A stretch of DNA of 64,000 nucleotides, taken from Armatimonadota bacterium (GTDB lineage Bacteria > Sysuimicrobiota > Sysuimicrobiia > Sysuimicrobiales > Kaftiobacteriaceae). Positions 1 to 64,000 of the stretch are shown piece after piece. Under the pieces are notes generated by a model. It saw only the letters and a program-made list of their open reading frames with translations. It searched no databases and had not been told where the DNA came from. The stretch covers positions 1-64,000 of the forward strand of contig JAVKHY010000009.1 of the NCBI GenBank assembly GCA_031459765.1, given 5' to 3'. Within the stretch, counting starts at the first letter, position 1, and the number at the start of each line of letters is the position of its first letter. The position numbers were made by a program, and so were the translations under genes.

Positions 1-177
1 CTCGGGGGAGATCACGACGGTGCAGGTGGCGGTCCCCCCCCGCTGCTCCGGGCCGTAGGAGGGCATCCAGGTGGCGTGCTTGCCCTCCAGCACGGCGGCC
101 CGCGTCAGCATCTCCCCCAGGAACAGGATCCCCTGCCCTCCGAATCCGGCGATGATCAGCTCCATCGAGGCGGCCAT
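1..177 (-). CDS. korC: 2-oxoacid:ferredoxin oxidoreductase gamma subunit, 3' end outside window
   Basis: Only the first 59 codons are visible. They read [19 protein letters not shown], and then ...[17 protein letters not shown]. The FGGQG turn and the [10 protein letters not shown] block are typical of the gamma subunit of 2-oxoacid:acceptor oxidoreductases, which accompanies the thiamine-pyrophosphate subunits in the four-subunit enzyme. The ATG at 177 is preferred over the in-frame ATG at 165 because a GGAG motif lies 12 nt upstream, inside the end of korB. It is the last visible gene of the ald-to-kor operon and follows korB after 3 nt. The rest of the gene lies beyond position 1. Confidence 0.88.
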
Positions 178-180
178 CGG

Positions 181-933
181 TCAGAGACGCTCCTTGCCCT
201 CGGAGGTGACGAACTCTCCCAGAGGATACGCCGGCAACATGTTGGCTTCCAGCCAGCGGACCGCCTCGATCGGCGAGAGCCCCCAGGTCACCGGGCAGGT
301 GGAGAGGACCTCCACAAGCGAGAACCCCTTGCCGTCGAGCTGCGCCTGGAAGGCCTTGCGGATGGCCCGCTTGGCCCGAGTGATGTGCGCCACCCCGCAC
401 AGGGCCACCCGGGCCAGGTAGGCCACGCCTTTGAGGGTGGCCAGCATCTCCGCGACGTGGAGCGGATGCCCGGCCACACGAACGTCCCGACCGAAGGGCG
501 TGGTCGTGGTCCGCATCCCGGGCAGCGTCGTCGGCGCCATCTGCCCTCCGGTCATCCCGTAGACGGCATTGTTGATGAAGATGACCGTGATCTGCTCGCC
601 GCGGTTGGCGGCGTGCACGATCTCCGCCGTCCCGATGGCGGCCAGGTCCCCGTCGCCCTGGTAGGTAAAGACGACCCGGTCCGGCAGGACGCGCTTGATC
701 CCCGTGGCCACCGCCGGGGCCCGGCCGTGGGCCGCCTGCTGGAAGTCCACGTTGAAGTAGTTGTAGGCGAAAACGGAGCAGCCCACCGAAGCCACGCCGA
801 TGGTGCGCCCGCGGATGCCCAGCTCGTCCAGCACCTCGGCCACCAGCCGGTGCGCCACGCCGTGGGTGCAGCCGGGGCAGTAGTGCATCGGCGTCTCGGT
901 GAGCGACTGGGGACGGGTGAAGACCGCTTTCAT
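181..933 (-). CDS. korB: 2-oxoacid:ferredoxin oxidoreductase beta (TPP-binding) subunit
   Basis: A 250-residue subunit that binds thiamine pyrophosphate and a 4Fe-4S cluster, and carries out oxidative decarboxylation of a 2-oxoacid to acyl-CoA with reduction of ferredoxin. CPGCTHG at residues 19-25 is the conserved N-terminal cluster/TPP motif. GDGD at 93-96 with [11 protein letters not shown] at about 121-131 is the Mg-TPP loop. Length and motifs fit the 2-oxoglutarate/2-oxoisovalerate class rather than the fused pyruvate enzyme. It overlaps korA by 4 nt (ATGA). Whether the substrate is 2-oxoglutarate or a branched 2-oxoacid cannot be told from sequence; the alanine dehydrogenase and CoA-transferase upstream suggest amino-acid-derived 2-oxoacids. 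Confidence 0.92.
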
Positions 934-2003
934 CGCGCCGACACCTCCGCGGCAAGCGCTTCGATCTGCGCCACCAGCTCCGGGGGGGTGGGAATCGCCC
1001 CGCCCAGCCGGCCGTAGAACCGCACCGGCGTGCGGCCCGCGACCGCCAGGCGGACGTCTTCCACCATCTGCCCCGCGCTCATCTCGACGGTGAGGATGGC
1101 CGCCACCCGTCCCGCCGCCTCGGCGAAGGCGGCGCTCGGGAACGGATACACGGTGATCGGCCGCAGCAGGCCCACCCGCAGCCCCCTGGCCCGCGCGCGG
1201 TCCACGGCGGTGCGGGCGATCCGGGCCACCAGGCCGTACGCCGCCACGGCCACGGTGGCATCCTCCATCCGGTAGGCCTCGTACCGGACCTCCGACTGCA
1301 TGCGGCGGTACTTCTCCACCAGGCGCCGGTTGTGGTGCTCCAGGGCCTCCGGCTCCAGGTAGATGGAGTTGATCAGCCGCACCGGCCCCTCCCCGGCGCC
1401 GGTCGTCGCCCAGGGCGGCGGCTCGCGTGCGGGCGGGGTGTCGGCGCGGAAGGTCACCGGCTCCATCATCTGGCCGGTGATGCCGTCGGTGAGGACCATC
1501 ACCGGATTGCGGTAGCGGTCGGCGAGCTCGAAGGCCAGCGCCGTCAGGTCCGCCGCCTCCTGGATCGTGGCCGGCGCCAGCACGAGATTCCGCCCGTCGC
1601 CGTGGCCGGCCGATTTCGTGGCCTGGAAGTAGTCGGCCTGGGAGGGGGCGATGTTGCCCAGCCCCGGGCCGCCCCGCATGACGTTGATGATCACGCAGGG
1701 CAGTTCAGAGCCGACGAGGTAGGACAGCCCCTCCTGCATCAGGCTGATCCCGGGGCTGCTGGTGGAGGTCATTACCCGGGCGCCCGCCCCGGCGGCCCCG
1801 TAGACCATGTTGATCGCCGCCACCTCGCTCTCGGCCTGCAGGAAGACGCCGCCGCGGCGGGGCAGCTCGCGGGCCATGTACTCGGCGATCTCGCTCTGCG
1901 GGGTGATGGGGTAGCCGAAGTAGGCCCGCACGCCGGCCCGGATCGCCGCCTCGGCGATGGCTTCGTTGCCCTTCATCAGGACCCGCTCGGCCGTCGTCTC
2001 CAT
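930..2003 (-). CDS. korA: 2-oxoacid:ferredoxin oxidoreductase alpha subunit
   Basis: A 357-residue alpha subunit. [13 protein letters not shown] at 12-24 followed by GYPITPQSE at 30-38 is the hallmark of the pyrimidine-binding domain of this family. [18 protein letters not shown] and the later RGGPGLGN block are also family signatures. It pairs with KorB to form the catalytic core. The ATG at 2003 lies 3 nt after the korD stop, so translation is probably coupled. The gene order korD-korA-korB-korC is the common arrangement of the four-subunit enzyme. Confidence 0.93.
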
Positions 2004-2006
2004 CGC

Positions 2007-2240
2007 TCACCCCACCGCCACGCGCGGCGCCCGCTCGACCCGGTACACTGTGATGGCGACGTCGGGACAGACGATGGCGCAGGCGGCGCAGGAGGTGCAG
2101 CGCTCCTCGTCCACGAGCGTCGCCGGATAGAATCCGCGGGTGTTCAACGTCGCGCTCACGGCCAGCACCTTCGGCGGGCAAAAGTGCACGCAGAGCTCGC
2201 AGCCTTTGCACCGTTCCACGTCGATGACGACCTTGGGCAC
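2007..2240 (-). CDS. korD: 4Fe-4S ferredoxin-type delta subunit of the 2-oxoacid oxidoreductase
   Basis: A 77-residue protein with two ferredoxin motifs: cysteines 11, 14, 17 and 21 (CKGCELCVHFCP) and cysteines 48, 51, 54 and 58 (CTSCAACAIVCP). It is expected to carry two 4Fe-4S clusters and pass electrons from the KorAB site to external ferredoxin. The start is GTG at 2240, directly abutting the stop of the upstream P-loop gene, which argues for tight co-translation. All eight cluster cysteines are present, so the unit looks functional. Confidence 0.9.
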   Translation of the reverse strand: MPKVVIDVERCKGCELCVHFCPPKVLAVSATLNTRGFYPATLVDEERCTSCAACAIVCPDVAITVYRVERAPRVAVG

Positions 2241-2915
2241 TCAGGCCACCTCCCGCTCCCAGGGCGGGAGCATGTGGAACACCAGTGGCATGACCTGCCC
2301 CTCCAGCTCGACCGCCGCCAGCATCTCGGCGGCCACCGCCGTCCAGGCCACGGGCAGCCCCATCCGGGCCGAGGCCTCCCGCACAATCTCGAAGCCGTCC
2401 CGGACGATCTGCGGCGTCGTGGCCTCGCGCAGGTGAGGGTTGGCCACCAGCGCGGTGATGCGCCATCCCGCCGCCTCCTCGAGGGCCTCGCCCACGGCGG
2501 CAATCTTCTCCGGGGTCCGGGTGAAGGGCCGGTAGGGGTTCACCACGAGGTACACCGCCGTCTCGGCCGGGAGAAGGTGGACGACCTGGCGCAGGATCAG
2601 CGCGCCTGAGACCTCCCCGCCGGCGTCGATCACGATGCGGTCGTCGCCGGTCAGGGCGGCGAACACCTCGGGGATCAGCAGCGGCAGATCGACGGCGTTC
2701 CATTCCTCCCCGGGAGCGACGACCCGAATGCGCGCCGCCTCCAGTGCGGCGCGGGCCTCCCGGGCCCGGAAGAACGGATCGACGAGGTCGAGATCGATGA
2801 AGGAGACCGACGCCCCGTCCCGGGCCAGGGAGAGAGCGCGGTTGAGGGCCACCTCCGTCTTGCCGCTGCCGACGGGGCCGATGAAGACCTCCACCCGAGG
2901 GTTCACGCCGGCCAC
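2241..2915 (-). CDS. P-loop NTPase of the 2-oxoacid oxidoreductase operon, function unknown
   Basis: A 224-residue soluble protein with a clear Walker A, GPVGSGKT, at 13-20. FIDLDLVDPFF follows, as in SIMIBI/ParA-like nucleotide-binding proteins, and a hydrophobic strand ending in DAGG (DRIVIDAGG) may be Walker B. The start is GTG at 2915; the nearby ATG at 2925 is out of frame. It abuts korD and lies 64 nt after the CoA-transferase. The close linkage suggests a role in maturing or regulating the oxidoreductase, for example cluster or ferredoxin loading, but that is inference. I do not recognise a characterised homologue. Confidence 0.75.
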   Translation of the reverse strand: MAGVNPRVEVFIGPVGSGKTEVALNRALSLARDGASVSFIDLDLVDPFFRAREARAALEAARIRVVAPGEEWNAVDLPLLIPEVFAALTGDDRIVIDAGGEVSGALILRQVVHLLPAETAVYLVVNPYRPFTRTPEKIAAVGEALEEAAGWRITALVANPHLREATTPQIVRDGFEIVREASARMGLPVAWTAVAAEMLAAVELEGQVMPLVFHMLPPWEREVA

Positions 2916-2979
2916 CCGATTCCATGGTACGGAGCGCTCGAAGGGGGCGGTATCGGGCGGGGGGCCGATATCCGGGCCC

Positions 2980-4278
2980 CTACAGGTACCGGAGGGCCCG
3001 CGCCTCCCGCTCCAGCTGCTCGCGAAACGCCGGGGCGGCGATGGCGATGAGCGCCCGGGCGCGCTGGCGGATCGTCTTCCCGTACAGGGCGGCCACCCCG
3101 TGCTCGGTGACCACGTAGTGGACGTGGTTCCGGGAGGTGGTCACCCCCGCGCCCGGCTTCAGCGTGGCCACGATGCGCGAGGCCCGCCCGCCCAGGGCCG
3201 TGCTGGGCAGGGCGATGATCGGAATGCCCCCCGCCGACCGGGAGGCGCCGTAGATGAAGTCCACCTGACCGCCCACCCCGCTGTACAGGCGCGTCCCGAT
3301 GCTGTCGGCGCACACCTGGCCGGTGAGGTCCACCTCGATCGCGGAGTTGATCGCCACCATCCGCGCGTTCTGGGCGATGACGAAGGGGTCGTTCACATAG
3401 TCGGTGGGATGGAACTCGATGACGGGGTTGTCGTGGATGAAGTCGTACAACCGCTGCGTGCCCAGCACGAAGCCGGCGATCACCTTCCCGGGATGCAGGG
3501 TCTTGCGCTCGCCGGTGATGACGCCCCGGAGGATCAGGTCGATGATGCCGTCGCTGAAGAGCTCGGTGTGGATGCCCAGGTCCTTGTGGTTGGTGAGCCG
3601 GGCCAGCACCGCGTCGGGGATGGCGCCGATCCCGGTCTGCAGCGTGGCTCCGTCGGGGATCAGCCCGGCGACGTGGTCGGCGATCCGGGCCACCTCCTCG
3701 TCCGCCCCGCCCATCCGGATCTCGGGCAGCGGGTAGTCCACGGGCACGATGTAGTGGAGTTTGCTGATGTGGATGAAGCTGTCACCCAGGGTGCGCGGCA
3801 TCCGGGGATTCATCTCGGCGATGATGACTTTGGCCGCCTGCGCGGCCGGCTTGGTCAGGCCCACCTCGATGCCGAAAGAACAGAAGCCGTGCTCGTCCGG
3901 CGGGGAGACGTGGACCAGGGCGACGTCCAGCGGCAGGGAGCCGCCCTTGAACAGCCGGGGCACCTCCCCCAGGAAGCACGGGGTGAAGTCGGCCCGGCCC
4001 TCATTCACCGCCTGCCGCACATTGTCGCTGATGAACAGGGTGTTCACCCGCAGGTGCGCCTCCATCCCCGGCGCGACGTACTCCGCCGGGCCGATGGTGA
4101 GCACCTGGACGATCTCCACGTCGTGCAGCTCGGGCGCGCGGGCCACCAGGGCCCGGAGCAGCGTCTGGGGCACCGAGCAGTTCCCCGTCAGGTAGACGCG
4201 CATCCCGGGCCGGATGAGGCGGACCGCCTCGTCGGCGCTGACGATCTTCGCCGCATAACCCGTCGCCACCATATTCAC
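2980..4278 (-). CDS. Acetyl-CoA hydrolase/transferase family CoA-transferase
   Basis: A 432-residue member of the class I CoA-transferase group that includes 4-hydroxybutyrate, butyryl- and succinyl-CoA:acetate CoA-transferases. SPPDEHGFCSFG at 125-136, GIGAIPDAV at 216-224 and HTELFSDG at 237-244 are present; Glu239 matches the expected catalytic glutamate that forms the glutamyl-CoA thioester. It probably exchanges CoA between acyl-CoA made by the downstream Kor enzyme and a free acid such as acetate. The start is GTG at 4278, overlapping the alanine dehydrogenase stop by 4 nt (GTGA); an ATG two codons in is an alternative. The exact acyl substrate is not decidable from sequence. Confidence 0.87.
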   Translation of the reverse strand: MNMVATGYAAKIVSADEAVRLIRPGMRVYLTGNCSVPQTLLRALVARAPELHDVEIVQVLTIGPAEYVAPGMEAHLRVNTLFISDNVRQAVNEGRADFTPCFLGEVPRLFKGGSLPLDVALVHVSPPDEHGFCSFGIEVGLTKPAAQAAKVIIAEMNPRMPRTLGDSFIHISKLHYIVPVDYPLPEIRMGGADEEVARIADHVAGLIPDGATLQTGIGAIPDAVLARLTNHKDLGIHTELFSDGIIDLILRGVITGERKTLHPGKVIAGFVLGTQRLYDFIHDNPVIEFHPTDYVNDPFVIAQNARMVAINSAIEVDLTGQVCADSIGTRLYSGVGGQVDFIYGASRSAGGIPIIALPSTALGGRASRIVATLKPGAGVTTSRNHVHYVVTEHGVAALYGKTIRQRARALIAIAAPAFREQLEREARALRYL

Positions 4279-5342
4279 GGCCGCACCACCACGCCGGCCT
4301 GCAGCTCCCTTGACCGGCGCAGCGCCTCCTGCACGCCCAGCTCCCCCATCAGCTGCAGGTACGGCAGCACGGCATTGGTCCAGGCGTAACTGGCCGTGCG
4401 GGCGACCCGGGCCGGGACGTTGGGCACGCAGTAGTGGATCACCCCTTCGGCCACGAACACGGGGTCCCGGTGGGTGGTGGGGCGGCTGGTCTCCACGCAG
4501 CCGCCCTGGTCGATGGAAAAGTCGATGATCACGGCCCGCGGCCGCATCGCCCGCACCATCTCGCGGGTCACCAGCACGGGCGCCCGCTGGCCGGCCACGT
4601 AGACGGCGCCGATCAGCACATCGGCGAAGGCCACGGCCTTGGCCACGTTGTAGGGCGTGGCCAGCATCGTGACGATGCGCCCGCGACAGGTGGCTTCCAC
4701 GTGCCGCAGGCGCGAGAGATCCCTATCCAGGATCGTCACCTGCGCGCCGGCTCCCAGGAACGCCTGGGCGGCGTTGGTGCCGACCACCCCGGCCCCCAGG
4801 ATGACGACGTTGGCCGGCGGCGCCCCCGGAATCCCGCCCAGCAGGATGCCGCGCCCGGCCTGCTCGCCCCGAGGCATGCCGGCCGGTCGCGTCTCCAGCA
4901 GCGCGCCGGCGATGACCGGCGCCAGCCGTCCCGCCACCTCGCTGGTCGGCTGCAGCACGGGGAAGGTGCCGTCCTCGGCCTGGATCATTTCCGCGGCGAT
5001 GGCGGTGACGCCTCCCGCGGCCAGGGCGTTGCGCAGATCCGGCGAGGCCACGCTCAGGTGCAGGAACGCCAGGAGCGTCTGACCGGCGAAGAAGGCGTGC
5101 TCCTCCGCGGTGGGGCGGCCGACTTTGACCACAACCGCGGCCCGCCGCCACACCTCCTCCGCGGAGTAGACCACCGTCGCTCCGGCCTGGGCGTACTCCT
5201 CGTCCCCGAAGCCGGCGGCCGCCCCCGCGTCGCGCTCGACCAGCACGCGGTGGCCGGCCCGCACCAGGGCGTCGGCTCCCGAAGCGGTCAGCCCGACGCG
5301 CTGCTCGCCCGGACGTACCTCCCGCGGCACCCCGAAATCCAT
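4275..5342 (-). CDS. ald: Alanine dehydrogenase
   Basis: A 355-residue NAD-dependent alanine dehydrogenase, which converts L-alanine to pyruvate and ammonia reversibly. The N-terminus MDFGVPREVRPGEQRVGLT contains the family PxE and RVGLT elements. A conserved VVVKVGRP lysine region and LLAFLHLS histidine region follow, then the Rossmann motif VVILGAGVVGTNAA. The length is close to the usual 360-370 residues. It is the first gene of the minus-strand operon running through CoA-transferase to KorC. A GGAGG lies 12 nt before the ATG. The proline/pyridine nucleotide transhydrogenase alpha relatives are less likely because of the length and the N-terminal motif. Confidence 0.92.
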   Translation of the reverse strand: MDFGVPREVRPGEQRVGLTASGADALVRAGHRVLVERDAGAAAGFGDEEYAQAGATVVYSAEEVWRRAAVVVKVGRPTAEEHAFFAGQTLLAFLHLSVASPDLRNALAAGGVTAIAAEMIQAEDGTFPVLQPTSEVAGRLAPVIAGALLETRPAGMPRGEQAGRGILLGGIPGAPPANVVILGAGVVGTNAAQAFLGAGAQVTILDRDLSRLRHVEATCRGRIVTMLATPYNVAKAVAFADVLIGAVYVAGQRAPVLVTREMVRAMRPRAVIIDFSIDQGGCVETSRPTTHRDPVFVAEGVIHYCVPNVPARVARTASYAWTNAVLPYLQLMGELGVQEALRRSRELQAGVVVRP

Positions 5343-5538
5343 GGTCGGATCACGCCTCCACCCGTAGCGTACGAACCGCGGGAACCCCCCAGCAATCAGG
5401 CCGGGGCCTGATGGAAATGTCTATGCCGGAATCCGGCGCACACTGTATTCCCTCTGCCCGAGGCCCCCCTAGACTGGGCTGTGAGGAACGTGGTATTTCC
5501 GTTGTGAGGACAGTGGTCTCTCTCCGGAGGCTTCCCTC
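5343..5538. promoter_or_regulatory. Divergent promoter region between ald operon and pfk-lacD
   Basis: The 196-bp gap separates the minus-strand ald operon from the plus-strand phosphofructokinase gene and must hold both promoters. Two short palindromes are visible: CAGGCC-GG-GGCCTG at 5397-5410 and GCCGG-AAT-CCGGC at 5425-5437. They could be regulator sites but are also easy to find in GC-rich DNA. A Shine-Dalgarno GGAGG lies 8 nt before the pfk ATG. No convincing sigma-70 hexamer pair was picked out. Confidence 0.35.
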
Positions 5539-6564
5539 ATGCGTATCGCCATCCTCACCGGCGGAGGGGACGCACCCGGGCTCAACGCCGCCATCCGGGC
5601 GGTCGCGCGCGCGGCCTGGCAGGAAGGGTACGAGGTGGTCGGGATCCGCAACGGATGGTGGGGTCTTGTCCACAACGACGTCCTCCCGCTCTCTCCTGAT
5701 CTGATTTCGGGCATTCTCCCGCGCGGTGGAACGGTCCTGGGCACGTCGCGCTACAACCCCTTCAAGGACGCGGCCGACCCGCCGCGGATGCTGGAGACGC
5801 TCCGATCCCGCGAGATCGACGCCATCGTGGCCATCGGCGGAGACGACACCCTCGGCGTGGCCCTGAAACTCTCGCAGATGGGAGTGCGCGTCGTCGGCAT
5901 CCCCAAGACCATGGACAACGACATCCCCGGGACCGACTTCACCATCGGGTTCGACACCGCCGTCAACGTGGTCATGGATGCCTGCGACAAGCTCCATCCC
6001 ACCGCCGAGGCCCACCACCGGGTCATGGTCGTGGAGGTGATGGGCCGGGACGTGGGCTGGGTGGCCGCGGTGGGCGGCCTGGCCGGGGGGGCCGACATCA
6101 TCCTGGTCCCCGAGGTGCCCTTCACCCTGGACGAAGTCTGCGAGCGGGTGCGGGCGCGGCACCGACGCGGCCGCAGCTTCAGCATCGTCGTCGTGTCCGA
6201 GGGGGCCAAGATCACCGAGCTGGGGACGCAGATCGTTCAGGAGACGCGGGTGGACGCCTTCGGCCACGTGCGCCTCGGGGGCATCGGGGCCGTCCTGGCC
6301 AGAGAGATCGAAGCCCGGACCGGCTACGAGTGCCGGGTCACGGTCCTGGGCCACCTGCAGCGCGGGGGGTCGCCCTCGGTGTTCGATCGGGTCCTGGCCA
6401 CCCGCTTCGGCGTGGCGGCGGTCCAGCTGATCAAGCAGGAGCGGTTCGGTCACATGGTGGCGCTCCAGGGTAACCGCATCACCGCCGTCCCCCTGGCGGA
6501 GGCGCTCACCGGGAGCCACGCCCTGGATCTTGAACTGTACAACATCGCCAACCTGTTCTCGTAA
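5539..6564 (+). CDS. pfp: 6-phosphofructokinase, probably pyrophosphate-dependent
   Basis: A 341-residue PfkA-family enzyme that phosphorylates fructose 6-phosphate to the 1,6-bisphosphate. TGGGDAPGLNA is at 7-17, GGDDT at 100-104 and PKTMDND at 122-128. In this family, Gly at the second position of GGDG(S/T) and Gly in PGTxDND mark ATP enzymes, whereas Asp and Lys at these sites exclude the ATP alpha-phosphate and mark pyrophosphate enzymes. Here both are the PPi type (Asp103, Lys123). The GGxDTLG form resembles the short actinobacterial-type PPi enzymes. lacD follows after 16 nt, so the two form an operon that makes and splits ketohexose bisphosphates. Confidence 0.9.
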   Translation: MRIAILTGGGDAPGLNAAIRAVARAAWQEGYEVVGIRNGWWGLVHNDVLPLSPDLISGILPRGGTVLGTSRYNPFKDAADPPRMLETLRSREIDAIVAIGGDDTLGVALKLSQMGVRVVGIPKTMDNDIPGTDFTIGFDTAVNVVMDACDKLHPTAEAHHRVMVVEVMGRDVGWVAAVGGLAGGADIILVPEVPFTLDEVCERVRARHRRGRSFSIVVVSEGAKITELGTQIVQETRVDAFGHVRLGGIGAVLAREIEARTGYECRVTVLGHLQRGGSPSVFDRVLATRFGVAAVQLIKQERFGHMVALQGNRITAVPLAEALTGSHALDLELYNIANLFS

Positions 6565-6580
6565 GGCGGAGGAAACGACG

Positions 6581-7675
6581 ATGCCCGCCCTGTCCGCCGG
6601 GAAACTTGTGAACCTGCAGCGCCTGACCGACGCGGCCGGCCGGTTCAAGATGCTGGCCATCGACCAGCGCGACTCCCTGCGCAACGCCCTGGCCAAAGCG
6701 ATCGGCGTCACCCCGAAGGACGTGGCCTACGGGGATCTGGCGGCCACGAAGGCCCTCATCACGGAGGTCCTGGCGCCCTGCTCGACGGCCACGTTGGTGG
6801 ACCCGGTCTACGGCCTGCCGCAGGCGACGAAACTGATTCCCGGCGACGTGGGGCTGCTGGTGGCGGCGGAGGAGACGGGGTACGATCGGGCCGGCCCCGA
6901 CGGCCGGCAGCGAAAGTCCCGCTTGGTCACCGGGTGGACGGTGGCCAAGGCGAAGCGGGCGGGCGCCAACGCGGTCAAGTTGCTGATCTACTACAATCCC
7001 GACGCCGACGGCGATGTCCTCCGTCACCAGCAGGATCTGGTGCGCCACGTGGGGGCCGACTGCGAGCGCGAGGACCTTCCGTTCCTGCTGGAGGTGGTGA
7101 CCTATCCCATTGAGGAGCCGTCGGCCGATACCCCGGAGTTCGCCCGCAAGCGGCCGCGCCACACGATCGAGTCGGCGCGGGAGTTCAGTAAAGACGAGTA
7201 CCGCGTCGACATCCTGAAGCTGGAGTTCCCCGGCGACCTGAAGTACTCGCGCCAGTTCTGCCAGGCGGTCTTCGACGGCAAGGAGCGCCCGGCGCTGTTC
7301 ACTCTGGACGAGGCCCGGGGGTTCTGTCGGGAGCTCGCCGCCGCAGCCGCCCATCCCTGGGTCATCCTGAGCGGCGGCGTGGACATCAAGGAGTTCCTGG
7401 TGAACCTGGAACTGGCCGTGGAGGCCGGCGCCAGCGGCTTCCTCTGCGGCCGGGCCATCTGGAAGGACGCCGTCCCGAAATACCCGGACCTCGCCGCCAT
7501 GCGCGCATTCCTGCAGACTGAAGGAGTCTACAACTTCGCCCGGGCCAACGCGGCGGCGGAACGGGCGCGGCCCTGGTTCGCCCACCCCCGCTTCGGCGGG
7601 TGGGAGGCCGTCGCCCTCGCCGACGGCGACGAGCGCTGGTACCAGCGCTACTTCCCCAACCGCCTGTTCGGATAG
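6581..7675 (+). CDS. lacD: Tagatose 1,6-bisphosphate aldolase (LacD family)
   Basis: A 364-residue class I aldolase-like protein. KMLAIDQRDSLR near residue 25 matches the LacD start (LALDQRGAL), and the downstream ILKLEFPGD, WVILSGGVD and FLCGRAIWKD blocks fit the Schiff-base TIM barrel. It should cleave tagatose (or fructose) 1,6-bisphosphate to dihydroxyacetone phosphate and glyceraldehyde 3-phosphate. The ATG at 6581 is chosen because GGAGG lies just upstream (6568-6572); the in-frame codons back to 6530 overlap pfk and are not needed. It converges with a PfkB kinase gene 3 nt beyond its stop. That kinase and the AgaS-type isomerase complete a possible tagatose 6-phosphate route. Confidence 0.87.
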   Translation: MPALSAGKLVNLQRLTDAAGRFKMLAIDQRDSLRNALAKAIGVTPKDVAYGDLAATKALITEVLAPCSTATLVDPVYGLPQATKLIPGDVGLLVAAEETGYDRAGPDGRQRKSRLVTGWTVAKAKRAGANAVKLLIYYNPDADGDVLRHQQDLVRHVGADCEREDLPFLLEVVTYPIEEPSADTPEFARKRPRHTIESAREFSKDEYRVDILKLEFPGDLKYSRQFCQAVFDGKERPALFTLDEARGFCRELAAAAAHPWVILSGGVDIKEFLVNLELAVEAGASGFLCGRAIWKDAVPKYPDLAAMRAFLQTEGVYNFARANAAAERARPWFAHPRFGGWEAVALADGDERWYQRYFPNRLFG

Positions 7676-7678
7676 GGC

Positions 7679-8602
7679 TCAAGTCAACTGCTCGACGCGG
7701 ACCCGCCGCTCCAGCGACCGGGCCACCGCACTCTCGACGGCACCCGGCAGCAGCGTGGTGACATCGGCCGCGGCGGCGGCGACGCCGAGGCGCACCGCCT
7801 CCACCAACGACCTCTTCCGGAACAGGCCGACGGCGATCCCGGCGGAGAGGCTGTCGCCCGCGCCGATGGTGTTAACCCGTTCCACCTCCGGGGGAGCGAC
7901 CAGCCAGGCGGCGTCGCTCTGCACCAGCACGGCCCCCTTTTCCCCCAGGGTCACCACGACCGCCTGGGCTCCGGCGGCGAGAAGCTGACGTCCCGCCCTG
8001 GCGACGTCGTGCACCGAGGTGAGCCGGCGCCCCAGACTGTCGGCGAGTTCACGACGGTTGAGCTTGGCCACGCTCGGACCTGCGGCGACGCCGAGGCGGA
8101 AGGCCTCCCCCGGAGTGTCGAGGATCACGGGACGCGGCTTCGCCCACCCGATGAGGGAGGCGAAGAACCGCGCCGGCAACCCCGGAGGCTGGCTGCCGTT
8201 GAGCACGACTACGGAACTGCGCGGCAGATGGGCCGCGATCCGCCGACGCAGCCTACGGACCGCGACCGCATCGACGGAGGCGCCGCGCTCATTCACCACC
8301 GTCTCGCTGCGGCCGGGGTCGATGATCAGGGTGCACAGCCGTCCGGGGCCCTCGATGCGCACCGCGTCCAGGGACAGCCCGGCCTCCCGCGCCCCCCGCA
8401 CGATCGGTCCCGCCGCCTCGCCGGCGACGAACCCCGTGACCAGCGCGGGGACCCCAAGCGCCCGCGCGGCGCGGGCGACGTTGAGCCCCTTGCCGCTGGC
8501 CAGGGGAATCGCTTCCGCCGCCCGGTGCACCGCGCCGACGGCAAATCCCGGCACGACCAGCACGCGGTCGTAGCACAGGTTCGGACAGACGCACAGGATC
8601 AC
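7679..8602 (-). CDS. PfkB-family hexose-phosphate kinase (tagatose-6-phosphate or 1-phosphofructokinase type)
   Basis: A 307-residue ribokinase-fold kinase. It begins VILCVCPNLCYDRVLVVPG, has the GKGLNVARAARALG substrate motif in the N-terminal third and the C-terminal VNTIGAGDSLSAGIAVG signature, where Asp is the catalytic base and GAGD the anion hole. These features are closest to LacC/FruK enzymes. The start is GTG at 8602, overlapping the ROK stop as GTGA; extending upstream would run antisense-like sequence through the ROK gene. With AgaS and LacD nearby, tagatose 6-phosphate is the favoured substrate. Fructose 1-phosphate or fructose 6-phosphate cannot be excluded. Confidence 0.85.
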   Translation of the reverse strand: MILCVCPNLCYDRVLVVPGFAVGAVHRAAEAIPLASGKGLNVARAARALGVPALVTGFVAGEAAGPIVRGAREAGLSLDAVRIEGPGRLCTLIIDPGRSETVVNERGASVDAVAVRRLRRRIAAHLPRSSVVVLNGSQPPGLPARFFASLIGWAKPRPVILDTPGEAFRLGVAAGPSVAKLNRRELADSLGRRLTSVHDVARAGRQLLAAGAQAVVVTLGEKGAVLVQSDAAWLVAPPEVERVNTIGAGDSLSAGIAVGLFRKRSLVEAVRLGVAAAAADVTTLLPGAVESAVARSLERRVRVEQLT

Positions 8603-9513
8603 GGCGGAACCAGCACCAGGCCGGCCGCGCCCATCAGCCCCGCGTCGCGTTCCAGCGCTCCCCGCTCCACCGCCGGCGGGGTCTGGCCGGTCAACCCGGC
8701 GGTCCGAACGGCCTGCCGGACGGATTCGACCAGGGGAGAGGCGGCGGAGAACAGTCCGCCGCCCAGCACCAGCCGCTCGGGATCCGTCAGACGCACCAGC
8801 AGCACCGCCGCCCGCCCCAGGAACTCTCCGGCCTCGCGGATCACCTCGACGGCCCACAAGTCGCCGGACGCGGCGGCGGCAAAGACCTGCTCCGCGGTCA
8901 GGATCTCTTTGGATCCCACCCGGCGGGCCGCGCGCTGCGCAATCCCCCACCCGCCGGCCACCGTTTCCAGGCACCCCCGCCCCCCGCAGCGGCAGGGCTC
9001 GCCGTCGGGAACGACGGGGACGTGACCGAGTTCTCCGGATGCGCCTTTCGACCCGCGGTAGAGCCGCCCCCCGCAGATGAACGCGGCGGCGATCCCGGTG
9101 CCGGCGCTCAGGTAGACCATCTCTTGCGCCCCGCGCCCCGCGCCCCAGTGGAACTCCCCCCAGGCGGCGGCCCGGACGTCGTTCTCCACCAGGACCGGAC
9201 ACGGCACAACCTCCTGGACGATGGTCCTCACCGGGAAATCGCGCAGGTCCAGGTTGGCCGAGTAGCGGACGACTCCCGCCTGCGCATCCACCAGCCCCGG
9301 GACGGCCAGCCCGACGCCCACTGGCTCCGCTCCTTTCTGGCGCATCCCGGCAAAGACCTCGGCGACCGCCCGACGGAGCCGATCGGCGATCAGGGCGTTG
9401 CCGCGGTCGTCCCCTACCGGTTGCACCGTCTGCCGGACGATCGCGGGGGCGGCACTGACGGCGGCGACGCGGAGCAGCGTCCCGCCCAGATCGACGGCGA
9501 TGACCGCCTCCAT
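8599..9513 (-). CDS. ROK-family sugar kinase
   Basis: A 304-residue ROK protein. The N-terminal ATP site reads VIAVDLGGTLLR, VLVENDVRAAAWGE contains the sugar-contacting and catalytic residues, and CRCGGRGCLE is the ROK zinc motif. It lacks an N-terminal helix-turn-helix, so it is a kinase and not a repressor. It probably phosphorylates the sugar brought in by the adjacent MalFG-type importer, for example galactosamine, N-acetylhexosamine or glucose. It sits between the permease genes and the PfkB kinase in one minus-strand operon. Confidence 0.86.
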   Translation of the reverse strand: MEAVIAVDLGGTLLRVAAVSAAPAIVRQTVQPVGDDRGNALIADRLRRAVAEVFAGMRQKGAEPVGVGLAVPGLVDAQAGVVRYSANLDLRDFPVRTIVQEVVPCPVLVENDVRAAAWGEFHWGAGRGAQEMVYLSAGTGIAAAFICGGRLYRGSKGASGELGHVPVVPDGEPCRCGGRGCLETVAGGWGIAQRAARRVGSKEILTAEQVFAAAASGDLWAVEVIREAGEFLGRAAVLLVRLTDPERLVLGGGLFSAASPLVESVRQAVRTAGLTGQTPPAVERGALERDAGLMGAAGLVLVPP

Positions 9514-9520
9514 GGGCCGT

Positions 9521-10414
9521 CTACCTCGTCGTGGTCACCGTGATCAGCCCGCGGGTGATGTAGCGGCGGAAGGCCATGGCGAAGGCCACCGGGGGCAGCA
9601 TCGTCAGCACCACGGTCACCGCCACCACGCCGAAACTGACGTCCGGATTGATGGCGGTATTGGCCACGATCACGGGGATCGTCTGCGACCGGATCGTCGA
9701 GGTGACGAAGAGCGCAAAGGGAAAGTCGTTGTAGGAGAACATGAAGCTGAAGGCGGTGGCCGCGGCCAGGGCCGGCGCCGTCACCGGCACCACGATTCGC
9801 ACCAGGGCCTGGAGGCGTGTGCAGCCGTCGACGAAGGCGGCCTCTTCCAGGTCCGGCGGCACCCGCCGGAAGTAGACGGTCAGGAACCACACCGTGAAGG
9901 GCAGCGTGAACACCGTGTGAATCAGGATCAGGGCGGCGTAGCGGTCCAGCAGGCCGAGGCGGTTCACGATCAGGTAATAGGGGATGGCCACGGCCATGGG
10001 CGGCAGCAGCCGGCTGGCCAGGATGAAGGAGTACAGCGGCCCGGCTCCGGGGAAGCGCAGCCGGGAGAAGGTGTAGGCGGCGAGGGTGCCGAGGACCAGA
10101 TTGGCCAATGCCACGCTGACCGCCACGATGGTGCTGTTCCGCAGCGCCGGCAGCGCGTCGCGGGCCTTCTCCGAGATGCGCCCCCGGGCGATCCCGGTCT
10201 CCTCGTAGCCGGCGGGGAAGCGGCCGGTGAAGACGAACCGGTAGTTGTCCACCGTGAGCACCCGCGGGATCCAGCGGGGGGGGACGCGGAACAGTTCCTT
10301 TTCCGGCTGGATGCTGCTCAGGGCCACCCAGGCGAAGGGGGCCAGGATATAGGCGGCCAGCGCCAGGCTGAGGACCACGGGGAGACCGGACCGCAGGACA
10401 CGCCGCCCGCTCAT
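9521..10414 (-). CDS. Sugar ABC transporter permease, MalG type
   Basis: A 297-residue inner-membrane protein with about six hydrophobic segments, starting with LPVVLSLALAAYILAPFAWVALSS. The cytoplasmic EAA loop, DLEEAAFVDGCTRLQALVRIVVP, couples the permease to the ATPase. It is the second permease of a carbohydrate uptake type 1 importer. The ATG at 10414 overlaps the first permease stop (ATGA). No ATPase gene is present in this operon, so the importer probably shares a MsiK/MalK-like ATPase encoded elsewhere. Confidence 0.9.
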   Translation of the reverse strand: MSGRRVLRSGLPVVLSLALAAYILAPFAWVALSSIQPEKELFRVPPRWIPRVLTVDNYRFVFTGRFPAGYEETGIARGRISEKARDALPALRNSTIVAVSVALANLVLGTLAAYTFSRLRFPGAGPLYSFILASRLLPPMAVAIPYYLIVNRLGLLDRYAALILIHTVFTLPFTVWFLTVYFRRVPPDLEEAAFVDGCTRLQALVRIVVPVTAPALAAATAFSFMFSYNDFPFALFVTSTIRSQTIPVIVANTAINPDVSFGVVAVTVVLTMLPPVAFAMAFRRYITRGLITVTTTR

Positions 10415-11325
10415 GTCGCGTAGATCTCCTCGCTGCGCAGCAGACGCAGGTACAGCGCGATGAGTGCCACCAGGGCCAGCGCCAGCAGCACGGCCAGCGC
10501 GGCGCCCTGCCCGAAGTTGAAGGCGACGAACATGCTGTTGTAGAGGTAGTAGGAGATCAGCGACGTGGCGCCCGCCGGGCCGCCTCCGGTCATCACGTAG
10601 AGCAGGTCGAAGGTGACGATCCCCACCATCGTCTCGTAGACCAGGACGATCAACGTCGTGGGCAGGACCAGGGGAACGGTGATGCGGCGCAGCGCGGCCA
10701 GGGCTCCGGCCCCGTCCACCCGCGCCGCATCGTAGAGCTCCTCGGGAATGGCCTGCAGCGCCGCCAGGTAGAGGATCGAGGTGAGGGGCACCTCCTTCCA
10801 GATGTGGGCAAAGAGCACGCAGGCCAGGGCCGACCGGGGGCGCGACAGCCAGGGCAGATAGGAGTCGATCAGGCCGAGGGAGTACAGCGCGCCGTTGAAG
10901 GCACCGTAGCTGCTGTTGAAGATCCAGGCCCAGATGATCCCGCTGATCACGGTGGGGATGGCCCAGGGCAGCAAGATGACCACATTCAGCAGGGGGGCGA
11001 GCGGCGTCCGGGCGTTGAGCAGATGGGCGACGGCGAAGCCGAGGAGCGTGGCCAGGGGCACGGCCCAGGCGACGAAGGTCAGGGTGTGCTGCCAGCTGGC
11101 GACGAAGAACTCGCTGCGCACGACATCCAGGTAGTTCTTCAGGCCGACGAAGGGCTGGCTCCACGGTCGATACAGCACCACCTCGCGCAGGCTGGTGAGC
11201 AGGGCAAAGGCGAAGGGGTAGAGGGTGAACAGCGCGACGATCAGCACCACCGGGAGCACGGTGGCGTACGCGTAGCGGGTTTCGCGGTACTGTCGCCGAG
11301 GTGGCACCGACGTCCGCATGCTCAC
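10411..11325 (-). CDS. Sugar ABC transporter permease, MalF type
   Basis: A 304-residue membrane protein of the MalF/UgpA class. The first membrane segment (YATVLPVVLIVALFTLYPFA) is followed by an FVGLKNYLDV periplasmic motif, and the EAA loop PEELYDAARVDGAGALAALR is clear. The start is GTG at 11325, with an ATG two codons later at 11319. It partners the MalG-type permease downstream and the lipoprotein-like binding protein upstream. A strong hairpin lies between the binding-protein gene and this gene. Confidence 0.9.
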   Translation of the reverse strand: MSMRTSVPPRRQYRETRYAYATVLPVVLIVALFTLYPFAFALLTSLREVVLYRPWSQPFVGLKNYLDVVRSEFFVASWQHTLTFVAWAVPLATLLGFAVAHLLNARTPLAPLLNVVILLPWAIPTVISGIIWAWIFNSSYGAFNGALYSLGLIDSYLPWLSRPRSALACVLFAHIWKEVPLTSILYLAALQAIPEELYDAARVDGAGALAALRRITVPLVLPTTLIVLVYETMVGIVTFDLLYVMTGGGPAGATSLISYYLYNSMFVAFNFGQGAALAVLLALALVALIALYLRLLRSEEIYAT

Positions 11326-11345
11326 CAGGTCCGCGGCTTCACACG

Positions 11346-11376
11346 GAAGGGGGACGGCGCCCCGCCGTCCCCCTTC
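11346..11376 (-). terminator. Perfect 14-bp hairpin between binding-protein and permease genes
   Basis: The arms GAAGGGGGACGGCG (11346-11359) and CGCCGTCCCCCTTC (11363-11376) are perfectly complementary around a 3-nt loop. No U-tract follows on the minus strand. The position, just after the substrate-binding-protein stop and before the first permease, suggests an mRNA-stabilising or attenuating hairpin that raises binding-protein levels relative to the membrane subunits. Two other binding-protein genes in the window have the same layout. Confidence 0.7.
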
Positions 11377-11395
11377 GCCTCCCCGGCACCGGTCC

Positions 11396-12694
11396 CTACT
11401 TCTTCATCTCCCGCCACTTGGCGGCCGAGGCCTTCAACGCCTCCAGGGCGCTCTTCTGGCCCAGCAGCGCCTTGTTCATTTCCTTCTGGAACTCCAGGCT
11501 CCAGGAGCCCCAGAACGGTGTGAGGGCCTCCTTAGCCCGCGCCAGTTTGGCCTGCTGCTCCTCCAGGGTCACGTTCCCCCACTTGTTGATGGCGGCGCGG
11601 ATCTGCGGATCCTTGTAGAGGGGCAGTTGGGCGAAGCCGAGCCCTTTGTCCAGGGCCCAGCGCTTGACGACCACGAACTCGTTCCCGGTGCGCCCGCCAA
11701 AGTACTCCAGGAACTTCCAGGCCGCCTCGCGCACCGCCGGGCCGCGGTCGGCGGCCATCTTGGTCATGGCGTAGAAGCGGACGAAGCCCACGGTCCCGTG
11801 GCTCTCGCCCGGCATCAGGGCGAACTTGAACTTCCCGGCCTGAGCGTGGGCCCCCGGGGTGTTCAGGTCGGCCAGGTTGTACTTGGGCAGGACGGCGAAG
11901 GCCACCTGGCCGGCGCCCATGGCTTTGACCAGGGGAATCTCCGTGGTCTCCAGGGAGGCCGGGTTGATGATCTTGTGCTTGCGCATGCCGTCCACGAGCC
12001 ACTGCGCCACCTTGTGCGCGGCGGAGCCCTCACGGTCGTAGATGGGGTTCAGATTGGTGTCGAACATGCGGTAGTCCTTGTACGAGTACACCATGGAGAG
12101 GAAGACCTCGATGTACCAGGGGGTGATGTCCTGGAACTGGAACATGATGGGATACTCGACGATCTTCTTCTCCTTCATGGCCAGGGCCATCTTGGTCACG
12201 TCGTCCCAGGTGGCCGGCGGGGCGGAGAAGCCCGCGCGCTTCAACATCTCCTCGTTGTAGATGAAGATGATCGTGTCGGCGTAATAGGGCAGACCGTACA
12301 GCTTGCCCTTGTAGGTCATGCCCTCGATGGCGTAGGGCGCGAAGTCGGGCTTGTAGGCGTTGACCTGCGGGAAGTAGTCTTCCAGAGGCACGATCCAGTT
12401 GGCGGCGGCCCACTGCTGCAGCCAGTGGTCGGAGGAGTAGGCCAGGTCGGTCGGGGTCTTGCCGACGAACCGGGCCGTCATCACGTCCACGTACTTCTCC
12501 CAGGCGAAGTCCTGCAACGCGACCTTGATCCCGGGGTTGGCCGCCTCGAACTTCTTGATGTTGTCCAGGATCACGTCGGTGCTGTAGGACCAGACGGTGA
12601 AGGTAAGCTGCACGGGTGCGGCCCCGAACGCCGCGCTCCCCGTCAGGATCACGGTCAGGAGAAACGCCAGTACCGCAATACGACGACTGCCCAT
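11396..12694 (-). CDS. Sugar ABC transporter substrate-binding protein (family 1 extracellular)
   Basis: A 432-residue secreted binding protein. The N-terminus MGSRRIAVLAFLLTVILTGS is a Sec-type signal peptide, and no lipobox cysteine is evident. The mature part begins VQLTFTVWSYSTDVILDNIKKFEAANPGI, typical of MalE/UgpB-like cluster B proteins. It should deliver a sugar to the MalFG-type permeases downstream. The neighbouring AgaS isomerase, ROK and PfkB kinases and LacD point to an amino sugar or galactose-related ligand, but the ligand cannot be read from sequence. Confidence 0.9.
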   Translation of the reverse strand: MGSRRIAVLAFLLTVILTGSAAFGAAPVQLTFTVWSYSTDVILDNIKKFEAANPGIKVALQDFAWEKYVDVMTARFVGKTPTDLAYSSDHWLQQWAAANWIVPLEDYFPQVNAYKPDFAPYAIEGMTYKGKLYGLPYYADTIIFIYNEEMLKRAGFSAPPATWDDVTKMALAMKEKKIVEYPIMFQFQDITPWYIEVFLSMVYSYKDYRMFDTNLNPIYDREGSAAHKVAQWLVDGMRKHKIINPASLETTEIPLVKAMGAGQVAFAVLPKYNLADLNTPGAHAQAGKFKFALMPGESHGTVGFVRFYAMTKMAADRGPAVREAAWKFLEYFGGRTGNEFVVVKRWALDKGLGFAQLPLYKDPQIRAAINKWGNVTLEEQQAKLARAKEALTPFWGSWSLEFQKEMNKALLGQKSALEALKASAAKWREMKK

Positions 12695-12709
12695 CTACGC
12701 TGCCACCCC

Positions 12710-13525
12710 CTATCTCGGCGGAGTTCCGTGCCGCCCGGCCAGCCACAGCGTCGCCTGGCGCCAGAACTGGTGGTAGCCGGGCCACTTCATGAAATTGACA
12801 CCCCAGTGCGGTGTCGTGTCGGAGGCGAAGACCATCGTCCGCCCGCGGCCGTAGTCGCGCACGGCGATGAGGGGATCTTCGGGCGCCTGCGGCCCGGCGC
12901 GTACCGTGGCCAGCACCCTGGCTTCGGGCCGTGCCGCAGCCCGGTTGTAGCCCAGCAGCGGGGGGAAGGCGTCCCAGTCGATCCCGGCCATCACGGGATG
13001 CGTGCGGTCCCGGACCGTGATGAGGGCCCCCTGAGGCGTCTCCACACGGTCGTCGGTGGCCTGGAAGACCACGGGCAGCGCCTCCTCCACCGGCGTCCCG
13101 TGCCACACGCCGTGCCCGAAGCGTCCCTGGAAGGACAGCCAGCCGCCCACCATCAACAACCCGCCGCCCTCTTCGACGAACTGGCGGATGAGTTCGAGGC
13201 GGTTGGGCAGCACGATGGTCCGGGGGGACGTCCAGGCCTCGGGCGTGTAGAACTCCGGATAGAAGTAGAAGATGTCGGCTTCGACCTCTTCGATCACGAC
13301 GACGTCGAACTTCTTCAGCTCGGCCAGTTCCCGGGGGAAACTGCTGTAGACTTCCCAGCTCGGCTGCTGGGTCACCTGAATCTCGCCGCCGCGCTCCAAT
13401 CCTTCGATGAAGGCTTTGGCCCAGTTGTGGAACTGCAGCCCCTTCACCTCCAGGGCGAAGGGCGAGAGGGCGAACAGCGGGCCGAACATGGCCCCCGCTC
13501 CACCGGCATACAGCACCTTCGTCAT
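12710..13525 (-). CDS. GATase1-like protein without a nucleophilic cysteine
   Basis: A 271-residue protein resembling the putative glutamine amidotransferase-like family often found in sugar operons. It has a flavodoxin-like core: KVLYAGGAGAMFGP at the start, then FDVVVIEEVEADIF and an FVEEGGGLLMVGGW segment where class I amidotransferases carry their nucleophile elbow. This protein contains no cysteine at all, so amidotransferase chemistry is unlikely and a binding or scaffolding role is more plausible. It lies between the AgaS-type isomerase (4-nt ATGA overlap) and the binding-protein gene and is clearly co-transcribed. The actual function is unknown. Confidence 0.75.
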   Translation of the reverse strand: MTKVLYAGGAGAMFGPLFALSPFALEVKGLQFHNWAKAFIEGLERGGEIQVTQQPSWEVYSSFPRELAELKKFDVVVIEEVEADIFYFYPEFYTPEAWTSPRTIVLPNRLELIRQFVEEGGGLLMVGGWLSFQGRFGHGVWHGTPVEEALPVVFQATDDRVETPQGALITVRDRTHPVMAGIDWDAFPPLLGYNRAAARPEARVLATVRAGPQAPEDPLIAVRDYGRGRTMVFASDTTPHWGVNFMKWPGYHQFWRQATLWLAGRHGTPPR

Positions 13526-14580
13526 TGCTCACCTCCCTCCAGTGGGAATCGGGCCCAGGTCACCACCGGCTGGAGAAACCGGGGCGTGTCCGGGTCAACT
13601 CCGCGGGCCCGGGCCGCGTGCAGCGCCAGCCACTGCAACCAGATCCCGTCCAGGAGCATGGCCGCCACCGAGCCCAGGGAAACGGGCAGGGGGACGGCCG
13701 TCACCCCGTCGACGCCGTCGCCCAGGGCGATGACCCGTGCGCCGAGCCCGGCCACCTGGCGCAGCACCTCCCGCTCGTAGGCCGCCCCGCGGGACGAGAG
13801 CACGCCGATGACGACGCCCTCGGAGGCGGCGGCCTTCGGGCCGTGCAGGTACTCCAGGGTGTGGTAGGCGCAACCCGGGGTCAGGGCCATCTCGGTCATC
13901 TTCAGCGCGCCCTCACAGGCAATCGCGAACATCGCTCCCGAGCCCAGGTAGACGAAGAACCGGGCCGCGAAGTCGCATCCCCGTGCCTGGTCGGACAGCC
14001 GGTCGATCTCGCCGGCGGCGACGGCGGGAATCCCCCGGAGTTCCGCGGCCTGCCGGGAGTCGCCGGCCAGATCGGCGGCGAGATACGCCAGGGCGAGGAG
14101 GAGGGAGGTGAATGAAGCGGTCATGACGATGCTGCGCTCCTCCACGGGAAGGACCAGCGCGAGCTGGCTGGCCTGGAGGAGCGGGCCGCTCCCCGCGCAG
14201 GTGACCGCTAGGGTGGTTGCCCCGCGATCCCGGAGGCGTCTCGCCGCCCACACCGTCTCCGTCGTCTCCCCGGAACGCGAGACGGCGATCAGCAGCGACG
14301 GCCGGCCGCCGAGGAGGAGGTCCTCCGAAGCGAAGAGGATCTCCGAAGACGGCAGGGCCCGGCAGGGGACGCGCAACGCGTCCTGCAGCAGATGTGCCGC
14401 CGCAATGGCGAGGTAGTAGGACGAGCCGCATCCGGTGAGGAGGATCTGGTCGGGCGCAGTGGTCTCCCACAGCTGCCGCACGGCCCGGGCCGCAGACGCC
14501 GTCTCGCCGAGTACGCGCTCCCACACCTCGGGCTGGGCGCGGATCTCCTCCTCCGTGTACCGGCCGAGCGCCTGCGCCAA
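13522..14580 (-). CDS. SIS-domain sugar-phosphate isomerase/deaminase, AgaS-like
   Basis: A protein of about 352 residues with two SIS domains. LLTGCGSSYYLA and LIAVSRSGETTETV in the first are the sugar-phosphate-binding loops, and the glutamine-rich glutaminase domain of GlmS is absent. This fits AgaS-type galactosamine-6-phosphate deaminase or tagatose-6-phosphate ketose/aldose isomerase. A TTG start at 14580 is preferred: GGAGG lies 6 nt upstream and the protein then opens LAQALGRYTEEEIRAQP, as expected for the family. Start codons further upstream, out to 14637, would enter the AT-rich promoter. It is the first gene of the minus operon and is divergent from the DeoR regulator. Confidence 0.82.
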   Translation of the reverse strand: MAQALGRYTEEEIRAQPEVWERVLGETASAARAVRQLWETTAPDQILLTGCGSSYYLAIAAAHLLQDALRVPCRALPSSEILFASEDLLLGGRPSLLIAVSRSGETTETVWAARRLRDRGATTLAVTCAGSGPLLQASQLALVLPVEERSIVMTASFTSLLLALAYLAADLAGDSRQAAELRGIPAVAAGEIDRLSDQARGCDFAARFFVYLGSGAMFAIACEGALKMTEMALTPGCAYHTLEYLHGPKAAASEGVVIGVLSSRGAAYEREVLRQVAGLGARVIALGDGVDGVTAVPLPVSLGSVAAMLLDGIWLQWLALHAARARGVDPDTPRFLQPVVTWARFPLEGGEQ

Positions 14581-14713
14581 TGGGTGCCTCCGGCCGACTG
14601 CCCCGAGCTCCACAACCAGAATTGATCGTTTGTGCAATCATAGATTATCAATCGGTCACAATTTTGTCCAGAAGCTTGAGCGACTTGGCCAATCCTGGCA
14701 CAATGCGGGTAGC
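14581..14713. promoter_or_regulatory. AT-rich divergent promoter/operator between AgaS-type gene and DeoR gene
   Basis: In contrast to its GC-rich surroundings, 14620-14670 is strongly A+T-rich. It holds an inverted pair ATTGAT (14621-14626) and ATCAAT (14647-14652), plus TTTGTG and GTCACAATTTTG elements. It lies between divergent genes, one of which is a DeoR repressor, so this is the expected operator. The exact operator half-sites are not certain. The DeoR ATG at 14714 has no clear Shine-Dalgarno and may be expressed from a short leader. Confidence 0.45.
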
Positions 14714-15478
14714 ATGAGGGACAGGCCCTCCGATCGCAGGCAGCGCATCCTCGAGATGCTTCGGGAGGCCGGCGAGATCAAGACCGACGATCTGGTCGTC
14801 CGGTTCGGCGTCTCACCGGCCACCGCCCGTCGCGACCTGCGCCTGTTGGAGCGGCAGGGGCAGGCCATCCGTCTGCACGGTGGGGCGGCCACCCCCGAAA
14901 TTTCCCTCTACGAAGCCTCCTACCGCGAGCGCGAACGCAGCCACAGTGCGGAGAAGCGCCGCATCGCCGCGGCGGCCGCGGCCCTCGTCGCGGATGGCCA
15001 GACGCTGGCCCTCACCGGCGGGACGACGACCACGGCCGTGGCCCGGGCCCTGCGCGGGCGCGACGTGGTGATCGTAACCAACGCGGTCAACATCGCCATG
15101 GAACTCGCCCGCGAGCCGCGCACCCGCGTCCACCTCACCGGAGGGCGGCTGCGCGGGTCGTCCTACGAACTGGTGGGCCCGGCAGCCGCCCAGGCTCTGC
15201 AGGGCCTGAACGTCGATCTGGCCTTCATCGGCGTGAACGGCGTCTCCGTCGCCCGGGGCCTGACGACGTTCAACGAGGAAGAGGCGGAGGTCAACCGCGC
15301 GATGACCGCCGCGGCCCACCGTGTGGTCGTCGTGGCCGACCGCAGCAAACTCGGACGGGCGACCCTGGTGCAGATCTGCCCCATCGACGCCGTGCACGTC
15401 CTGATCACCGACCGCGACGCCCCCGCGGCGGAAGTGGCGGCGTTCCGGCAGGCGGGGATCGACGTGATCCTGAGCTAA
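14714..15478 (+). CDS. DeoR-family sugar-phosphate-responsive repressor
   Basis: A 254-residue regulator. The N-terminal winged helix (RRQRILEMLREAGEIKTDDL then FGVSPATARRDLRLL) is typical of DeoR. The C-terminal sensor carries LTGGTTTTAVARAL, TNAVNIAMEL, GVNGVSVARGLTT and NEEEAEVNRAM, which form the sugar-phosphate pocket related to ribose-phosphate isomerase. It most likely represses the divergent AgaS-ABC-kinase operon and is relieved by a phosphorylated intermediate such as tagatose 6-phosphate. Its stop overlaps the convergent dehydrogenase stop by 4 nt. ATG 14714 is the start that gives a complete DeoR N-terminus. Confidence 0.92.
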   Translation: MRDRPSDRRQRILEMLREAGEIKTDDLVVRFGVSPATARRDLRLLERQGQAIRLHGGAATPEISLYEASYRERERSHSAEKRRIAAAAAALVADGQTLALTGGTTTTAVARALRGRDVVIVTNAVNIAMELAREPRTRVHLTGGRLRGSSYELVGPAAAQALQGLNVDLAFIGVNGVSVARGLTTFNEEEAEVNRAMTAAAHRVVVVADRSKLGRATLVQICPIDAVHVLITDRDAPAAEVAAFRQAGIDVILS

Positions 15479-16482
15479 CCGGGTTCTTCCCCGTGCGGCG
15501 GGGGGTGCGCCCCGCCGGCGGGCACCGGGTAGGAGGGGGGGTCCCCACGAAGCACGGCAACGACGTCGGAGGCGGCCATGAGATCCATGCGCGTCATCGC
15601 CTCCAGCGTGTGGGCGCCGATGTGGGGGGTGAGGATGACGTTTGGCGCGCGGAGCAGCGGGCTCTCCCAGGGCGGCTCCACGGTGAAGACATCGACGGCC
15701 GCGCCGGCGAGTCTGCCCCCCTCAAGCGCGGCGGCGAGAGCCTCTTCGTCGATCACCCCGCCCCGGGCCACATTCACCAGCACGGCCGTTGGCTTCATCC
15801 AGGCCAGCTCGCGCGCTCCGATCAGTCCCCGCGTCTTTGGAGTCAGGGGGACGTGGACGGAGACCGCGTCCGCCGTGCGCAGGAGGTCCTCCAGGGGCAG
15901 GTAGGCGATGCCGTGCGCCAGGGCATAGGGACGGTCCTCCGCCACGTCGAAGGCCACCACGCGCATCCCCAGGGCGCGGGCCCGTTCCGCCACCCCTCGC
16001 CCGATCCGTCCCAGGCCGACCACGCCCAGCGTCCGCCCCCGGGCCTCATAGCCCAGCACCGGCTCCCATCGGCCCTCCCGCACCGTCCGGTCCGCGGCCA
16101 CGATGCCGCGCCACAGGGCGAGCAGCAACGCCACGGTCAACTCGGCCACGGCGTCCGTGTTGGCGCCCGGCGTGTAGGTGACCGCGATGCCCAGGGCCGC
16201 CGCGCCGGCCAGGTCGATGTTGTCCACGCCCACGCCGTGTCGGGCGACCACGCGGAGCCGGGGACTCCCGGCGAGCACGCGGCGGGTGACCTGATCTGTC
16301 CCGACGATCAGGGCCTGGGCGTCGCGCGCCAGACCCACCATGCGATCCTCGGGCCAGGGCGCCCCCTGCCCCGCCATGACGACATCCAGCCCGGCCTCTT
16401 CCAGCAGGCGGATCCCGTCCGGAACGTAGCGACCGAAGGATCGCGAGGTCACGACGACCCGCGGCGAGGGCCCGGTCGCCAT
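15475..16482 (-). CDS. D-isomer-specific 2-hydroxyacid dehydrogenase (phosphoglycerate dehydrogenase-like)
   Basis: A 335-residue NAD-dependent dehydrogenase. RHGVGVDNID carries the substrate-binding loop, GVVGLGRIGRGVAERA the Rossmann motif, NVARGGVIDE the catalytic Arg region, and LTPHIGAHT the catalytic His. There is no ACT domain, so it is not a standard SerA. The ATG at 16482 comes one base after the kinase stop; an upstream extension into the kinase gene is not needed. As the last gene of the 19-kb sugar/polyol run it probably oxidises a sugar-derived 2-hydroxyacid or reduces a 2-oxoacid. The tail after the last helix is proline-rich and probably disordered. Confidence 0.88.
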   Translation of the reverse strand: MATGPSPRVVVTSRSFGRYVPDGIRLLEEAGLDVVMAGQGAPWPEDRMVGLARDAQALIVGTDQVTRRVLAGSPRLRVVARHGVGVDNIDLAGAAALGIAVTYTPGANTDAVAELTVALLLALWRGIVAADRTVREGRWEPVLGYEARGRTLGVVGLGRIGRGVAERARALGMRVVAFDVAEDRPYALAHGIAYLPLEDLLRTADAVSVHVPLTPKTRGLIGARELAWMKPTAVLVNVARGGVIDEEALAAALEGGRLAGAAVDVFTVEPPWESPLLRAPNVILTPHIGAHTLEAMTRMDLMAASDVVAVLRGDPPSYPVPAGGAHPPPHGEEPG

Positions 16483-16483
16483 C

Positions 16484-18013
16484 TCACTGACCGGCCAGTC
16501 CGGCAACCGCCTGCCACAACGCATCGTGGCCGGCGACAAGCGACTCGTAGAGCGCCGCGGCCCGGCGATAGGGTGCGGCGCGCTCCGGATCGGGAGTGAA
16601 TCGGGCCTCGGGCCAGGTGAAACGGCTCACGGCGTCATTGAGGTCGTCAAAGATTCCCACACCGTATCCGGCGAGAATGGCGGTACCCAGCGCCGCCGCC
16701 TCGGTCCGGTTCAACCGCACGTAGGGCAACTGCAGCACGTCGGCTTTGACCTGGTTCCACAGGGCGCTTTTGGCGCCCCCGCCGACCACGCGCACCTCCT
16801 CGAACCGCAACTCCGGAACCAGGTGGCGCGCCACGGAGAGGTAGATAGCGTACTCATACGCCACGGCCTCCAGCAGGGCGCGATAGAGGTGGGGAATGCC
16901 GTGCGCCCAGGTCAACCCGACCCAGGCTCCCCGCAGATCGGGACGGTTCGGGCAGACCCGGCCCCCCAGGTGGGGGACGAAAAGGAGCCCGTCGGCGCCC
17001 GGCGGCACGCCGGCCGCGCGGTCATCCAGCGTCTCGTAGCCCCATGTCGTCTCGCCGCCGGCGCGCAGCAGGTCGCGGAACCAGCGCAAATTCAGCCCGC
17101 CCCCGTTGATGTAGCCGATGACGTACCACAGCCCTTCGGGCACGAGGCGGGCCGTCAGGAGCGTGCGGTGTCTCAGGTCGGGGGAGAAGCGCGGGACGCA
17201 GGGCGCGAACACCGACGCGGTGCCCGCGGCGTCGTAGACGATGCCCGGCCGGAGAATCCCCGCCCCGAGCATCGCCGCGGCCTGGTCGCCGGCGCCGGCC
17301 ACCACCGGGGTCCCCTCGGCGAGCCCGAGGCTGGAGGCGCCTGACGCGGTGAGGCGGCCCACGACCGCCCAGGGCTGGACAATCCTCGGGAACTTATCTT
17401 CCGGCAGGCCGAAACGCGACAGCAACTCCGCCGACCAGCGCCCGGCCTGAGGATCACCGAAACACGAGAAGTGGAGGTAGGTGGGATCGATGAAGGCCTC
17501 CGCAGCCTCCAGCCCGCACAGGGCCCCCGCGATGTAGCCGGCCGGCATGATGACCTTCGCCGTACGGGCGAAGACCTCGGGACGCTCCCGCTGCCACCAG
17601 AGGATCTTGGGTCCGTGGGTGTAGCTCGGTGGCCCTCCGGTCAGGGCGATGATCTGCTCCGCCGCCTCCCCCATCTCCGCCACGCAGCGTCCGCACCGAG
17701 TGTCCAGCCAGGAGTCGTAGGGCGCCACCGGACGGAAGCGCTCATCGATGAGCGCGATACCGGCCATCTGTCCGTCGAAGCCGATCGCCGCCACGTCTGC
17801 CGGTCGGACGGCGGCTTCCTGCACGCACCGGCGCACGGCGCGCGCCGTCTCGCCGAGCATCTCTTCGAGATCCTGCTCCACGTGGCCCGGCGCAGGCTGG
17901 ATCAGATGGGACGGCTCGGCGGCTTCCGCCAGGACGGTGCCGTGGTCATCGATCAGGACCGCCTTCGTCGCGGTCGTGCCGACATCGACGCCGCACAGGT
18001 ATCTTTGGGCCAT
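16484..18013 (-). CDS. FGGY-family carbohydrate kinase
   Basis: A 509-residue kinase with two actin-like domains. CGVDVGTTATKAVLIDDHG at about 6-24 is the N-terminal phosphate-binding motif, GFDGQMAGIALID follows, and GAGDQAAAMLGAG is the conserved C-domain loop. The VRVVGGGAKSALWNQVKADVL block near the end is the FGGY signature region. It is closest in style to xylulokinase, gluconokinase and erythritol kinase, and the sugar phosphorylated cannot be told. ATG 18013 is chosen because it opens directly onto the phosphate motif; codons upstream overlap the cupin gene. Neighbours suggest a pentose, tetritol or polyol. Confidence 0.9.
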   Translation of the reverse strand: MAQRYLCGVDVGTTATKAVLIDDHGTVLAEAAEPSHLIQPAPGHVEQDLEEMLGETARAVRRCVQEAAVRPADVAAIGFDGQMAGIALIDERFRPVAPYDSWLDTRCGRCVAEMGEAAEQIIALTGGPPSYTHGPKILWWQRERPEVFARTAKVIMPAGYIAGALCGLEAAEAFIDPTYLHFSCFGDPQAGRWSAELLSRFGLPEDKFPRIVQPWAVVGRLTASGASSLGLAEGTPVVAGAGDQAAAMLGAGILRPGIVYDAAGTASVFAPCVPRFSPDLRHRTLLTARLVPEGLWYVIGYINGGGLNLRWFRDLLRAGGETTWGYETLDDRAAGVPPGADGLLFVPHLGGRVCPNRPDLRGAWVGLTWAHGIPHLYRALLEAVAYEYAIYLSVARHLVPELRFEEVRVVGGGAKSALWNQVKADVLQLPYVRLNRTEAAALGTAILAGYGVGIFDDLNDAVSRFTWPEARFTPDPERAAPYRRAAALYESLVAGHDALWQAVAGLAGQ

Positions 18014-18014
18014 G

Positions 18015-18599
18015 CTAGCCGCTCCCCCCGACGGACCGACGGGGGTTGGGCACGACGACCACCTCCCCCGCCTGATGGACAACGAGGAGGTCGAACCCCG
18101 ACGCCGCGAGCGTGGCGTAGTCGTGCCCCGCGTCCGCGGGATAGGTGTAGAGGAAGATCAACGGCTCCTCTCCGGTGTTCACGCTGCGGTGCGCCCATCC
18201 CGGCGCGACGTAGACCACCGTCCCCGGCTCCAGCGGCAGGGTCCGGGCGTCGGCCCCTTCGGCCTGCACCACCAGGCAGCCCCGGCCCCGCAGTCCCACA
18301 TAGACTTCCGCCGTGTCGCGGTGGCGGTGATAGTGCCCCCGGGTCATAAAGAACTCCGTGCCCACGCGTCCCGGATAGACCACGGTCACGCCGAACATCA
18401 GGTGACCGGGGGCTTCCGGCAGCGATGGTTCAAAGGTCTCGTAGATGACGGGATCACCGGCGCCGATGAGCGCCTCCAGCGCCGCCGCATCCTGGAAGAC
18501 GCCGCGCAGATCGTGCGCCCGCCGCGGATGCCGCGCGGCCGGGGCCATCGCCGCCTCCGGGTCGGTGGTCAGACGCACGAGCAGTGGTTCGACCGCCAT
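18015..18599 (-). CDS. Cupin-type phosphoglucose isomerase
   Basis: A 194-residue cupin of the archaeal-type glucose-6-phosphate isomerase family. FMTRGHYHRHRDTAEVYVGL supplies the metal ligands (two His and Glu), followed by the cupin block PGTVVYVAPGWAHRSVNTGE with the third His. It interconverts glucose 6-phosphate or a related aldose phosphate with the ketose form. ATG 18599 overlaps the ALDH stop (ATGA), and upstream in-frame codons read antisense through ALDH. In this operon it may isomerise the FGGY kinase product rather than serve glycolysis. Confidence 0.85.
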   Translation of the reverse strand: MAVEPLLVRLTTDPEAAMAPAARHPRRAHDLRGVFQDAAALEALIGAGDPVIYETFEPSLPEAPGHLMFGVTVVYPGRVGTEFFMTRGHYHRHRDTAEVYVGLRGRGCLVVQAEGADARTLPLEPGTVVYVAPGWAHRSVNTGEEPLIFLYTYPADAGHDYATLAASGFDLLVVHQAGEVVVVPNPRRSVGGSG

Positions 18600-20029
18600 C
18601 ACAAAAGCTCCAGCCGGATGTGTTTGACCAGCAGGTACTCCTCGAGACCATGGTGGGAGAGCTCGATGCCGAGTCCGCTCTCCTTCCACCCGCCGTAGGG
18701 GAACGGCACCTCACCGCCGGCGACGTTGTTGATCCCGACCGTGCCGGCCTCCAGCCGCTCCGCCACAACCATCGCGGTGCGCAGGTCGCGCGTAAAGGCG
18801 TAGGCCACCAGGCCGTACGGCGTGTCGTTGGCCATGGCCACGGCCTCCTCCATCGTGGCAAAGGGCATGATGGGCGCGACGGGGCCGAAGGTCTCCTCAC
18901 GCATCACCTTCATGGAGTGATCGACGTCGAGCAGGACCGTGGGCTGGTAGAAGAAGCCGCGGGAAAACTCCGCCGGCCGCGCCCCGCCGCAGGCCACCGT
19001 GGCACCGCGGGCCCGGGCATCGGCGACGTGCTCTTCGACTTTCTCCCGCCCCTCCCGCGTGGTCATCGGGCCGAGGTCGGGATCGTCCAGCCCGGGACCG
19101 AGGCGCAGGCGCCGCGTCTCCTCGACGAAGGCCTCGACATAGGGCCGGTAGATGTCCCGGTGCACGTAGACGCGGTTGATGGCGTTGCAGATCTGCCCGG
19201 CGTTGCGGAACGCCCGGTACACCCCGGCCTTGGCCGCGGCGTCGAGCGGCGCGTCCGGGAAGACCAGGAGCGGGCAGTGGCCCCCCAGTTCCAGGGAGAT
19301 GCGCTTCACGCCGTCGCTGGCCATGGCCATGATCGCCTTCCCCGTCTCGGTCTGACCGGTGAAGGCGATCTTGCGGATGGCCGGATGCTTGACCAGGGAG
19401 GTCCCCACGGTGGCCCCGGGGCCGATGACGATGTTGATCACGCCGGCGGGAGCCCCGGCCTCCATCAGACACTCCAGAAACCGAGAGACCGCCACGGGGG
19501 TGGCCGACGGCGGCTTGACGACGAGCGTGCACCCGGCGGCGAGCGCGGGGGCCACCTTCCAGGCCAGCAGGAGCACCGGGTAGTTCCAGGGGCCGATCGC
19601 CGCGACCGGCCCGACCGGCTGGCGGATCACCAGGCTGCGCCGGTTCGGGTTGTCATTGGGCAGGATCTCGCCTGCAATCCGCCGGGTCTCTTCGGCATAG
19701 TACTCCAGGGCGTCGATCCCGGCCTGGATTTCGCTCCGCGCCTCGCGCAGCGGCTTGCCCTGTTCCAGGGTCAGCAGCCGCGCCAGCTCGTCGATGCGCT
19801 CTCTGATCAGGGCCGCCCCACGGCGCAGCAGCCGGGCCCGCGCCGAGGGAGCACTCTGAGCCCAGGCGGGAAACGCCGAAGCCGCAGCCCGGGCGGCACG
19901 ATCCACGTCCTCGACGGAGGCCGTGGCCGATCGCGCCACCACCGTTTCGGTGGCCGGATCGATCACGTCGGCCGGACGACCGCCTCCTTCGACCCGTTCC
20001 CCCGCGATGACCAATGGAACCCACTCCAC
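18599..20029 (-). CDS. NAD(P)-dependent aldehyde dehydrogenase
   Basis: A 476-residue ALDH-superfamily enzyme similar in style to succinate-semialdehyde or lactaldehyde dehydrogenases. It has the GPWNYPVLLLAWKVAPAL nucleotide-binding segment, ISLELGGHCPLLVF with the general-base Glu, and RNAGQICNAINRVYVH with the catalytic Cys. EETFGPVAPIMPF near the C-terminus is also conserved. GTG at 20029 is chosen because AGGAGG lies 8 nt upstream. A TTG at 20059 that overlaps the previous stop is the alternative. It probably oxidises an aldehyde formed by the adjacent alcohol dehydrogenase. Confidence 0.88.
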   Translation of the reverse strand: MEWVPLVIAGERVEGGGRPADVIDPATETVVARSATASVEDVDRAARAAASAFPAWAQSAPSARARLLRRGAALIRERIDELARLLTLEQGKPLREARSEIQAGIDALEYYAEETRRIAGEILPNDNPNRRSLVIRQPVGPVAAIGPWNYPVLLLAWKVAPALAAGCTLVVKPPSATPVAVSRFLECLMEAGAPAGVINIVIGPGATVGTSLVKHPAIRKIAFTGQTETGKAIMAMASDGVKRISLELGGHCPLLVFPDAPLDAAAKAGVYRAFRNAGQICNAINRVYVHRDIYRPYVEAFVEETRRLRLGPGLDDPDLGPMTTREGREKVEEHVADARARGATVACGGARPAEFSRGFFYQPTVLLDVDHSMKVMREETFGPVAPIMPFATMEEAVAMANDTPYGLVAYAFTRDLRTAMVVAERLEAGTVGINNVAGGEVPFPYGGWKESGLGIELSHHGLEEYLLVKHIRLELL

Positions 20030-20055
20030 GCCGTCTCCCTCCTTGCCGGACAGAT

Positions 20056-21102
20056 TCAAGGCGCGCCTCCGGGACGGATCACCACCTTCAGGACGTCCGG
20101 CGCCCGGGCGCGCAGGAATGCCTCCTCAAGCTCCCCCAGGGGGAGTTGAACGGACACCAGCCGGCCGAGCGGCAGACGTCCCGAGGCCGCCAGGTCGATC
20201 GCACGGCGGTATTGACGGGCGCTGGACCCGCTGGTCCCCGTGACCGTCAGCTGGCGGTAATGAATGCGGTTGGCATCCAGGATGGGCGGGGCCGTCCCGC
20301 GCGTCAGGCCGGCAAAGACGTGGATGCGTCCCAGCGCCGCCGCCGCGGCCAGAGCCTGCTCCAGCGGCTCCCGTGCCGGGACGGCTACGATGACGACGTC
20401 GAAACCTCGACCCGCGGTGAACTCCCCCACCGCATCGGAGACCTCCTCCGGCGTCACCACCGCGTCCGCACCAAAGGTCCGGGCCTGGGCCCTCCGAAAG
20501 GATTCTGGCTCCACGGCGACGACCGATGCCGCGCCCAGCGCGCGGCTGACCAGCAGGTGCATCACCCCCATCGGCCCGGCGCCGAACACCAGCACGCGGT
20601 CGCCCCACCCCGTACGGACCGCCTCGTGCGCGTTGAGAACGCAGGACAGCGGCTCGACCAGTGCGGCCTCCTCGTCGGGCAGCGCCGGAGGGAGCGGGAC
20701 AACATTCCCCCGACGCACCGCCGCCGCCGGTACGAGGACGTAGTCGGCCAGCGCGCCATCGATGCTGATGCCGAGCGCTTCATAGGAAGCACAGAGGTGG
20801 TCGAGCCCGCGGGCGCACAGGTCACACCGCCCGCAGCCGAAGTTCGGGGCCACCCCCACCCGCATCCCCTCCACCACCTCGGGAGCCGCGTCGCTCGGCT
20901 GCACGACCTCGCCCGCGAACTCGTGCCCCAGCACCCGCGACGTTCCCGGCGGGATCTTGAAGTGCCCGTGGGCGATAATCTTCAGATCCGTGGCGCAGAT
21001 GGACGCGGCGCGGACGCGCAACAGCAGGTCATCCCGTGACGGCCGCGGGATGGGCCGCGCCTGCAGACTCAGTCCGCCGTCGGCGTACACGCCGGCGTGC
21101 AT
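20056..21102 (-). CDS. Zinc-containing medium-chain alcohol/polyol dehydrogenase
   Basis: A 348-residue MDR enzyme of the sorbitol/threonine dehydrogenase type. SICATDLKI has the first catalytic zinc Cys, VLGHEFAGEVV the zinc His-Glu pair, and CGRCDLCARGLDHLC the four structural zinc cysteines. GAGPMGVMHLLVSRALGA is the NAD-binding Rossmann motif. It should oxidise a secondary alcohol of a sugar or polyol. ATG 21102 overlaps the Gfo/Idh stop (ATGA). Confidence 0.88.
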   Translation of the reverse strand: MHAGVYADGGLSLQARPIPRPSRDDLLLRVRAASICATDLKIIAHGHFKIPPGTSRVLGHEFAGEVVQPSDAAPEVVEGMRVGVAPNFGCGRCDLCARGLDHLCASYEALGISIDGALADYVLVPAAAVRRGNVVPLPPALPDEEAALVEPLSCVLNAHEAVRTGWGDRVLVFGAGPMGVMHLLVSRALGAASVVAVEPESFRRAQARTFGADAVVTPEEVSDAVGEFTAGRGFDVVIVAVPAREPLEQALAAAAALGRIHVFAGLTRGTAPPILDANRIHYRQLTVTGTSGSSARQYRRAIDLAASGRLPLGRLVSVQLPLGELEEAFLRARAPDVLKVVIRPGGAP

Positions 21103-22154
21103 CACGGGGATGTCGCCTCCTCCAGCGACGAGGGCTCCGCCCGGCCGACCGCCTCCGCGTGCCCCGAGCGCAGCGAGGCCTCGGCCGCCATGACCACTTC
21201 CAGCGCCCGCAGGCCGTCGATCGCCCCCGCCCGCGGCGGGCGTCCCGTGCGGACGCTGTCGATGAACGCCTGGTCCTCCCGGCGGTACGCCTCGCGGTGG
21301 CGATCCCGCCAGCTGCGAAAGGTCCGCCCGGTGACGGCCCCGTCGCGGCTCACCCGCACCACGGTGCCCTCCGGCACCGCCCCCACGGTCACCATGCCTT
21401 GGGTGCCGAGCACCTCGAGACGCGCATCGTAGCCATAGTCGACCGGACACGCTCCCTCGATCGTGGCCAGAGCCGCGTTGTCCAGCTCTCCCACGATGAC
21501 CCCCACATCGTAGAAGTCCGGGTGGTCCCGCAGGACATCGGTCGCCTTCAGGGCGCGGGCACGGGCGTAGACCCTGACGAACTCGCCGCCCGACAGCCAG
21601 CGGATGACGTCCACGTCGTGGCTGTTCACCTCGCCGAACAGTCCGTGGCTGCGTGCCGTCTCCAGCGCCCAGGGTGGAGGCAGACCCGGCCCGCGCGTGA
21701 GGGAACGGAGGAAAACGATGCGGCCGATTTCGCCCCCGGCGATCACCTCGCGGGCTTCCTCGTATTCCGGATCGTAGCGGCGCATGAACCCCATCTGGAA
21801 GATCACGCCGGCGCGGCGCACCGCGGCGACCATGGCCAGACCCTCGGCGATGGTGACGGCCAAGGGTTTCTCGCATTGGATGTGCCGGCCGGCGGCGGCC
21901 GCGGTCAGGACCAGCTCATGGTGGGTGAAGGTCGGGGTGGCGATGCACACGGCCTCAAAGGCCACAGACTCGAGGGCCTGGGTCAGCGTCTCGAAGGCCC
22001 GAGCCCCGAACTCCGCCGCCGCGGCGTCCCGCGCCGCGGCCACGGGATCCACGACGGCGACAACTTCCGCCCCCGGGATCGACCGGGCATAGTTGCGCCC
22101 GTGCACCATCCCGGCCCGTCCTGCTCCCACCAGACAGATCCGGACCCGCTCCAT
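21102..22154 (-). CDS. Gfo/Idh/MocA-family oxidoreductase
   Basis: A 350-residue NAD(P)-dependent oxidoreductase. VRICLVGAGRAGMVHG is the N-terminal Rossmann motif, and HIQCEKPLAVTIAEG contains the catalytic-lysine EKP motif of the family. Relatives act on myo-inositol, glucose, scyllo-inositol or sugar acids, so substrate prediction is weak. It lies 7 nt after the upstream SDR stop and 4 nt into the ADH, in a row of four dehydrogenases that suggests stepwise oxidation of a polyol or sugar. Confidence 0.88.
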   Translation of the reverse strand: MERVRICLVGAGRAGMVHGRNYARSIPGAEVVAVVDPVAAARDAAAAEFGARAFETLTQALESVAFEAVCIATPTFTHHELVLTAAAAGRHIQCEKPLAVTIAEGLAMVAAVRRAGVIFQMGFMRRYDPEYEEAREVIAGGEIGRIVFLRSLTRGPGLPPPWALETARSHGLFGEVNSHDVDVIRWLSGGEFVRVYARARALKATDVLRDHPDFYDVGVIVGELDNAALATIEGACPVDYGYDARLEVLGTQGMVTVGAVPEGTVVRVSRDGAVTGRTFRSWRDRHREAYRREDQAFIDSVRTGRPPRAGAIDGLRALEVVMAAEASLRSGHAEAVGRAEPSSLEEATSP

Positions 22155-22161
22155 CGCGGTC

Positions 22162-22935
22162 TCACCCCGCTACCAGACCGTAGCCCCCGCTGACCCCGAC
22201 GACGGCGCCGGTCACGAACGAGGCCTGGGGAGAGGCCAGAAAGGCGATCACCTCCGCCACCTCCTCCGGCCGTCCCAGACGTCCCAGCGGGACCACAGAG
22301 ACAAGCCGATCGGCCGCAGCCTCCCCGCCGAGCATGGCGGTCTGGATCTTGCCGGGAGTGACGGCGTTGACCCGGATGCCGGACGGGGCGAGTTCGCGCG
22401 CCAAGGCGCGCGTGAAGGCCACCAGCCCGCCCTTCGCCGCCGCATAGTGCACGCCGGAGGTCCCCCCGGTGAGGGCGGCGGTGGAGGCCACGTTGACGAT
22501 CGCCGGCTGAGGACTTCGGCGCAGCCAGGGCAGGGCGGCCCGGACGCAGAGAAAGGCGCCGGTGAGGTGGACAGCCAGCATCCGGCTCCACCGCTCCACG
22601 CTGAGGGATTCCACCGGCCCCGGATCGTAGTGCCCGGCGTTGTTGACGAGCACGTCCAGCCGGCCCCAGCGGGCGGTGAGGGTGGCCACCATCTCCTCGA
22701 CCTCCTGCGGGTCGCTCACATCGGCGCGCACGACGAGGGTTTCTCCGCCCAGGGCGGCAATCGTTCCGGCCACGCTGCGCGCGGCAGTCTCGTCGCGCGA
22801 CCAGTTCACGGCGATCCGGAATCCGCGGCGCGCCAAGGCCACCGCCGTGGCCGCTCCGATCCCGCGTGACCCCCCGGTCACCAGCGCCACCGGCGGCCCG
22901 GAGACCCTCGCCTCTGAATCTGCTGCCGTCCGCAT
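22162..22935 (-). CDS. Short-chain dehydrogenase/reductase
   Basis: A 257-residue classical SDR. VALVTGGSRGIGAATA is the cofactor-binding TGxxxGIG motif, LVNNAGHYDPG the NNAG motif, and YAAAKGG the catalytic YxxxK with a Ser about 13 residues before it. The C-terminal ASFVTGAVVGVSGGYG is typical of FabG-like members. ATG 22935 was chosen as the first start outside the GntR gene. It is likely to act on the sugar or polyol handled by the operon. Confidence 0.87.
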   Translation of the reverse strand: MRTAADSEARVSGPPVALVTGGSRGIGAATAVALARRGFRIAVNWSRDETAARSVAGTIAALGGETLVVRADVSDPQEVEEMVATLTARWGRLDVLVNNAGHYDPGPVESLSVERWSRMLAVHLTGAFLCVRAALPWLRRSPQPAIVNVASTAALTGGTSGVHYAAAKGGLVAFTRALARELAPSGIRVNAVTPGKIQTAMLGGEAAADRLVSVVPLGRLGRPEEVAEVIAFLASPQASFVTGAVVGVSGGYGLVAG

Positions 22936-22948
22936 CCCGGGACGTTCC

Positions 22949-23719
22949 TCAGGGCTCCAGCCAGATCGAGTAGCGGTAGCGGTCAGCGCGATAGAAGCCC
23001 TCGACATATTCCGCCGCCCGGCCGTCGTCGGCGAACAGCGTCCGCCGCAGGACCAGCACGGGACTGCCGCGCGGAACGTTGAGCTCCCGGGCCAGGCGAC
23101 TCCCGGCGCGCCCCGCCTCGATGTACTGGAACGCCTTGGCGAACTTCACCCCCGCCTCCGTCAACATCTCATAGAGCGATCCGGAGAAGTCTTCCCGGCC
23201 GGTCAGGCCGATCCAGCGCGGCAGGTGGGAGAACGTCACCGCGATCGGCGCGCCGTCGGCGTAGCGCACCCGTTCGATCCGCAAGACGCGCTCCCCCCCG
23301 GCCACATGCAGCGCCTCCTGCACCACAGGCGGGGGAGGGACCCAGGCGACCTTCACCACCCGCGTCGACGGCTGTGCGCCCCGCAGCCGCATCTCCTGGG
23401 TGAAGCTAAGCAGCTTTGGCAGAGGCTCTTCGAGCCGACGCTGCAGGACAAAGGTGCCCCGTCCGCGGCTCCGTACCAGGTGACCTTCCTCGACCAGGGC
23501 GGTCAGGGCCTGACGCATCGTATGCCGGCTGACGTGGAAGAGGCGCTGCAGTTCCGTCTCCGCGGGAATCATCGTCCCCGGCGGGAACTCCCCGGACTGG
23601 ATCTTCTGTCGCAGCAGGTCCCGGATCTGCGCATACAACGGCGCCGTGCCCGCCCGCCGCACCAGAGGACCGACCGGAGTCGTACCCACCGACGCGTCGC
23701 CGCCGCCTGCGCTCGTCAT
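22949..23719 (-). CDS. GntR-family regulator, HutC/UTRA type
   Basis: A 256-residue regulator. The N-terminal winged helix reads QIRDLLRQKIQSGEFPPGT, then PAETELQRLFHVSRHTMRQAL and GRGTFV. A UTRA ligand-binding domain follows, containing GERVLRIERVRYADGAPIAV and RGSPVLVLRRTLFADDG. It is encoded inside the 19-kb sugar run, overlapping the permease stop by 4 nt, so it is probably autoregulated as part of the operon. The two near-identical palindromic sites at 28348-28377 and 34651-34680 are its best candidate operators. The inducer is probably a sugar or sugar phosphate. Confidence 0.9.
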   Translation of the reverse strand: MTSAGGGDASVGTTPVGPLVRRAGTAPLYAQIRDLLRQKIQSGEFPPGTMIPAETELQRLFHVSRHTMRQALTALVEEGHLVRSRGRGTFVLQRRLEEPLPKLLSFTQEMRLRGAQPSTRVVKVAWVPPPPVVQEALHVAGGERVLRIERVRYADGAPIAVTFSHLPRWIGLTGREDFSGSLYEMLTEAGVKFAKAFQYIEAGRAGSRLARELNVPRGSPVLVLRRTLFADDGRAAEYVEGFYRADRYRYSIWLEP

Positions 23720-24749
23720 GAGCCAAACCTCCGTCGCCGCCACTGATCGAAGACCACGACGATGATGATCACCAGACCGTTGATCACCCGCTGCCAGAAC
23801 GCCGACACATTGAGCAGGTTCAACCCGTTGCTCAGCACGCCCATGATCAGCGCGCCGATGACCGTGCCGACGACGGTCCCCTCTCCGCCGAAGAGGTTGG
23901 TCCCGCCGAGCACCACGGCGCCGATCGTCTGCAGTTCCATCCCCTCGCCCATCAGGGCGTTGGCGGAGTTCAGCCGGCCGGTGAGGACCAGGCCCCCGAC
24001 CCCGGCCATCAGTCCGGAGAAAGCGTACACGGAAATTTTCGTCCGGTCGACGTTGATGCCCGAGACGCGCGCGGCCTCCCGGTTGCCTCCCACGGCTAGG
24101 GCGCAGCGGCCCAGGCGTGTGTGCTGGAGGACGAACCACCCGCCGATCACCGCGACCAGGGCGACGAGGGCGGGCACCGGGACGCCCATGATCGCCCCGC
24201 TGCCCAGCCAGATGAGCTCCGCGGGCAGGTAGGCCTTCAGCTGGATGGCGGTCAGGTGCGAGGGGACGGGCAACCCCTGGGTGATCAGCAGACCGACGCC
24301 GCGGGCCGTCGTGTACATGCCGAGGGTGGCGATGAAATCCGGGATGCGCCCCTTGGTGATCACGACGCCATTGAAGAAGCCGAGGGCGATCCCGACGGCG
24401 ACGCCGAGCAGGAGACCGGCCCAGACGTTCCATCCCCAGTAGGCCATCGCCACCGCGGCCAGCGAACCGGCCAGGGCCATCATCGCGGCTACGGAGAGAT
24501 CGATGCCGGCGCTGACGATGACCAGGGTCTGCCCCACGGCGAGGATCGCCGTGACGGCGGTCTGGGCCAGAATATTCATAAAGTTGCTCGTCGTCCGGAA
24601 GTACGGCGATACGGCCGAGAGGTACAGCACCAGGAGCAGGAGGGCGATGATCGGACCGCCCCGCAGCGCCAGGCGCGCCACGACCTGCGCCACGGCCAGT
24701 GCCTCTTCCCGAGCCTCGCCCACGGCCACCTGCACGCCCCGTTGCCCCA

Positions 24750-24753
<4 letters not shown>
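23716..24753 (-). CDS. Ribose-type sugar ABC transporter permease (system 1)
   Basis: A 345-residue RbsC-like membrane protein with about ten hydrophobic segments. AVGQTLVIVSAGIDLSVAAMMALAG is the conserved region that includes the GIDLSVG-like motif, and AVGGNREAARVSGINVDRTKI is the cytoplasmic coupling loop. The start is GTG 24753 overlapping the ATPase stop, with ATG directly after. It works with the ATPase and the binding protein upstream as a homodimeric carbohydrate uptake type 2 permease. Confidence 0.92.
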
Positions 24754-26261
<1,508 letters not shown>

Positions 26262-26270
26262 GGCGGTTCC

Positions 26271-27029
26271 CTACTGGGCGGTGTATCCGCCATCCACGGA
26301 CAGGATTGCGCCCGTCGCATAGTGGAGTTCGTCGGCGGCCAGACACAGGATGCCGAAGGCGATCTCCTCCGGCCGCCCCAGCCGCCCGGCCGGACGGACG
26401 GTCTCCAGCGCCCGGCGGGCGGCGGCCGGATCCCTCTGACGCCGCAGGGAGGCGGCAACCAGCGGCGTGTCGGTCGTCCCGGGGCAGATGCAGTTCACAC
26501 GGATCTCCGGCGCACCGTCTACGGCCAGGCTGCGGGTCAGGCCGATCACGCCGGCCTTGGAGACATTGTAGGCCACCTGCCCCTTGATCCCCACCAACCC
26601 GGCTTCGGAGGCGACATTGACGATCACGCCGCCGCCGTGGGCGCGCATGGCCGGGATGCAGTACTTGGCGCAGAGGAACGGGCCGGTGAGGTTCACCTCC
26701 AGGAGTCGCCGCCAGTCGGCCTCGCTCGTCGCCAGGACGTCGCCCTGCAGGTAAATTCCCGCGTTATTCACCAGGATGTCCAGCCGGCCGAACCGCGCCA
26801 TCACGGTCTCTACCATGCGTCGCACATCGTCGGGATTGGAGACATCGGCGGCGATGAACACCGCCTCTCCCCCGGAGGCGGCGATCTGCTCCACCGTCTG
26901 CGGCCCGGCCCCGGCGTCCACATCCACTACGGCGACCCGGGCCCCCGCACGGGCGAAGAGGACGGCGGTGGCGCGGCCGATGCCGGCCCCCGCACCGGTG
27001 ATGACGGCCACCTTTCCCCCAAAATCCAT
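26271..27029 (-). CDS. Short-chain dehydrogenase/reductase
   Basis: A 252-residue classical SDR. KVAVITGAGAGIGRATAVLF is the cofactor motif, VVDVD after strand two suggests NAD preference, and LVNNAGIYLQGD and AYNVSKAGV contribute the NNAG and YxxxK motifs. ATG 27029 gives the standard N-terminus. It sits between the binding-protein gene (with an intervening hairpin) and the ATPase, an unusual place for a catabolic enzyme inside importer genes. It probably oxidises the imported sugar or polyol. Confidence 0.88.
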   Translation of the reverse strand: MDFGGKVAVITGAGAGIGRATAVLFARAGARVAVVDVDAGAGPQTVEQIAASGGEAVFIAADVSNPDDVRRMVETVMARFGRLDILVNNAGIYLQGDVLATSEADWRRLLEVNLTGPFLCAKYCIPAMRAHGGGVIVNVASEAGLVGIKGQVAYNVSKAGVIGLTRSLAVDGAPEIRVNCICPGTTDTPLVAASLRRQRDPAAARRALETVRPAGRLGRPEEIAFGILCLAADELHYATGAILSVDGGYTAQ

Positions 27030-27060
27030 CGGCCCTGCCCCTCTCGTGCTCCGGGTTCGT

Positions 27061-27098
27061 GCAGGGGTGGGAGCCCGCTTCAGGGCTCCCACCCCTGC
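27061..27098 (-). terminator. Perfect 16-bp hairpin after the system 1 binding-protein gene
   Basis: The arms GCAGGGGTGGGAGCCC (27061-27076) and GGGCTCCCACCCCTGC (27083-27098) pair perfectly around a 6-nt loop. It starts 4 nt after the binding-protein stop. There is no U-tract on the minus strand. The likely role is partial termination or protection of the upstream transcript, giving more binding protein than downstream enzymes and transporter subunits. Confidence 0.75.
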
Positions 27099-27102
27099 TG
27101 GT

Positions 27103-28236
27103 TTACTTGACTCCGGCCTTGATCGCCGTCCAGTTGATCGGCTCCAGGCGCGGATTGGGATAGTATTCCCGCGCGTTGCCCTTCCACACCGTGCGGGGCC
27201 GGATGTCGAAGATCTGCGGCACTTTGTCCTTCTGCCCCAGGGCCAGCAGCACGGCAAACTTCGTGCCGTACCAGCCCCACTCGGGGAAGCCGTGCCATGT
27301 CTCGGCCATCAGACGCCCCTCGACGATGCGCTCGACGGACTCGGGGGTCACGTCATTGGTGAAGATCTTCACCTCGGTGCGCTTCGCCGCTTCGGCGGCC
27401 AGCATGGCCCCCAGGCCCATCTCGTTGCTGGCCGCCCAGATGGCGTCCAGCGTCCCTTTGGGGTTGCGGGTCAGGAAGTCTTCCGCCGCCTTGCGGCCCT
27501 TCTCGCGGTTCCAGTCCGCCGGCAGCATCCCGACGACCTTGATGCCGGGGAAGGGATCGACGATCTTGTGGAACCCGTTGACGCGGGCGGTGGAGAAGAA
27601 CCCGCCCGCGATGCCCTCGATGATCGCCACGCGGGCCCTGATGTTGGCCGTCTTGGGGTCCACCGTCTTGTAGAGGTTCTGCCACCAGGCCAGGTCCAGG
27701 TAGGTGCCGGGCTTGACATCCACCTTGGGACCGGTTCCCAGCACGCCGGGACCGCCGAAGTAATCGAGCAGGGCGTAGGCGGAGATCATCCCGGCCACGG
27801 TGTTGTCGAACCCGATGTAGGACGCCACGTTCACGCCCTTAATCGGTTCCAGCAGGTTGACGATGATCACCGGGATCCCGGCGGCGTTGGCCTTCCTGAT
27901 CGCCGGGATGACCACCTCGACCTCGATCGGGGAGATGGCGATGACACTGACCTTGCGCTGAATGTAGTCTTCGATAATCGCGACCTGGTCCGCAAAGGCC
28001 ACATGGGTCGCGGGGGATCGGCTGATGACCTCCACGTCAATCCCGTTCTTCCTGGCGTCGGCGGCGGCTTTCTCGAAGAAGTCGGTGGCGGTCTTGAACA
28101 CGCCGGTGATGTCGGGAGGCGTCCAGCCGATAACCACCTTGGGCAGCTTGGGGGCCGCTGTGCCCCACAGGCTGAGTGTCAGGAGCATCGCCACGCTCAA
28201 CGCTGCGACGCGCCATAGCAGACCACCGCGACTCAT
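27103..28236 (-). CDS. Ribose-type sugar-binding protein (system 1)
   Basis: A 377-residue secreted binding protein. The N-terminus MSRGGLLWRVAALSVAMLLT is a Sec signal peptide with a cleavage region near WGTAAP. The mature protein has the type I fold: an opening strand VVIGWTPPDITGVF, VIAISPIEVEVVIPAIRKA, IPVIIVNLL and DAIWAASNEMGLGAMLA. ATG 28236 is the start that opens on the signal peptide. It feeds the permease and ATPase downstream. The candidate GntR operator lies about 110 bp upstream. Confidence 0.9.
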   Translation of the reverse strand: MSRGGLLWRVAALSVAMLLTLSLWGTAAPKLPKVVIGWTPPDITGVFKTATDFFEKAAADARKNGIDVEVISRSPATHVAFADQVAIIEDYIQRKVSVIAISPIEVEVVIPAIRKANAAGIPVIIVNLLEPIKGVNVASYIGFDNTVAGMISAYALLDYFGGPGVLGTGPKVDVKPGTYLDLAWWQNLYKTVDPKTANIRARVAIIEGIAGGFFSTARVNGFHKIVDPFPGIKVVGMLPADWNREKGRKAAEDFLTRNPKGTLDAIWAASNEMGLGAMLAAEAAKRTEVKIFTNDVTPESVERIVEGRLMAETWHGFPEWGWYGTKFAVLLALGQKDKVPQIFDIRPRTVWKGNAREYYPNPRLEPINWTAIKAGVK

Positions 28237-28347
28237 TCCCTCCCCCCTCTCTTCCGGTCGGCGGGATACCGGCATCGACGGGTAGATGTCCACCTCCCCT
28301 CCCATGCGAACGTCGCGTACGCTTCGGTATCCGGCGACGCGGAGTGA

Positions 28348-28377
28348 ATGTCCGGACGTCTTGTCATCCGTCCGGCA
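28348..28377. promoter_or_regulatory. Candidate GntR operator, copy 1
   Basis: A 7-bp perfect inverted repeat, CCGGACG (28352-28358) and CGTCCGG (28369-28375), separated by 10 bp. The 30-bp block around it matches 34651-34680 at 27 of 30 positions. Both copies lie upstream of ribose-type binding-protein genes in the same orientation. The gap 28237-28483 otherwise holds the leader and promoter of the binding-protein gene. The linked GntR gene (22949-23719) is the natural candidate to bind here. Confidence 0.65.
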
Positions 28378-28483
28378 CCTTCAAGTCTAGCCAGGCCTCC
28401 GGGGACGGAGTAGGCGAACAAATGTTTGACATCGGATTCTTCATCTGTTCCTCAGTCCTGGCCCGGTGAGTGGGCGTGCCAGT

Positions 28484-29551
28484 TCAGGCTTGCACCGTCC
28501 CATCCCGGCCGATGCGGCCGACGCCGGTGCCCTCATAGGCCACCGCCACCAGATCCGTCTCCACCACCTGTCCCGGCTGCAGGATCAGGGCCGAGCCGTT
28601 GTCCAGGGCGGCCTGAATGCCTGCCGGCGGATAGCTGGTGAACGGCTCCAGGGCACAGTTGTAGGTCCGACCGTACCAGGGGTAGTCGGTGTGGCCGCCG
28701 TAGACCTGCCACATCCAGAGATACTTGAAGAGGCTCGCATCCCAGGCCATGCCAAACCCCACCGCGGTCCTCCGGTTCGTGAGGCCGTACCACCCTTCGG
28801 CCAGCTCCTTGAAGAAGACGACATCGATGGACCGCGTCTGGGGCGGCCGCACGCGGGTAATGTCCTCCAACGCTCCGCTGCGGCGATTTCGGACCATCGG
28901 GAAGTCGTAGCCGTCCCCCGGCTCCCACAGACCGTTGGGGTGGATGGCCATGACCTCCACCTTGCGCGCCGGGGTCTGGACGAAGCAGTCCTCATCCAAG
29001 AAGGGCGGACCGACCGCCGGATGGTGACCCCACATCACCGCAAACTCGCCCACCGACTCGTTCACCACGCGCTCGTGGATGAACAGTGCCGCCTTCTGGG
29101 CCTGCAGCGCCATCGTGCGCTCCAGGGTCAGTGGGGAGCGGTAGCAGCGCACCCACGTCCGCAGCGCCACACGCTCCGGCGTGTCCTCGACAATCGCCGC
29201 CTCGAAGGGCAGGAGCGAGATCTCACCGTGCAGGCCCTGCCAGGCGCCCTGGTAGGGGGTTCTGGCCCAGCCCGCCGAAGGAAAGACCTCCTGCCAGCCG
29301 CCGTAGTAGTAGTCGTGGAAGGCGCCCTCGGGCTGGGCGCTGGTGGCGACGAAGGGCCGCTGCATCGGAATCGGTGACTGCCACATGAAATCGAGATCTC
29401 GCGGCTTGTAGGTGAACTCGAAGATGTCGGCCCCCTTGTCCAGGAGGATCCCCACGCGCAGGACCTGGTTCTCCAGGAACGCGACGCGCATTCCCCGGTA
29501 GGTGTAGTCCAGGGAGATCCGGCACCCCTGTTTCCGTCCCCAGGTGTACAT
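28484..29551 (-). CDS. Aldose 1-epimerase-like protein (DUF4432 style)
   Basis: A 355-residue beta-sandwich-type protein of the galactose mutarotase superfamily. GADIFEFTYKPRDLDFMW resembles the region after the first epimerase strands, VMWGHHPAVGPPFLDED carries the conserved His-His with acidic residues, and ALEPFTSYP near the C-terminus matches the conserved Glu region. It probably interconverts anomers of the imported sugar or binds it. It is placed 37 nt after the system 2 permease and before the system 1 binding-protein promoter, tying the two importer sets together. Confidence 0.78.
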   Translation of the reverse strand: MYTWGRKQGCRISLDYTYRGMRVAFLENQVLRVGILLDKGADIFEFTYKPRDLDFMWQSPIPMQRPFVATSAQPEGAFHDYYYGGWQEVFPSAGWARTPYQGAWQGLHGEISLLPFEAAIVEDTPERVALRTWVRCYRSPLTLERTMALQAQKAALFIHERVVNESVGEFAVMWGHHPAVGPPFLDEDCFVQTPARKVEVMAIHPNGLWEPGDGYDFPMVRNRRSGALEDITRVRPPQTRSIDVVFFKELAEGWYGLTNRRTAVGFGMAWDASLFKYLWMWQVYGGHTDYPWYGRTYNCALEPFTSYPPAGIQAALDNGSALILQPGQVVETDLVAVAYEGTGVGRIGRDGTVQA

Positions 29552-29588
29552 CCTGTTCGCCTCCTCCGCGGTTGCCGCATCGCGCGGC

Positions 29589-30566
29589 TTACTTCACGAC
29601 CCTCACCCGTCTCCAGTCGATCGTGGCCACGCTCATCCCCAGAGCGATGAGGCCGAAGGTCACCATCTGAATATCGCGGCCCAGGGCAAGCATGAGCATC
29701 CCCGCCTGCATCCAGGTGATGATGATCGTCCCGATCAGCGTCCGGTGCGGCCCCCCCATGCCCCCGGTCAGGGCGGTGCCCCCCGCCACGACGCTGGCGA
29801 AGAGCGGGATGGGCATGTCGGCCCCAATCTGCATCGAGCCGCCCCCGAGCTGCGCCATGTACAAAACTCCGGCCAGCCCGGCGAGACAGCTGCTCAGCAT
29901 GAACACCTGGATGCGCTGCCTGGGCACATCGATCCCGGAGAGCCCGGCGGCGACGGGGTTCCCCCCGATGGCATAGACGCGCCGGCCGAAGGGGGTGAGC
30001 AGGGCCAGGAAGGTGCTGAGGACCCACACGCCCAGGGCCCAGTAGAAGATCGCCGGCAGCCCCGCGAAAAAGGTCGTGGCCAGGGCGCGGAAGGTCTCGT
30101 CCCGCACGATGTGCAGGAAGCCGCGGGAGAGAAAGAGCCCGATCCCCTCCAGCACTACGGACACGCCCAGCGTGGCCATGAACGAGGGCACATTGTAGCG
30201 GGCGAAGAGCACCCCGTTGACGAAACCCGACACCGCGCTCACGAGCAGGGCCAGCGGGACGACCCACAGCCCGAGACGGTCCAGGTACAGGGCACAGATC
30301 AGCGCGGCGAGCTTCAGGACGCTGACCACGGAGAAGTCGAAGGACCCCATGACGATGACGAAGGTCAGCCCGCAGGCGGCAATCAGGAAGTAGGACATGG
30401 CGTAGACGCAGGTCAGGAATCCCTGATAGGTCAGAAAGGAGGGGTTGATCGCCTGGAAGGCGACGATCGTCAGGATGGCCGCCCCGATCGGCCCGATGGT
30501 GGTCATCCGGTGGCGAAACCGCTCCCGGGAGGACGTCAGGCTGGCCACGGCGCCCGTGCTCCTCAC
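29589..30566 (-). CDS. Ribose-type sugar ABC transporter permease (system 2, second permease)
   Basis: A 325-residue RbsC-like membrane protein. ACGLTFVIVMGSFDFSVVSVLKLA is the conserved helix region, with GSFDFSV in place of the more usual GIDLSVG. AIGGNPVAAGLSGIDVPRQRI is the cytoplasmic coupling loop. The start is GTG 30566, overlapping the first permease stop (GTGA). With the preceding gene it should form a heterodimeric channel, unlike system 1, which has a single permease. Confidence 0.88.
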   Translation of the reverse strand: MRSTGAVASLTSSRERFRHRMTTIGPIGAAILTIVAFQAINPSFLTYQGFLTCVYAMSYFLIAACGLTFVIVMGSFDFSVVSVLKLAALICALYLDRLGLWVVPLALLVSAVSGFVNGVLFARYNVPSFMATLGVSVVLEGIGLFLSRGFLHIVRDETFRALATTFFAGLPAIFYWALGVWVLSTFLALLTPFGRRVYAIGGNPVAAGLSGIDVPRQRIQVFMLSSCLAGLAGVLYMAQLGGGSMQIGADMPIPLFASVVAGGTALTGGMGGPHRTLIGTIIITWMQAGMLMLALGRDIQMVTFGLIALGMSVATIDWRRVRVVK

Positions 30567-31507
30567 GTCACCGTGACCCCCCGCAGCCCGCGGCTGCCGA
30601 CGACAATAGAAATGATCAGCAGGAGTCCCAGGAGGAGCTGCACGAGCTCCGGGCGCAGCAGGGAGAGGATCAGACCGCGATCGACGACGGCAAAGGTCAG
30701 CGCCCCGAGGATCGTCCGCTGGGGCCCGCCGCTCCCGCCGACCAGCGGGGTCCCCCCCAGGACGATCGCCACGAGCGGCCAGACCACGTTGTTCAGGTTG
30801 AGCTCCACCGGCGTGGCGCCGCCGAGGTGCTGGAAGAGAATCATCGCCCCGAACCCTGTGAAGGCGCCGCTCAAGGTGAACCCCAGAATCTTGTAGCGAT
30901 CGACGTCCACGCCGGCCAGGCGCGCCCCTTCTTCGTTGGACCCGATCGCGTAGAGGTAGATGCCCACCTTCGTGCGTGTCATGATGAAGACCGCCGCGAC
31001 GATGAGCGGAATCGCCCAGAGCAGCGGCGTAGGCACCAGCGGGATGAGCGGCGCCGTGATGAACTCATAGCCCCGGACCGACCGCGGATACCCTCCGGAA
31101 AGCCTCGCCGTCAGGCCCCAGTAGGTCACCAGCAGGCTCAGGGTGAGGATGAAGGAGGGCACCTTGGCCTTCACCTGAATCACGCCGACGATGAACCCGC
31201 TGGTCAGCCCCAGAAGCAGGATCACCAGGATCGCGGCCGCGCCCAGGACGGGCTTCAGGAGCCACACCAGCACGCCCCCCAGCATCCAGATCCCGACATA
31301 GGTGAGGTCCAGGGCGCCGGTGACGACCATGAGGGACGGGCCGAGGGCGAACAGCATGAGCGTGACAAACTGCCTGAGGATGGTGGAGATGTTCAGCCCG
31401 CTCAGGAACCGGTCCGGATAGAGGAGGGAAAAGACCAGCACGAAACCCACCAGGGCCAGCACAGCCGGCAGATTGCTCGGGGCGCGGCCGCCGCGCCGGA
31501 CCGTCAG
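30563..31507 (-). CDS. Ribose-type sugar ABC transporter permease (system 2, first permease)
   Basis: A roughly 314-residue RbsC-like permease. The first membrane segment is LPAVLALVGFVLVFSLLYP, MVVTGALDLTYVGIWMLGG is the conserved region and AIGSNEEGARLAGVDVDRYKI the coupling loop. No ATG is available near the expected N-terminus. A CTG at 31507 overlaps the ATPase stop as CTGA, copying the ATGA/GTGA overlaps seen across this locus, and gives a normal N-terminus LTVRRGGRAPSNLPAVL. Alternatives are GTG 31612, deep inside the ATPase gene, or GTG 31462, which would trim the first helix. The start is therefore uncertain, the gene is not. Confidence 0.85.
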   Translation of the reverse strand: MTVRRGGRAPSNLPAVLALVGFVLVFSLLYPDRFLSGLNISTILRQFVTLMLFALGPSLMVVTGALDLTYVGIWMLGGVLVWLLKPVLGAAAILVILLLGLTSGFIVGVIQVKAKVPSFILTLSLLVTYWGLTARLSGGYPRSVRGYEFITAPLIPLVPTPLLWAIPLIVAAVFIMTRTKVGIYLYAIGSNEEGARLAGVDVDRYKILGFTLSGAFTGFGAMILFQHLGGATPVELNLNNVVWPLVAIVLGGTPLVGGSGGPQRTILGALTFAVVDRGLILSLLRPELVQLLLGLLLIISIVVGSRGLRGVTVT

Positions 31508-33060
31508 TGTCCGCCCGCCGGGGGTCTGCGGAGCGTCGTCATCTCCGCGAACTCCCCGGGGGTGAGGGCGCGCTGCACCCGGCCGTCCCTGATCAGGAGG
31601 ATGGTGTCGCACAGCGTGGCGTACTCCTTCGGATCATCACTGACCAGCAGCATCGCCGTGCCCTGCCTCTTCATCTCCCCGAAGATCTCGTAGATATCGG
31701 CCCGGGCCCCCACGTCGATGCCGATGGTCGGATCCTCGAGCAGGAGGATCTCAGGGCTCCGCTCCAGCCACTTCCCCACGGACACCTTCTGCTTGCTCCC
31801 GCCGCTCAGGGAGTAGCAATCCGTGTTCACGCTGGGGGTCCTGATGCGGAGCTTCCGGACGACCCTTTCGGCCATCGCCCGCTCGGCCTGGAGACGGATC
31901 ACAGGCAGACGCTTCCCGACGATCCTGGCGATGTTCAAAATGGAAATATTCTGCGCCACCGGCCAGTTAAGAAACAGCTCCTTCCCGGTCTCCCCGGAGA
32001 AGTACCCCACCCCCCGTGCCAGGCGCAGGTGGGGCGGTTCGTCAGCCCTGACCCGCCGGCCCTTGATGGTGAGGGATCCCGCGTCGAAGGGGGACAACCC
32101 GGCAATGGTGGCCACGATCTCGCTCTTGCCCGATCCCGCCGGTCCGAAGAGGCCCAGGCACTCGCCCCGGCGCAGGGCGAAGGAGACGTCGTAGTAGGCT
32201 CCGCGTTTCGTCAGCCCCTCGGCGGCCAGGACGACGGCCTCGTCCACGACGCGCCGTGCCCCCCAGGCCGGGGCGAACTCGGCGGCCTCCCGGCCGACGA
32301 TGGCCCGGAACAACTCCTCCTCGGTGATCTTCTCTTCGGACAGATCGAAGTGGGCGACCAGCCGGCCGTCCCGTAGCACATAGACTCTGTCCGCAAACTC
32401 CATCACCTCGGGAATGACGTGCGAGACAAAGATGAAGGAGGCCGTGCTCTTCATCGCCAGGAGGTCGCGGAAGAGTTCCCGGCGCTCCTCCAGCGTGAGG
32501 GGCGCTGTGGGCTCGTCGAGAATAATCACCGGCGGCACGGTGAGATCGTTGCAGGCCAGTCGCACGCTCAGCATCGCCCTCGCGATCTCGACCATCTTCT
32601 GGGTGGAGGCCGGGAGTTCGTACATCACATCTTCGGCCGTGCAGGGGACGTGCAGCTCGTCCAGCATCGCCTGCGCCTGCCGCTTCATCGCCTCGAGCCG
32701 CAGTCCCGTCAGGGCCGTGTAGCGGTCCTCCTGGCCGAGGAGGAGAAACTGGTAGACCGGCAACAGGGGAATGACGCCCTTTTCCTGATAGACGATGGAA
32801 ATTCCCCGGCGCGCCGCCTCCGTAGGGTTTCGAGGAAAGGGCACGCGGGAGCCCCGATACCACAGCTCTCCCGTGTCAGGGGCGTAGGCCCCGACCAAAA
32901 TCTTCATCAGGGTCGACTTGCCGGCGCCGTTCTCCCCGACCACCCCGACAATCTCACGGGGGCGGACGGCCAGGCCGACGTTCTCCAGGGCGCACACTAC
33001 GGTATCGAAGGTCTTGGAGACACCGGCAACCTCGAGCACCGGCGGCTGCATCGGGATCAC
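31504..33060 (-). CDS. Sugar ABC transporter ATPase with two NBDs (system 2)
   Basis: A 518-residue tandem ATPase. NBD1 has an intact Walker A (GENGAGKST) and Walker B (VIILDEPTAPLT), but its signature is LPASTQKMVEIARAM rather than LSxGQ. NBD2 has Walker A GPAGSGKSE and signature YSLSGGSKQKVSVGKWL, but its Walker B reads ILLLEDPTIGID, with the usual Asp-Glu order swapped. Site 1 (NBD1 Walkers with NBD2 signature) is therefore canonical and site 2 degenerate. GTG 33060 is taken as start, with ATG 33051 as alternative. It drives the two-permease importer downstream. Confidence 0.9.
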   Translation of the reverse strand: MIPMQPPVLEVAGVSKTFDTVVCALENVGLAVRPREIVGVVGENGAGKSTLMKILVGAYAPDTGELWYRGSRVPFPRNPTEAARRGISIVYQEKGVIPLLPVYQFLLLGQEDRYTALTGLRLEAMKRQAQAMLDELHVPCTAEDVMYELPASTQKMVEIARAMLSVRLACNDLTVPPVIILDEPTAPLTLEERRELFRDLLAMKSTASFIFVSHVIPEVMEFADRVYVLRDGRLVAHFDLSEEKITEEELFRAIVGREAAEFAPAWGARRVVDEAVVLAAEGLTKRGAYYDVSFALRRGECLGLFGPAGSGKSEIVATIAGLSPFDAGSLTIKGRRVRADEPPHLRLARGVGYFSGETGKELFLNWPVAQNISILNIARIVGKRLPVIRLQAERAMAERVVRKLRIRTPSVNTDCYSLSGGSKQKVSVGKWLERSPEILLLEDPTIGIDVGARADIYEIFGEMKRQGTAMLLVSDDPKEYATLCDTILLIRDGRVQRALTPGEFAEMTTLRRPPAGGH

Positions 33061-33070
33061 TCGAACTCGG

Positions 33071-33101
33071 GCGGTGGCCGGCGGTCAACGCCGGCCACCG
33101 C
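33071..33101 (-). terminator. Perfect 13-bp hairpin after the system 2 binding-protein gene
   Basis: The arms GCGGTGGCCGGCG (33071-33083) and CGCCGGCCACCGC (33089-33101) pair perfectly around GTCAA. It lies between the binding-protein stop at 33129 and the ATPase start at 33060. It has no U-tract, like the hairpins at 11346 and 27061, and is more likely an mRNA-stabilising or partial-termination element than a full terminator. Confidence 0.72.
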
Positions 33102-33128
33102 GAGAGGATCGGCGGGACCCACCGGCGG

Positions 33129-34568
33129 CTACACCCAGACCGGCTCCGTCTTCAGCTCCGGAGGGAACCCCTTGGCGTATTCCTGCGCCTGTTCCCAGGT
33201 GTCCGCCCAGCGGAAGTCGAGGAAGTGCTTGTGCAGCGCGGCGACATGCTTCTTCAGAGCCTGAATGCTGCCGAACTTCCTGAGCTTGGCCGGGAAGTAA
33301 TAGTCATGCTGCCCCAGATGCGTGCCGCCGCCGGCATGGCGGTCGTAGGCCAGACCGAGCTCCTGGCACTTCGAGAGCGAGAGACGCCGAAAGTCATAGG
33401 GGTAGTTGGGCGTCTTCGCCTTCATCTGCTTGAGAATCTTCTCCAGATTCTCCGCGGTCGGGCCCAGCTTGAAGTTCGGATGGTAAATCAGCCGCGCCCC
33501 CCTGGCCAGCTCCTCGATCTCTCCAGGCCGCCCGTAGCAGTCGATCCGACCGGCCTGCACCATCTCATCCTTCAGCGGATACCAGGCGCCCACACACATG
33601 TCGTAGAGCATGGGGACCATGCGCCCGCCAAAGTAGGGGATGGCAAACCCGGCGGTCACCAGGAAGTTGCCCTTCAGGATGGCCTCCGCCGTGGTCATCT
33701 CCATATCCCGGGAAGCGGTGTAGGGGCCCAGCTTCAGGCCGCGGTCTTCGCACGCCTTCAGGGCGCCCATGGTCTGGGAATCGTTGGCGCCCCACAACGC
33801 CTCGTAGTCGGTCCGGATGGCCAGCGACGCTTCGGCCGCCTTGCGGCCCCCCTCGTAGTTCCACTCCCCGTATTGGTGACCGAGAACCTGCATCTCGGGA
33901 TAGAACTGCCAGGCCTGGAAGACGCCGAGGTTGATATAGACGGTGGAGCAGGTGGCCACCGTCTTGTGCGCCTGATGGTGCAGCAGTTTCCGCTTCCCGT
34001 TCCGCCGCATCTTTTCGAACAGCAGCATCAGGGGGAGGAACGTCTGCTCGTCGGAGAGCGGCGTGTTGTCGACGACCCATCGCGGGCCGAGGTCGCCCGG
34101 GAAGATGTCCCCGGTGTAGCCGAAGTGGGTGGCCATGAACACATTGCGTTCGTTGCAGATCTTGGTCAGCGCGGGCATGATGGCCGCCGAGGGGCAGTTG
34201 TAGATGATCGCCTTGGCCCCGGCGGCGATCATGCTCTCGGTGGTCTGGATCCAGGCCGCATCGGACTCGGCCACCGCGCCGGCGAACTTCAGGCCGAGCT
34301 GCCGGCAGGCCTGCTCGCTGGCCTGGTAGCACATCATCAGGTACTCCTGGGCCAACCCCCAGGTGATGTGCCCGATGGTGAACCGTTCGCCGGGTTTGGC
34401 GTTCTGATACTGGCGGGCGAGTTTGCGCCTCTCGTCAGCAGCCGCGGCGGCTTCCGCCTTTGTCGGTGTCGGGACGAAGGATCGGGCGTAGGTCCCCGCC
34501 CACAGCCCCATGCCGGTCAGTGCCGCGCCGCGAACGAATTCGCGGCGGGTCAACCCGCTTGTGCCCAT
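33129..34568 (-). CDS. Tat-exported sugar-binding protein (system 2)
   Basis: A 479-residue secreted protein. The N-terminus MGTSGLTRREFVRGAALTGMG contains a twin-arginine motif (TRREFV) followed by a hydrophobic stretch, so export in folded form by Tat is expected. The mature part looks like a type I binding protein: RFTIGHITWGLAQEYLMMCY, AKAIIYNCPSAAIMPALTKI and YEALWGANDSQTMGALKAC. It is longer than the usual 320-380 residues; the extra sequence is mainly C-terminal and ends in a charged, aromatic tail. ATG 34568 opens directly on the Tat signal. A candidate GntR operator lies about 85 bp upstream. The ligand is unknown. Confidence 0.85.
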   Translation of the reverse strand: MGTSGLTRREFVRGAALTGMGLWAGTYARSFVPTPTKAEAAAAADERRKLARQYQNAKPGERFTIGHITWGLAQEYLMMCYQASEQACRQLGLKFAGAVAESDAAWIQTTESMIAAGAKAIIYNCPSAAIMPALTKICNERNVFMATHFGYTGDIFPGDLGPRWVVDNTPLSDEQTFLPLMLLFEKMRRNGKRKLLHHQAHKTVATCSTVYINLGVFQAWQFYPEMQVLGHQYGEWNYEGGRKAAEASLAIRTDYEALWGANDSQTMGALKACEDRGLKLGPYTASRDMEMTTAEAILKGNFLVTAGFAIPYFGGRMVPMLYDMCVGAWYPLKDEMVQAGRIDCYGRPGEIEELARGARLIYHPNFKLGPTAENLEKILKQMKAKTPNYPYDFRRLSLSKCQELGLAYDRHAGGGTHLGQHDYYFPAKLRKFGSIQALKKHVAALHKHFLDFRWADTWEQAQEYAKGFPPELKTEPVWV

Positions 34569-34650
34569 CTTCTCCCCCCTCCTCGTCTGGGCGTCGCTCT
34601 GAATCCGCTCATGGGCCACTGGCCGCGCACCGTTTCCCGGCGCGCGGCTA

Positions 34651-34680
34651 ATGTACGGACATCTTGTCATCCGTCCGACA
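34651..34680. promoter_or_regulatory. Candidate GntR operator, copy 2
   Basis: A 30-bp block matching 28348-28377 at 27 of 30 positions, with inverted arms CGGAC (34656-34660) and GTCCG (34673-34677), 12 bp apart. It sits 83 bp before the binding-protein ATG, in the leader of the whole 19-kb run. The same spacing and orientation in both copies support a shared regulator, most simply the GntR protein encoded at 22949-23719. Confidence 0.65.
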
Positions 34681-34878
34681 TCTAGAGTCTAAGAGGGAGA
34701 TACACCGATGGCTATCGGGCGTGGGGCGGATTTCGAACCCGGATCAAACGTTCTGCGCGCCACGCGCGGAAGGTTCGCTGGGCGTCCATCGCACCGTCGG
34801 CTCGGAGCCGCCCCGACCGCGTCGCTTCGGTTCGCCAGGTGGCCGAGGTACGCTCGGCCGTACAGCCGGGCGATCCCT
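34681..34878. other. Intergenic stretch without a recognisable gene
   Basis: Together with 34569-34680 this forms a gap of 310 bp between the binding-protein gene and the DJ-1/PfpI gene. Beyond the operator I see no coding sequence with codon structure like the neighbours and no tRNA. A short tRNA T-arm-like string near 34725-34740 does not extend into a cloverleaf. Confidence 0.5.
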
Positions 34879-35463
34879 TCAGGCCGCCTTGCGATGCTCG
34901 ATCCGGGTGCCGAGTGCCTCCAGGAACCTGGCCAGCCACGCGGGATGGGCCGGCCAGGCCGGGGCGGTGATCAGCATCTCGTCCGCCACCGCCTGATCCA
35001 CCGGCACATCGACCCACGTCGCGCCCGCCAGCTTCACCTCCGGGCCGACGGCGGAGTAGCCGGTGCACCGTCTGCCCCGCAGGACGTCCGCCGCCGCCAG
35101 CACCTGCACGCCGTGGCAGATGGCGGCGATGGGCTTGCCGACTTGCGCGAAGTGCCGGACAATCTCCAGGACCCGCGGCTGCAGGCGGATGTACTCGGGC
35201 GCCCGCCCGCCGGGGATGACCAGGCCGTCATAGTCGGTCTCCCGGATCTCGTCGAAGGTCGCGTTGAGGGTGAAGTTATGGCCGCGCTTTTCGCTGTAGG
35301 TCTGATCCCCTTCGAAGTCGTGCACCGCCGTCCGCACCGCCTCGCCCTGCTTCTTGCCCGGACAGGCGGCGTGGACCGTATGGCCGACCATCTGCAGGGC
35401 CTGGAACGGGACCATCACCTCGTAGTCCTCGACGTAGTCCCCCACGAGCATCAGGATCTTCAT
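34879..35463 (-). CDS. DJ-1/PfpI-family protein
   Basis: A 194-residue member of the DJ-1/PfpI superfamily. [19 protein letters not shown] carries the conserved glutamate near residue 12-15, [13 protein letters not shown] follows, and [14 protein letters not shown] is the nucleophile elbow with Cys followed by His. Family members act as glyoxalase-like deglycases, intracellular peptidases or chaperones, and the activity here is unknown. ATG 35463 shares a base with the stop of the preceding unknown gene, so it is the last gene of the ArsA-pair cluster and is probably co-translated with it. Confidence 0.85.
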
Positions 35464-35993
35464 TACCCACCCTCCTTTCCGACTTCTCGCCCTGACTCAC
35501 CGTCAGCGACGTGGCATTCCAGGTTGCCGAAGGCCTCCATGAGCGCCCGGAGCTCCCCGTCCCCAAGAGATCCGGAGAGCTCCACCTGCACGGTGCGCCG
35601 GGTCCGGTCGCAGTAGCACTGCAGCCGGGCCGCCGGCACCAACCGGCGGAAGACGATCCCTTCGCGCCGCCGGCCGCACTGAAACTGGGCCGTGTGCCCA
35701 CCGGCCGGCATGGCTCCGGCCGTCGTCACCTCGGCCAGCGGCGCCCTCATGGGGCGCAGGCGGCCCGGGCTGATGCGGACCACGAGATCCGCCCGGATCC
35801 CCCGCAGGCGATCCACCACCACATGACGCGTCTCCCCGGCCGCCACCCACTGCCGCCCCCCCTGGCGCAGGGTCGTCTGCACGTCGGGGGCGACGGTGGC
35901 GCGGGTAATGGCCCAGGGCTCGGGCAGGATGAAGGCGACGAAAGCCGCCGCCCCCGTGATCGGATTGAAGGCTTCCAGGGTTCTCTTCGCCAG
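35463..35993 (-). CDS. Unknown protein of the ArsA-pair cluster
   Basis: About 176 residues, not recognised. The body is predicted to be mixed strand and helix with no signal peptide. The middle reads [20 protein letters not shown] and then [20 protein letters not shown], with a CYC pair, and ends in a helix [14 protein letters not shown]. It could bind metal or a lipid, but that is speculation. No ATG or GTG lies near the natural start. CTG at 35993 has GGAGG 7 nt upstream, and another CTG at 36014 overlaps the ATPase stop (CTGA). Its position between an ArsA-type ATPase and a DJ-1 protein, with a stop-start overlap downstream, argues it is real. Confidence 0.6.
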
Positions 35994-36010
35994 CGCGGCG
36001 CCTCCGCAAC

Positions 36011-37024
36011 TCAGGCGAACAGCACCTGCGCCACACGCTCCAGGACCGGCACACCGCGGACCTCCGTCTCGAAGAGCGGGACGACGGCGCGCACCATGCC
36101 GGGGAAGGCCCGGGCGATCTCCTCGCGGTAGGCCTCCTGCGCGATGACCCGGTTGAGGACGAACTGCGGCGTGGTCTCCGTGACCAGGCCGCGCTCGATG
36201 ACCCCGTTGACGATGACCCCGCCGACGGGAATGCCGAACTCGTGGAACCAGGAGATGAACCGTCTGATCACCGCGATGGGCAGTGCCTCCGGCAGGGTGA
36301 CGAAGAAGAACGCCGTCAGCGCGCTGTCGGTGAGCAGCCGCCGGGCGGCCTCGATGCGATCGCGAAACCGCAGCAGGTAATCCAGCAGCGGATCGGCCTC
36401 GTCCTTCTTGCTGTAGGAGAGGAGGCGGCGCAGGGAGCGCGCCTCCTCGCGACTGCGCACCATCTTCTGCACCCACATCGCGTACACGGCGGACATCCCC
36501 AGCAGCCGCCGGGCGTTGGCGGTCGGCGCCGTATCGAAGACGTACACCTCGTACTCGTCGCGGAAGATGATGTCGATCATGCTCTCGAACATCGCCGATT
36601 CCTCGAAGGCCGGGTTCATCGTGGCCGACTCGACAAAGGCGTCGGCTCTGGTGCGGATCTCAGCATATTTGAGGAACCAGTCGATCTTCTCTTTGATCTC
36701 CCGCTTCGATCGCTCGATGGTCTCCCGCGTGTCGATCTCGTGCGCCCACAGCGACGGCACGCCGGCCACCGGCGTGGCGCGGCCGAACACATCCTGGTCC
36801 AGCAGGCCGCTCAGACTGTGCACCGGATTGGTGGAGACCAGCAGGACGCGGCGGCCCTGGCGGGCCAGGGCCAGGGCCGCCGCGCCGGCCATCACGGTCT
36901 TGCCGACCCCGCCCTTGCCGCCGAAATAGAGGTATTTCAATGTGGGCATCGCGTCGACGACCTGACGCATCGACCGCTCCACCAGGGCCTCCCAGCCGGC
37001 CGGTCTAGTCAGTTGCTGGACCAC
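36011..37024 (-). CDS. ArsA/Get3-family ATPase, subunit with Asn in switch I
   Basis: A 337-residue ATPase with deviant Walker A FGGKGGVGKT at 34-43. Switch I reads STNPVHSLSG, where ArsA/Get3 proteins have STDPAHxLSD; the hydrolytic Asp (D57 in yeast Get3) is Asn here and the last Asp is Gly. Switch II (VFDTAPTANARRLL) keeps DTAP but has AN for the usual GH. It should bind ATP but hydrolyse it poorly. GTG 37024 is chosen because GGAGGG lies 7 nt upstream; it overlaps the partner gene by 20 nt. It aligns along its length with that partner, suggesting a heterodimer. Confidence 0.88.
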   Translation of the reverse strand: MVQQLTRPAGWEALVERSMRQVVDAMPTLKYLYFGGKGGVGKTVMAGAAALALARQGRRVLLVSTNPVHSLSGLLDQDVFGRATPVAGVPSLWAHEIDTRETIERSKREIKEKIDWFLKYAEIRTRADAFVESATMNPAFEESAMFESMIDIIFRDEYEVYVFDTAPTANARRLLGMSAVYAMWVQKMVRSREEARSLRRLLSYSKKDEADPLLDYLLRFRDRIEAARRLLTDSALTAFFFVTLPEALPIAVIRRFISWFHEFGIPVGGVIVNGVIERGLVTETTPQFVLNRVIAQEAYREEIARAFPGMVRAVVPLFETEVRGVPVLERVAQVLFA

Positions 37025-38024
37025 GCCCGTTCCCTCCAAACATGGCGTCGGCCATCCGCTCGATCATCGCCAGGCCGGTCACGTCCCGCTCGAACTCAGG
37101 GACGTAGGCCAGGACCTCCCCCCCGAACAGCGTACGGATCTCCTCCAGGTGGCCCCGCTGCATCTGCAGGCGGCGACGCAGGTACTCGGGGATGTCCTGC
37201 TGGGCCAGGGTTTCGGGCAGGACGCGGTTCACGATGTACCCGCTGATCGGCACCTGGAACTTGGCGAACAGCTGGGCGGCCTTCCGTGTATCCAACAGGG
37301 CCATCTCCTCGGGGATGATGACAAAGAAGAAGGCGGTGCGGGCGGCATCGGTCAGGATACTGCTGCTGATGGTGATGCGCCGGCGGATGTCCTGCAGCTC
37401 GGCCAGGATCAGATCTTCTTGGAGCTGCTCCCCCTTCATCCGCGCCGCCATCTCCGCGTACTGCTGCATCTCTTCCCGCAGCCGGGTGATGCGCTCGATC
37501 CACTCGTCGTAGACGCTGGCCATGCTCAGGTAGTAGAGGGCGTGGCCGAGGGGCACCAGATCGTAGATGAAGTAGTCGTACCCCCCGGTCACGACGATAT
37601 CCACCACCTGGTCGAAGATCGCGCTCTCCTCCATGGCCGGTTCGGCCGACGCCGCCGCGATGTAGTGCTCGATCTCCTCCGGCACGCGGTCGAACCCGTA
37701 CATGTCGAGGATCTTCTGGCGGATCTCCTGCTGGTAGGCGCGGATCCGCTGGTCGGCGTCGATCTCCTGGGCAAACAACCCCGGCACGATCTCCACGGGG
37801 CCCCGGCCGAAGATGTCGCGCTGGAAGATATCGGACAGCGACGCCTGGGGGTCCACGGAGAACACCAGTACCTTGTATCCCCGGCGCGCCAGATGGTAGG
37901 CGGTGGCCGCGGAGAAGGTCGTCTTCCCCAGCCCGCCCTTGCCGCCGAACATGATGTATCGGCGGTCGGGGAAGTCCGTGAAGTATCGCGCCAGCCGGCT
38001 GCCCGCCGGCTCAGGAGAGGGCAT
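37005..38024 (-). CDS. ArsA/Get3-family ATPase, subunit with intact switch I
   Basis: A 339-residue ATPase with deviant Walker A FGGKGGLGKTT at 26-36 and an intact switch I, FSVDPQASLSD. Switch II reads IYDLVPLGHALYYL, keeping Asp and GH but replacing the DTAP core. The region after it (SAIFDQVVDIV) aligns with the partner ATPase. It has no CxxC or arsenite-binding cysteine triad, so arsenite pumping is unlikely. Get3-like targeting of membrane proteins, as proposed for tandem bacterial ArsA pairs such as mycobacterial Rv3679-Rv3680, is a better model. ATG 38024 follows GGAGAAGGA, and the start overlaps the 93-residue gene by 14 nt. Confidence 0.9.
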   Translation of the reverse strand: MPSPEPAGSRLARYFTDFPDRRYIMFGGKGGLGKTTFSAATAYHLARRGYKVLVFSVDPQASLSDIFQRDIFGRGPVEIVPGLFAQEIDADQRIRAYQQEIRQKILDMYGFDRVPEEIEHYIAAASAEPAMEESAIFDQVVDIVVTGGYDYFIYDLVPLGHALYYLSMASVYDEWIERITRLREEMQQYAEMAARMKGEQLQEDLILAELQDIRRRITISSSILTDAARTAFFFVIIPEEMALLDTRKAAQLFAKFQVPISGYIVNRVLPETLAQQDIPEYLRRRLQMQRGHLEEIRTLFGGEVLAYVPEFERDVTGLAMIERMADAMFGGNGRGPATD

Positions 38025-38292
38025 CGGTCAGATCCTTCTCCCGGAGCATGCTGCGCTTCCAGGTAGAGATCTGGGGGACGACATAGGGCAGCAGCCGCAG
38101 CGAGTAGTAGGGGGGCAGGATCGGCACGCCCAGCAGATCCCCCATGGTGATGAGAATGAAGAGGTGCTCCATGCTGCCGCGGGTCTTGAGGGCGTGCCGC
38201 GTCATCTCGTGGGCTGCCATGCCGTAGACGAAATCCTTGAGGCTGCGCCTCGCCCGCTCCAGGAACGCCGGCTTCTCGTCAGGATGCTTCAT
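38011..38292 (-). CDS. Small unknown protein of the ArsA-pair cluster
   Basis: A 93-residue protein not recognised as a known family. The first 40 residues are charged and helical (KPAFLERARRSLKDFVYGMAA), the middle is hydrophobic (MEHLFILITMGDLLGVPILP) and a proline/tyrosine-rich stretch PPYYSLRLLPYVVPQI follows. It could be a membrane-associated substrate or adaptor of the ATPases. It overlaps both neighbours, the upstream thioredoxin-like gene by 4 nt and the ATPase by 14 nt, which supports co-expression. No cysteine is present. Confidence 0.65.
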   Translation of the reverse strand: MKHPDEKPAFLERARRSLKDFVYGMAAHEMTRHALKTRGSMEHLFILITMGDLLGVPILPPYYSLRLLPYVVPQISTWKRSMLREKDLTDALS

Positions 38293-38771
38293 GTCTTGTC
38301 TCCTGTGCCGCTCCGCTTGGCCCGCAGGCGCTGCTGGATACGCTCAACCAGCAGGTGCTCCTCCCAGCCCGTGATGCGTTCGCGCCCGTCCAGAAGGAAC
38401 GTCGGATAGCGGCGGATCCGGTGGCGCAGGGACGCCATGAACCAGTGGAGGGAGGGCGGGGCGACAATGCGGATGACGACGCTCCGGCCGAACCGCTGCT
38501 GGATGGCATGCAGCAGGGCCCACAGCCGCCGATACTCCTCCCGCATCGCCGGCGGATACCGCCGGACCTCGTCCCGGTGCACCGTCCGCCCCACCCCGAC
38601 GAGGTCGATCGCCGACCCCTCACGCATCAGGGTCAGGCCCGAGGCGAGGAGGATGGGAGCGAAAACCTCGACACGGACAGGCGGCGGCGGAGCAGGCGGC
38701 GGCTCCGGCCACTCCGTCGGGCCGGCTCCCGCCACCGGGCGAATCCGGACGACCTTCCGGCGATGCGGCAA
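38289..38771 (-). CDS. Cysteine-free thioredoxin-fold-like protein of the ArsA-pair cluster
   Basis: About 160 residues. After a proline-rich linker comes a strand VRVEVFAPILLASGLTLM. A later block, FGRSVVIRIVAPPSLHWFMA then RRYPTFLLDGRERITGWEEH, resembles the cis-Pro strand of thioredoxins, but the CxxC is absent. ArsD-like metallochaperones share this fold, yet their cysteines are also missing. TTG at 38771 is preferred: GAGGAA lies 6-7 nt upstream and it follows the cstA terminator hairpin. ATG 38849 would place the hairpin inside the gene. It is the first gene of the cluster. Confidence 0.6.
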   Translation of the reverse strand: MPHRRKVVRIRPVAGAGPTEWPEPPPAPPPPVRVEVFAPILLASGLTLMREGSAIDLVGVGRTVHRDEVRRYPPAMREEYRRLWALLHAIQQRFGRSVVIRIVAPPSLHWFMASLRHRIRRYPTFLLDGRERITGWEEHLLVERIQQRLRAKRSGTGDKT

Positions 38772-38812
38772 ATACGCGTTCCTCGTGCCCCGGATGTCTC
38801 GACCCGGGCGGC

Positions 38813-38842
38813 GGCGGTGGGAGGGAGCCTCCTCCCACCGCC
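38813..38842 (-). terminator. Hairpin terminator downstream of cstA
   Basis: A perfect 12-bp stem, GGCGGTGGGAGG (38813-38824) and CCTCCCACCGCC (38831-38842), with a 6-nt loop, 13 nt after the cstA stop. There is no clear U-tract. It separates cstA from the ArsA-pair cluster and helps set the start of the thioredoxin-like gene downstream of it. Confidence 0.6.
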
Positions 38843-38854
38843 CCAACATCGATT

Positions 38855-40630
38855 CTAGCCGGCGGGCGCCCGGCGGAGGGAGACCACCGCCTTCGAGAAC
38901 GACCGCACCCCGTCCAGGGCCAGCACCACCGCCAGAATGACCAGCGCAAAGGCGATGATCGCCGCCACCAGATTGCCGAAGACAAAGGCCGCGGCCAGGC
39001 CGGGCTTGAACGCCGCCTGCAGACTGACCCACCCCGTGACCAGGAGGGCGGCCACGGTCGTGATGTACATGAACGCCGCCGGATAGGCCACCCACCGGTA
39101 CGTCTTCCCCTGGTTGGCCAGCCAGATCGACACCAGCATCAGCGCCAGCCCGGCGAAGAGCTGGTTGGAGCCGCCGAACAGGATCCAGATGCGCGCCCAG
39201 AATCCGGTCCACAGGATGAGCAGGGTGAACAGAATCCCCACGATCGATCCGAAATGGGGGTTGCGGAACGCGGGGAAGCGCTCGCCGACCAGCTCGGCGC
39301 TGGCCACCCGCATGAAGCGCAGCACCAGCTGCATCACGGTCAGGGCCATGATGCACAGGAAGATGGAGCCGAACGCCGCGCCGAAGGAGGTGGAGATGCC
39401 GAGAACGTTGAGGAACTTGGCCATCCCGCCGGCGAACACCGCCCCGCCGCCGCGGGCCAGTACTTCCTTGTACCCGGCGAAACTGCCGAAGCCGGCCACG
39501 GCGAAGGTGAGGGCCAGCACGGCCAGCACGGCCTCGGTGTACATGGCCCCGGCCGTAACCGGCAGCGTGTCGGTCTCCTTCTCCAGCTGGCGCGACGTGC
39601 CGGAGGTCGTGACCAGGCTGTGCCAGCCGGAGATGGCTCCGCAGGCAATGGTCACGAACAGGATCGGCCACAGCGGGGTGGCCACCCCGGGCGCCAGGAC
39701 GCCGACGGCGTTGAACCCGGTGAAGGCGGGGAAGTCGCCGAACCCCGGCCAGCTGATCAGAATCCCGACGATCGACCCCACGATGCCCACGATGACCAGC
39801 CAGAAGGATACGTAGTTCACGGGCTGGGCGAAGCGCCAGATCGGCAGCACCGAGCCCAGGTAGCAGAAGACCAGGGCCAGGATGCCCCAGATCCACACGC
39901 CCCAGGTCATGGGGCCGTAGGGGGTCATGTAAAAGACGTTCTTCACCTCTTTATCGGCGATCACCACCGTGGAGCCGGCCAGCCCGTTGAACCACTCCAC
40001 GATGCGGCTGAGCGGACCAGTCTGCCCCAGCCAGACGCCGACGAAGGCGATCACCACCGTGACGATGGTCGTCGTGACCAGGTCCCGCTTCAGGCGGTAG
40101 GTCATGTGCCCGGCCAGCACGCCGGCCAGGGTGACGATGATGAAGCCGATGGGCACTTTGGGATTCGCCATCAGCCCGGCCACGATGGACCCGAAGGCGC
40201 CCATGATGAGCAGCAGGTAGAAGTACAGGAAGGACAGGAGGATGTTGCGCGCGCGGGGCGAGATCAACTTGTAGCTCAGCCCGCCCATGGTCAGCCCCTC
40301 GTGGCGCATGGCCATCATGGCGGAGGAGTAATCCTGGACCCAGCCGATGAACAGCACCCCCAGGATCAGCCAGAGCAGGGCCGGGAGCCATCCCCACTGC
40401 GCCGCCACGATGGGACCGACGATCGGCCCCAGGGCGGCGATGGATTTGAACTGGTAGCCGAACAGCACGCTACCCGATGCGGGCATGAAATCCACGCCGT
40501 CCTGGTACAGCCGGGCCGGCGTCGCGCGATGGGGGTCTGGCTGCAGGACCAGCCGGTCCATGCGGGCGGCATAGAGCCGGTAGCCCAGCCAGACAATAAT
40601 AATGGTGGCAACCAGCATCAGGGCTGCCAT
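38855..40630 (-). CDS. cstA: Carbon starvation protein A (peptide/pyruvate transporter family)
   Basis: A 591-residue polytopic membrane protein with many hydrophobic segments. The N-terminal PASGSVLFGYQFKSIAALGP and GWVQDYSSAMMAMRHEGLTM blocks are strongly conserved in CstA. LILWTGFWARIWILFGGSNQ and LAVLALTFAVAGFGSFAGY are also typical. The family imports peptides, and some members import pyruvate. It is monocistronic, with a divergent nitroreductase gene. ATG 40630 gives a full first helix. Confidence 0.92.
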   Translation of the reverse strand: MAALMLVATIIIVWLGYRLYAARMDRLVLQPDPHRATPARLYQDGVDFMPASGSVLFGYQFKSIAALGPIVGPIVAAQWGWLPALLWLILGVLFIGWVQDYSSAMMAMRHEGLTMGGLSYKLISPRARNILLSFLYFYLLLIMGAFGSIVAGLMANPKVPIGFIIVTLAGVLAGHMTYRLKRDLVTTTIVTVVIAFVGVWLGQTGPLSRIVEWFNGLAGSTVVIADKEVKNVFYMTPYGPMTWGVWIWGILALVFCYLGSVLPIWRFAQPVNYVSFWLVIVGIVGSIVGILISWPGFGDFPAFTGFNAVGVLAPGVATPLWPILFVTIACGAISGWHSLVTTSGTSRQLEKETDTLPVTAGAMYTEAVLAVLALTFAVAGFGSFAGYKEVLARGGGAVFAGGMAKFLNVLGISTSFGAAFGSIFLCIMALTVMQLVLRFMRVASAELVGERFPAFRNPHFGSIVGILFTLLILWTGFWARIWILFGGSNQLFAGLALMLVSIWLANQGKTYRWVAYPAAFMYITTVAALLVTGWVSLQAAFKPGLAAAFVFGNLVAAIIAFALVILAVVLALDGVRSFSKAVVSLRRAPAG

Positions 40631-40773
40631 AGAATCGCCTCCCCCGGGAGGGTCGATGCAGGCTCAATTTGCATTCTTTACCTCGAGCGCGTGCAGAACA
40701 ATCAGGCCGGTGCAGTATTCGAAGATTCTTGAGCGACAACTCAGGAATCGACGGCAGCGGAGGAGGCGCAGCG

Positions 40774-41313
40774 ATGCGAGGCGTGGAGGAAGCCCTGGGG
40801 TTCTTCGCCACGGTGCGGGGGCGGCATTCCATACGCGCCTTCGCCGATCGGCCGGTCGCCTCGAAGACGCTGCAGGCCATCCTCGACGCCGCGAACCGGG
40901 CGCCGTCGGCGGGCAACCTGCAGGCCTATGAGATCTACGTCGTCACACACCTGACCACGCGGGAGGCCCTGGCCCGGGCGGCCCTTGACCAGATGTTCGT
41001 GGCTCAGGCCCCCGTGGTGCTGGTCTTCTGCGCCCATCCGACGCGCTCGGCGCGGAGGTACGGAGAGCGGGGGAGGACGCTGTACTGCCTCCAGGACGCG
41101 ACGATCGCCTGCGCCTACGCCCAGCTGGCCGCCACGGCGCTGGGTCTGGCCACGGTGTGGGTGGGGGCCTTCGACGAGGAGGCCGTGAGGCGTGCCCTGG
41201 GCGCCCCTCCGGGCCTCCGGCCGGTGGCCATCCTGCCCGTCGGGTTCCCGGCGGAAGCGCCGGAGATCACCGGCCGACGGCCGCTGGAGGACCTGGTCCG
41301 CTACATCAGGTGA
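40774..41313 (+). CDS. Nitroreductase-family protein
   Basis: A 179-residue FMN-dependent oxidoreductase fold. RGRHSIRAFADRPVASKT and ANRAPSAGNLQAYEIYVV are the FMN-phosphate-binding motifs, and LGLATVWVGAFDEEAVRRAL near the C-terminus is also conserved. It is of the short single-domain type (about 170-190 residues) that reduces nitro compounds, quinones or flavins, and the substrate is unknown. AGGAGG 7 nt before ATG 40774 fixes the start. It is divergent from cstA with a 143-bp shared upstream region. Confidence 0.87.
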   Translation: MRGVEEALGFFATVRGRHSIRAFADRPVASKTLQAILDAANRAPSAGNLQAYEIYVVTHLTTREALARAALDQMFVAQAPVVLVFCAHPTRSARRYGERGRTLYCLQDATIACAYAQLAATALGLATVWVGAFDEEAVRRALGAPPGLRPVAILPVGFPAEAPEITGRRPLEDLVRYIR

Positions 41314-41482
41314 CAGAATCAGCTTGGGTGAGCGATGATGAGAGCGAGAGGCATCCGATACAACGCCGAACCGATGCCCCGCGCCGGGGGAACCCGTGTA
41401 CCATGAGCGATGCCACCGGCACGGGGCTTCGATCCGGTGACCGGGGAAGACCGATCCTGAGTGACAACCGGGGGTGGTTGGC

Positions 41483-41905
41483 ATGACCCGCAGGCCCTTC
41501 GAGATCATCGCGGAGTGCGAGCTGCCCAGGTTCCCTGCGCAGAAAGAGATCACGCGCATCGGCGACCAACTCGAGCAGGCGCGCCGCGCCAGACCGGAGA
41601 TTGTACGCGTCACGGTGACTCCGCCGGCGGTCTTCCGGAAGAACCGCTACATCCTTGAGGCGCGGGCCGTGGTGTGGGCGGAGGATGTCCCGGGCGCCGT
41701 ACGGAGCGTGGAGGGGCTGGTGGCCGCTGCCGGCGTCCCCTGCCTGACCGTCCTCCCCTCGGGCCGGGCCCTGTCGACGGCGGAGGTCCCGCCTCCTCCG
41801 GAGACCGTGGCCGCGGGAGGGAATACGGGACGCCGCCGGGGATCCCCGACCGGGCGCACCTCCGGAGAGCGCAAGAAGCGGCCGCGGCGCCCTCGGGCCG
41901 CGTAG
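41483..41905 (+). CDS. Unknown conserved-looking protein with basic low-complexity tail
   Basis: A 140-residue protein that is not recognised. The first 100 residues have alternating strands and helices (FEIIAECELPRFP, then VRVTVTPPAVFRKNRYILEA and VWAEDVPGAVRSVEGLVAAA). The last 35 residues are proline-, glycine- and arginine-rich and probably disordered. An upstream in-frame GTG at 41474 is an alternative to ATG 41483. It follows the nitroreductase after 169 bp and ends in a shared terminator with the convergent cytochrome operon. Confidence 0.55.
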   Translation: MTRRPFEIIAECELPRFPAQKEITRIGDQLEQARRARPEIVRVTVTPPAVFRKNRYILEARAVVWAEDVPGAVRSVEGLVAAAGVPCLTVLPSGRALSTAEVPPPPETVAAGGNTGRRRGSPTGRTSGERKKRPRRPRAA

Positions 41906-41931
41906 CTGTTGCCTCGCCTCCTCGGTTCCGC

Positions 41932-41970
41932 CCGCCGCCCGCCGCAGGCCCCCGGGTCGGCGGGCGGCGG
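41932..41970. terminator. Bidirectional hairpin terminator between convergent genes
   Basis: A perfect 13-bp stem, CCGCCGCCCGCCG (41932-41944) and CGGCGGGCGGCGG (41958-41970), with a 13-nt loop. It lies between the stops of the plus-strand unknown gene and the minus-strand haem protein gene, where both transcripts need to end. The GC-only composition without U-tracts suggests factor-assisted termination. Confidence 0.6.
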
Positions 41971-42002
41971 CCGCCGGGTTTCGAATCACGTCAGTCGCGG
42001 TC

Positions 42003-42461
42003 TTACTCCCCTTCGGCGGGAGGGCCATCCTCCTCCTGTGGCCGCTCACCTCCGAAAGTCGCATCCAACCCCCTGATCAGATCCTGCGTGTCGCCCGCGG
42101 ATAGCTGCGCGGCGGGCCGCAGGAGGACATAGAGCCGCGGCGGCATCCTTCCGGCGCGCACCACCTCGGCCGCGTCGTCGCCCTCGCTCTCCGTAGCGCC
42201 CCACGTCGAGACATTGAACTCCTTCCTGCCCTCCCGGACGTCGCGGGCAATCCACCACGATACGGGCGCGATGTGGCTGTACCACGGCCAGACGGTGAGA
42301 TGGCTGTGGCAGTCCCCGCAGGCCCGTAGGAACAGCGCTCGGGTCCGCGGGCTGTCCCACCGCGGCTCGGCCACCACCGGGGGGTTGGTGTGAACGCGGC
42401 CGTAGGGAAGGACCTGGATGGCCACCGCCGCCAGCAAGAGGACAACAACTCCCCAACGCAT
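42003..42461 (-). CDS. Haem-binding-domain protein with single CxxCH
   Basis: A 152-residue exported protein. MRWGVVVLLLAAVAIQVLPYG is an N-terminal membrane anchor or signal. The mature part has ACGDCHSHLTVWPWYSHIAP, a c-type haem motif in the setting typical of the haem-binding domain family (CxxCHS...WPWYS). It probably handles electrons near the oxidase. ATG 42461 is chosen over GTG 42491 because GGGAGG precedes it. It is the last gene of the cytochrome c oxidase operon, 60 nt after the cupredoxin gene. Confidence 0.85.
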   Translation of the reverse strand: MRWGVVVLLLAAVAIQVLPYGRVHTNPPVVAEPRWDSPRTRALFLRACGDCHSHLTVWPWYSHIAPVSWWIARDVREGRKEFNVSTWGATESEGDDAAEVVRAGRMPPRLYVLLRPAAQLSAGDTQDLIRGLDATFGGERPQEEDGPPAEGE

Positions 42462-42521
42462 TGACGTGCACCTCCCGAGGGCCCGGATCACCGGAGCCCT
42501 CCTGCCGATCCGCCGCCGCCG

Positions 42522-43013
42522 TCACAGCCGGGAGGCGACGTAGAAGACCACACTGAGCCCGACGCCGACGGGCACACCCAGGGCGACCCTGTGCCGCAGC
42601 ACCATCCCCGGACCAATGCGCGGGCGGACCTCCAGCCCGAGGTTGCCGGAGGGGAGAAAGAAGCAGGCATAGCGCAACGCCGTGGGGCGGTCCAGAGAGA
42701 TGGTCAACGCGGTCCCGGCCGGGACCCCAGAGGGCCCAGCCTGATGGGCCACCTGGTCTTCGTTCCGGACGACCAGCGCGTCGCCGGCGACAAAGACCAT
42801 CTGCGACGGCACGGCAGATACCGACTGCCCGCGCGCCACCGCCTACGCCGTGCCCGGCGGGATCACCACCTCCACCCGCCGGGGGGAGCGTCTCGTTTCC
42901 GGGGACAGCATCGCCGCCGAGGCGGCGACGAGGACCGCGGTCAGCACAGTTCCGCCGACGAAGGGAATGAGGAGCCACCACCGGCGGCGCCACGTCGTCG
43001 GGACCCGCACCAT
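42522..43013 (-). pseudogene. Membrane-anchored cupredoxin-like protein interrupted by one in-frame TAG
   Basis: Codons 1-56 (ATG 43013) encode a membrane anchor WWLLIPFVGGTVLTAVLVAA and then RRVEVVIPPGTA. Codon 57 is TAG (42845-42843). Reading on in the same frame gives AVARGQSVSAVPSQMVFVAG, followed by DALVVRNEDQVAHQAGPSGV and PSGNLGLEV, ending at 42522. The two halves together make one plastocyanin-like domain of normal length with a C-terminal hydrophobic segment. Only the stop codon breaks it; no frameshift is needed. The C-terminal half could restart at GTG 42839. Possible causes are a real nonsense mutation, a sequencing error or readthrough. It lies between coxC and the haem protein gene. 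Confidence 0.72.
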
Positions 43014-43018
43014 GCTCC

Positions 43019-43585
43019 CTACGCCGTCACCAGGTATAGCGTGGGATAGATGAAGACCCACACGACGTCGACATAGTGCCAGTACTTCACGGCGGCCTCC
43101 ACGGGCCAGTACTCCTCGGGGGAGTAGCGGCCGCGGCGGCCGTGGAGGTAGACGCCCAGCAGCAGGAGGACCCCGCTCAGGACGTGCAGGCCGTGGGTCC
43201 CGGTGAGGGTGAAGAAGACCGTCCCGAAGCGGTCGCGGGGCGGGAAGTGCACAAATGCCTCCGCCCATTCCAGGCCCACGCCAACCAGGAAGAGCGCACC
43301 CAGCACGACGGTGGCCAGCGTGTTGGCCAGGAACCGCCTCCGATCCCCGCAGATGATCGAGGCCTCCGCCCGATAGGCGAAGAGGCTGCTGGCCAGCAGG
43401 ACGGCGGTGATGAACAGCCCCAGAGCCTGGTTCAGCTCCGCCGGCCGGGCGAACCCGGCCAGGTAGTACCGGGCGCTGATCAGCGCCGCGAAGAGGAAGC
43501 TCTCGGAGACGAAGAACAGCCACAGCCCCGCGCGCAGGGTGCGCAGGCGGCGGGCGGGGGCACGGACCGTCGCTACCGCGGCCAT
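43019..43585 (-). CDS. coxC: Cytochrome c oxidase subunit III
   Basis: A 188-residue membrane protein with five hydrophobic segments, the short form of subunit III. GLWLFFVSESFLFAALISAR carries the conserved Glu in the first helix, FFTLTGTHGLHVLSGVLLLL the HGxHV motif, and AVKYWHYVDVVWVFIYPTLY the WHFVDxVW signature. It stabilises the catalytic core of the aa3-type oxidase. It lies 4 nt after subunit IV in the operon. Confidence 0.92.
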   Translation of the reverse strand: MAAVATVRAPARRLRTLRAGLWLFFVSESFLFAALISARYYLAGFARPAELNQALGLFITAVLLASSLFAYRAEASIICGDRRRFLANTLATVVLGALFLVGVGLEWAEAFVHFPPRDRFGTVFFTLTGTHGLHVLSGVLLLLGVYLHGRRGRYSPEEYWPVEAAVKYWHYVDVVWVFIYPTLYLVTA

Positions 43586-43589
43586 CGCC

Positions 43590-43796
43590 TCACTCCTCCG
43601 GCTGCCATGTCTGGCCCAGGTGCATGAAGTAGTACAGGATCAACCAGGCGTCGGCCAGGTTGATCAGGATCAGGTAGGGCACAGGGTGGGGCACCCGGAA
43701 GGCCACCGGCAGCTCGGCCGCCGTCAGCACCAGGAGCGCGATCAGCACGCGGAGTCCCAGGCGAAACCGATCGGGCAGGGCACGCTGATTCGCCAT
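43590..43796 (-). CDS. Cytochrome c oxidase subunit IV-like small membrane protein
   Basis: A 68-residue protein with two hydrophobic helices: LRVLIALLVLTAAELPVAF and YLILINLADAWLILYYFMHL. The YYFMHL ending of the second helix is typical of prokaryotic subunit IV (CoxD/CtaF). ATG 43796 is chosen as it lies just after the subunit I stop; a start further upstream would overlap subunit I. It supports oxidase assembly and has no catalytic residues. Confidence 0.82.
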   Translation of the reverse strand: MANQRALPDRFRLGLRVLIALLVLTAAELPVAFRVPHPVPYLILINLADAWLILYYFMHLGQTWQPEE

Positions 43797-43800
43797 CGGC

Positions 43801-45678
43801 TCAGCCCTCCACCGGCGCACCCGGTCCGGCGGCGCCGGCCACGGCCACCACGGCGTGCACCGCGCCCGGCACGCCGTAGTCGTAGGGGTGGCCCGTCACC
43901 TGCGGAGGAGACGGGAAATTCCCTTCCGGCGGAGGCGAGGGCACCTGCCACTCCAGGGTGCGCGCCCGCCAGGGGTTGGCCGCCGCCTGCGGCCCGCGCC
44001 GCCACGAGTGGACCATGTTGAAGACGAAGACGAGGAAGCTGGCGCCCAGCAGGAACGCCGAGACGGAAATGAACAGGTTCACCGGGCCGAGCGCCGGCGG
44101 ATAGTCGGCGATCCGCCGGTTCATCCCGAACATCCCCAGCCAGAACATCGGGATGAAGGTGGTGTTGTAGGTGATGAACATCCACCAGAAGTGGAGCCGC
44201 CCCAGCCCCTCGTCGTACAGGCGGCCGGTGATCTTCGGGAACCAGTAGTAGATGCCGGCGAACAGGGCGAAGATCATGCCGCCCATGATCGTGTAGTGGA
44301 AGTGGCCGACCACGAAGTAGGTGTCCTGCAGGTGCAGGTCGGTCGGCACGTCGGCGTTGAAGATGCCGGTGACGCCGCCGATCAGGAAGTTGAAGAGGAA
44401 TCCCAGGGCAAAGAGCATCGGGGTCCGCAGCCACAGCTTCCCCATCCACAGGGTGCCCAGCGCCGCCAGGAAGATCAGTCCCGTGGGGATGGAGATCAGC
44501 TCCGTGGTGGCCATGAAGGGTCCGTGGAGGTACTCGGCCATGCCGCTCGTGTACAGATGGTGCGCCCAGACGACGAAGCTGAGGGCGACGATCCCCAGGA
44601 ATCCTCCGACCACCCAGCGGTAGGCGTACAGCGGCTTGCGCGAGAAGTGCGTCAGCACCTCGAGGGCGATGCCGAAGCCGGGGAGGATCATGATGTAGAC
44701 CGCCGGGTGGGAGTAGAACCAGAAGACGTGCTGGTACAGCAGCGGCGCCCCCCCGCGCAGGGCGGAGAAGAAGGCCATGCCCGCGATGCGGTCGAGCAGA
44801 ATCATCACCAGGCCGGCGGCCAGGAACTGGGTGGCCGTGAGGCTGATCAGCGACGCGGCGAAGACCGACCAGACGAACACCGGCAGCCGCCCCCAGGTCA
44901 TCCCCGGCGCCCGCAGGCGGCCGATGGTGACCAGGAAGTTCACTCCCCCCAGGATCGAGGACAGGCCGAAGGTGATCACCGCCAGGTTGAACAGGACCTG
45001 GCCGGTGGCGTTGACCTCGCTGAGCGGCGGGTAGGCCGTCCAGCCCGTGTCGAATCCGCCGGCGAAGAAGGTGGACACCAGCAGCACGGCCACGGGGGGA
45101 ACCAGCCAGTAACTGAGGGCGTTGAGGCGCGGGAAGGCCATGTCGTCGGCGCCGATCAGGAGGGGGACGGCGTAGTTGCCCAGGCCGCCGATGATGGCGG
45201 CCACGGCGACGGCGATCATGATGATCCCGTGCATGCTCATCACGTGGGTGTAGCGGGCGGCGGTCATGATCGTCCGCCCGGGGGCGGCCAGCTCCACCCG
45301 CATCAGCATGGCGAACAGCCCGGCCAGGAGGAAGAGCGCCACGAAGGTGACCAGGTACTGGACCCCGATGACCTTGTGGTCGGTGGTGAACCGGAAGTAG
45401 CGGGGCCAGCCGTGGACCTCCTCCCGGCGCAGGGGCAGGCCGAACCAGCCCCGGGCCCAGGCATCCCACACCCCCACGCCCAGCAGCCAGCCTGTCAGGC
45501 CGAACAGATACCCGATAGAGATTGCCGCCTCCGCCGGCCAGGCCGACCGGCCCAGCAGCGTCGCCGCCCCGACGGTGGCTCCTCCGCCCAGGAGAAACCC
45601 GATCACGCCAACGATCAGCCCCCTGACCACCGGCAGCAACGCCCCAAAGGGACCGCTCTGCATTGAGTCGTCCGTCAT
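43801..45678 (-). CDS. coxA: Cytochrome c oxidase subunit I, A2-type haem-copper oxidase
   Basis: A 625-residue catalytic subunit with about twelve or more helices. The MHG at 149-151 carries a low-spin haem ligand. FYSHPAVY at 321-328 carries the CuB His324 and cross-linked Tyr328, and WAHHLYTSG and VGHFHYTIMGG carry further CuB and haem ligands. In helix VI the D-channel Glu of A1 oxidases (GHPEVY) is absent and YS precedes HP, the mark of the A2 subfamily. A long N-terminal extension of about 90 residues has two hydrophobic segments. ATG 45678 overlaps subunit II (ATGA). Confidence 0.94.
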   Translation of the reverse strand: MTDDSMQSGPFGALLPVVRGLIVGVIGFLLGGGATVGAATLLGRSAWPAEAAISIGYLFGLTGWLLGVGVWDAWARGWFGLPLRREEVHGWPRYFRFTTDHKVIGVQYLVTFVALFLLAGLFAMLMRVELAAPGRTIMTAARYTHVMSMHGIIMIAVAVAAIIGGLGNYAVPLLIGADDMAFPRLNALSYWLVPPVAVLLVSTFFAGGFDTGWTAYPPLSEVNATGQVLFNLAVITFGLSSILGGVNFLVTIGRLRAPGMTWGRLPVFVWSVFAASLISLTATQFLAAGLVMILLDRIAGMAFFSALRGGAPLLYQHVFWFYSHPAVYIMILPGFGIALEVLTHFSRKPLYAYRWVVGGFLGIVALSFVVWAHHLYTSGMAEYLHGPFMATTELISIPTGLIFLAALGTLWMGKLWLRTPMLFALGFLFNFLIGGVTGIFNADVPTDLHLQDTYFVVGHFHYTIMGGMIFALFAGIYYWFPKITGRLYDEGLGRLHFWWMFITYNTTFIPMFWLGMFGMNRRIADYPPALGPVNLFISVSAFLLGASFLVFVFNMVHSWRRGPQAAANPWRARTLEWQVPSPPPEGNFPSPPQVTGHPYDYGVPGAVHAVVAVAGAAGPGAPVEG

Positions 45679-46394
45679 CGCGACTTCCCCCTGGCCACCC
45701 ACGCCTCGAACCCGCCGGCGTCCACGACCCGCACCGGGCTGGCCATCAGGTTGTGGCCCAGGCCGCACAGCTCCGCGCACTGCAACCGCAGGTGGTAGCT
45801 GTCCTCGTAGGATCCGGCGACGGTGGGCGTGACGAAGACGCGGGTCGTCATCCCGGGCACCGCGTCGATCTTCACCCGGAAGGCGGGGATCCAGAAGGAG
45901 TGCAGTACGTCGGTGGCCGTGACGTCGAAGCGCACCCGCCGACCGACCGGCAGCACCACCTCCCGGACCGTCATGTCGTATTGGGGGTAAGAGATCTTCC
46001 ACTGCCAGCGCGAGCCCTCCACCTGCACCACCAGGTCGGCGGTGGGATTGGCGCGCAGCTCGGCCAGCCCCCGCAGTCCCGGGTTGAAGATGACGTAGAC
46101 GGCCAGGGCCGAGGTCACCCCCAGCCAGACCCACGGGACGATCCCGCGCCCAAAGAGCGGCGGCCCTTCCTCACGGGGCTCCCCGCGGACACGGAAGCGG
46201 ACCAGGCTGTAGATCAGGACGGCGAGGACAAAGGCGAAGACCGGCACGCTGAGCCGCAACAGGAGACGAAAGGCCTCGTCGATGATGGCCGCCTCGCGCG
46301 CGGCGGCCAGCGGCAGGAGATCGACCCGGGCGGCCCAGAGGCCGGCCGCGGTCAGCGCCGCCCATAGGAGCGCCGCCGCGAGATGGCGCCTCAC
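45675..46394 (-). CDS. coxB: Cytochrome c oxidase subunit II
   Basis: A 239-residue subunit with two N-terminal helices (LLWAALTAAGLWAARV and VFAFVLAVLIYSLVRFRVRG) and a periplasmic cupredoxin domain. CuA ligands are visible in VLHSFWIPAFRVKIDAVPG and CAELCGLGHNLM (two Cys, Glu, His, Met). SRWQWKISYPQ is the aromatic electron-entry region. There is no fused cytochrome c domain, so electrons come from a separate donor. GTG 46394 overlaps the regulator stop (GTGA). Confidence 0.93.
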   Translation of the reverse strand: MRRHLAAALLWAALTAAGLWAARVDLLPLAAAREAAIIDEAFRLLLRLSVPVFAFVLAVLIYSLVRFRVRGEPREEGPPLFGRGIVPWVWLGVTSALAVYVIFNPGLRGLAELRANPTADLVVQVEGSRWQWKISYPQYDMTVREVVLPVGRRVRFDVTATDVLHSFWIPAFRVKIDAVPGMTTRVFVTPTVAGSYEDSYHLRLQCAELCGLGHNLMASPVRVVDAGGFEAWVARGKSR

Positions 46395-47050
46395 GCCCTC
46401 ATCCCCTCGGACCCTACGACGCCGCGGGGCGTCGCCGTCGCCAGGTACTCGCACCGGAAATCGCCCCGCACGATGCACTGTCGTCGCCGGAGCCGCAGGC
46501 CGGCCAGCCTGCCCAGCACGGCGGGACAGAGGCGGCACAGCTCCGGAGCCCGCAGCGCGGCGGGCAGGACCGGACAGCTGTGCACAGTGACGGTGAAACC
46601 TCCGCCGGTGCGCCGCACCTCGGTCGTTGCCGGGTCGAACAGAACGGCCAGGGCGGCCCGCAGCCTGGTCTCCGGCTCCGGAATCTCCCCGATCTCCCGC
46701 CGGCCGGCGGCGATGTCGCCGGCGGCCGCGGCGAGCAGCGTGCCGAAACGGCGGGGCGAGCGGCGCCGGGCGGCGGCCAGCGTCGCGGCCAGAACGGAGA
46801 GGGCGAGATCAGGCGACCCGCCTCCCCCGGAGGCTGTGGGCCGGTACCGGAAGACAAGGGGCGGACGGCCACGGGGGGCGCGGGAAGGGGCCTCGGTGAC
46901 CAGCCCGTCCCTCTCCAGCCTCAGCAGGTGATGCCGGAGGGTCGCCCGCGACAGCCCTGTCTCGCGCTGCAGGTCGGCCATCGTGCACCCGCCGCGTCGC
47001 AACACCTGCAACACTCGGGCGCGTGTCGAAGGGTCTGTGGCGTAGGTCAT
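46391..47050 (-). CDS. SufR-like HTH regulator with C-terminal cysteine cluster
   Basis: A 219-residue regulator. The N-terminal winged helix has TRARVLQVLRRGGCTMADLQ and TGLSRATLRHHLLRL. The C-terminal part has HSCPVLPAALRAPELCRLCP and RRRQCIVRGDFRCEY, resembling SufR, where cysteines bind an Fe-S cluster that senses iron or redox state. It overlaps coxB by 4 nt and is the first gene of the oxidase operon, so it probably regulates that operon. ATG 47050 is the start; no Shine-Dalgarno is evident, so a leaderless or weakly translated message is possible. Confidence 0.82.
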   Translation of the reverse strand: MTYATDPSTRARVLQVLRRGGCTMADLQRETGLSRATLRHHLLRLERDGLVTEAPSRAPRGRPPLVFRYRPTASGGGGSPDLALSVLAATLAAARRRSPRRFGTLLAAAAGDIAAGRREIGEIPEPETRLRAALAVLFDPATTEVRRTGGGFTVTVHSCPVLPAALRAPELCRLCPAVLGRLAGLRLRRRQCIVRGDFRCEYLATATPRGVVGSEGMRA

Positions 47051-47172
47051 TCGGGGACGGGCCACGGAAGTTTTCGATGATTTCAATCAACAAAAATATT
47101 GGAATTCAAAATACCAGCCGTCCGGGCCCATGCCTATCGGGCGGAGACCTGATTCTGCTCCGGGAGACGAGC
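47051..47172 (-). promoter_or_regulatory. AT-rich promoter/operator island of the cox operon
   Basis: Positions 47080-47113 are unusually A+T-rich for this window, with runs such as AACAAAAATATTGG and GAATTCAAAAT on the plus strand. It lies immediately upstream of the SufR-like regulator and the oxidase genes and is the obvious promoter and operator region. A precise hexamer pair is not claimed. Confidence 0.4.
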
Positions 47173-47577
47173 CTACCGTCCCCCCTGTCGGTAGGCCTCG
47201 TCCACCTCTACCTGGAACCCGTTGGCCAGCGCGTTGGTCTGGTTGGCCATCCCGACCACCGCCATCAGTTCGGCCAGCATCTCCTCGCTCATCCCCTTCT
47301 TCCGGGCCGCGGCGGTGTGGCTGTGGATGCAGTAGCGGCAGCCGTTAGTCACACTCACGGCGATGTAGATCAGCTCCTTGGTCAGCGGGTCAAGGGCCCC
47401 GGGCCCCATCACCGCCTTCACGCCCTCCCAGGTGCGCCGCAACAACTCCGGCTGGACGGCCAGGGCCTTCCAGAAGTTGTTCACCCAGTCGACCTGGCGC
47501 GTGGCCATGATGTCGTCGAACACCTCTCGCACCGCCGGACTCGCCGTTCCATACTCCACCAGCTCGACCGTCGCCAT
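47173..47577 (-). CDS. Carboxymuconolactone decarboxylase/AhpD-like protein
   Basis: A 134-residue alpha-helical protein. LTKELIYIAVSVTNGCRYCIHSH contains the conserved CxxC followed by His that gives AhpD-type peroxidase/disulfide activity. MSEEMLAELMAVVGMANQTN follows. Most relatives act in thiol-dependent oxidative stress defence and few are true decarboxylases. It lies between the cox regulator and asnB as a single gene. Confidence 0.85.
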   Translation of the reverse strand: MATVELVEYGTASPAVREVFDDIMATRQVDWVNNFWKALAVQPELLRRTWEGVKAVMGPGALDPLTKELIYIAVSVTNGCRYCIHSHTAAARKKGMSEEMLAELMAVVGMANQTNALANGFQVEVDEAYRQGGR

Positions 47578-47683
47578 CTGCTCCTCCCCCGTGATTGATC
47601 ATGCCGACGGTACCATCCTGACGCCCGGCACCGCGCCGCTGCAAGCCCCACCACGGCCAGGCCTCCGGCCGAGCCGGCAGGTC

Positions 47684-49582
47684 TCAGAGGCGGTAGCGGT
47701 CGTGCAGGATCGCGAAGGACCCGACCATGAGGACCAGCGGGTCGGCGAGCCGCCGCCGCTGCGGGTCGAGCCGGGGCACCCGGTCCAGCAGCGCCAGCAC
47801 CCCCGCGGGATCCAGGAAGGGCACCGAGCGGAAGGACGGAGCGCGCACCGCGTCCTGGATGAGAGCCAGGGTCCTGCCCTGCTCGCCGAGGGACAGAGGC
47901 GGGGCCAGGAAGCCGTGCTTGGGCCGCCGGGAGATCGCAGGCGGGACGAAAGGTTCCACGGCCGCGCGCAGCAGCCCCTTCGGCCTGTCCCCCATGCGCA
48001 GCAGAGACACCGGGAGCGCGCTGACGGCGTCGAACAGGACGTGGTCGAGGAAGGGCAGACGCACCTCGACGCCGTGGGCCATATCCAGGCGGTCGGCGGC
48101 CAGGTGATAGTTGACGAAGAAGGACTTCGTCCAGACGTACAGGAGTTGCCTGGCCGGCTCGCGCCCCACCACCCGCCGGAGATCCAGTCCCAGCAGGAGA
48201 TCCCCGTAGGGATCGCGTCTTCGGAATTTCTCCAGGAACTCCGCAGCGATCACGGAACGGATCATCGCCAGCCCGTCCGCCAGCGCGTGCCGGCTCGGGG
48301 CGGAAACGGCGGCCAGGCGGCTCAGCCGGTACAGCCACGGCGAAATCTCCGCCGTCACCTGCTCCGGCCGATCCGCAGACCCGAAGCTTCGGAGGAGGCG
48401 CCGGAAAAGGCTCTCGCCACGGTTCGGAGCGTCGGAAGAGGGGGGCTGACAGAAACCGTATCCGGCGAACAGCTCGTCGCCGCCCTCCCCCGACAGCACC
48501 ACCTTGTATCCGGAACGCTGGACAAGACGGCTCAGCAGAAAGCGCGCCGATGCGTGACCGTTCAGCTGAACCGTCTCTCCGTGCAGGACGGTGTCGACGA
48601 AGGTCTCGGCGAGCGCAGCCTCGCCCACGGGGAGAGGATTGAAACGGGCGCCGACGTGGCGCGCCATCCGGGCCGCCGGCTCGCGTTCGTCGAATCCGTC
48701 TCCCTCGAAGGCGAGCGTGAACACCGTCAGCGGATGACCGGCGTGCGCCGCAGCGAGCCCCAGCACGGAGGAAGAGTCCAGGCCGCCGCTCAGGAGGACG
48801 CCCGCGGGAACGTCCCCCCGCAGCCGGAGGCGGACGGCCTCCTCGAGGAGGTGGCGCGTGCGCTCGACGAGCTCATCGCCGCGGAGACCGCGAGGCCCCC
48901 GTCGGGCCCAAGGGAACGTGATGTCCCAGTAGCGCACCAGGCGGCTGGAACGGGCGGTGGCGAGCAGGAACTCCCCGGGAGGAACCTGGCGGATGCCCCT
49001 GAACAGCGATCGTCGCCGGTCCATGCAGAAAAACAGGTAATCGTACACCGTCTCCTCATCCCAGGCGGCGGGCAGACCCGCGGCCAGCAGGGCCTTGCCC
49101 TCCGAGGCCAGGAAGAGCGTGCCGCCGTGTTCCGCGTAAAACAGGGGCTTGATCCCGAAGCGGTCGCGGGCCGCAAAGAGCTGCGCGCGCCGATCGTCCC
49201 AGAGGATGAAGGCGAACTCGCCGCGCAGATGCCGCAGGCAGTCCGTCCCCAGTTCCTCGTACAAGTGCAGGGCGACCTCGCTGTCCGACCGGGTCCGGAA
49301 GCGGTGGCCGCGCCGCTCCAGATCGCGGCGGATCTCGGCGTCCCCGTAGAACTCCCCGTTGACGACGAGGCGCACCGCCCCATCCTCGCTGCTCAGCGGG
49401 TGGGCGCGCGACGCCAGGTCCACGATGCTGAGCCGGGTGTGCCCCAACCCGACGCGCCCCGCGGGGGAGATCCAGACGTTCTCGTCATCGGGTCCGCGGT
49501 GCCGGAGCGCCGTCGTGGCCCGGGTCAGCGCCACCCTGCTGACGGGACCGTTCCGTGAGTAGACGCCGACGATGCCGCACAT
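47684..49582 (-). CDS. asnB: Glutamine-hydrolysing asparagine synthase
   Basis: A 632-residue two-domain enzyme. The N-terminal class II amidotransferase starts MCGIVGVYSR (Cys2 nucleophile) with ALRHRGPDDENVW and GHTRLSIVDL. The C-terminal synthetase has the PP-loop LLSGGLDSSSVLGLA and LSGEGGDELFAGYG. It makes asparagine from aspartate, glutamine and ATP, or an amide on another substrate. The length fits the long AsnB form found in polysaccharide and peptide-modification loci. It lies 15 nt after the HTTM gene. Confidence 0.92.
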   Translation of the reverse strand: MCGIVGVYSRNGPVSRVALTRATTALRHRGPDDENVWISPAGRVGLGHTRLSIVDLASRAHPLSSEDGAVRLVVNGEFYGDAEIRRDLERRGHRFRTRSDSEVALHLYEELGTDCLRHLRGEFAFILWDDRRAQLFAARDRFGIKPLFYAEHGGTLFLASEGKALLAAGLPAAWDEETVYDYLFFCMDRRRSLFRGIRQVPPGEFLLATARSSRLVRYWDITFPWARRGPRGLRGDELVERTRHLLEEAVRLRLRGDVPAGVLLSGGLDSSSVLGLAAAHAGHPLTVFTLAFEGDGFDEREPAARMARHVGARFNPLPVGEAALAETFVDTVLHGETVQLNGHASARFLLSRLVQRSGYKVVLSGEGGDELFAGYGFCQPPSSDAPNRGESLFRRLLRSFGSADRPEQVTAEISPWLYRLSRLAAVSAPSRHALADGLAMIRSVIAAEFLEKFRRRDPYGDLLLGLDLRRVVGREPARQLLYVWTKSFFVNYHLAADRLDMAHGVEVRLPFLDHVLFDAVSALPVSLLRMGDRPKGLLRAAVEPFVPPAISRRPKHGFLAPPLSLGEQGRTLALIQDAVRAPSFRSVPFLDPAGVLALLDRVPRLDPQRRRLADPLVLMVGSFAILHDRYRL

Positions 49583-49597
49583 GATCGCACAGCCGGC

Positions 49598-51094
49598 TCA
49601 GGGAGCCATGGAGGAGATCTCGACCTGGTCCGGCCGGCAGGTGAACCGCAGGAGACGACTGGTCCGCACAGACGGCGCGGAGTGCTCCGGGACCACGACC
49701 CGCTCGACCGTGGCGAAGACGTCCACCGGGCCGACGGGGCCCCGTCGCAGGCAGTAGCGGCGGGCCGCCCGGCGGAGGATCGACTCCTTCAGCTCACCCC
49801 GCCGCGATCGAGGGATCTTGGCCCAGGTCACCCCGTGGAGGTTGGCCTGGAGCAAGGTGCTGCGCGGCGAGGACGGGAAGAGGTCCCGGGGGTCGCCGAG
49901 GACCGCGGAGCCGCCCCGGCGCTCGATCAGCGTGTACCGGAAGACGAAGTTACGGTCGTCGATCCAGTCGAACAACCGGTAGCTCTGGGAGATCCCGACC
50001 ATCCACAGCGGCAGGTGGAAGGGATTGACCGAGAGGACATCGGCCACCACGCGCTCGCTGGCAAACTCCTCGGGAGGGCCTCCGGCCTCTGCAGTCGGCG
50101 TCCGCCAGGGGGGATTCTGGATGTCGGCGACCATCTGCAGCGCAAGACAGGCGACCACGAAGGCTCCCAGCCGGTCCGCCCGGCGGGCCGGAGGGACCGG
50201 CGCCGGGAGGGGCGGCGGCCCGGATCGGCAGAGGAGGCGCATCAGATCGTGCCGGAGGATCAGGACCAGAGCCCCCGCCATCCCCAGGTTGGCCAGAGGG
50301 ATGTCCATCGTCGCCACGATACCGAGGTGGAAGGCCAGCAGGACCGGGACGAGCAGCCACTTCACCGGTCGGACCGGCCACAGCACCAGGAGCGCCAGCA
50401 GCGGTTCGGTGAGCAGCACGGCGTGGTTGACCGCGGCGAGCGCCGGGAGGTGGCGCGGTTCCCAGAATGTCGGGGCCCGGGAGACGGACAGCTGCAGGAT
50501 GACATAGAGCGCCGTGCCCTGACGCCACATCGGGCTCGTCCACTTCCACAATCCGGCCACGACGTAGACCATCGCCAGATTGATGAGGAAGAGCCGCACG
50601 GCGGCCCCCGGCACGGTCCGCCGGATCCAGTTCTCCGGCACGCGGCGGCCGCCGGCCAGCCAGTCCGAAAGCGTCAAGGTGGTGCCGACGGGCAGCAGGA
50701 TCGACCAGAAGAGCAACAGGTGCATCACGCCGTCCTCAACGTAACTCACGGGGAAGTTCCAGCGGTAGGTGGAGACGGCGACGAGGTAGAGCGCGGCGGC
50801 GGCGAGCCTGGGTCGGACGCCCAGGACCAGCAGTAACGACGCTCCCAGGGCGAGAAGATAGGTGAACCGGATCAGGGCCTCGCTCATCCCGGCCTGGAAG
50901 AGGCCCATCCGGCTCGCCCAGAAGATCCGCTGCAGCAACGCGTGGTCGAGCAGCCCGTCCGGGCTGCTGAAGTCGTCGATCTCGGTCCAGGTGCGGAGGA
51001 AGTACAGGAAGGTGATGCCGCCGACGAGGATCCGGAAGACGTCCACGGGGAGCGCATAGACGGGGCACATGAAGGCCCGCGTCAGGCTCCACAT
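49598..51094 (-). CDS. HTTM-domain membrane protein (gamma-carboxylase-like)
   Basis: A 498-residue membrane protein. Several hydrophobic helices occupy the first 300 residues (DVFRILVGGITFLYFL, YLLALGASLLLVLGVRP, HLLLFWSILLPVG). A soluble C-terminal part follows, with ANLHGVTWAKIPRS. The N-terminal helices and SYVEDGVMHLLLFW region resemble the HTTM domain of vitamin K-dependent gamma-glutamyl carboxylase relatives. The activity of bacterial members is mostly unknown. ATG 51094 is used. It is in the same direction as asnB and divergent from the flavoprotein gene. Confidence 0.8.
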   Translation of the reverse strand: MWSLTRAFMCPVYALPVDVFRILVGGITFLYFLRTWTEIDDFSSPDGLLDHALLQRIFWASRMGLFQAGMSEALIRFTYLLALGASLLLVLGVRPRLAAAALYLVAVSTYRWNFPVSYVEDGVMHLLLFWSILLPVGTTLTLSDWLAGGRRVPENWIRRTVPGAAVRLFLINLAMVYVVAGLWKWTSPMWRQGTALYVILQLSVSRAPTFWEPRHLPALAAVNHAVLLTEPLLALLVLWPVRPVKWLLVPVLLAFHLGIVATMDIPLANLGMAGALVLILRHDLMRLLCRSGPPPLPAPVPPARRADRLGAFVVACLALQMVADIQNPPWRTPTAEAGGPPEEFASERVVADVLSVNPFHLPLWMVGISQSYRLFDWIDDRNFVFRYTLIERRGGSAVLGDPRDLFPSSPRSTLLQANLHGVTWAKIPRSRRGELKESILRRAARRYCLRRGPVGPVDVFATVERVVVPEHSAPSVRTSRLLRFTCRPDQVEISSMAP

Positions 51095-51184
51095 GACGGA
51101 GTCACCGGTCAGCCGGGCCGTCGTCTCGCTCCGCCGAGGAGCGGGCGAGAGGTGTGCCGTGACGGCCGCGGAGGCCCCTGCCGG

Positions 51185-52606
51185 GTGAGCGATCTGTATG
51201 ACGCGGTCGTGGTGGGCGCCGGGCCGAACGGCCTGGCGGCGGGAATCACCCTGGCCCGCGCGGGCCTCCGCGTCCTGATCCTGGAGGCGGCGGCGACCGT
51301 CGGCGGAGGAGCGCGCTCGGCCGAGCTCACGCTGCCCGGCTTCGTTCACGATGTCTGCTCCGCCTTCCATCCCCTGGGCCTGGCCTCGCCCTTCATGCGC
51401 TCACTCCCGCTGGAATCTCACGGCCTGCGCTGGATCCATCCTCCGGTGCCCCTGGCCCACCCCCTCGATCGCGGTGCGGCCGTCCTGCTGGAGCGGACGG
51501 TGGAAACCACCGCGCAGGGCGTGGATCCGGACACAGACGCCTACCGCCGTCTGATGCAGCCGCTGGTCGCCGGCGCCGACGCGCTGCTCGACGACCTTCT
51601 GGGGCCGCTGCGACTGCCGCAGCATCCCGTCCTTACGGCCCGATTCGGCCTGGCCGGCCTCCGCTCCGTGCGCGCCGTCGCCGGGCGGTTTTCCGGCCCG
51701 AAGGCCCGGGCCCTGCTGGCCGGACTGGGCGCGCACGCCATCCTTCCCCTCCACGCCCCGGGCACCGCCGCGTTCGCCCTGATCCTGGGGATGCTGGGCC
51801 ACCTCGTCGGCTGGCCCGTGGCGGAAGGGGGAACGCAGCGTATCGCCGACGCTCTGGCCTCGGTCTTCCGGTCGCTGGGCGGCACCATCCAGACCCGGTC
51901 GCCGGTGACGTCCCTCGCGGACCTCCCCTCCTCGCGGGCGGTCTTGCTCGATCTGAGCCCCCGGCAGGTCGCGCACATTGCCGGGGACCGCCTTCCGGAC
52001 GGCTACCGCCGTCGCCTTGCCCGCTACCGCTACGGTCCCGGCGCATTCAAGGTGGACTGGGCCCTCGACGGCCCCATCCCCTGGGCCGCGCCCGAGTGCC
52101 TCCGGGCCGGCGTCGTACACGTCGGCGGCACGCTCGAGGAGATCGCTGCGGCCGAGGACGCGGTGGCCCGAGGCCGGGTGCCCGAGCGGCCCTTCGTGCT
52201 GGTCGGCCAGCAGAGCCTGTTTGACGCGAGCCGCGCGCCCTATCCTCGACAGACGGCGTGGGCGTACTGCCATGTCCCTTCTGGATCCCGGGAGGAGATG
52301 ACCGGGCGGATCGAGGCGCAGATCGAGCGCTTCGCCCCCGGATTCCGCGAGCGGATCCTCGCCCGGAGCGTCCGCTTCCCTGCCGATCTGGAGCGCGAGA
52401 ACCCCAACTTCGTCGGGGGCGACATCGCCGCCGGCTCCCAGGACCTGCGGCAGCTCCTGGCGCGCTCGCTCCGTCGCGATCCCTACGCCACCCCCGTCAA
52501 GGGCCTCTACCTCTGCTCGGCCTCCACCCCGCCGGGGGCGGGCGTTCACGGCATGTGCGGCTACCACGCCGCCCGCTCCGCCCTGCGGCGGGAGTTCGGG
52601 ATGTGA
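51185..52606 (+). CDS. Phytoene-desaturase-like FAD-dependent oxidoreductase
   Basis: A 473-residue flavoprotein. It opens VSDLYDAVVVGAGPNGLAAG with the Rossmann GxGxxG and then VLILEAAATVGGGARS. A C-terminal PPGAGVHGMCGYHAA block is the FAD-binding end motif of CrtI/retinol-saturase-type proteins. This sub-family is found outside carotenoid clusters and the substrate is unknown. GTG 51185 is chosen because it opens just before the FAD motif. It is divergent from the HTTM gene and might share its regulation. Confidence 0.85.
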   Translation: MSDLYDAVVVGAGPNGLAAGITLARAGLRVLILEAAATVGGGARSAELTLPGFVHDVCSAFHPLGLASPFMRSLPLESHGLRWIHPPVPLAHPLDRGAAVLLERTVETTAQGVDPDTDAYRRLMQPLVAGADALLDDLLGPLRLPQHPVLTARFGLAGLRSVRAVAGRFSGPKARALLAGLGAHAILPLHAPGTAAFALILGMLGHLVGWPVAEGGTQRIADALASVFRSLGGTIQTRSPVTSLADLPSSRAVLLDLSPRQVAHIAGDRLPDGYRRRLARYRYGPGAFKVDWALDGPIPWAAPECLRAGVVHVGGTLEEIAAAEDAVARGRVPERPFVLVGQQSLFDASRAPYPRQTAWAYCHVPSGSREEMTGRIEAQIERFAPGFRERILARSVRFPADLERENPNFVGGDIAAGSQDLRQLLARSLRRDPYATPVKGLYLCSASTPPGAGVHGMCGYHAARSALRREFGM

Positions 52607-52716
52607 AATATTCCTCCACTTCCGGCGTCGGAACGACGAGGGGAAGGGGGGCGTTCGGCGAAGACGCCTCCCCGGCACGGCTTTCGGCAGACGGTGGGCT
52701 TGTCAGGGAGGGGCCG

Positions 52717-53268
52717 ATGGAGACCATTGCCGTGGAGCGGTTCGTGGAGGCGGTGGCAGCCCTGCTGGAGGAAATCCACGTCGGGCCGCCTGATCCCCAC
52801 TCCACCTGGGTGACGAGCAACGAACCGGGGTCTGGGGTGGTGGGGACTCTTGAGGGCATTCCCGCGGATGTGGCCTCCCGTCCGCCGGCCCCGGGCATGA
52901 ACACCATCGCCGCCCACGCCGAGCACCTGCGGTACGCGCTGGAGCTGGCCATCCGCGCCCTCGACGGCGAGGACGCATACGCCACCGCCGATTGGGCGGG
53001 CAGCTGGCGGACGCAGACGGTGGATGGACCGAGGTGGGACAGGCTGCGCGCGGCCCTGCGGGAGCAGCACCGCCGTCTCCTGGACATCCTCCGCGACCGC
53101 CGGGACTGGTCGGATCGGGACACGCTGTGGGGAGTGCTGGCCCTGGTCGGCCACGGGGCCTACCACCTGGGAGCCATCCGCCAGCTGGCCCGGCTGCTCA
53201 CATCTTCCAGATCGCGGGGCCGGTCCCGGGGCGGAACACGAAGACCTGAATCACCTGGCCGCTTCTGA
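52717..53268 (+). CDS. DinB-family protein
   Basis: A 183-residue four-helix bundle protein. IAAHAEHLRYALELAIRA and LVGHGAYHLGAIRQLARL supply conserved His residues of the metal site of DinB/YfiT-like proteins. Members include thiol transferases and stress proteins. GGGAGG just before ATG 52717 supports the start. The last 23 residues are arginine-rich and overlap the 3' end of a convergent minus-strand gene by 71 nt, so the true end may be less conserved than the core. Confidence 0.8.
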   Translation: METIAVERFVEAVAALLEEIHVGPPDPHSTWVTSNEPGSGVVGTLEGIPADVASRPPAPGMNTIAAHAEHLRYALELAIRALDGEDAYATADWAGSWRTQTVDGPRWDRLRAALREQHRRLLDILRDRRDWSDRDTLWGVLALVGHGAYHLGAIRQLARLLTSSRSRGRSRGGTRRPESPGRF

Positions 53269-53725
53269 CAACAAAGGCTGCACCGATGTCATTGAAGATG
53301 AGACGTGTCAACCCGGTCCCGACCGACGTCGTCCTCGTGGGCGCGCCGTAGGCTGCGGTCACGGCCTCGAGCGGATCTCCCGGACCCACGTTCCTGGCTG
53401 TCTTGTAGTTGCTGGAGACCACCATGAGATAGATGGCCTTCCCGGTCTGGGGATCGTTGATCCCCATGCCGAAGAGCACGTGCGACCAGTACACGGTCAT
53501 CACGCCCGGCTGGACATCGTCTCCGGGCCGGATGTCGACAATGGCCGAGCCCTGGCCGCGCGGCAGGTTCGGGGGTCTGACCATCTGCTCCACCTCGCCG
53601 ACCGTCATCTCGAGGGTCCACCGGCCAATGCGCTCTCCCGGCACGATCAGGCGGTCGTCGGGGGGCTGGGCTCCCCCGGGAAGCGCGAGCCACAAGACGG
53701 CGACGACCGCCCCGATGATCCTCAC
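53198..53725 (-). CDS. Exported protein of unknown function
   Basis: A 175-residue protein. VRIIGAVVAVLWLALPGGAQ is a signal peptide with cleavage near GGAQ. The mature protein repeats a motif like short SmpA/BamE-like or DUF-type repeats: LEMTVGEVEQMVRPP and VGPGDPLEAVTAAYGAPTRT, each followed by strands. That layout suggests a small periplasmic binding or assembly role. GTG 53725 is the start; a much longer open frame upstream reads through a different gene. It overlaps dinB antisense by 71 nt. Confidence 0.68.
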   Translation of the reverse strand: MRIIGAVVAVLWLALPGGAQPPDDRLIVPGERIGRWTLEMTVGEVEQMVRPPNLPRGQGSAIVDIRPGDDVQPGVMTVYWSHVLFGMGINDPQTGKAIYLMVVSSNYKTARNVGPGDPLEAVTAAYGAPTRTTSVGTGLTRLIFNDIGAAFVVRSGQVIQVFVFRPGTGPAIWKM

Positions 53726-54118
53726 CGCCGGTCCCCCTGACCTGTTTGAAACTCCGTCGGCTCCCCGCCCGGGAGCAGGACCAGAGCCAGACCGAGGCCG
53801 GTCGCGGCGGCGAAGAAGACACCACCGACCCAGAGTTCGGGAGTTAGCGCGACGAAGATGGTCTGCGCAAGTCTCCGTTCCCGGAGTGCCGACATCCCCA
53901 GCGCCACCGTGGTGAACATCGTCGTGGTGGCCAGCGTCAACCGACAGCAGGGACGGAAGGAGCCGCCGGAGCGTGGGGTCCGTTCCGGGTCCGCCCAAGC
54001 GGCGCGCAGCGGGCTTGCCCATGTGCCACAGCATGTCCCTCACCGTCCCGAGCGTGAAGATCCCCAGGCCCAGGGTCCGCCAGGAGACCGTCGCGAGGTC
54101 CAGGGCCTTGACCGCGAC
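53722..54118 (-). pseudogene. Possible frameshifted membrane-protein gene
   Basis: The downstream half (53722-53940) encodes two hydrophobic segments: TTTMFTTVALGMSALRERRL and then LWVGGVFFAAATGLGLALVL. In another frame just upstream (to about 54118) the text reads ALDLATVSWRTLGLGIFTLG, LWHMGKPAARR and LRRLLPSLLS, also membrane-like. An AGGAGGT lies at 54121-54127 but no ATG, GTG or TTG follows at the right distance. A frameshift near 53940 plus loss of the start would explain this. A short real gene from TTG 53940 or ATG 53919 is the alternative. Confidence 0.4.
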
Positions 54119-54494
54119 TTACCTCCTCGAGGGCCCGGCCTGCTGCCACGATACGTCGACGCGGCCTGCACCGCACAGTGCTGATTGTCCCCCTTGCCTG
54201 GAGATCGTGTCCCGATTTTCCGGGACACGCTCGACGCGCGCCGCTGATTCCCGGACCGTCCTCATTCCCGGTGGCGTCTAAGACGGAGAAACTGTCCGGA
54301 GCCCCAGGTCGGTGGGAAGCTCGGTTTGCAGAACCGCTGGGAGGAGGCGCCGCAGCGTACTTCACAACGCGCGCCGAGTCGCGTACCATCAGGGCAAGTG
54401 GTTTACCGAACGGCTCCAGGGCACGATCCTTACAGAACTGTCGCGGTGAACGGTAGGAAGCAGGGACCGACGGCGTGGAACTAGCCAGTCCAAC
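54119..54494. other. Intergenic region with a 9-bp perfect palindrome
   Basis: About 375 bp without a convincing gene. It holds an inverted repeat CGTGTCCCG (54206-54214) and CGGGACACG (54221-54229) around ATTTTC. The loop is T-rich but the hairpin is not followed by a U-tract. It could be an operator for the large regulator gene downstream, a terminator or an old mobile-element end; no transposase or direct repeats support the last. Confidence 0.4.
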
Positions 54495-55724
54495 ATGGCC
54501 GTCCCCGCCCACATCCCCAGCGCAAAGATCACCCCGCCTCGAATCGGCGTCCCGCTCTTGAAGCGTGAGCGACTCCTGTCCATGGTCCACGAGGGGCTGA
54601 CGCGCCGATTGCTCATCCTGTGCGCGGAGGCCGGATACGGGAAGACCAGCCTGCTGTTGTCTGCCCTCCCCGAGGTTGGCGGGCCCGTAGCGTGGCTCAC
54701 CCTCGATGAGTCCGACGCAGATCCCAACCTGTTCGGCGCCGGCTTGATCGCGGCCGTCGGCGCCGTGGTGCCGGAGACCGGTGACCTGGTGCCGGGCATC
54801 CTGACGATGGGACCAGACATGGCGGAGCTGCGTCGGGCCTTGCTGGGTGCGCTGGACAGCCTGCCTGAGACGGTCATCGTCCTTGACGACTTCCATACCG
54901 TTGAGCGCAACCCAGAGATCGTGCGCCTGGTAGACGATCTCCTCGGCCACCTTCCGCCACCTATCCGCCTGGTCATCGCCACGCGGACCTGGCCGCGCCT
55001 GCAGGTCCTTCCCCGCCTCCTGGTCCAGGGCCAGGCCACAACGGTCGACCACAGCCACCTCAAGTTCTCACGGGACGAGACCGCAGCGTTCTTTCGCGCC
55101 AGCCACAGCCTCGAGATGGACGATCTCCTCGCCGGCGGCCTCACCGAACGCACCGAGGGATGGCCGGCCGCCCTGCAGCTGATTGCCCTCAGGGCCAAAG
55201 CCCAGGGCCGGGCCGATGTGCACGGCACTCCGCGAGAGATCTACGATTACCTGGCCGCCACCGTGCTGGACACGCTCGACCCGGTGACCCGAGGCTTCGT
55301 CCTGCGCGCGTCGATCCTGACCGAGCTCTGGCCGTCGGTGTGCCAGGCGCTGGTGCCGGAGGTGGACGCGGGGACGATGCTGGCGGAAGTGGAGCGCAGC
55401 AACCTCTTCCTCTACCGCCTCGACGACGCGGGCCCACGGTATCGCTTCCACCAGTTGTTCGCTGAGTTCCTCCGGCAGCGCTTGAGCGACGAAGAGGGAT
55501 CGAAGGCGGTCTCGGCCCTGCACTATGCGGCGGCGCAACGGTTTGAAGCAGAAGGCATCCCCGACCTTGCCGTGCGCCACTACTTCGCGGCGGGAGCGCT
55601 CGGGGAGGCCGAGCGGGTGATGAAGCCGCTGCACGGCGACCGGCTCACCTCCCGTCTGGCCTATGCGTTCCGCGACCTGGCCTGCGGCTGCCCGAGGACG
55701 TTCAGCAGCAGTACCCGTGGATGA
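54495..55724 (+). CDS. STAND-family regulator, N-terminal half (frameshifted from the next gene)
   Basis: A 409-codon frame encoding the N-terminus of a MalT/SARP-type regulator. It starts AVPAHIPSAKITPPRIGVPL, then Walker A ILCAEAGYGKTSLL, Walker B ETVIVLDDFH, and sensor FHQLFAEFLRQRL, the standard STAND order. Near 55680 the text leaves the family pattern: FRDLACGCPRTFSSSTRG ends in TGA, while the next frame continues RLPEDVQQQYPWM, which fits. One missing base at about 55680-55690 joins the two. As read, the protein lacks TPR and DNA-binding parts. It could be a real pseudogene, a sequencing error or a -1 programmed shift. Confidence 0.8.
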   Translation: MAVPAHIPSAKITPPRIGVPLLKRERLLSMVHEGLTRRLLILCAEAGYGKTSLLLSALPEVGGPVAWLTLDESDADPNLFGAGLIAAVGAVVPETGDLVPGILTMGPDMAELRRALLGALDSLPETVIVLDDFHTVERNPEIVRLVDDLLGHLPPPIRLVIATRTWPRLQVLPRLLVQGQATTVDHSHLKFSRDETAAFFRASHSLEMDDLLAGGLTERTEGWPAALQLIALRAKAQGRADVHGTPREIYDYLAATVLDTLDPVTRGFVLRASILTELWPSVCQALVPEVDAGTMLAEVERSNLFLYRLDDAGPRYRFHQLFAEFLRQRLSDEEGSKAVSALHYAAAQRFEAEGIPDLAVRHYFAAGALGEAERVMKPLHGDRLTSRLAYAFRDLACGCPRTFSSSTRG

Positions 55725-57835
55725 CGCGCTGCGGGGCCAGCGCGTGCCGATACGTCGGCGACTACGCCGGAGGCCTTGCCCTCGCGGAGCGTGCCGCCGC
55801 AGCGGCGAGAGGGCGTGATCCCAACCTCTGGGCGTTTTCCATGCACGGGATCGCCGTCATGCTGCTGCACATGGACCGGTTTGAAGAAGCGGCACGCACA
55901 TGCCAGGAGGCCCTGGCCTCTTTGGCCGCTGATGTCGAACCGCGCTGGAAGATCGCCCTGCTGGTCGTTCTGGCCGACAGCCTTCTGCATCTGGGACGGC
56001 TGGGTGAAGCGGAAAGTCTTCTCCCCGCCATCGAGCGCGCCGCCCCGGTCCCTCAACCCGGGAGGGGACTGCGCGAGAAGTATTTCCGCGCGGCTCTCGC
56101 TCTGGCGCGCCTGGAGTTCGCTCGTGCGGCCGAGCTCTATCGGGCGGCGCTGGACGAGGCCACAGCCGTCGGCTCTCAGACCTACGAAACCTGGATTCTG
56201 GCCGACATCGTTGCCGTCGAACTCGGACGTCGCGATCTGGCAGCGGCGCGAACTGCCCTGCAGCGGGCGCAAACCTCCCACGCCGGCACGGGTGAGCGTC
56301 AGACCGATCTGCAGCTCACGAACCACGCAGGCAGCGTCGCCCTGCTGGCCCACGACCCCTCTGAAGCGGCTCGGTTGTACCAGCGAACGCTGGCGTCGTG
56401 GCGCGAAGGCGAAACGCAGGAACCCCGCATCCTGGCGCTGCTCGGTCTCGCCCGCGCGGCGCGGGCGCAGGGGAATCCGACGGAAGCGGAGAGCCTGCTC
56501 AATGCGGCATCCTCGAGTGCAGAGCGCTGCCGTTTTGGGAAGCTCCTTCCTGAAATCCGACTGGAACAGATCAGTGTACTGTACGCGCGGGGGGAGGCGG
56601 CCCACGCCGCAACCCTGCTCCCCGCCGTCCGTGAGGCGTTCTCCGAGTGGGGAACGCTTCCGGGGCTGGCGCGGGTTGCGCTCTGGGAGGCTCAACTGAC
56701 CGCACCGCCGCCGGATGATCTCCTCCACATCGCCGTCACGCAGGCGGCCCAGGCGAAAGACGACCTGATCCCGTTCCTGGCGACGGAGGCCGCCTGGACC
56801 GCACCGCTGCTGCTCACGGCGCTCGGGCGAGGCGTTGAGCCGCACGCCGCGGAGAGCCTGCTGGTCGCGCTGGGGTCGGATGCGGTGGACGCCCTGGTGC
56901 GGGCGCTCGCCGATCCGCAGTTGCGGCTCCGGGCCATCGGCCTCCTCGGGGCGATCGGTGACCCGCGGGCGCGGCGGCCTCTGCTCCAGCTCGCCCGCAA
57001 GGACCCGCAGGTGCGGACGCTCTGCGAACAGGCGGTGGCCAGATTGCGCCCACCGGAACCGGTGACCCTTCGAATCTCACTCCTGGGCCGGTTCGAAATC
57101 CTGAGGAACGGCCGCCCCATCCCGGAGGCCGCGTGGAAGACCCACAAGGTGAAGGCCCTGCTGGAGTTCCTGCTTCTCCACCGCAGCCGGCTCGTCTCCC
57201 GTGACGAGATCATCGAAGCCCTGTGGCCGGAAGCCGACCCGCGGGCCGGTGACGTCCGCCTCAAAGGGGCCGTGAAGACGCTCCGCCAGACCCTGGAACC
57301 GCTCCTCGAGGGCCCGCAGTCGAGCTTCATCGTGCGCCGCGGATCCCTCCTCCGGTTCGAGAGCGCCGGGCGCTGCTGGATCGATGTCGACGAGTACGAC
57401 CGGATGCGTGCCGAGGCCCAGGGCCACGAGGCGGCCGGGCGTCTGGCCGAGGCGGTGACCGCGCTCGAGCGGGCCGCCGCGCTGTATCGCGGCGATCTGC
57501 TGGAAGAGGAGCGGTACGCGGACTGGCCGGCCGCCGAGCGCGAGCGCCGCCGGGAGATCCAGATCGCGGTCCTGGAGACCCTGGCCGATCTGCACGCCCG
57601 ACGGCGGGACTACCGCCGGGCGCTGGAGGCGATCGGGCAGGTGCTGGCCCTGGACCGCCTGCGCGAACCGGCCTACCGCCACTTCATGCGGTACGCCCTC
57701 GCCCGGGGCGACCGCCAGGCGGCGATCCGCGCCTACCTGACCTGCGAACAGCTCCTCCGGGAAGAATTGGGCGTCGGCCCGCAGCCCGAGACCGTCGCCC
57801 TCTACGAACAGGCCCGCGCCCTGACCCCGGCCTGA
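55721..57835 (+). CDS. STAND/BTAD regulator, C-terminal half (TPR, HEAT, winged helix, BTAD)
   Basis: A 704-codon frame. It starts with TPR-like helices (YAGGLALAERAAAAARG, ARTCQEALASLAADV) to about residue 370. A short HEAT-like block follows (VDALVRALADPQLRLRAIGL, GDPRARRPLLQLARKD). Then come the OmpR-type winged helix TLRISLLGRFEILRNGRPIP, with SRLVSRDEIIEALWP, and a BTAD domain with LRREIQIAVLETLADLHARR-type helices to the end. This is the output half of the regulator begun at 54495. The in-frame sequence before ATG 55721 (RLPEDVQQQYPW) also fits the family, so the ATG is probably not a true start. Confidence 0.8.
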   Translation: MTRCGASACRYVGDYAGGLALAERAAAAARGRDPNLWAFSMHGIAVMLLHMDRFEEAARTCQEALASLAADVEPRWKIALLVVLADSLLHLGRLGEAESLLPAIERAAPVPQPGRGLREKYFRAALALARLEFARAAELYRAALDEATAVGSQTYETWILADIVAVELGRRDLAAARTALQRAQTSHAGTGERQTDLQLTNHAGSVALLAHDPSEAARLYQRTLASWREGETQEPRILALLGLARAARAQGNPTEAESLLNAASSSAERCRFGKLLPEIRLEQISVLYARGEAAHAATLLPAVREAFSEWGTLPGLARVALWEAQLTAPPPDDLLHIAVTQAAQAKDDLIPFLATEAAWTAPLLLTALGRGVEPHAAESLLVALGSDAVDALVRALADPQLRLRAIGLLGAIGDPRARRPLLQLARKDPQVRTLCEQAVARLRPPEPVTLRISLLGRFEILRNGRPIPEAAWKTHKVKALLEFLLLHRSRLVSRDEIIEALWPEADPRAGDVRLKGAVKTLRQTLEPLLEGPQSSFIVRRGSLLRFESAGRCWIDVDEYDRMRAEAQGHEAAGRLAEAVTALERAAALYRGDLLEEERYADWPAAERERRREIQIAVLETLADLHARRRDYRRALEAIGQVLALDRLREPAYRHFMRYALARGDRQAAIRAYLTCEQLLREELGVGPQPETVALYEQARALTPA

Positions 57836-57906
57836 GGCATTTCACCCCAGTTTCACCGCCGTCTCCTATGTTCTCCCCGACCGGGTGGATTCCGGCGGAG
57901 GCGGCC

Positions 57907-58089
57907 ATGGCAGGGGAGATTCAGTCCGCGTCGTTTGTCGTCCGGCTCAGGGTGGACCCCTCAGAACGCCGGCGCTGGTGGGGGGAAGCCCAGCATGTCG
58001 AGACCGGCGAGCGGATCGCCTTCCGCGACCAGGGGAAGCTCCTGGAGTTCCTGCAGCGGCACCTGCGGAAGCTGGAGGACACCCAATGA
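57907..58089 (+). CDS. Small unknown soluble protein
   Basis: A 60-residue protein, AGEIQSASFVVRLRVDPSER then WWGEAQHVETGERIAFRDQG and KLLEFLQRHLRKLED. It looks like one small alpha/beta domain, with strands ending in a helix. I do not know a characterised member. GGCGGAGGCGGCC precedes ATG 57907. The stop overlaps an ATG at 58086, and the rhodanese gene follows. It may work with the rhodanese or the regulator upstream. Confidence 0.55.
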   Translation: MAGEIQSASFVVRLRVDPSERRRWWGEAQHVETGERIAFRDQGKLLEFLQRHLRKLEDTQ

Positions 58090-58112
58090 GTCGTCACGCG
58101 GAGGTGAGGAAG

Positions 58113-58886
58113 ATGCGGTGGATTGCCGCAGTGTGCGCCACGATCGTCGGGATCGCCCTGACCGTGGGCGGGTTCGCCGGCGCCCAAACCGTCGCCACCA
58201 TCATGGCGGCGAAGCTCCTGGAGCCGAACCAGAAGACGGTGGAGGTGTCGACCGAGGAACTCATCAGGATCCTCGCCGACGGGAGCGCCGTCGTCTTCGA
58301 CGCGCGCCCGCACCTGGAATGGGCCATCAGCCACATTCCGGGCGCCAACAACGCGGCCCCCAAGCCGGGGGTCCCGATGTCCCAGTACGTGTCCGACGTC
58401 AACGAGATCCTGCGGGCCGTCAACGGCGACAAGACCCGCCCGATCGTCCTCTACTGCAACGGACCCTTCTGCGGCAAGAGCAAGCGGCTCGGGGAGGAGC
58501 TCCTGGCGGCCGGGTTCACCAACGTCCGGCGGTACCAGCTCGGGGCGCCGACCTGGCGGGCGCTGGTCGGCTACATGGAGATCGAGCTCAACGGCGTGCT
58601 CTACGCCTACCGGAACGACAAGACCGCGGTGTTTGTGGATGCCCGGTCTCCCGAGGAGTTCAAGACGGGGTCCCTCCCCGGAGCCAAGAACATCCCCCTG
58701 GCCGAGGTGAAGGCGGCGAAGGACGACGGTCGCCTGCCGATGGAGGACCACAACACGCGGATCATCGTCTTCGGAAAGGACAGCGCGCAGGCGCGGCCTG
58801 TGGCCGAGGCCATCGCCAGAGAAGCCTTCCACAACGTCACGTACTTCGTGGGGACGTTCAGCACGCTGCGGTCGGTAATCAAGTAG
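58113..58886 (+). CDS. Exported protein with two rhodanese domains
   Basis: A 257-residue protein. MRWIAAVCATIVGIALTVGG is a signal peptide. Rhodanese domain 1 spans about 45-150, with LYCNGPFCGKSKRLGEELLA containing the active-site Cys. Domain 2 has the VFVDARSPEEFKTGSLPGAK CDC25-like core, but its loop (IIVFGKDSAQARPVAEAI) has no Cys, so it is inactive and perhaps structural. It probably acts in sulfur transfer outside the cytoplasm. ATG 58113 is preferred because GGAGGTGA lies 5 nt upstream; ATG 58086 is the alternative. Confidence 0.85.
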   Translation: MRWIAAVCATIVGIALTVGGFAGAQTVATIMAAKLLEPNQKTVEVSTEELIRILADGSAVVFDARPHLEWAISHIPGANNAAPKPGVPMSQYVSDVNEILRAVNGDKTRPIVLYCNGPFCGKSKRLGEELLAAGFTNVRRYQLGAPTWRALVGYMEIELNGVLYAYRNDKTAVFVDARSPEEFKTGSLPGAKNIPLAEVKAAKDDGRLPMEDHNTRIIVFGKDSAQARPVAEAIAREAFHNVTYFVGTFSTLRSVIK

Positions 58887-58899
58887 TACAACACCGCGG

Positions 58900-58923
58900 G
58901 GGGAGTCGCGGCAGCGGCTCCCC
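58900..58923 (+). terminator. Hairpin after the rhodanese gene
   Basis: A 10-bp stem, GGGGAGTCGC (58900-58909) and GCGGCTCCCC (58914-58923), with a GGCA loop and one G-U wobble. It begins 14 nt after the rhodanese stop. There is no U-tract. The rest of the gap 58887-59166 (part of a 317-bp gene-free stretch) shows nothing else I can support. Confidence 0.5.
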
Positions 58924-59166
58924 TGCGCGACTGTCCGCTCTAACGGCGCCGCGACCCGCTCACGTTGGGTCACCGTCGACCTGAGGAGGAATCCGAGGTT
59001 ATCGGCTTTGGTGCCGGGAACCCGTCTCCGGTTCCATCCAACGTCCACCGCCTCACGCTCGGCCGCCTGTCATCCCCAGGAGTTCGCAGGAGAAAGGTAC
59101 GCGTGGCCTCCCTGACGATCTCCCGAATCAGCCGTTCACCCCGGCTGGCTTTCGCCTGCCACTATC

Positions 59167-59203
59167 CCTTGAACAAGGAGATCATCCTTGCTAAAGTAAG
59201 GAT
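59167..59203 (+). promoter_or_regulatory. Operator/promoter of the AbrB-PIN pair, apparently leaderless
   Basis: Two related palindromes are visible: CCTTG-AA-CAAGG at 59167-59178 and ATCCTT (59184-59189) with AAGGAT (59198-59203). A TTGAAC box (59169-59174) and TAAAGT (59192-59197) are spaced by 17 bp, a plausible sigma-70 promoter whose start point would fall at or next to the ATG at 59204. Toxin-antitoxin pairs of this type autoregulate by binding palindromes over their promoter, which fits both repeats. Confidence 0.6.
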
Positions 59204-59488
59204 ATGGCAAAAGTCACATCCAAGCTTCAGGTCACCGTCCCCAAAACGGTCGCCAAGCACTTCGGGATCCGACCCGGAGACGAAATCGAGTGGGTGATCG
59301 CCGGAGACGCCATCCGCGTCCTGCCCGCCCGGACCCATCAGCCTTCCCGCGACCCTGCGGAGCGGCTTCGCCTCTTCGACCTGGCGACGGCGCGCCAGCG
59401 GAACCGCAACGCCTCGCTCCGGCTCAAGCCTGCACGCCAGCGGGGCTGGACCCGCCAGGACCTCTACGCCCGTGCCCGCCCTCGTTGA
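59204..59488 (+). CDS. AbrB/MazE-type antitoxin
   Basis: A 94-residue protein. The N-terminal swapped-hairpin DNA-binding domain reads AKVTSKLQVTVPKTVAKHFG and then IRPGDEIEWVIAGDAIRVLP. The basic, charged tail (RQRNRNASLRLKPARQRGWT) is the likely toxin-binding region. It binds the operator and neutralises the PIN toxin encoded downstream, overlapping by 17 nt. No clear Shine-Dalgarno lies at normal distance from ATG 59204, so it is probably leaderless. Confidence 0.87.
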   Translation: MAKVTSKLQVTVPKTVAKHFGIRPGDEIEWVIAGDAIRVLPARTHQPSRDPAERLRLFDLATARQRNRNASLRLKPARQRGWTRQDLYARARPR

Positions 59489-59906
59489 CACGAACGTCCT
59501 CGTCTATCGCTTCGATCCACGGTTCCCTCGCAAGCAGCGGATCGCGACAGAGATCCTGAGGCGCGGGATTGCCGAGGACACGATCCGCGTGCCCCACCAG
59601 GCGATCGTCGAGTTCGTCGCAGCGGTCACGCGACCCCTCGCGCGCGGGAAGCCGCTCCTTTCCATCATGGATGCCACTCGTGAGGCCGAGGAGATGCTCG
59701 CTCAGTTTACCGTCCTTTACCCCGATGGGGCTCTCCTGAGAACGGCCCTCCGCGGGGCTGTCGCCTACCAGTTGCCCTGGTTTGATGCCCACCTCTGGGC
59801 CTATGCTGAACACTTTGGCCTCTCTGAACTCCTCTCGGAGGATTTCCAACACGATCGTCTGTACGGCAGCGTCCGAGCAATCAACCCATTCCTCCAGAAG
59901 CGCTGA
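59472..59906 (+). CDS. PIN-domain toxin (VapC-like)
   Basis: A 144-residue PIN-domain ribonuclease. VPALVDTNVLVYRFDPRFPR carries the first acidic residue (Asp), IVEFVAAVTRP the conserved Glu, and LPWFDAHLWAYAEHFG the third acidic position. It is expected to cut RNA in the absence of the upstream antitoxin. GTG 59472 overlaps the antitoxin gene, so translation is coupled. The target RNA is unknown. Confidence 0.87.
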   Translation: MPALVDTNVLVYRFDPRFPRKQRIATEILRRGIAEDTIRVPHQAIVEFVAAVTRPLARGKPLLSIMDATREAEEMLAQFTVLYPDGALLRTALRGAVAYQLPWFDAHLWAYAEHFGLSELLSEDFQHDRLYGSVRAINPFLQKR

Positions 59907-60133
59907 CGCCCCGGGCCGGGTTCATCGCATGGAAGCCGCAGCCGGCAAGGAAGTCGCCCAGGGTGGGCACAGCCGCGCCGGCTGAGATCCGCGGTGGGAC
60001 AATCGTGGTTACAGCGGCCGGTCCGGAAGGGAGGCCTAAGGGTCAGGTCGCTTCCGAGAGATTGTGTCTCCCGCTGAGGACGGCGTGAAGGTCATTCACG
60101 AGCAGGAAGTACCCGAATGAAGCGGGTAGTCCG

Positions 60134-60217
60134 TGGTGCCGGGAGGGGGATTTGAACCCCCACGGGAATCCCATACGCCCCTCAAGCGTACGCGTCTGCC
60201 AGTTCCGCCATCCCGGC
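60134..60217 (-). tRNA. tRNA-Leu (anticodon GAG)
   Basis: The minus strand folds as a class II tRNA. The acceptor GCCGGGA pairs with TCCCGGC, the D-arm is GCGGAACTGGCAGACGC, and the anticodon arm TACGC-TTGAGGG-GCGTA has GAG at the anticodon. A long variable arm (TGGGATTCCCG) and the T-arm GGGGGTTCAAATCCCCC follow. Discriminator A is at 60137 and CCA is encoded (60136-60134). It lies directly downstream of secG, an arrangement also known in other bacteria for the Leu(GAG) tRNA. Confidence 0.95.
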
Positions 60218-60228
60218 AGTCCTCTTCG

Positions 60229-60234
60229 ATTATA
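60229..60234 (-). promoter_or_regulatory. TATAAT -10 box for tRNA-Leu
   Basis: A perfect TATAAT on the minus strand, 11 nt before the tRNA 5' end and just after the secG stop. The -35 region falls in the end of secG and is weak (a GTTCCA-like hexamer at 16-bp spacing). It would let the tRNA be made independently of secG readthrough. Confidence 0.6.
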
Positions 60235-60240
60235 CCCGAG

Positions 60241-60462
60241 CTACCTGAGGTGGAACGCCAGGTACGTGGAGGTGATGACGAACAGGACCGAGACCACCGC
60301 GGTGATCCGGGTGAACAGCGTCTCGCGCGGCCGGGGACCGTGGAAGAGGCGGGCGCTGCCGCCGATGGCGCCGAGTCCCTCCCCCTTCGGGCCCTGGAGC
60401 AGGATGACCCCGATCACCAGGAAAGCCAGGATAAAATGGACCGTCAGAACGGCCGTCCCCAC
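60241..60462 (-). CDS. secG: Preprotein translocase subunit SecG
   Basis: A 73-residue membrane protein with two helices: VLTVHFILAFLVIGVILLQG and ITAVVSVLFVITSTYLAFHL. The first helix is followed by PKGEGLGAIGGSARLF, which matches the conserved QxGKGxGLG loop of SecG. It helps the SecYEG channel. GTG 60462 is preceded by GGAGGTGAAGC. It is placed between glutamate synthase and the tRNA-Leu gene. Confidence 0.93.
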   Translation of the reverse strand: MGTAVLTVHFILAFLVIGVILLQGPKGEGLGAIGGSARLFHGPRPRETLFTRITAVVSVLFVITSTYLAFHLR

Positions 60463-60484
60463 GCTTCACCTCCGTGGCAATTGC

Positions 60485-63400
60485 TTATCTTACCACAGAG
60501 GCCGGCGCCGGTGCAGGAGGGACCGGGACGGGGACCGCGGGGGCGACACGGCGGAAGTTCCCCGCGCTATGGGGCCACCGCTCGAGGATGGCCCGGGCCC
60601 GGGCGCTGCCGGTCAGGCGGTGGTGTGCGGCGATGAGGTCCGCCACCGCCGCCGCCTCGGCGGGGTCGGTCAGCGGCTCCACCCGGACGTGCTCGGGATT
60701 GCAGCGGAGGCGGAGGACGTCCGACTCGTCGAAGACATAGGCCACGCCGCCCGTCATCCCGGCGGCGAAGTTCCGTCCGACGTCGCCCAGGATCACTACC
60801 GTCCCGCCGGTCATGTACTCGCAGCCGTGGTCTCCCACACCCTCCACCACAGCCGTGGCGCCGGAGTTCCGCACCGCGAACCGTTCGCCGGCGCGGCCGG
60901 CGGCGAAGAGGCGGCCGCCGGTGGCGCCGTAGAGCACCGTGTTCCCGAGGATGACGTTGTCCTGCGTGGCTCCCGCCCACCCCGGCGCCGGCCTGATAAC
61001 GATCTCTCCGCCGGCCATCCCCTTCCCCACATAGTCGTTGGCCTGTCCGGTAAGGTGCAGGGCGAGGCCCGGCACGCAGAAGGCCCCGAAGCTCTGCCCG
61101 GCCGCACCCTCGAACTCCAGGACGATAGCCCCCTCCGGCAGGCCCGCATCCCCGTAGCGGCGGGCGATCACTCCGGCCACGCCCGCCCCCACGGTGCGGT
61201 GGGCGTTTCGGATGCGGTACCGCCGGCGCACCGCTCCCTCCGTCGCGGCGCGCCTGCCGTCGAGGAGCGGGACGATCTCCTCCAGGATCTGCTCCTCCAG
61301 ATCGTCACCGCCTGCCGGCGGATCGTTGCGGCTGCGGACGGCGCGGCGCGGACGGACCCGGCCGGGGTCGGGATCGCGGAGGACGAAGCCCAGATCCAGG
61401 CCTGCGGCCTTCGGATGGGACGTCGGGCGCGGGCGGAGCAGCTCCACCCGCCCGATGATCTCGTCCAGCGTGCGGGCGCCCAGGCTGGCCAGGATCTCCC
61501 GCACCTCCTGGGCCACGCCCAGGAGGTAGGCCATCACCCGTTCCGGCCGTCCAGTAAACTTCGCCCGCAGATCCTCCCGCTGGGTGGCGATGCCGACGGG
61601 ACAGGTGTTGAGGTGGCACTGCCGGGCCATGACGCAGCCCAGGGCCACCACCGCCGCGGTGCCGAAGCCGAACTCGTCGGCGCCCAGCAGCGCGGCGATC
61701 ACCACGTCGCGGCCGGTCTTCAACCCGCCGTCCACGCGCAGCCGCACGCGGCCGCGCAGGTCGTTGGCCACCAGCACCTGCTGCGTCTCGGCCAGGCCCA
61801 GCTCCCACGGCACGCCGGCGTGCTTGATCGAGTCCAGCGGGGAGGCCCCGGTCCCGCCGTCGTGGCCGCTGATCTGAATCGTGTCGGCGAAGGCCTTGGC
61901 CACGCCTGCGGCAATCGTGCCCACGCCGGATTCGGCCACCAGCTTGACGGCCACGCGCGCCGCCGGGTGGATGCGCTTCAGGTCGTAGATGAGCTGGGCC
62001 AGGTCTTCGATGCTGTAGATGTCGTGATGCGGGGGCGGGGAGATCAGCGTGATCCCCGGCTGGGCCCGGCGGATCGCCGCGATCTCCCGGCTGACCTTGT
62101 GGCCGGGGAGTTGCCCGCCCTCCCCGGGTTTGCTGCCCTGCGCCATCTTGATCTCCAGCTCGTCGGCGGAGAGGATGTACGCCGGCGTCACCCCGAAGCG
62201 CGCCGAGGCGATCTGCTTGATCCGCGAGTTGGCCCAGCCCTCGCCGTTGGACGGCCGCGGGTAGCGCGAGGGGTCCTCGCCGCCCTCCCCGCTGTTGGAG
62301 CGGGCGCCGAGACGGTTCGCGGCGACGGCCAGGGCGCGGTGGGCCTCCAGGCTGAGTGCGCCGTGCGACATCGCCGAGATGACGAAGCGCCGGACGATCT
62401 GCTCCGCAGGCTCGACCTCCGTCAGGGGGACGGGCGCCTGCGGCGCAAACTCCAGCAGGTCGCGCAACGCCGCCGGCGGGCGGTCGGTGACGAGCGCGGC
62501 GAACGCCTGTCGCGCGGCGTCGTCCCCGTGGCGCGCGGCGCGGTGGAGGGCTTTGACCACGTAGGGGTTGAAGGCGTGGAACTCGCCGCCGCGGCGGAAC
62601 CGGATCTCGCCCGTCTCGGGCAGCCCATCCTCAGGCGGCCTGTCCCCATCCCTCCCGTCTCCGGAGGCGAACGCCTCGCGGTGGCGGGCCAGCAGTTCGG
62701 AGGCGATGGTCTCCAGACCGATCCCGCCGATCCGGGAAGGCGTTCCGGGGAAGTAGCGGGCGATCAGGTCGCCGTCCAGCCCGATCGCCTCGAAGATCTG
62801 CGCGCCGCAGTAGCCGGCCAGCGTGCTGATCCCCATCTTGGACATGATCTTCAGCAGCCCGGCTTCCGCGGCGCGCCGGTACGCCTGCCACCGTTGCTCG
62901 CGGTCGCCGTTGGCGGAGCCGGCGGTCAGGGCGGTTTCCACGAGCCACGGCACGACGGCATTGGCGCCGTACCCCAGCAGGCAGGCCAGGTGGTGGATCG
63001 TCCGGGCCTCCCCTGTCTCCGCGATCAGTCCGACCCGCAGCCGTCGGCCGGACCGGATGAGCGCGTGATGGACGGCCGCCACGGCCAGCAGCATCGGGAT
63101 GGGGGCGTGCCCGGCGTCCACCCCGGCGTCCGAGACGACCAGGATGCCGGGCTGCCGGGCGACCCGGCAGGCTTCGGCGGCAACCGCCTCCACCGCGTCC
63201 TGGAGGGCGGCCGGCCCCGCGGCGACATCGACGAGCGCCGACAGCCGGTGCACCGGCAGGGGCCCCTCCTCGACGAGCCAGCGCACCTGCGCCGGAGTCA
63301 GGATCGGCGAGGGCAGCCGCACAATCGCTTCCTCTCCGGCCGGCCCCGGTTCGAGCAGCGGCGGCGCCGGGCCGAGGTGGGAGGCCAGGGACATCACCAG

Positions 63401-64000
63401 GCGCTCCCGCAGGGGATCGATGGGCGGGTTGGTCACCTGGGCAAACCGCTGGCGGAAGTAGGCGTACAGCAGGCGCGGCCTCTGGGACAGGACGGCGGGC
63501 GGCGTGTCGTCGCCCATGGAGAACACCGGGTCCTTCCCCTCTTCCGCCATCGCCCGCAGGATGTGCGCGACGTCCTCCACGGTGTAGCCGAAGACGCGCT
63601 GCAGCGTCAGCGAGGCGCCCGCAGGCGGATGACCGACGGGCAGGTCGCCGGGAAGGGAGACCAGATGCCTGCGCACCCACTCCCCGTAGGGACGACGGGC
63701 GGCGTAGTCGCGTTTGACCTCGCCGTCGCGACGCACGGTCCCCCGCGCGGTGTCCACGAGCAGCATCTGGCCGGGACCGAGCCGTCCGAGCTCCACGATC
63801 CGCTCCGGCGGGAGGTCGATCACGCCGGCCTCGCTGGCCATGATCACCAACCCGTCCGCGGTGCGGCAGAAGCGGGCCGGGCGAAATCCGTTGCGGTCCA
63901 GGGCCGCACCCACCACCGTCCCGTCGGAGAAGGCCAGCGCCGCGGGGCCGTCCCAGGGCTCCGTCAGGCAGGCGTGGTAGGCAAAGAAGGCGCGGACCTC
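60485..64000 (-). CDS. gltB: Glutamate synthase large subunit, 5' end outside window
   Basis: The last 1171 codons of GltB. The visible N-terminal part (AFFAYHACLTEPWDGPAALA, DGTVVGAALDRNGFRPARF) is the end of the class II amidotransferase domain. The central domain and FMN-binding barrel follow, with PPPHHDIYSIEDLAQLIYDL, ISGHDGGTGASPLDSIKHAG and the 3Fe-4S cysteines in CVMARQCHLNTCPVG. The C-terminal GxGxG beta-helix ends with GDHGCEYMTGGTVVILGDVG. The start lies beyond 64000; the usual length is about 1500. Whether it is NADPH- or ferredoxin-dependent is open, as no GltD lies downstream here. Confidence 0.95.
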   Translation of the reverse strand, partial: EVRAFFAYHACLTEPWDGPAALAFSDGTVVGAALDRNGFRPARFCRTADGLVIMASEAGVIDLPPERIVELGRLGPGQMLLVDTARGTVRRDGEVKRDYAARRPYGEWVRRHLVSLPGDLPVGHPPAGASLTLQRVFGYTVEDVAHILRAMAEEGKDPVFSMGDDTPPAVLSQRPRLLYAYFRQRFAQVTNPPIDPLRERLVMSLASHLGPAPPLLEPGPAGEEAIVRLPSPILTPAQVRWLVEEGPLPVHRLSALVDVAAGPAALQDAVEAVAAEACRVARQPGILVVSDAGVDAGHAPIPMLLAVAAVHHALIRSGRRLRVGLIAETGEARTIHHLACLLGYGANAVVPWLVETALTAGSANGDREQRWQAYRRAAEAGLLKIMSKMGISTLAGYCGAQIFEAIGLDGDLIARYFPGTPSRIGGIGLETIASELLARHREAFASGDGRDGDRPPEDGLPETGEIRFRRGGEFHAFNPYVVKALHRAARHGDDAARQAFAALVTDRPPAALRDLLEFAPQAPVPLTEVEPAEQIVRRFVISAMSHGALSLEAHRALAVAANRLGARSNSGEGGEDPSRYPRPSNGEGWANSRIKQIASARFGVTPAYILSADELEIKMAQGSKPGEGGQLPGHKVSREIAAIRRAQPGITLISPPPHHDIYSIEDLAQLIYDLKRIHPAARVAVKLVAESGVGTIAAGVAKAFADTIQISGHDGGTGASPLDSIKHAGVPWELGLAETQQVLVANDLRGRVRLRVDGGLKTGRDVVIAALLGADEFGFGTAAVVALGCVMARQCHLNTCPVGIATQREDLRAKFTGRPERVMAYLLGVAQEVREILASLGARTLDEIIGRVELLRPRPTSHPKAAGLDLGFVLRDPDPGRVRPRRAVRSRNDPPAGGDDLEEQILEEIVPLLDGRRAATEGAVRRRYRIRNAHRTVGAGVAGVIARRYGDAGLPEGAIVLEFEGAAGQSFGAFCVPGLALHLTGQANDYVGKGMAGGEIVIRPAPGWAGATQDNVILGNTVLYGATGGRLFAAGRAGERFAVRNSGATAVVEGVGDHGCEYMTGGTVVILGDVGRNFAAGMTGGVAYVFDESDVLRLRCNPEHVRVEPLTDPAEAAAVADLIAAHHRLTGSARARAILERWPHSAGNFRRVAPAVPVPVPPAPAPASVVR

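Follow-up and report, generated by a model that had tools for sequence, protein, structure and literature searches.

A conserved switch I asparagine in one of two paired ArsA/Get3-family ATPases of a CstA-CstX gene module

Results

Gene organization of the locus

The window analysed in this study is a stretch of 64,000 nucleotides from an Armatimonadota bacterium genome (assembly GCA_031459765.1, contig JAVKHY010000009.1). On its minus strand the genes for CstA, a thioredoxin-like protein, a CstX-like protein, subunit B and subunit A follow each other in this order, and the reading frames overlap all the way from the thioredoxin-like gene to A, the overlap between B and A being 35 nt. The features are listed below in the direction of transcription.

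38855..40630, minus strand: CstA, transporter of the carbon starvation protein family (PF02554, 376 bits)
38289..38690, minus strand: thioredoxin-like small protein, start uncertain (homologues in module loci; weak fold assignment)
38011..38292, minus strand: CstX-like small protein of 93 aa, distant member of NF041419 'cory-CC-star' (profile, 32.6 bits)
37005..38024, minus strand: subunit B (Asp subunit), ArsA/Get3-family ATPase of 339 aa (PF02374, TIGR00345)
37938..37940, minus strand: Lys29, signature lysine in the P-loop of B (Lys in 101/101 B proteins)
37851..37853, minus strand: Asp58 of B, the hydrolytic Asp kept, in switch I SVDPQASLSD (Asp in 101/101 B orthologues)
37539..37562, minus strand: switch II of B, DLVPLGHA, Asp155-Ala162 (Asp, Pro, Gly and His each 105/105)
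36011..37039, minus strand: subunit A (Asn subunit), ArsA/Get3-family ATPase of 342 aa (PF02374, TIGR00345, AlphaFold2/Foldseek)
36914..36916, minus strand: Lys42, signature lysine in the deviant P-loop of A (Lys in 108/108 A proteins)
36827..36829, minus strand: codon AAT, Asn71 of A, in switch I, at the position of yeast Get3 Asp57
36512..36535, minus strand: switch II of A, DTAPTANA, Asp169-Ala176, with Gly-His replaced by Ala-Asn
35463..36008, minus strand: open reading frame of about 181 aa immediately following A, with a hydrophobic stretch near its N-terminus

Both ATPase reading frames were found at 36011-38024, where the first-pass annotation had placed them, and the AAT to which it had drawn attention is indeed codon 71 of A when read on the minus strand. 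Two start codons are conceivable for A (TTG at 37039, or an in-frame GTG just downstream), and the motifs are unaffected by this choice.

For the open reading frame downstream of A, no Pfam match was found; similar frames, distant homologues of it, lie near the pairs of loci L005, L018, L027, L033 and L047, and it is a candidate for Castillo and Saier's CstY. Next in line is a gene of the DJ-1/PfpI family (34879-35463, 163.5 bits), for which no similar stretch was found in the pair loci searched. Further along, 29589-34670 on the minus strand encodes, as judged from the translations alone, a probable sugar-type ABC uptake system consisting of two permeases, a double ATP-binding protein and a binding protein with a Tat-like signal.

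A and B as members of the TRC40/GET3/ArsA family

Both proteins are full-length ATPases of this family. The score against PF02374 was 205.1 bits for A and 226.6 bits for B (cut-off 24.3), that against TIGR00345 was 207.4 and 223.2 bits, respectively (cut-off 135), and both proteins carry the deviant P-loop GKGGxGK(T/S) of the family. The catalytic switch I Asp, which marks the active members of the family but which the profiles do not require, was looked for in every subunit; it is present in B and missing from A. The AlphaFold2 model of A (pLDDT 84.5, pTM 0.81) has the Get3 fold, with Get3 of M. jannaschii (3ug6) as the top Foldseek match (E 6e-25). No ArsA-family gene above the family cut-off was found in the genome besides A and B, and viral contigs yielded no relatives.

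The pair has the fold and all the motifs in common with archaeal and yeast Get3/TRC40. Because the nearest solved structures are those of Get3, and CstX has been described as a small protein with a single TMS (PMC2963123), the pair could be taken for a targeting chaperone like Get3, whose clients would be small hydrophobic membrane proteins, perhaps including CstX, and whose asymmetry would serve their release. We consider this improbable, since Get3, a homodimer, has a zinc clasp of the CxxC type and a hydrophobic insert that binds clients, and both are lacking here: the CxxC zinc motif of the dimer interface was found in 0/108 A and 0/105 B proteins, and where TRC40 has its Met-rich insert the sequence is polar, with a mean best 15-residue hydropathy of -0.40 in A and -0.27 in B against +0.39 for the same region of M. 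jannaschii Get3. A second possibility, that the pair represents the arsenite-pump ATPase ArsA split over two genes, was suggested by the common family and by a two-site layout resembling the two halves of ArsA. It was dropped as extremely improbable on score (102 and 96 bits for TIGR04291, cut-off 650), on cysteines (ArsA has two domains and conserved cysteines that bind metal, whereas the present proteins are single-domain and hold a mean of 0.6 per A and 0.4 per B protein, with none in the window pair) and on neighbours, which include CstA and not ArsB, ArsD or ArsR; arsenic genes are likewise absent from CstA operons according to Castillo and Saier (PMC2963123).

Conservation of Asn at the hydrolytic position of A

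Relatives were collected from GTDB genome contigs, from the class of the window, and by sampling the phyla to which five genomes belong, namely a Thermoflexus (Chloroflexota, 301 genomes), a Pyrobaculum (250), a Methanoperedens (197), a Hakubella (247) and a Desulfobacterales (247). In a single alignment covering Bacteria and Archaea, the switch I residue is Asn in 108/108 A proteins, the counts for A, B and other members being of distinct sequences, many of them akin, and not of 108 independent events. The same column holds Asp in 101/101 of the B proteins that extend over it and in 119/119 other members of the TRC40/GET3/ArsA family. The motifs of the window pair are STNPVHSLSG and DTAPTANA for A, and SVDPQASLSD and IYDLVPLGHA for B. 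Asn71 of A aligns with Asp63 of STDPAHS in Methanocaldococcus Get3 (3ug6), and as the Asp of yeast DPAHN is residue 57, the earlier assignment of this Asn to the hydrolytic Asp position of Get3 was right. The retention of switch I DPQASLSD by B was likewise borne out at Asp58. Orthologues of A carrying Asp, which the first-pass annotation had named beforehand as evidence against its reading, numbered 0/108, so that the Asn is conserved and the asymmetry of the pair is far more general than is visible from the one window.

The switch I Asp brings the attacking water into alignment (PMC10248533), and its replacement in yeast Get3 D57N gives an ATPase-deficient protein that binds ATP without hydrolysis (PMC12506534), a laboratory version of what A carries naturally. 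From the comparison of the window with its closest relative (G005), dN/dS was 0.19 for A and 0.18 for B; this equal purifying selection indicates that A is not a decaying copy. Chance, sequencing error or a pseudogene as the origin of Asn71 is ruled out by the 108/108 conservation together with the dN/dS of 0.19.

Other active-site positions

The signature and Walker lysines of the P-loop are present in 108/108 A and 101/101 B proteins, and the C-terminal Asn conserved across the family (Asn274 in M. jannaschii Get3) in 107/107 and 105/105, respectively. The second switch I Asp (Asp70 in M. jannaschii Get3) is replaced by G, S, N or T in A, and is Asp in 101/101 B proteins. In switch II, B keeps Asp155, Pro158, Gly160 and His161 (105/105 each) and has changed at the T, A and T positions, while A keeps the Asp and the Ala two residues on (both 108/108), has Ala for Gly in 108/108, and has Asn for His in 103 and His in 5; the T/P/T positions of A differ by lineage. 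The proposal that each subunit keeps the part the other lost thus holds for the Gly-His of switch II, but it was overstated for the catalytic core because the switch II Asp is retained by both A and B.

Given that the second Asp of switch I and the Gly of switch II are both gone in 108/108 A proteins, the site of A seems to have been freed from catalysis and kept for binding. If A were nevertheless a normal ATPase, with Asn71 or another residue activating the water and both sites live, its P-loop and switch II Asp, intact in 108/108, would be accounted for, and there are family members with a different residue at the switch I Asp, such as NosGet3d with Glu (PMC10248533) and BagA Rv3679, likewise with Glu (VEVEGRQ). 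Asn could in principle still position water slowly. The ATPase deficiency of yeast D57N (PMC12506534) and the two further losses in every A protein make such a live A site unlikely.

Pairing and descent of the two subunits

Of 124 loci, 119 have B as the gene immediately upstream of A and on its strand; the other five are cut at contig ends, giving 119/119 for the uncut loci. The spacing, measured between the matched domains, is mostly a gap or an overlap of less than 40 bases. In a careful maximum-likelihood tree built after removal of the switch columns, A forms one clade (100/99), B another (100/100), and a further branch sets A and B together apart from the rest of the tree (100/99). Distances within A mirror those within B (r = 0.95 for 17 loci, with 0/2000 permutations as high), and sister clades with mirrored trees point to one old duplication. 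The switch II types also go in pairs: DTAPTANA with DLVPLGHA in 77, D(T/M/C)AAVANA with DMPPFGHG in 21, and DTAPVAHT with DMMPHGHA in 5, lineage-matched in 103/103 pairs, although shared descent alone could yield this match; a species history common to both genes accounts in part for the mirrored trees and for the pairing of switch II types.

One-to-one adjacency, mirrored trees and lineage-matched switch II fit a direct pairing of A with B better than separate homodimers. In that arrangement B would work as a usual ATPase, and A, with ATP bound but not hydrolysed, would be a partner or regulator in contact with B by way of CstX or CstA alone. Homodimers do prevail among the solved structures of the Get3 family, and single-gene CstX operons presumably use a homodimer as well. 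In a homodimer of A, however, neither site would be live, and A nonetheless retains the signature lysine that acts across the dimer; we therefore regard separate homodimers as an unlikely arrangement.

The CstA-CstX module and loci with a single ArsA gene

The pair belongs to a CstA-(thioredoxin-like)-CstX-B-A module. CstA homologues adjoin the pair in other loci, and a CstX homologue is present in the great majority of the pair loci surveyed. With a score of 32.6 bits, the CstX of the window is below the curated cut-off of 80 for NF041419 and aligns with members above it; size and position suggest that NF041419 corresponds to the CstX described by Castillo and Saier. Single-domain ArsA homologues thus occur here with CstA and CstX, the combination that marks CstA-CstX-ArsA operons. 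Profile search found no relative of CstX in the PDB, and its AlphaFold2 model (pLDDT 63) is unreliable.

The thioredoxin-like protein carries the C-terminal thioredoxin-like motif YPTFxxxGxxxxxG. Its homologues are encoded in loci L023, L025, L036, L037, L040, L041 and L045, and several of them have a CxxCE near the N-terminus that is lost in the window protein. The match to a thioredoxin fold is weak (Thioredoxin_3, E 0.042, for one homologue).

In Bacilli, Gammaproteobacteria and others, CstA-CstX is accompanied by one ArsA gene, which offers a single-gene version, presumably homodimeric, for comparison. The ArsA gene retains the switch I Asp in all 28 loci that combine CstX with just one ArsA; CstA, too, is present in nearly all of them. 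CstX ends in Cys-Cys in 27/28 of these loci (L052-L098) and in 0/44 copies from pair loci (L021-L049), and two CstX copies are present in 16/28 pair loci with CstX, the window having one. The contrast in the Cys-Cys end and in copy number indicates that the duplicated ATPase accompanies a changed, often duplicated CstX.

Discussion

Comparison with known systems

Castillo and Saier described in 2010 CstA-CstX-ArsA operons with single-domain ArsA homologues of about 330 aa and a small CstX (PMC2963123), the operon type to which the module of the window belongs. In the same study adjacent ArsA pairs were recorded in two organisms, Par and Sth (in our reading Pyrobaculum arsenaticum and Symbiobacterium thermophilum). 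Among single-domain proteins, N was noted as the only replacement for the D of the SXD motif, and ArsA was proposed to energise CstA with CstX as the link (PMC2963123). The two subunit types were not separated there, and Asn was not tied to one of them; here the Asn belongs to the downstream gene in 108/108. The text of PMC2963123 makes no mention of a heterodimer, and no later paper on such a heterodimer was found in the open-licence literature. The operons and an occasional Asn have been on record since 2010; a universal asymmetry and a heterodimer were not part of that account.

The mycobacterial BagA/BagB (Rv3679/Rv3680, PDB 6bs3-6bs5) resemble the present pair in being adjacent ArsA/Get3 paralogues that both have altered active-site motifs, and chains A and B of 6bs3, which are Rv3679 and Rv3680, provide a heterodimeric precedent in the PDB. 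The two pairs are distinct: A and B score only 47-56 bits against the BagA profile (NF053622, cut-off 400) and 32-37 bits against that of BagB (NF053621, cut-off 521). In the PDB sequences and in those of orthologues, the switch I Asp is Glu in BagA, and the signature lysine is missing from BagB, which reads GAGG there; the present pair keeps both lysines and has changed Asp to Asn. In the Actinomycetota sample (L252-L263), BagA orthologues show Glu at the switch I Asp (VEVEGRQ and similar), and BagB orthologues show GAGG, GSGG or GPGG at the signature lysine. BagA/BagB is a second, independent route to asymmetry within the same family. Outside the family, heterodimeric ABC exporters have one consensus and one degenerate nucleotide site, as reviewed in PMC7756269; their two-site working is similar, but they belong to an unrelated class of ATPase and serve as an analogy only.

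A probable heterodimer with unequal sites

An obligate heterodimer with unequal sites is favoured by several findings taken together: the strict adjacency of the genes, their origin in one duplication, the mirrored trees, purifying selection of equal strength on A and B, and the retention of Asp in the single-ArsA loci. The first-pass annotation had also expected a heterodimer with two unequal nucleotide sites; this part is supported, but the sites are predicted to be one good site, that of B completed by the lysine of A, and one that only binds ATP, not two halves of a single site. We consider it probable that A and B are obligate partners in a Get3/ArsA-type heterodimer in which hydrolysis takes place at B only, and that this dimer acts on CstA via CstX.

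Two ATP molecules are bound at the dimer interface of Get3/ArsA, with each subunit's signature lysine reaching across in trans to the ATP of its partner. Since both A and B keep the P-loop and this trans-acting lysine, the simplest reading is a heterodimer with two ATP bound and one hydrolysed at B, and the prediction follows that the B site is live and the A site binds without hydrolysis. In the cycle proposed from sequence comparison, the B:A dimer would bind two ATP. The B site would be complete, with its own Asp58 and switch II Asp155 and with Lys42 supplied in trans from A. At the A site, made up with Lys29 from B and its own Asn71, ATP would be held without turnover, as in the engineered yeast D57N. 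A would then be a standing ATP clamp and a lysine donor to B, with one hydrolysis per cycle, and such a lopsided motor would act on the CstA transporter through the CstX encoded next to it. The part of CstX as a link to CstA is suggested by gene neighbourhood, both here and in PMC2963123.

On a wider scale, the pairs may represent an old and widespread natural heterodimer of the D57N type, in which one ATP is clamped and the other drives CstA via CstX. One of the two sites would then have lost its activity a single time, earlier than the separation or spread of the family's archaeal and bacterial lineages, and would not have regained it since. This we offer tentatively, as a serious possibility rather than the probable case.

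The need for two ATP sites in Get3/ArsA has been hard to test, because natural homodimers are not changeable on one side. The pair is a natural one-sided mutant, fixed in every member, and it stands beside single-gene systems of the same operon type that have both sites and occur in other phyla. The main value lies in the complete conservation of Asn in one member of an old pair, and not in the single Asn of the window. Two kinds of CstA-CstX-ArsA operon become distinguishable by sequence alone, and these poorly understood operons gain a concrete, testable motor.
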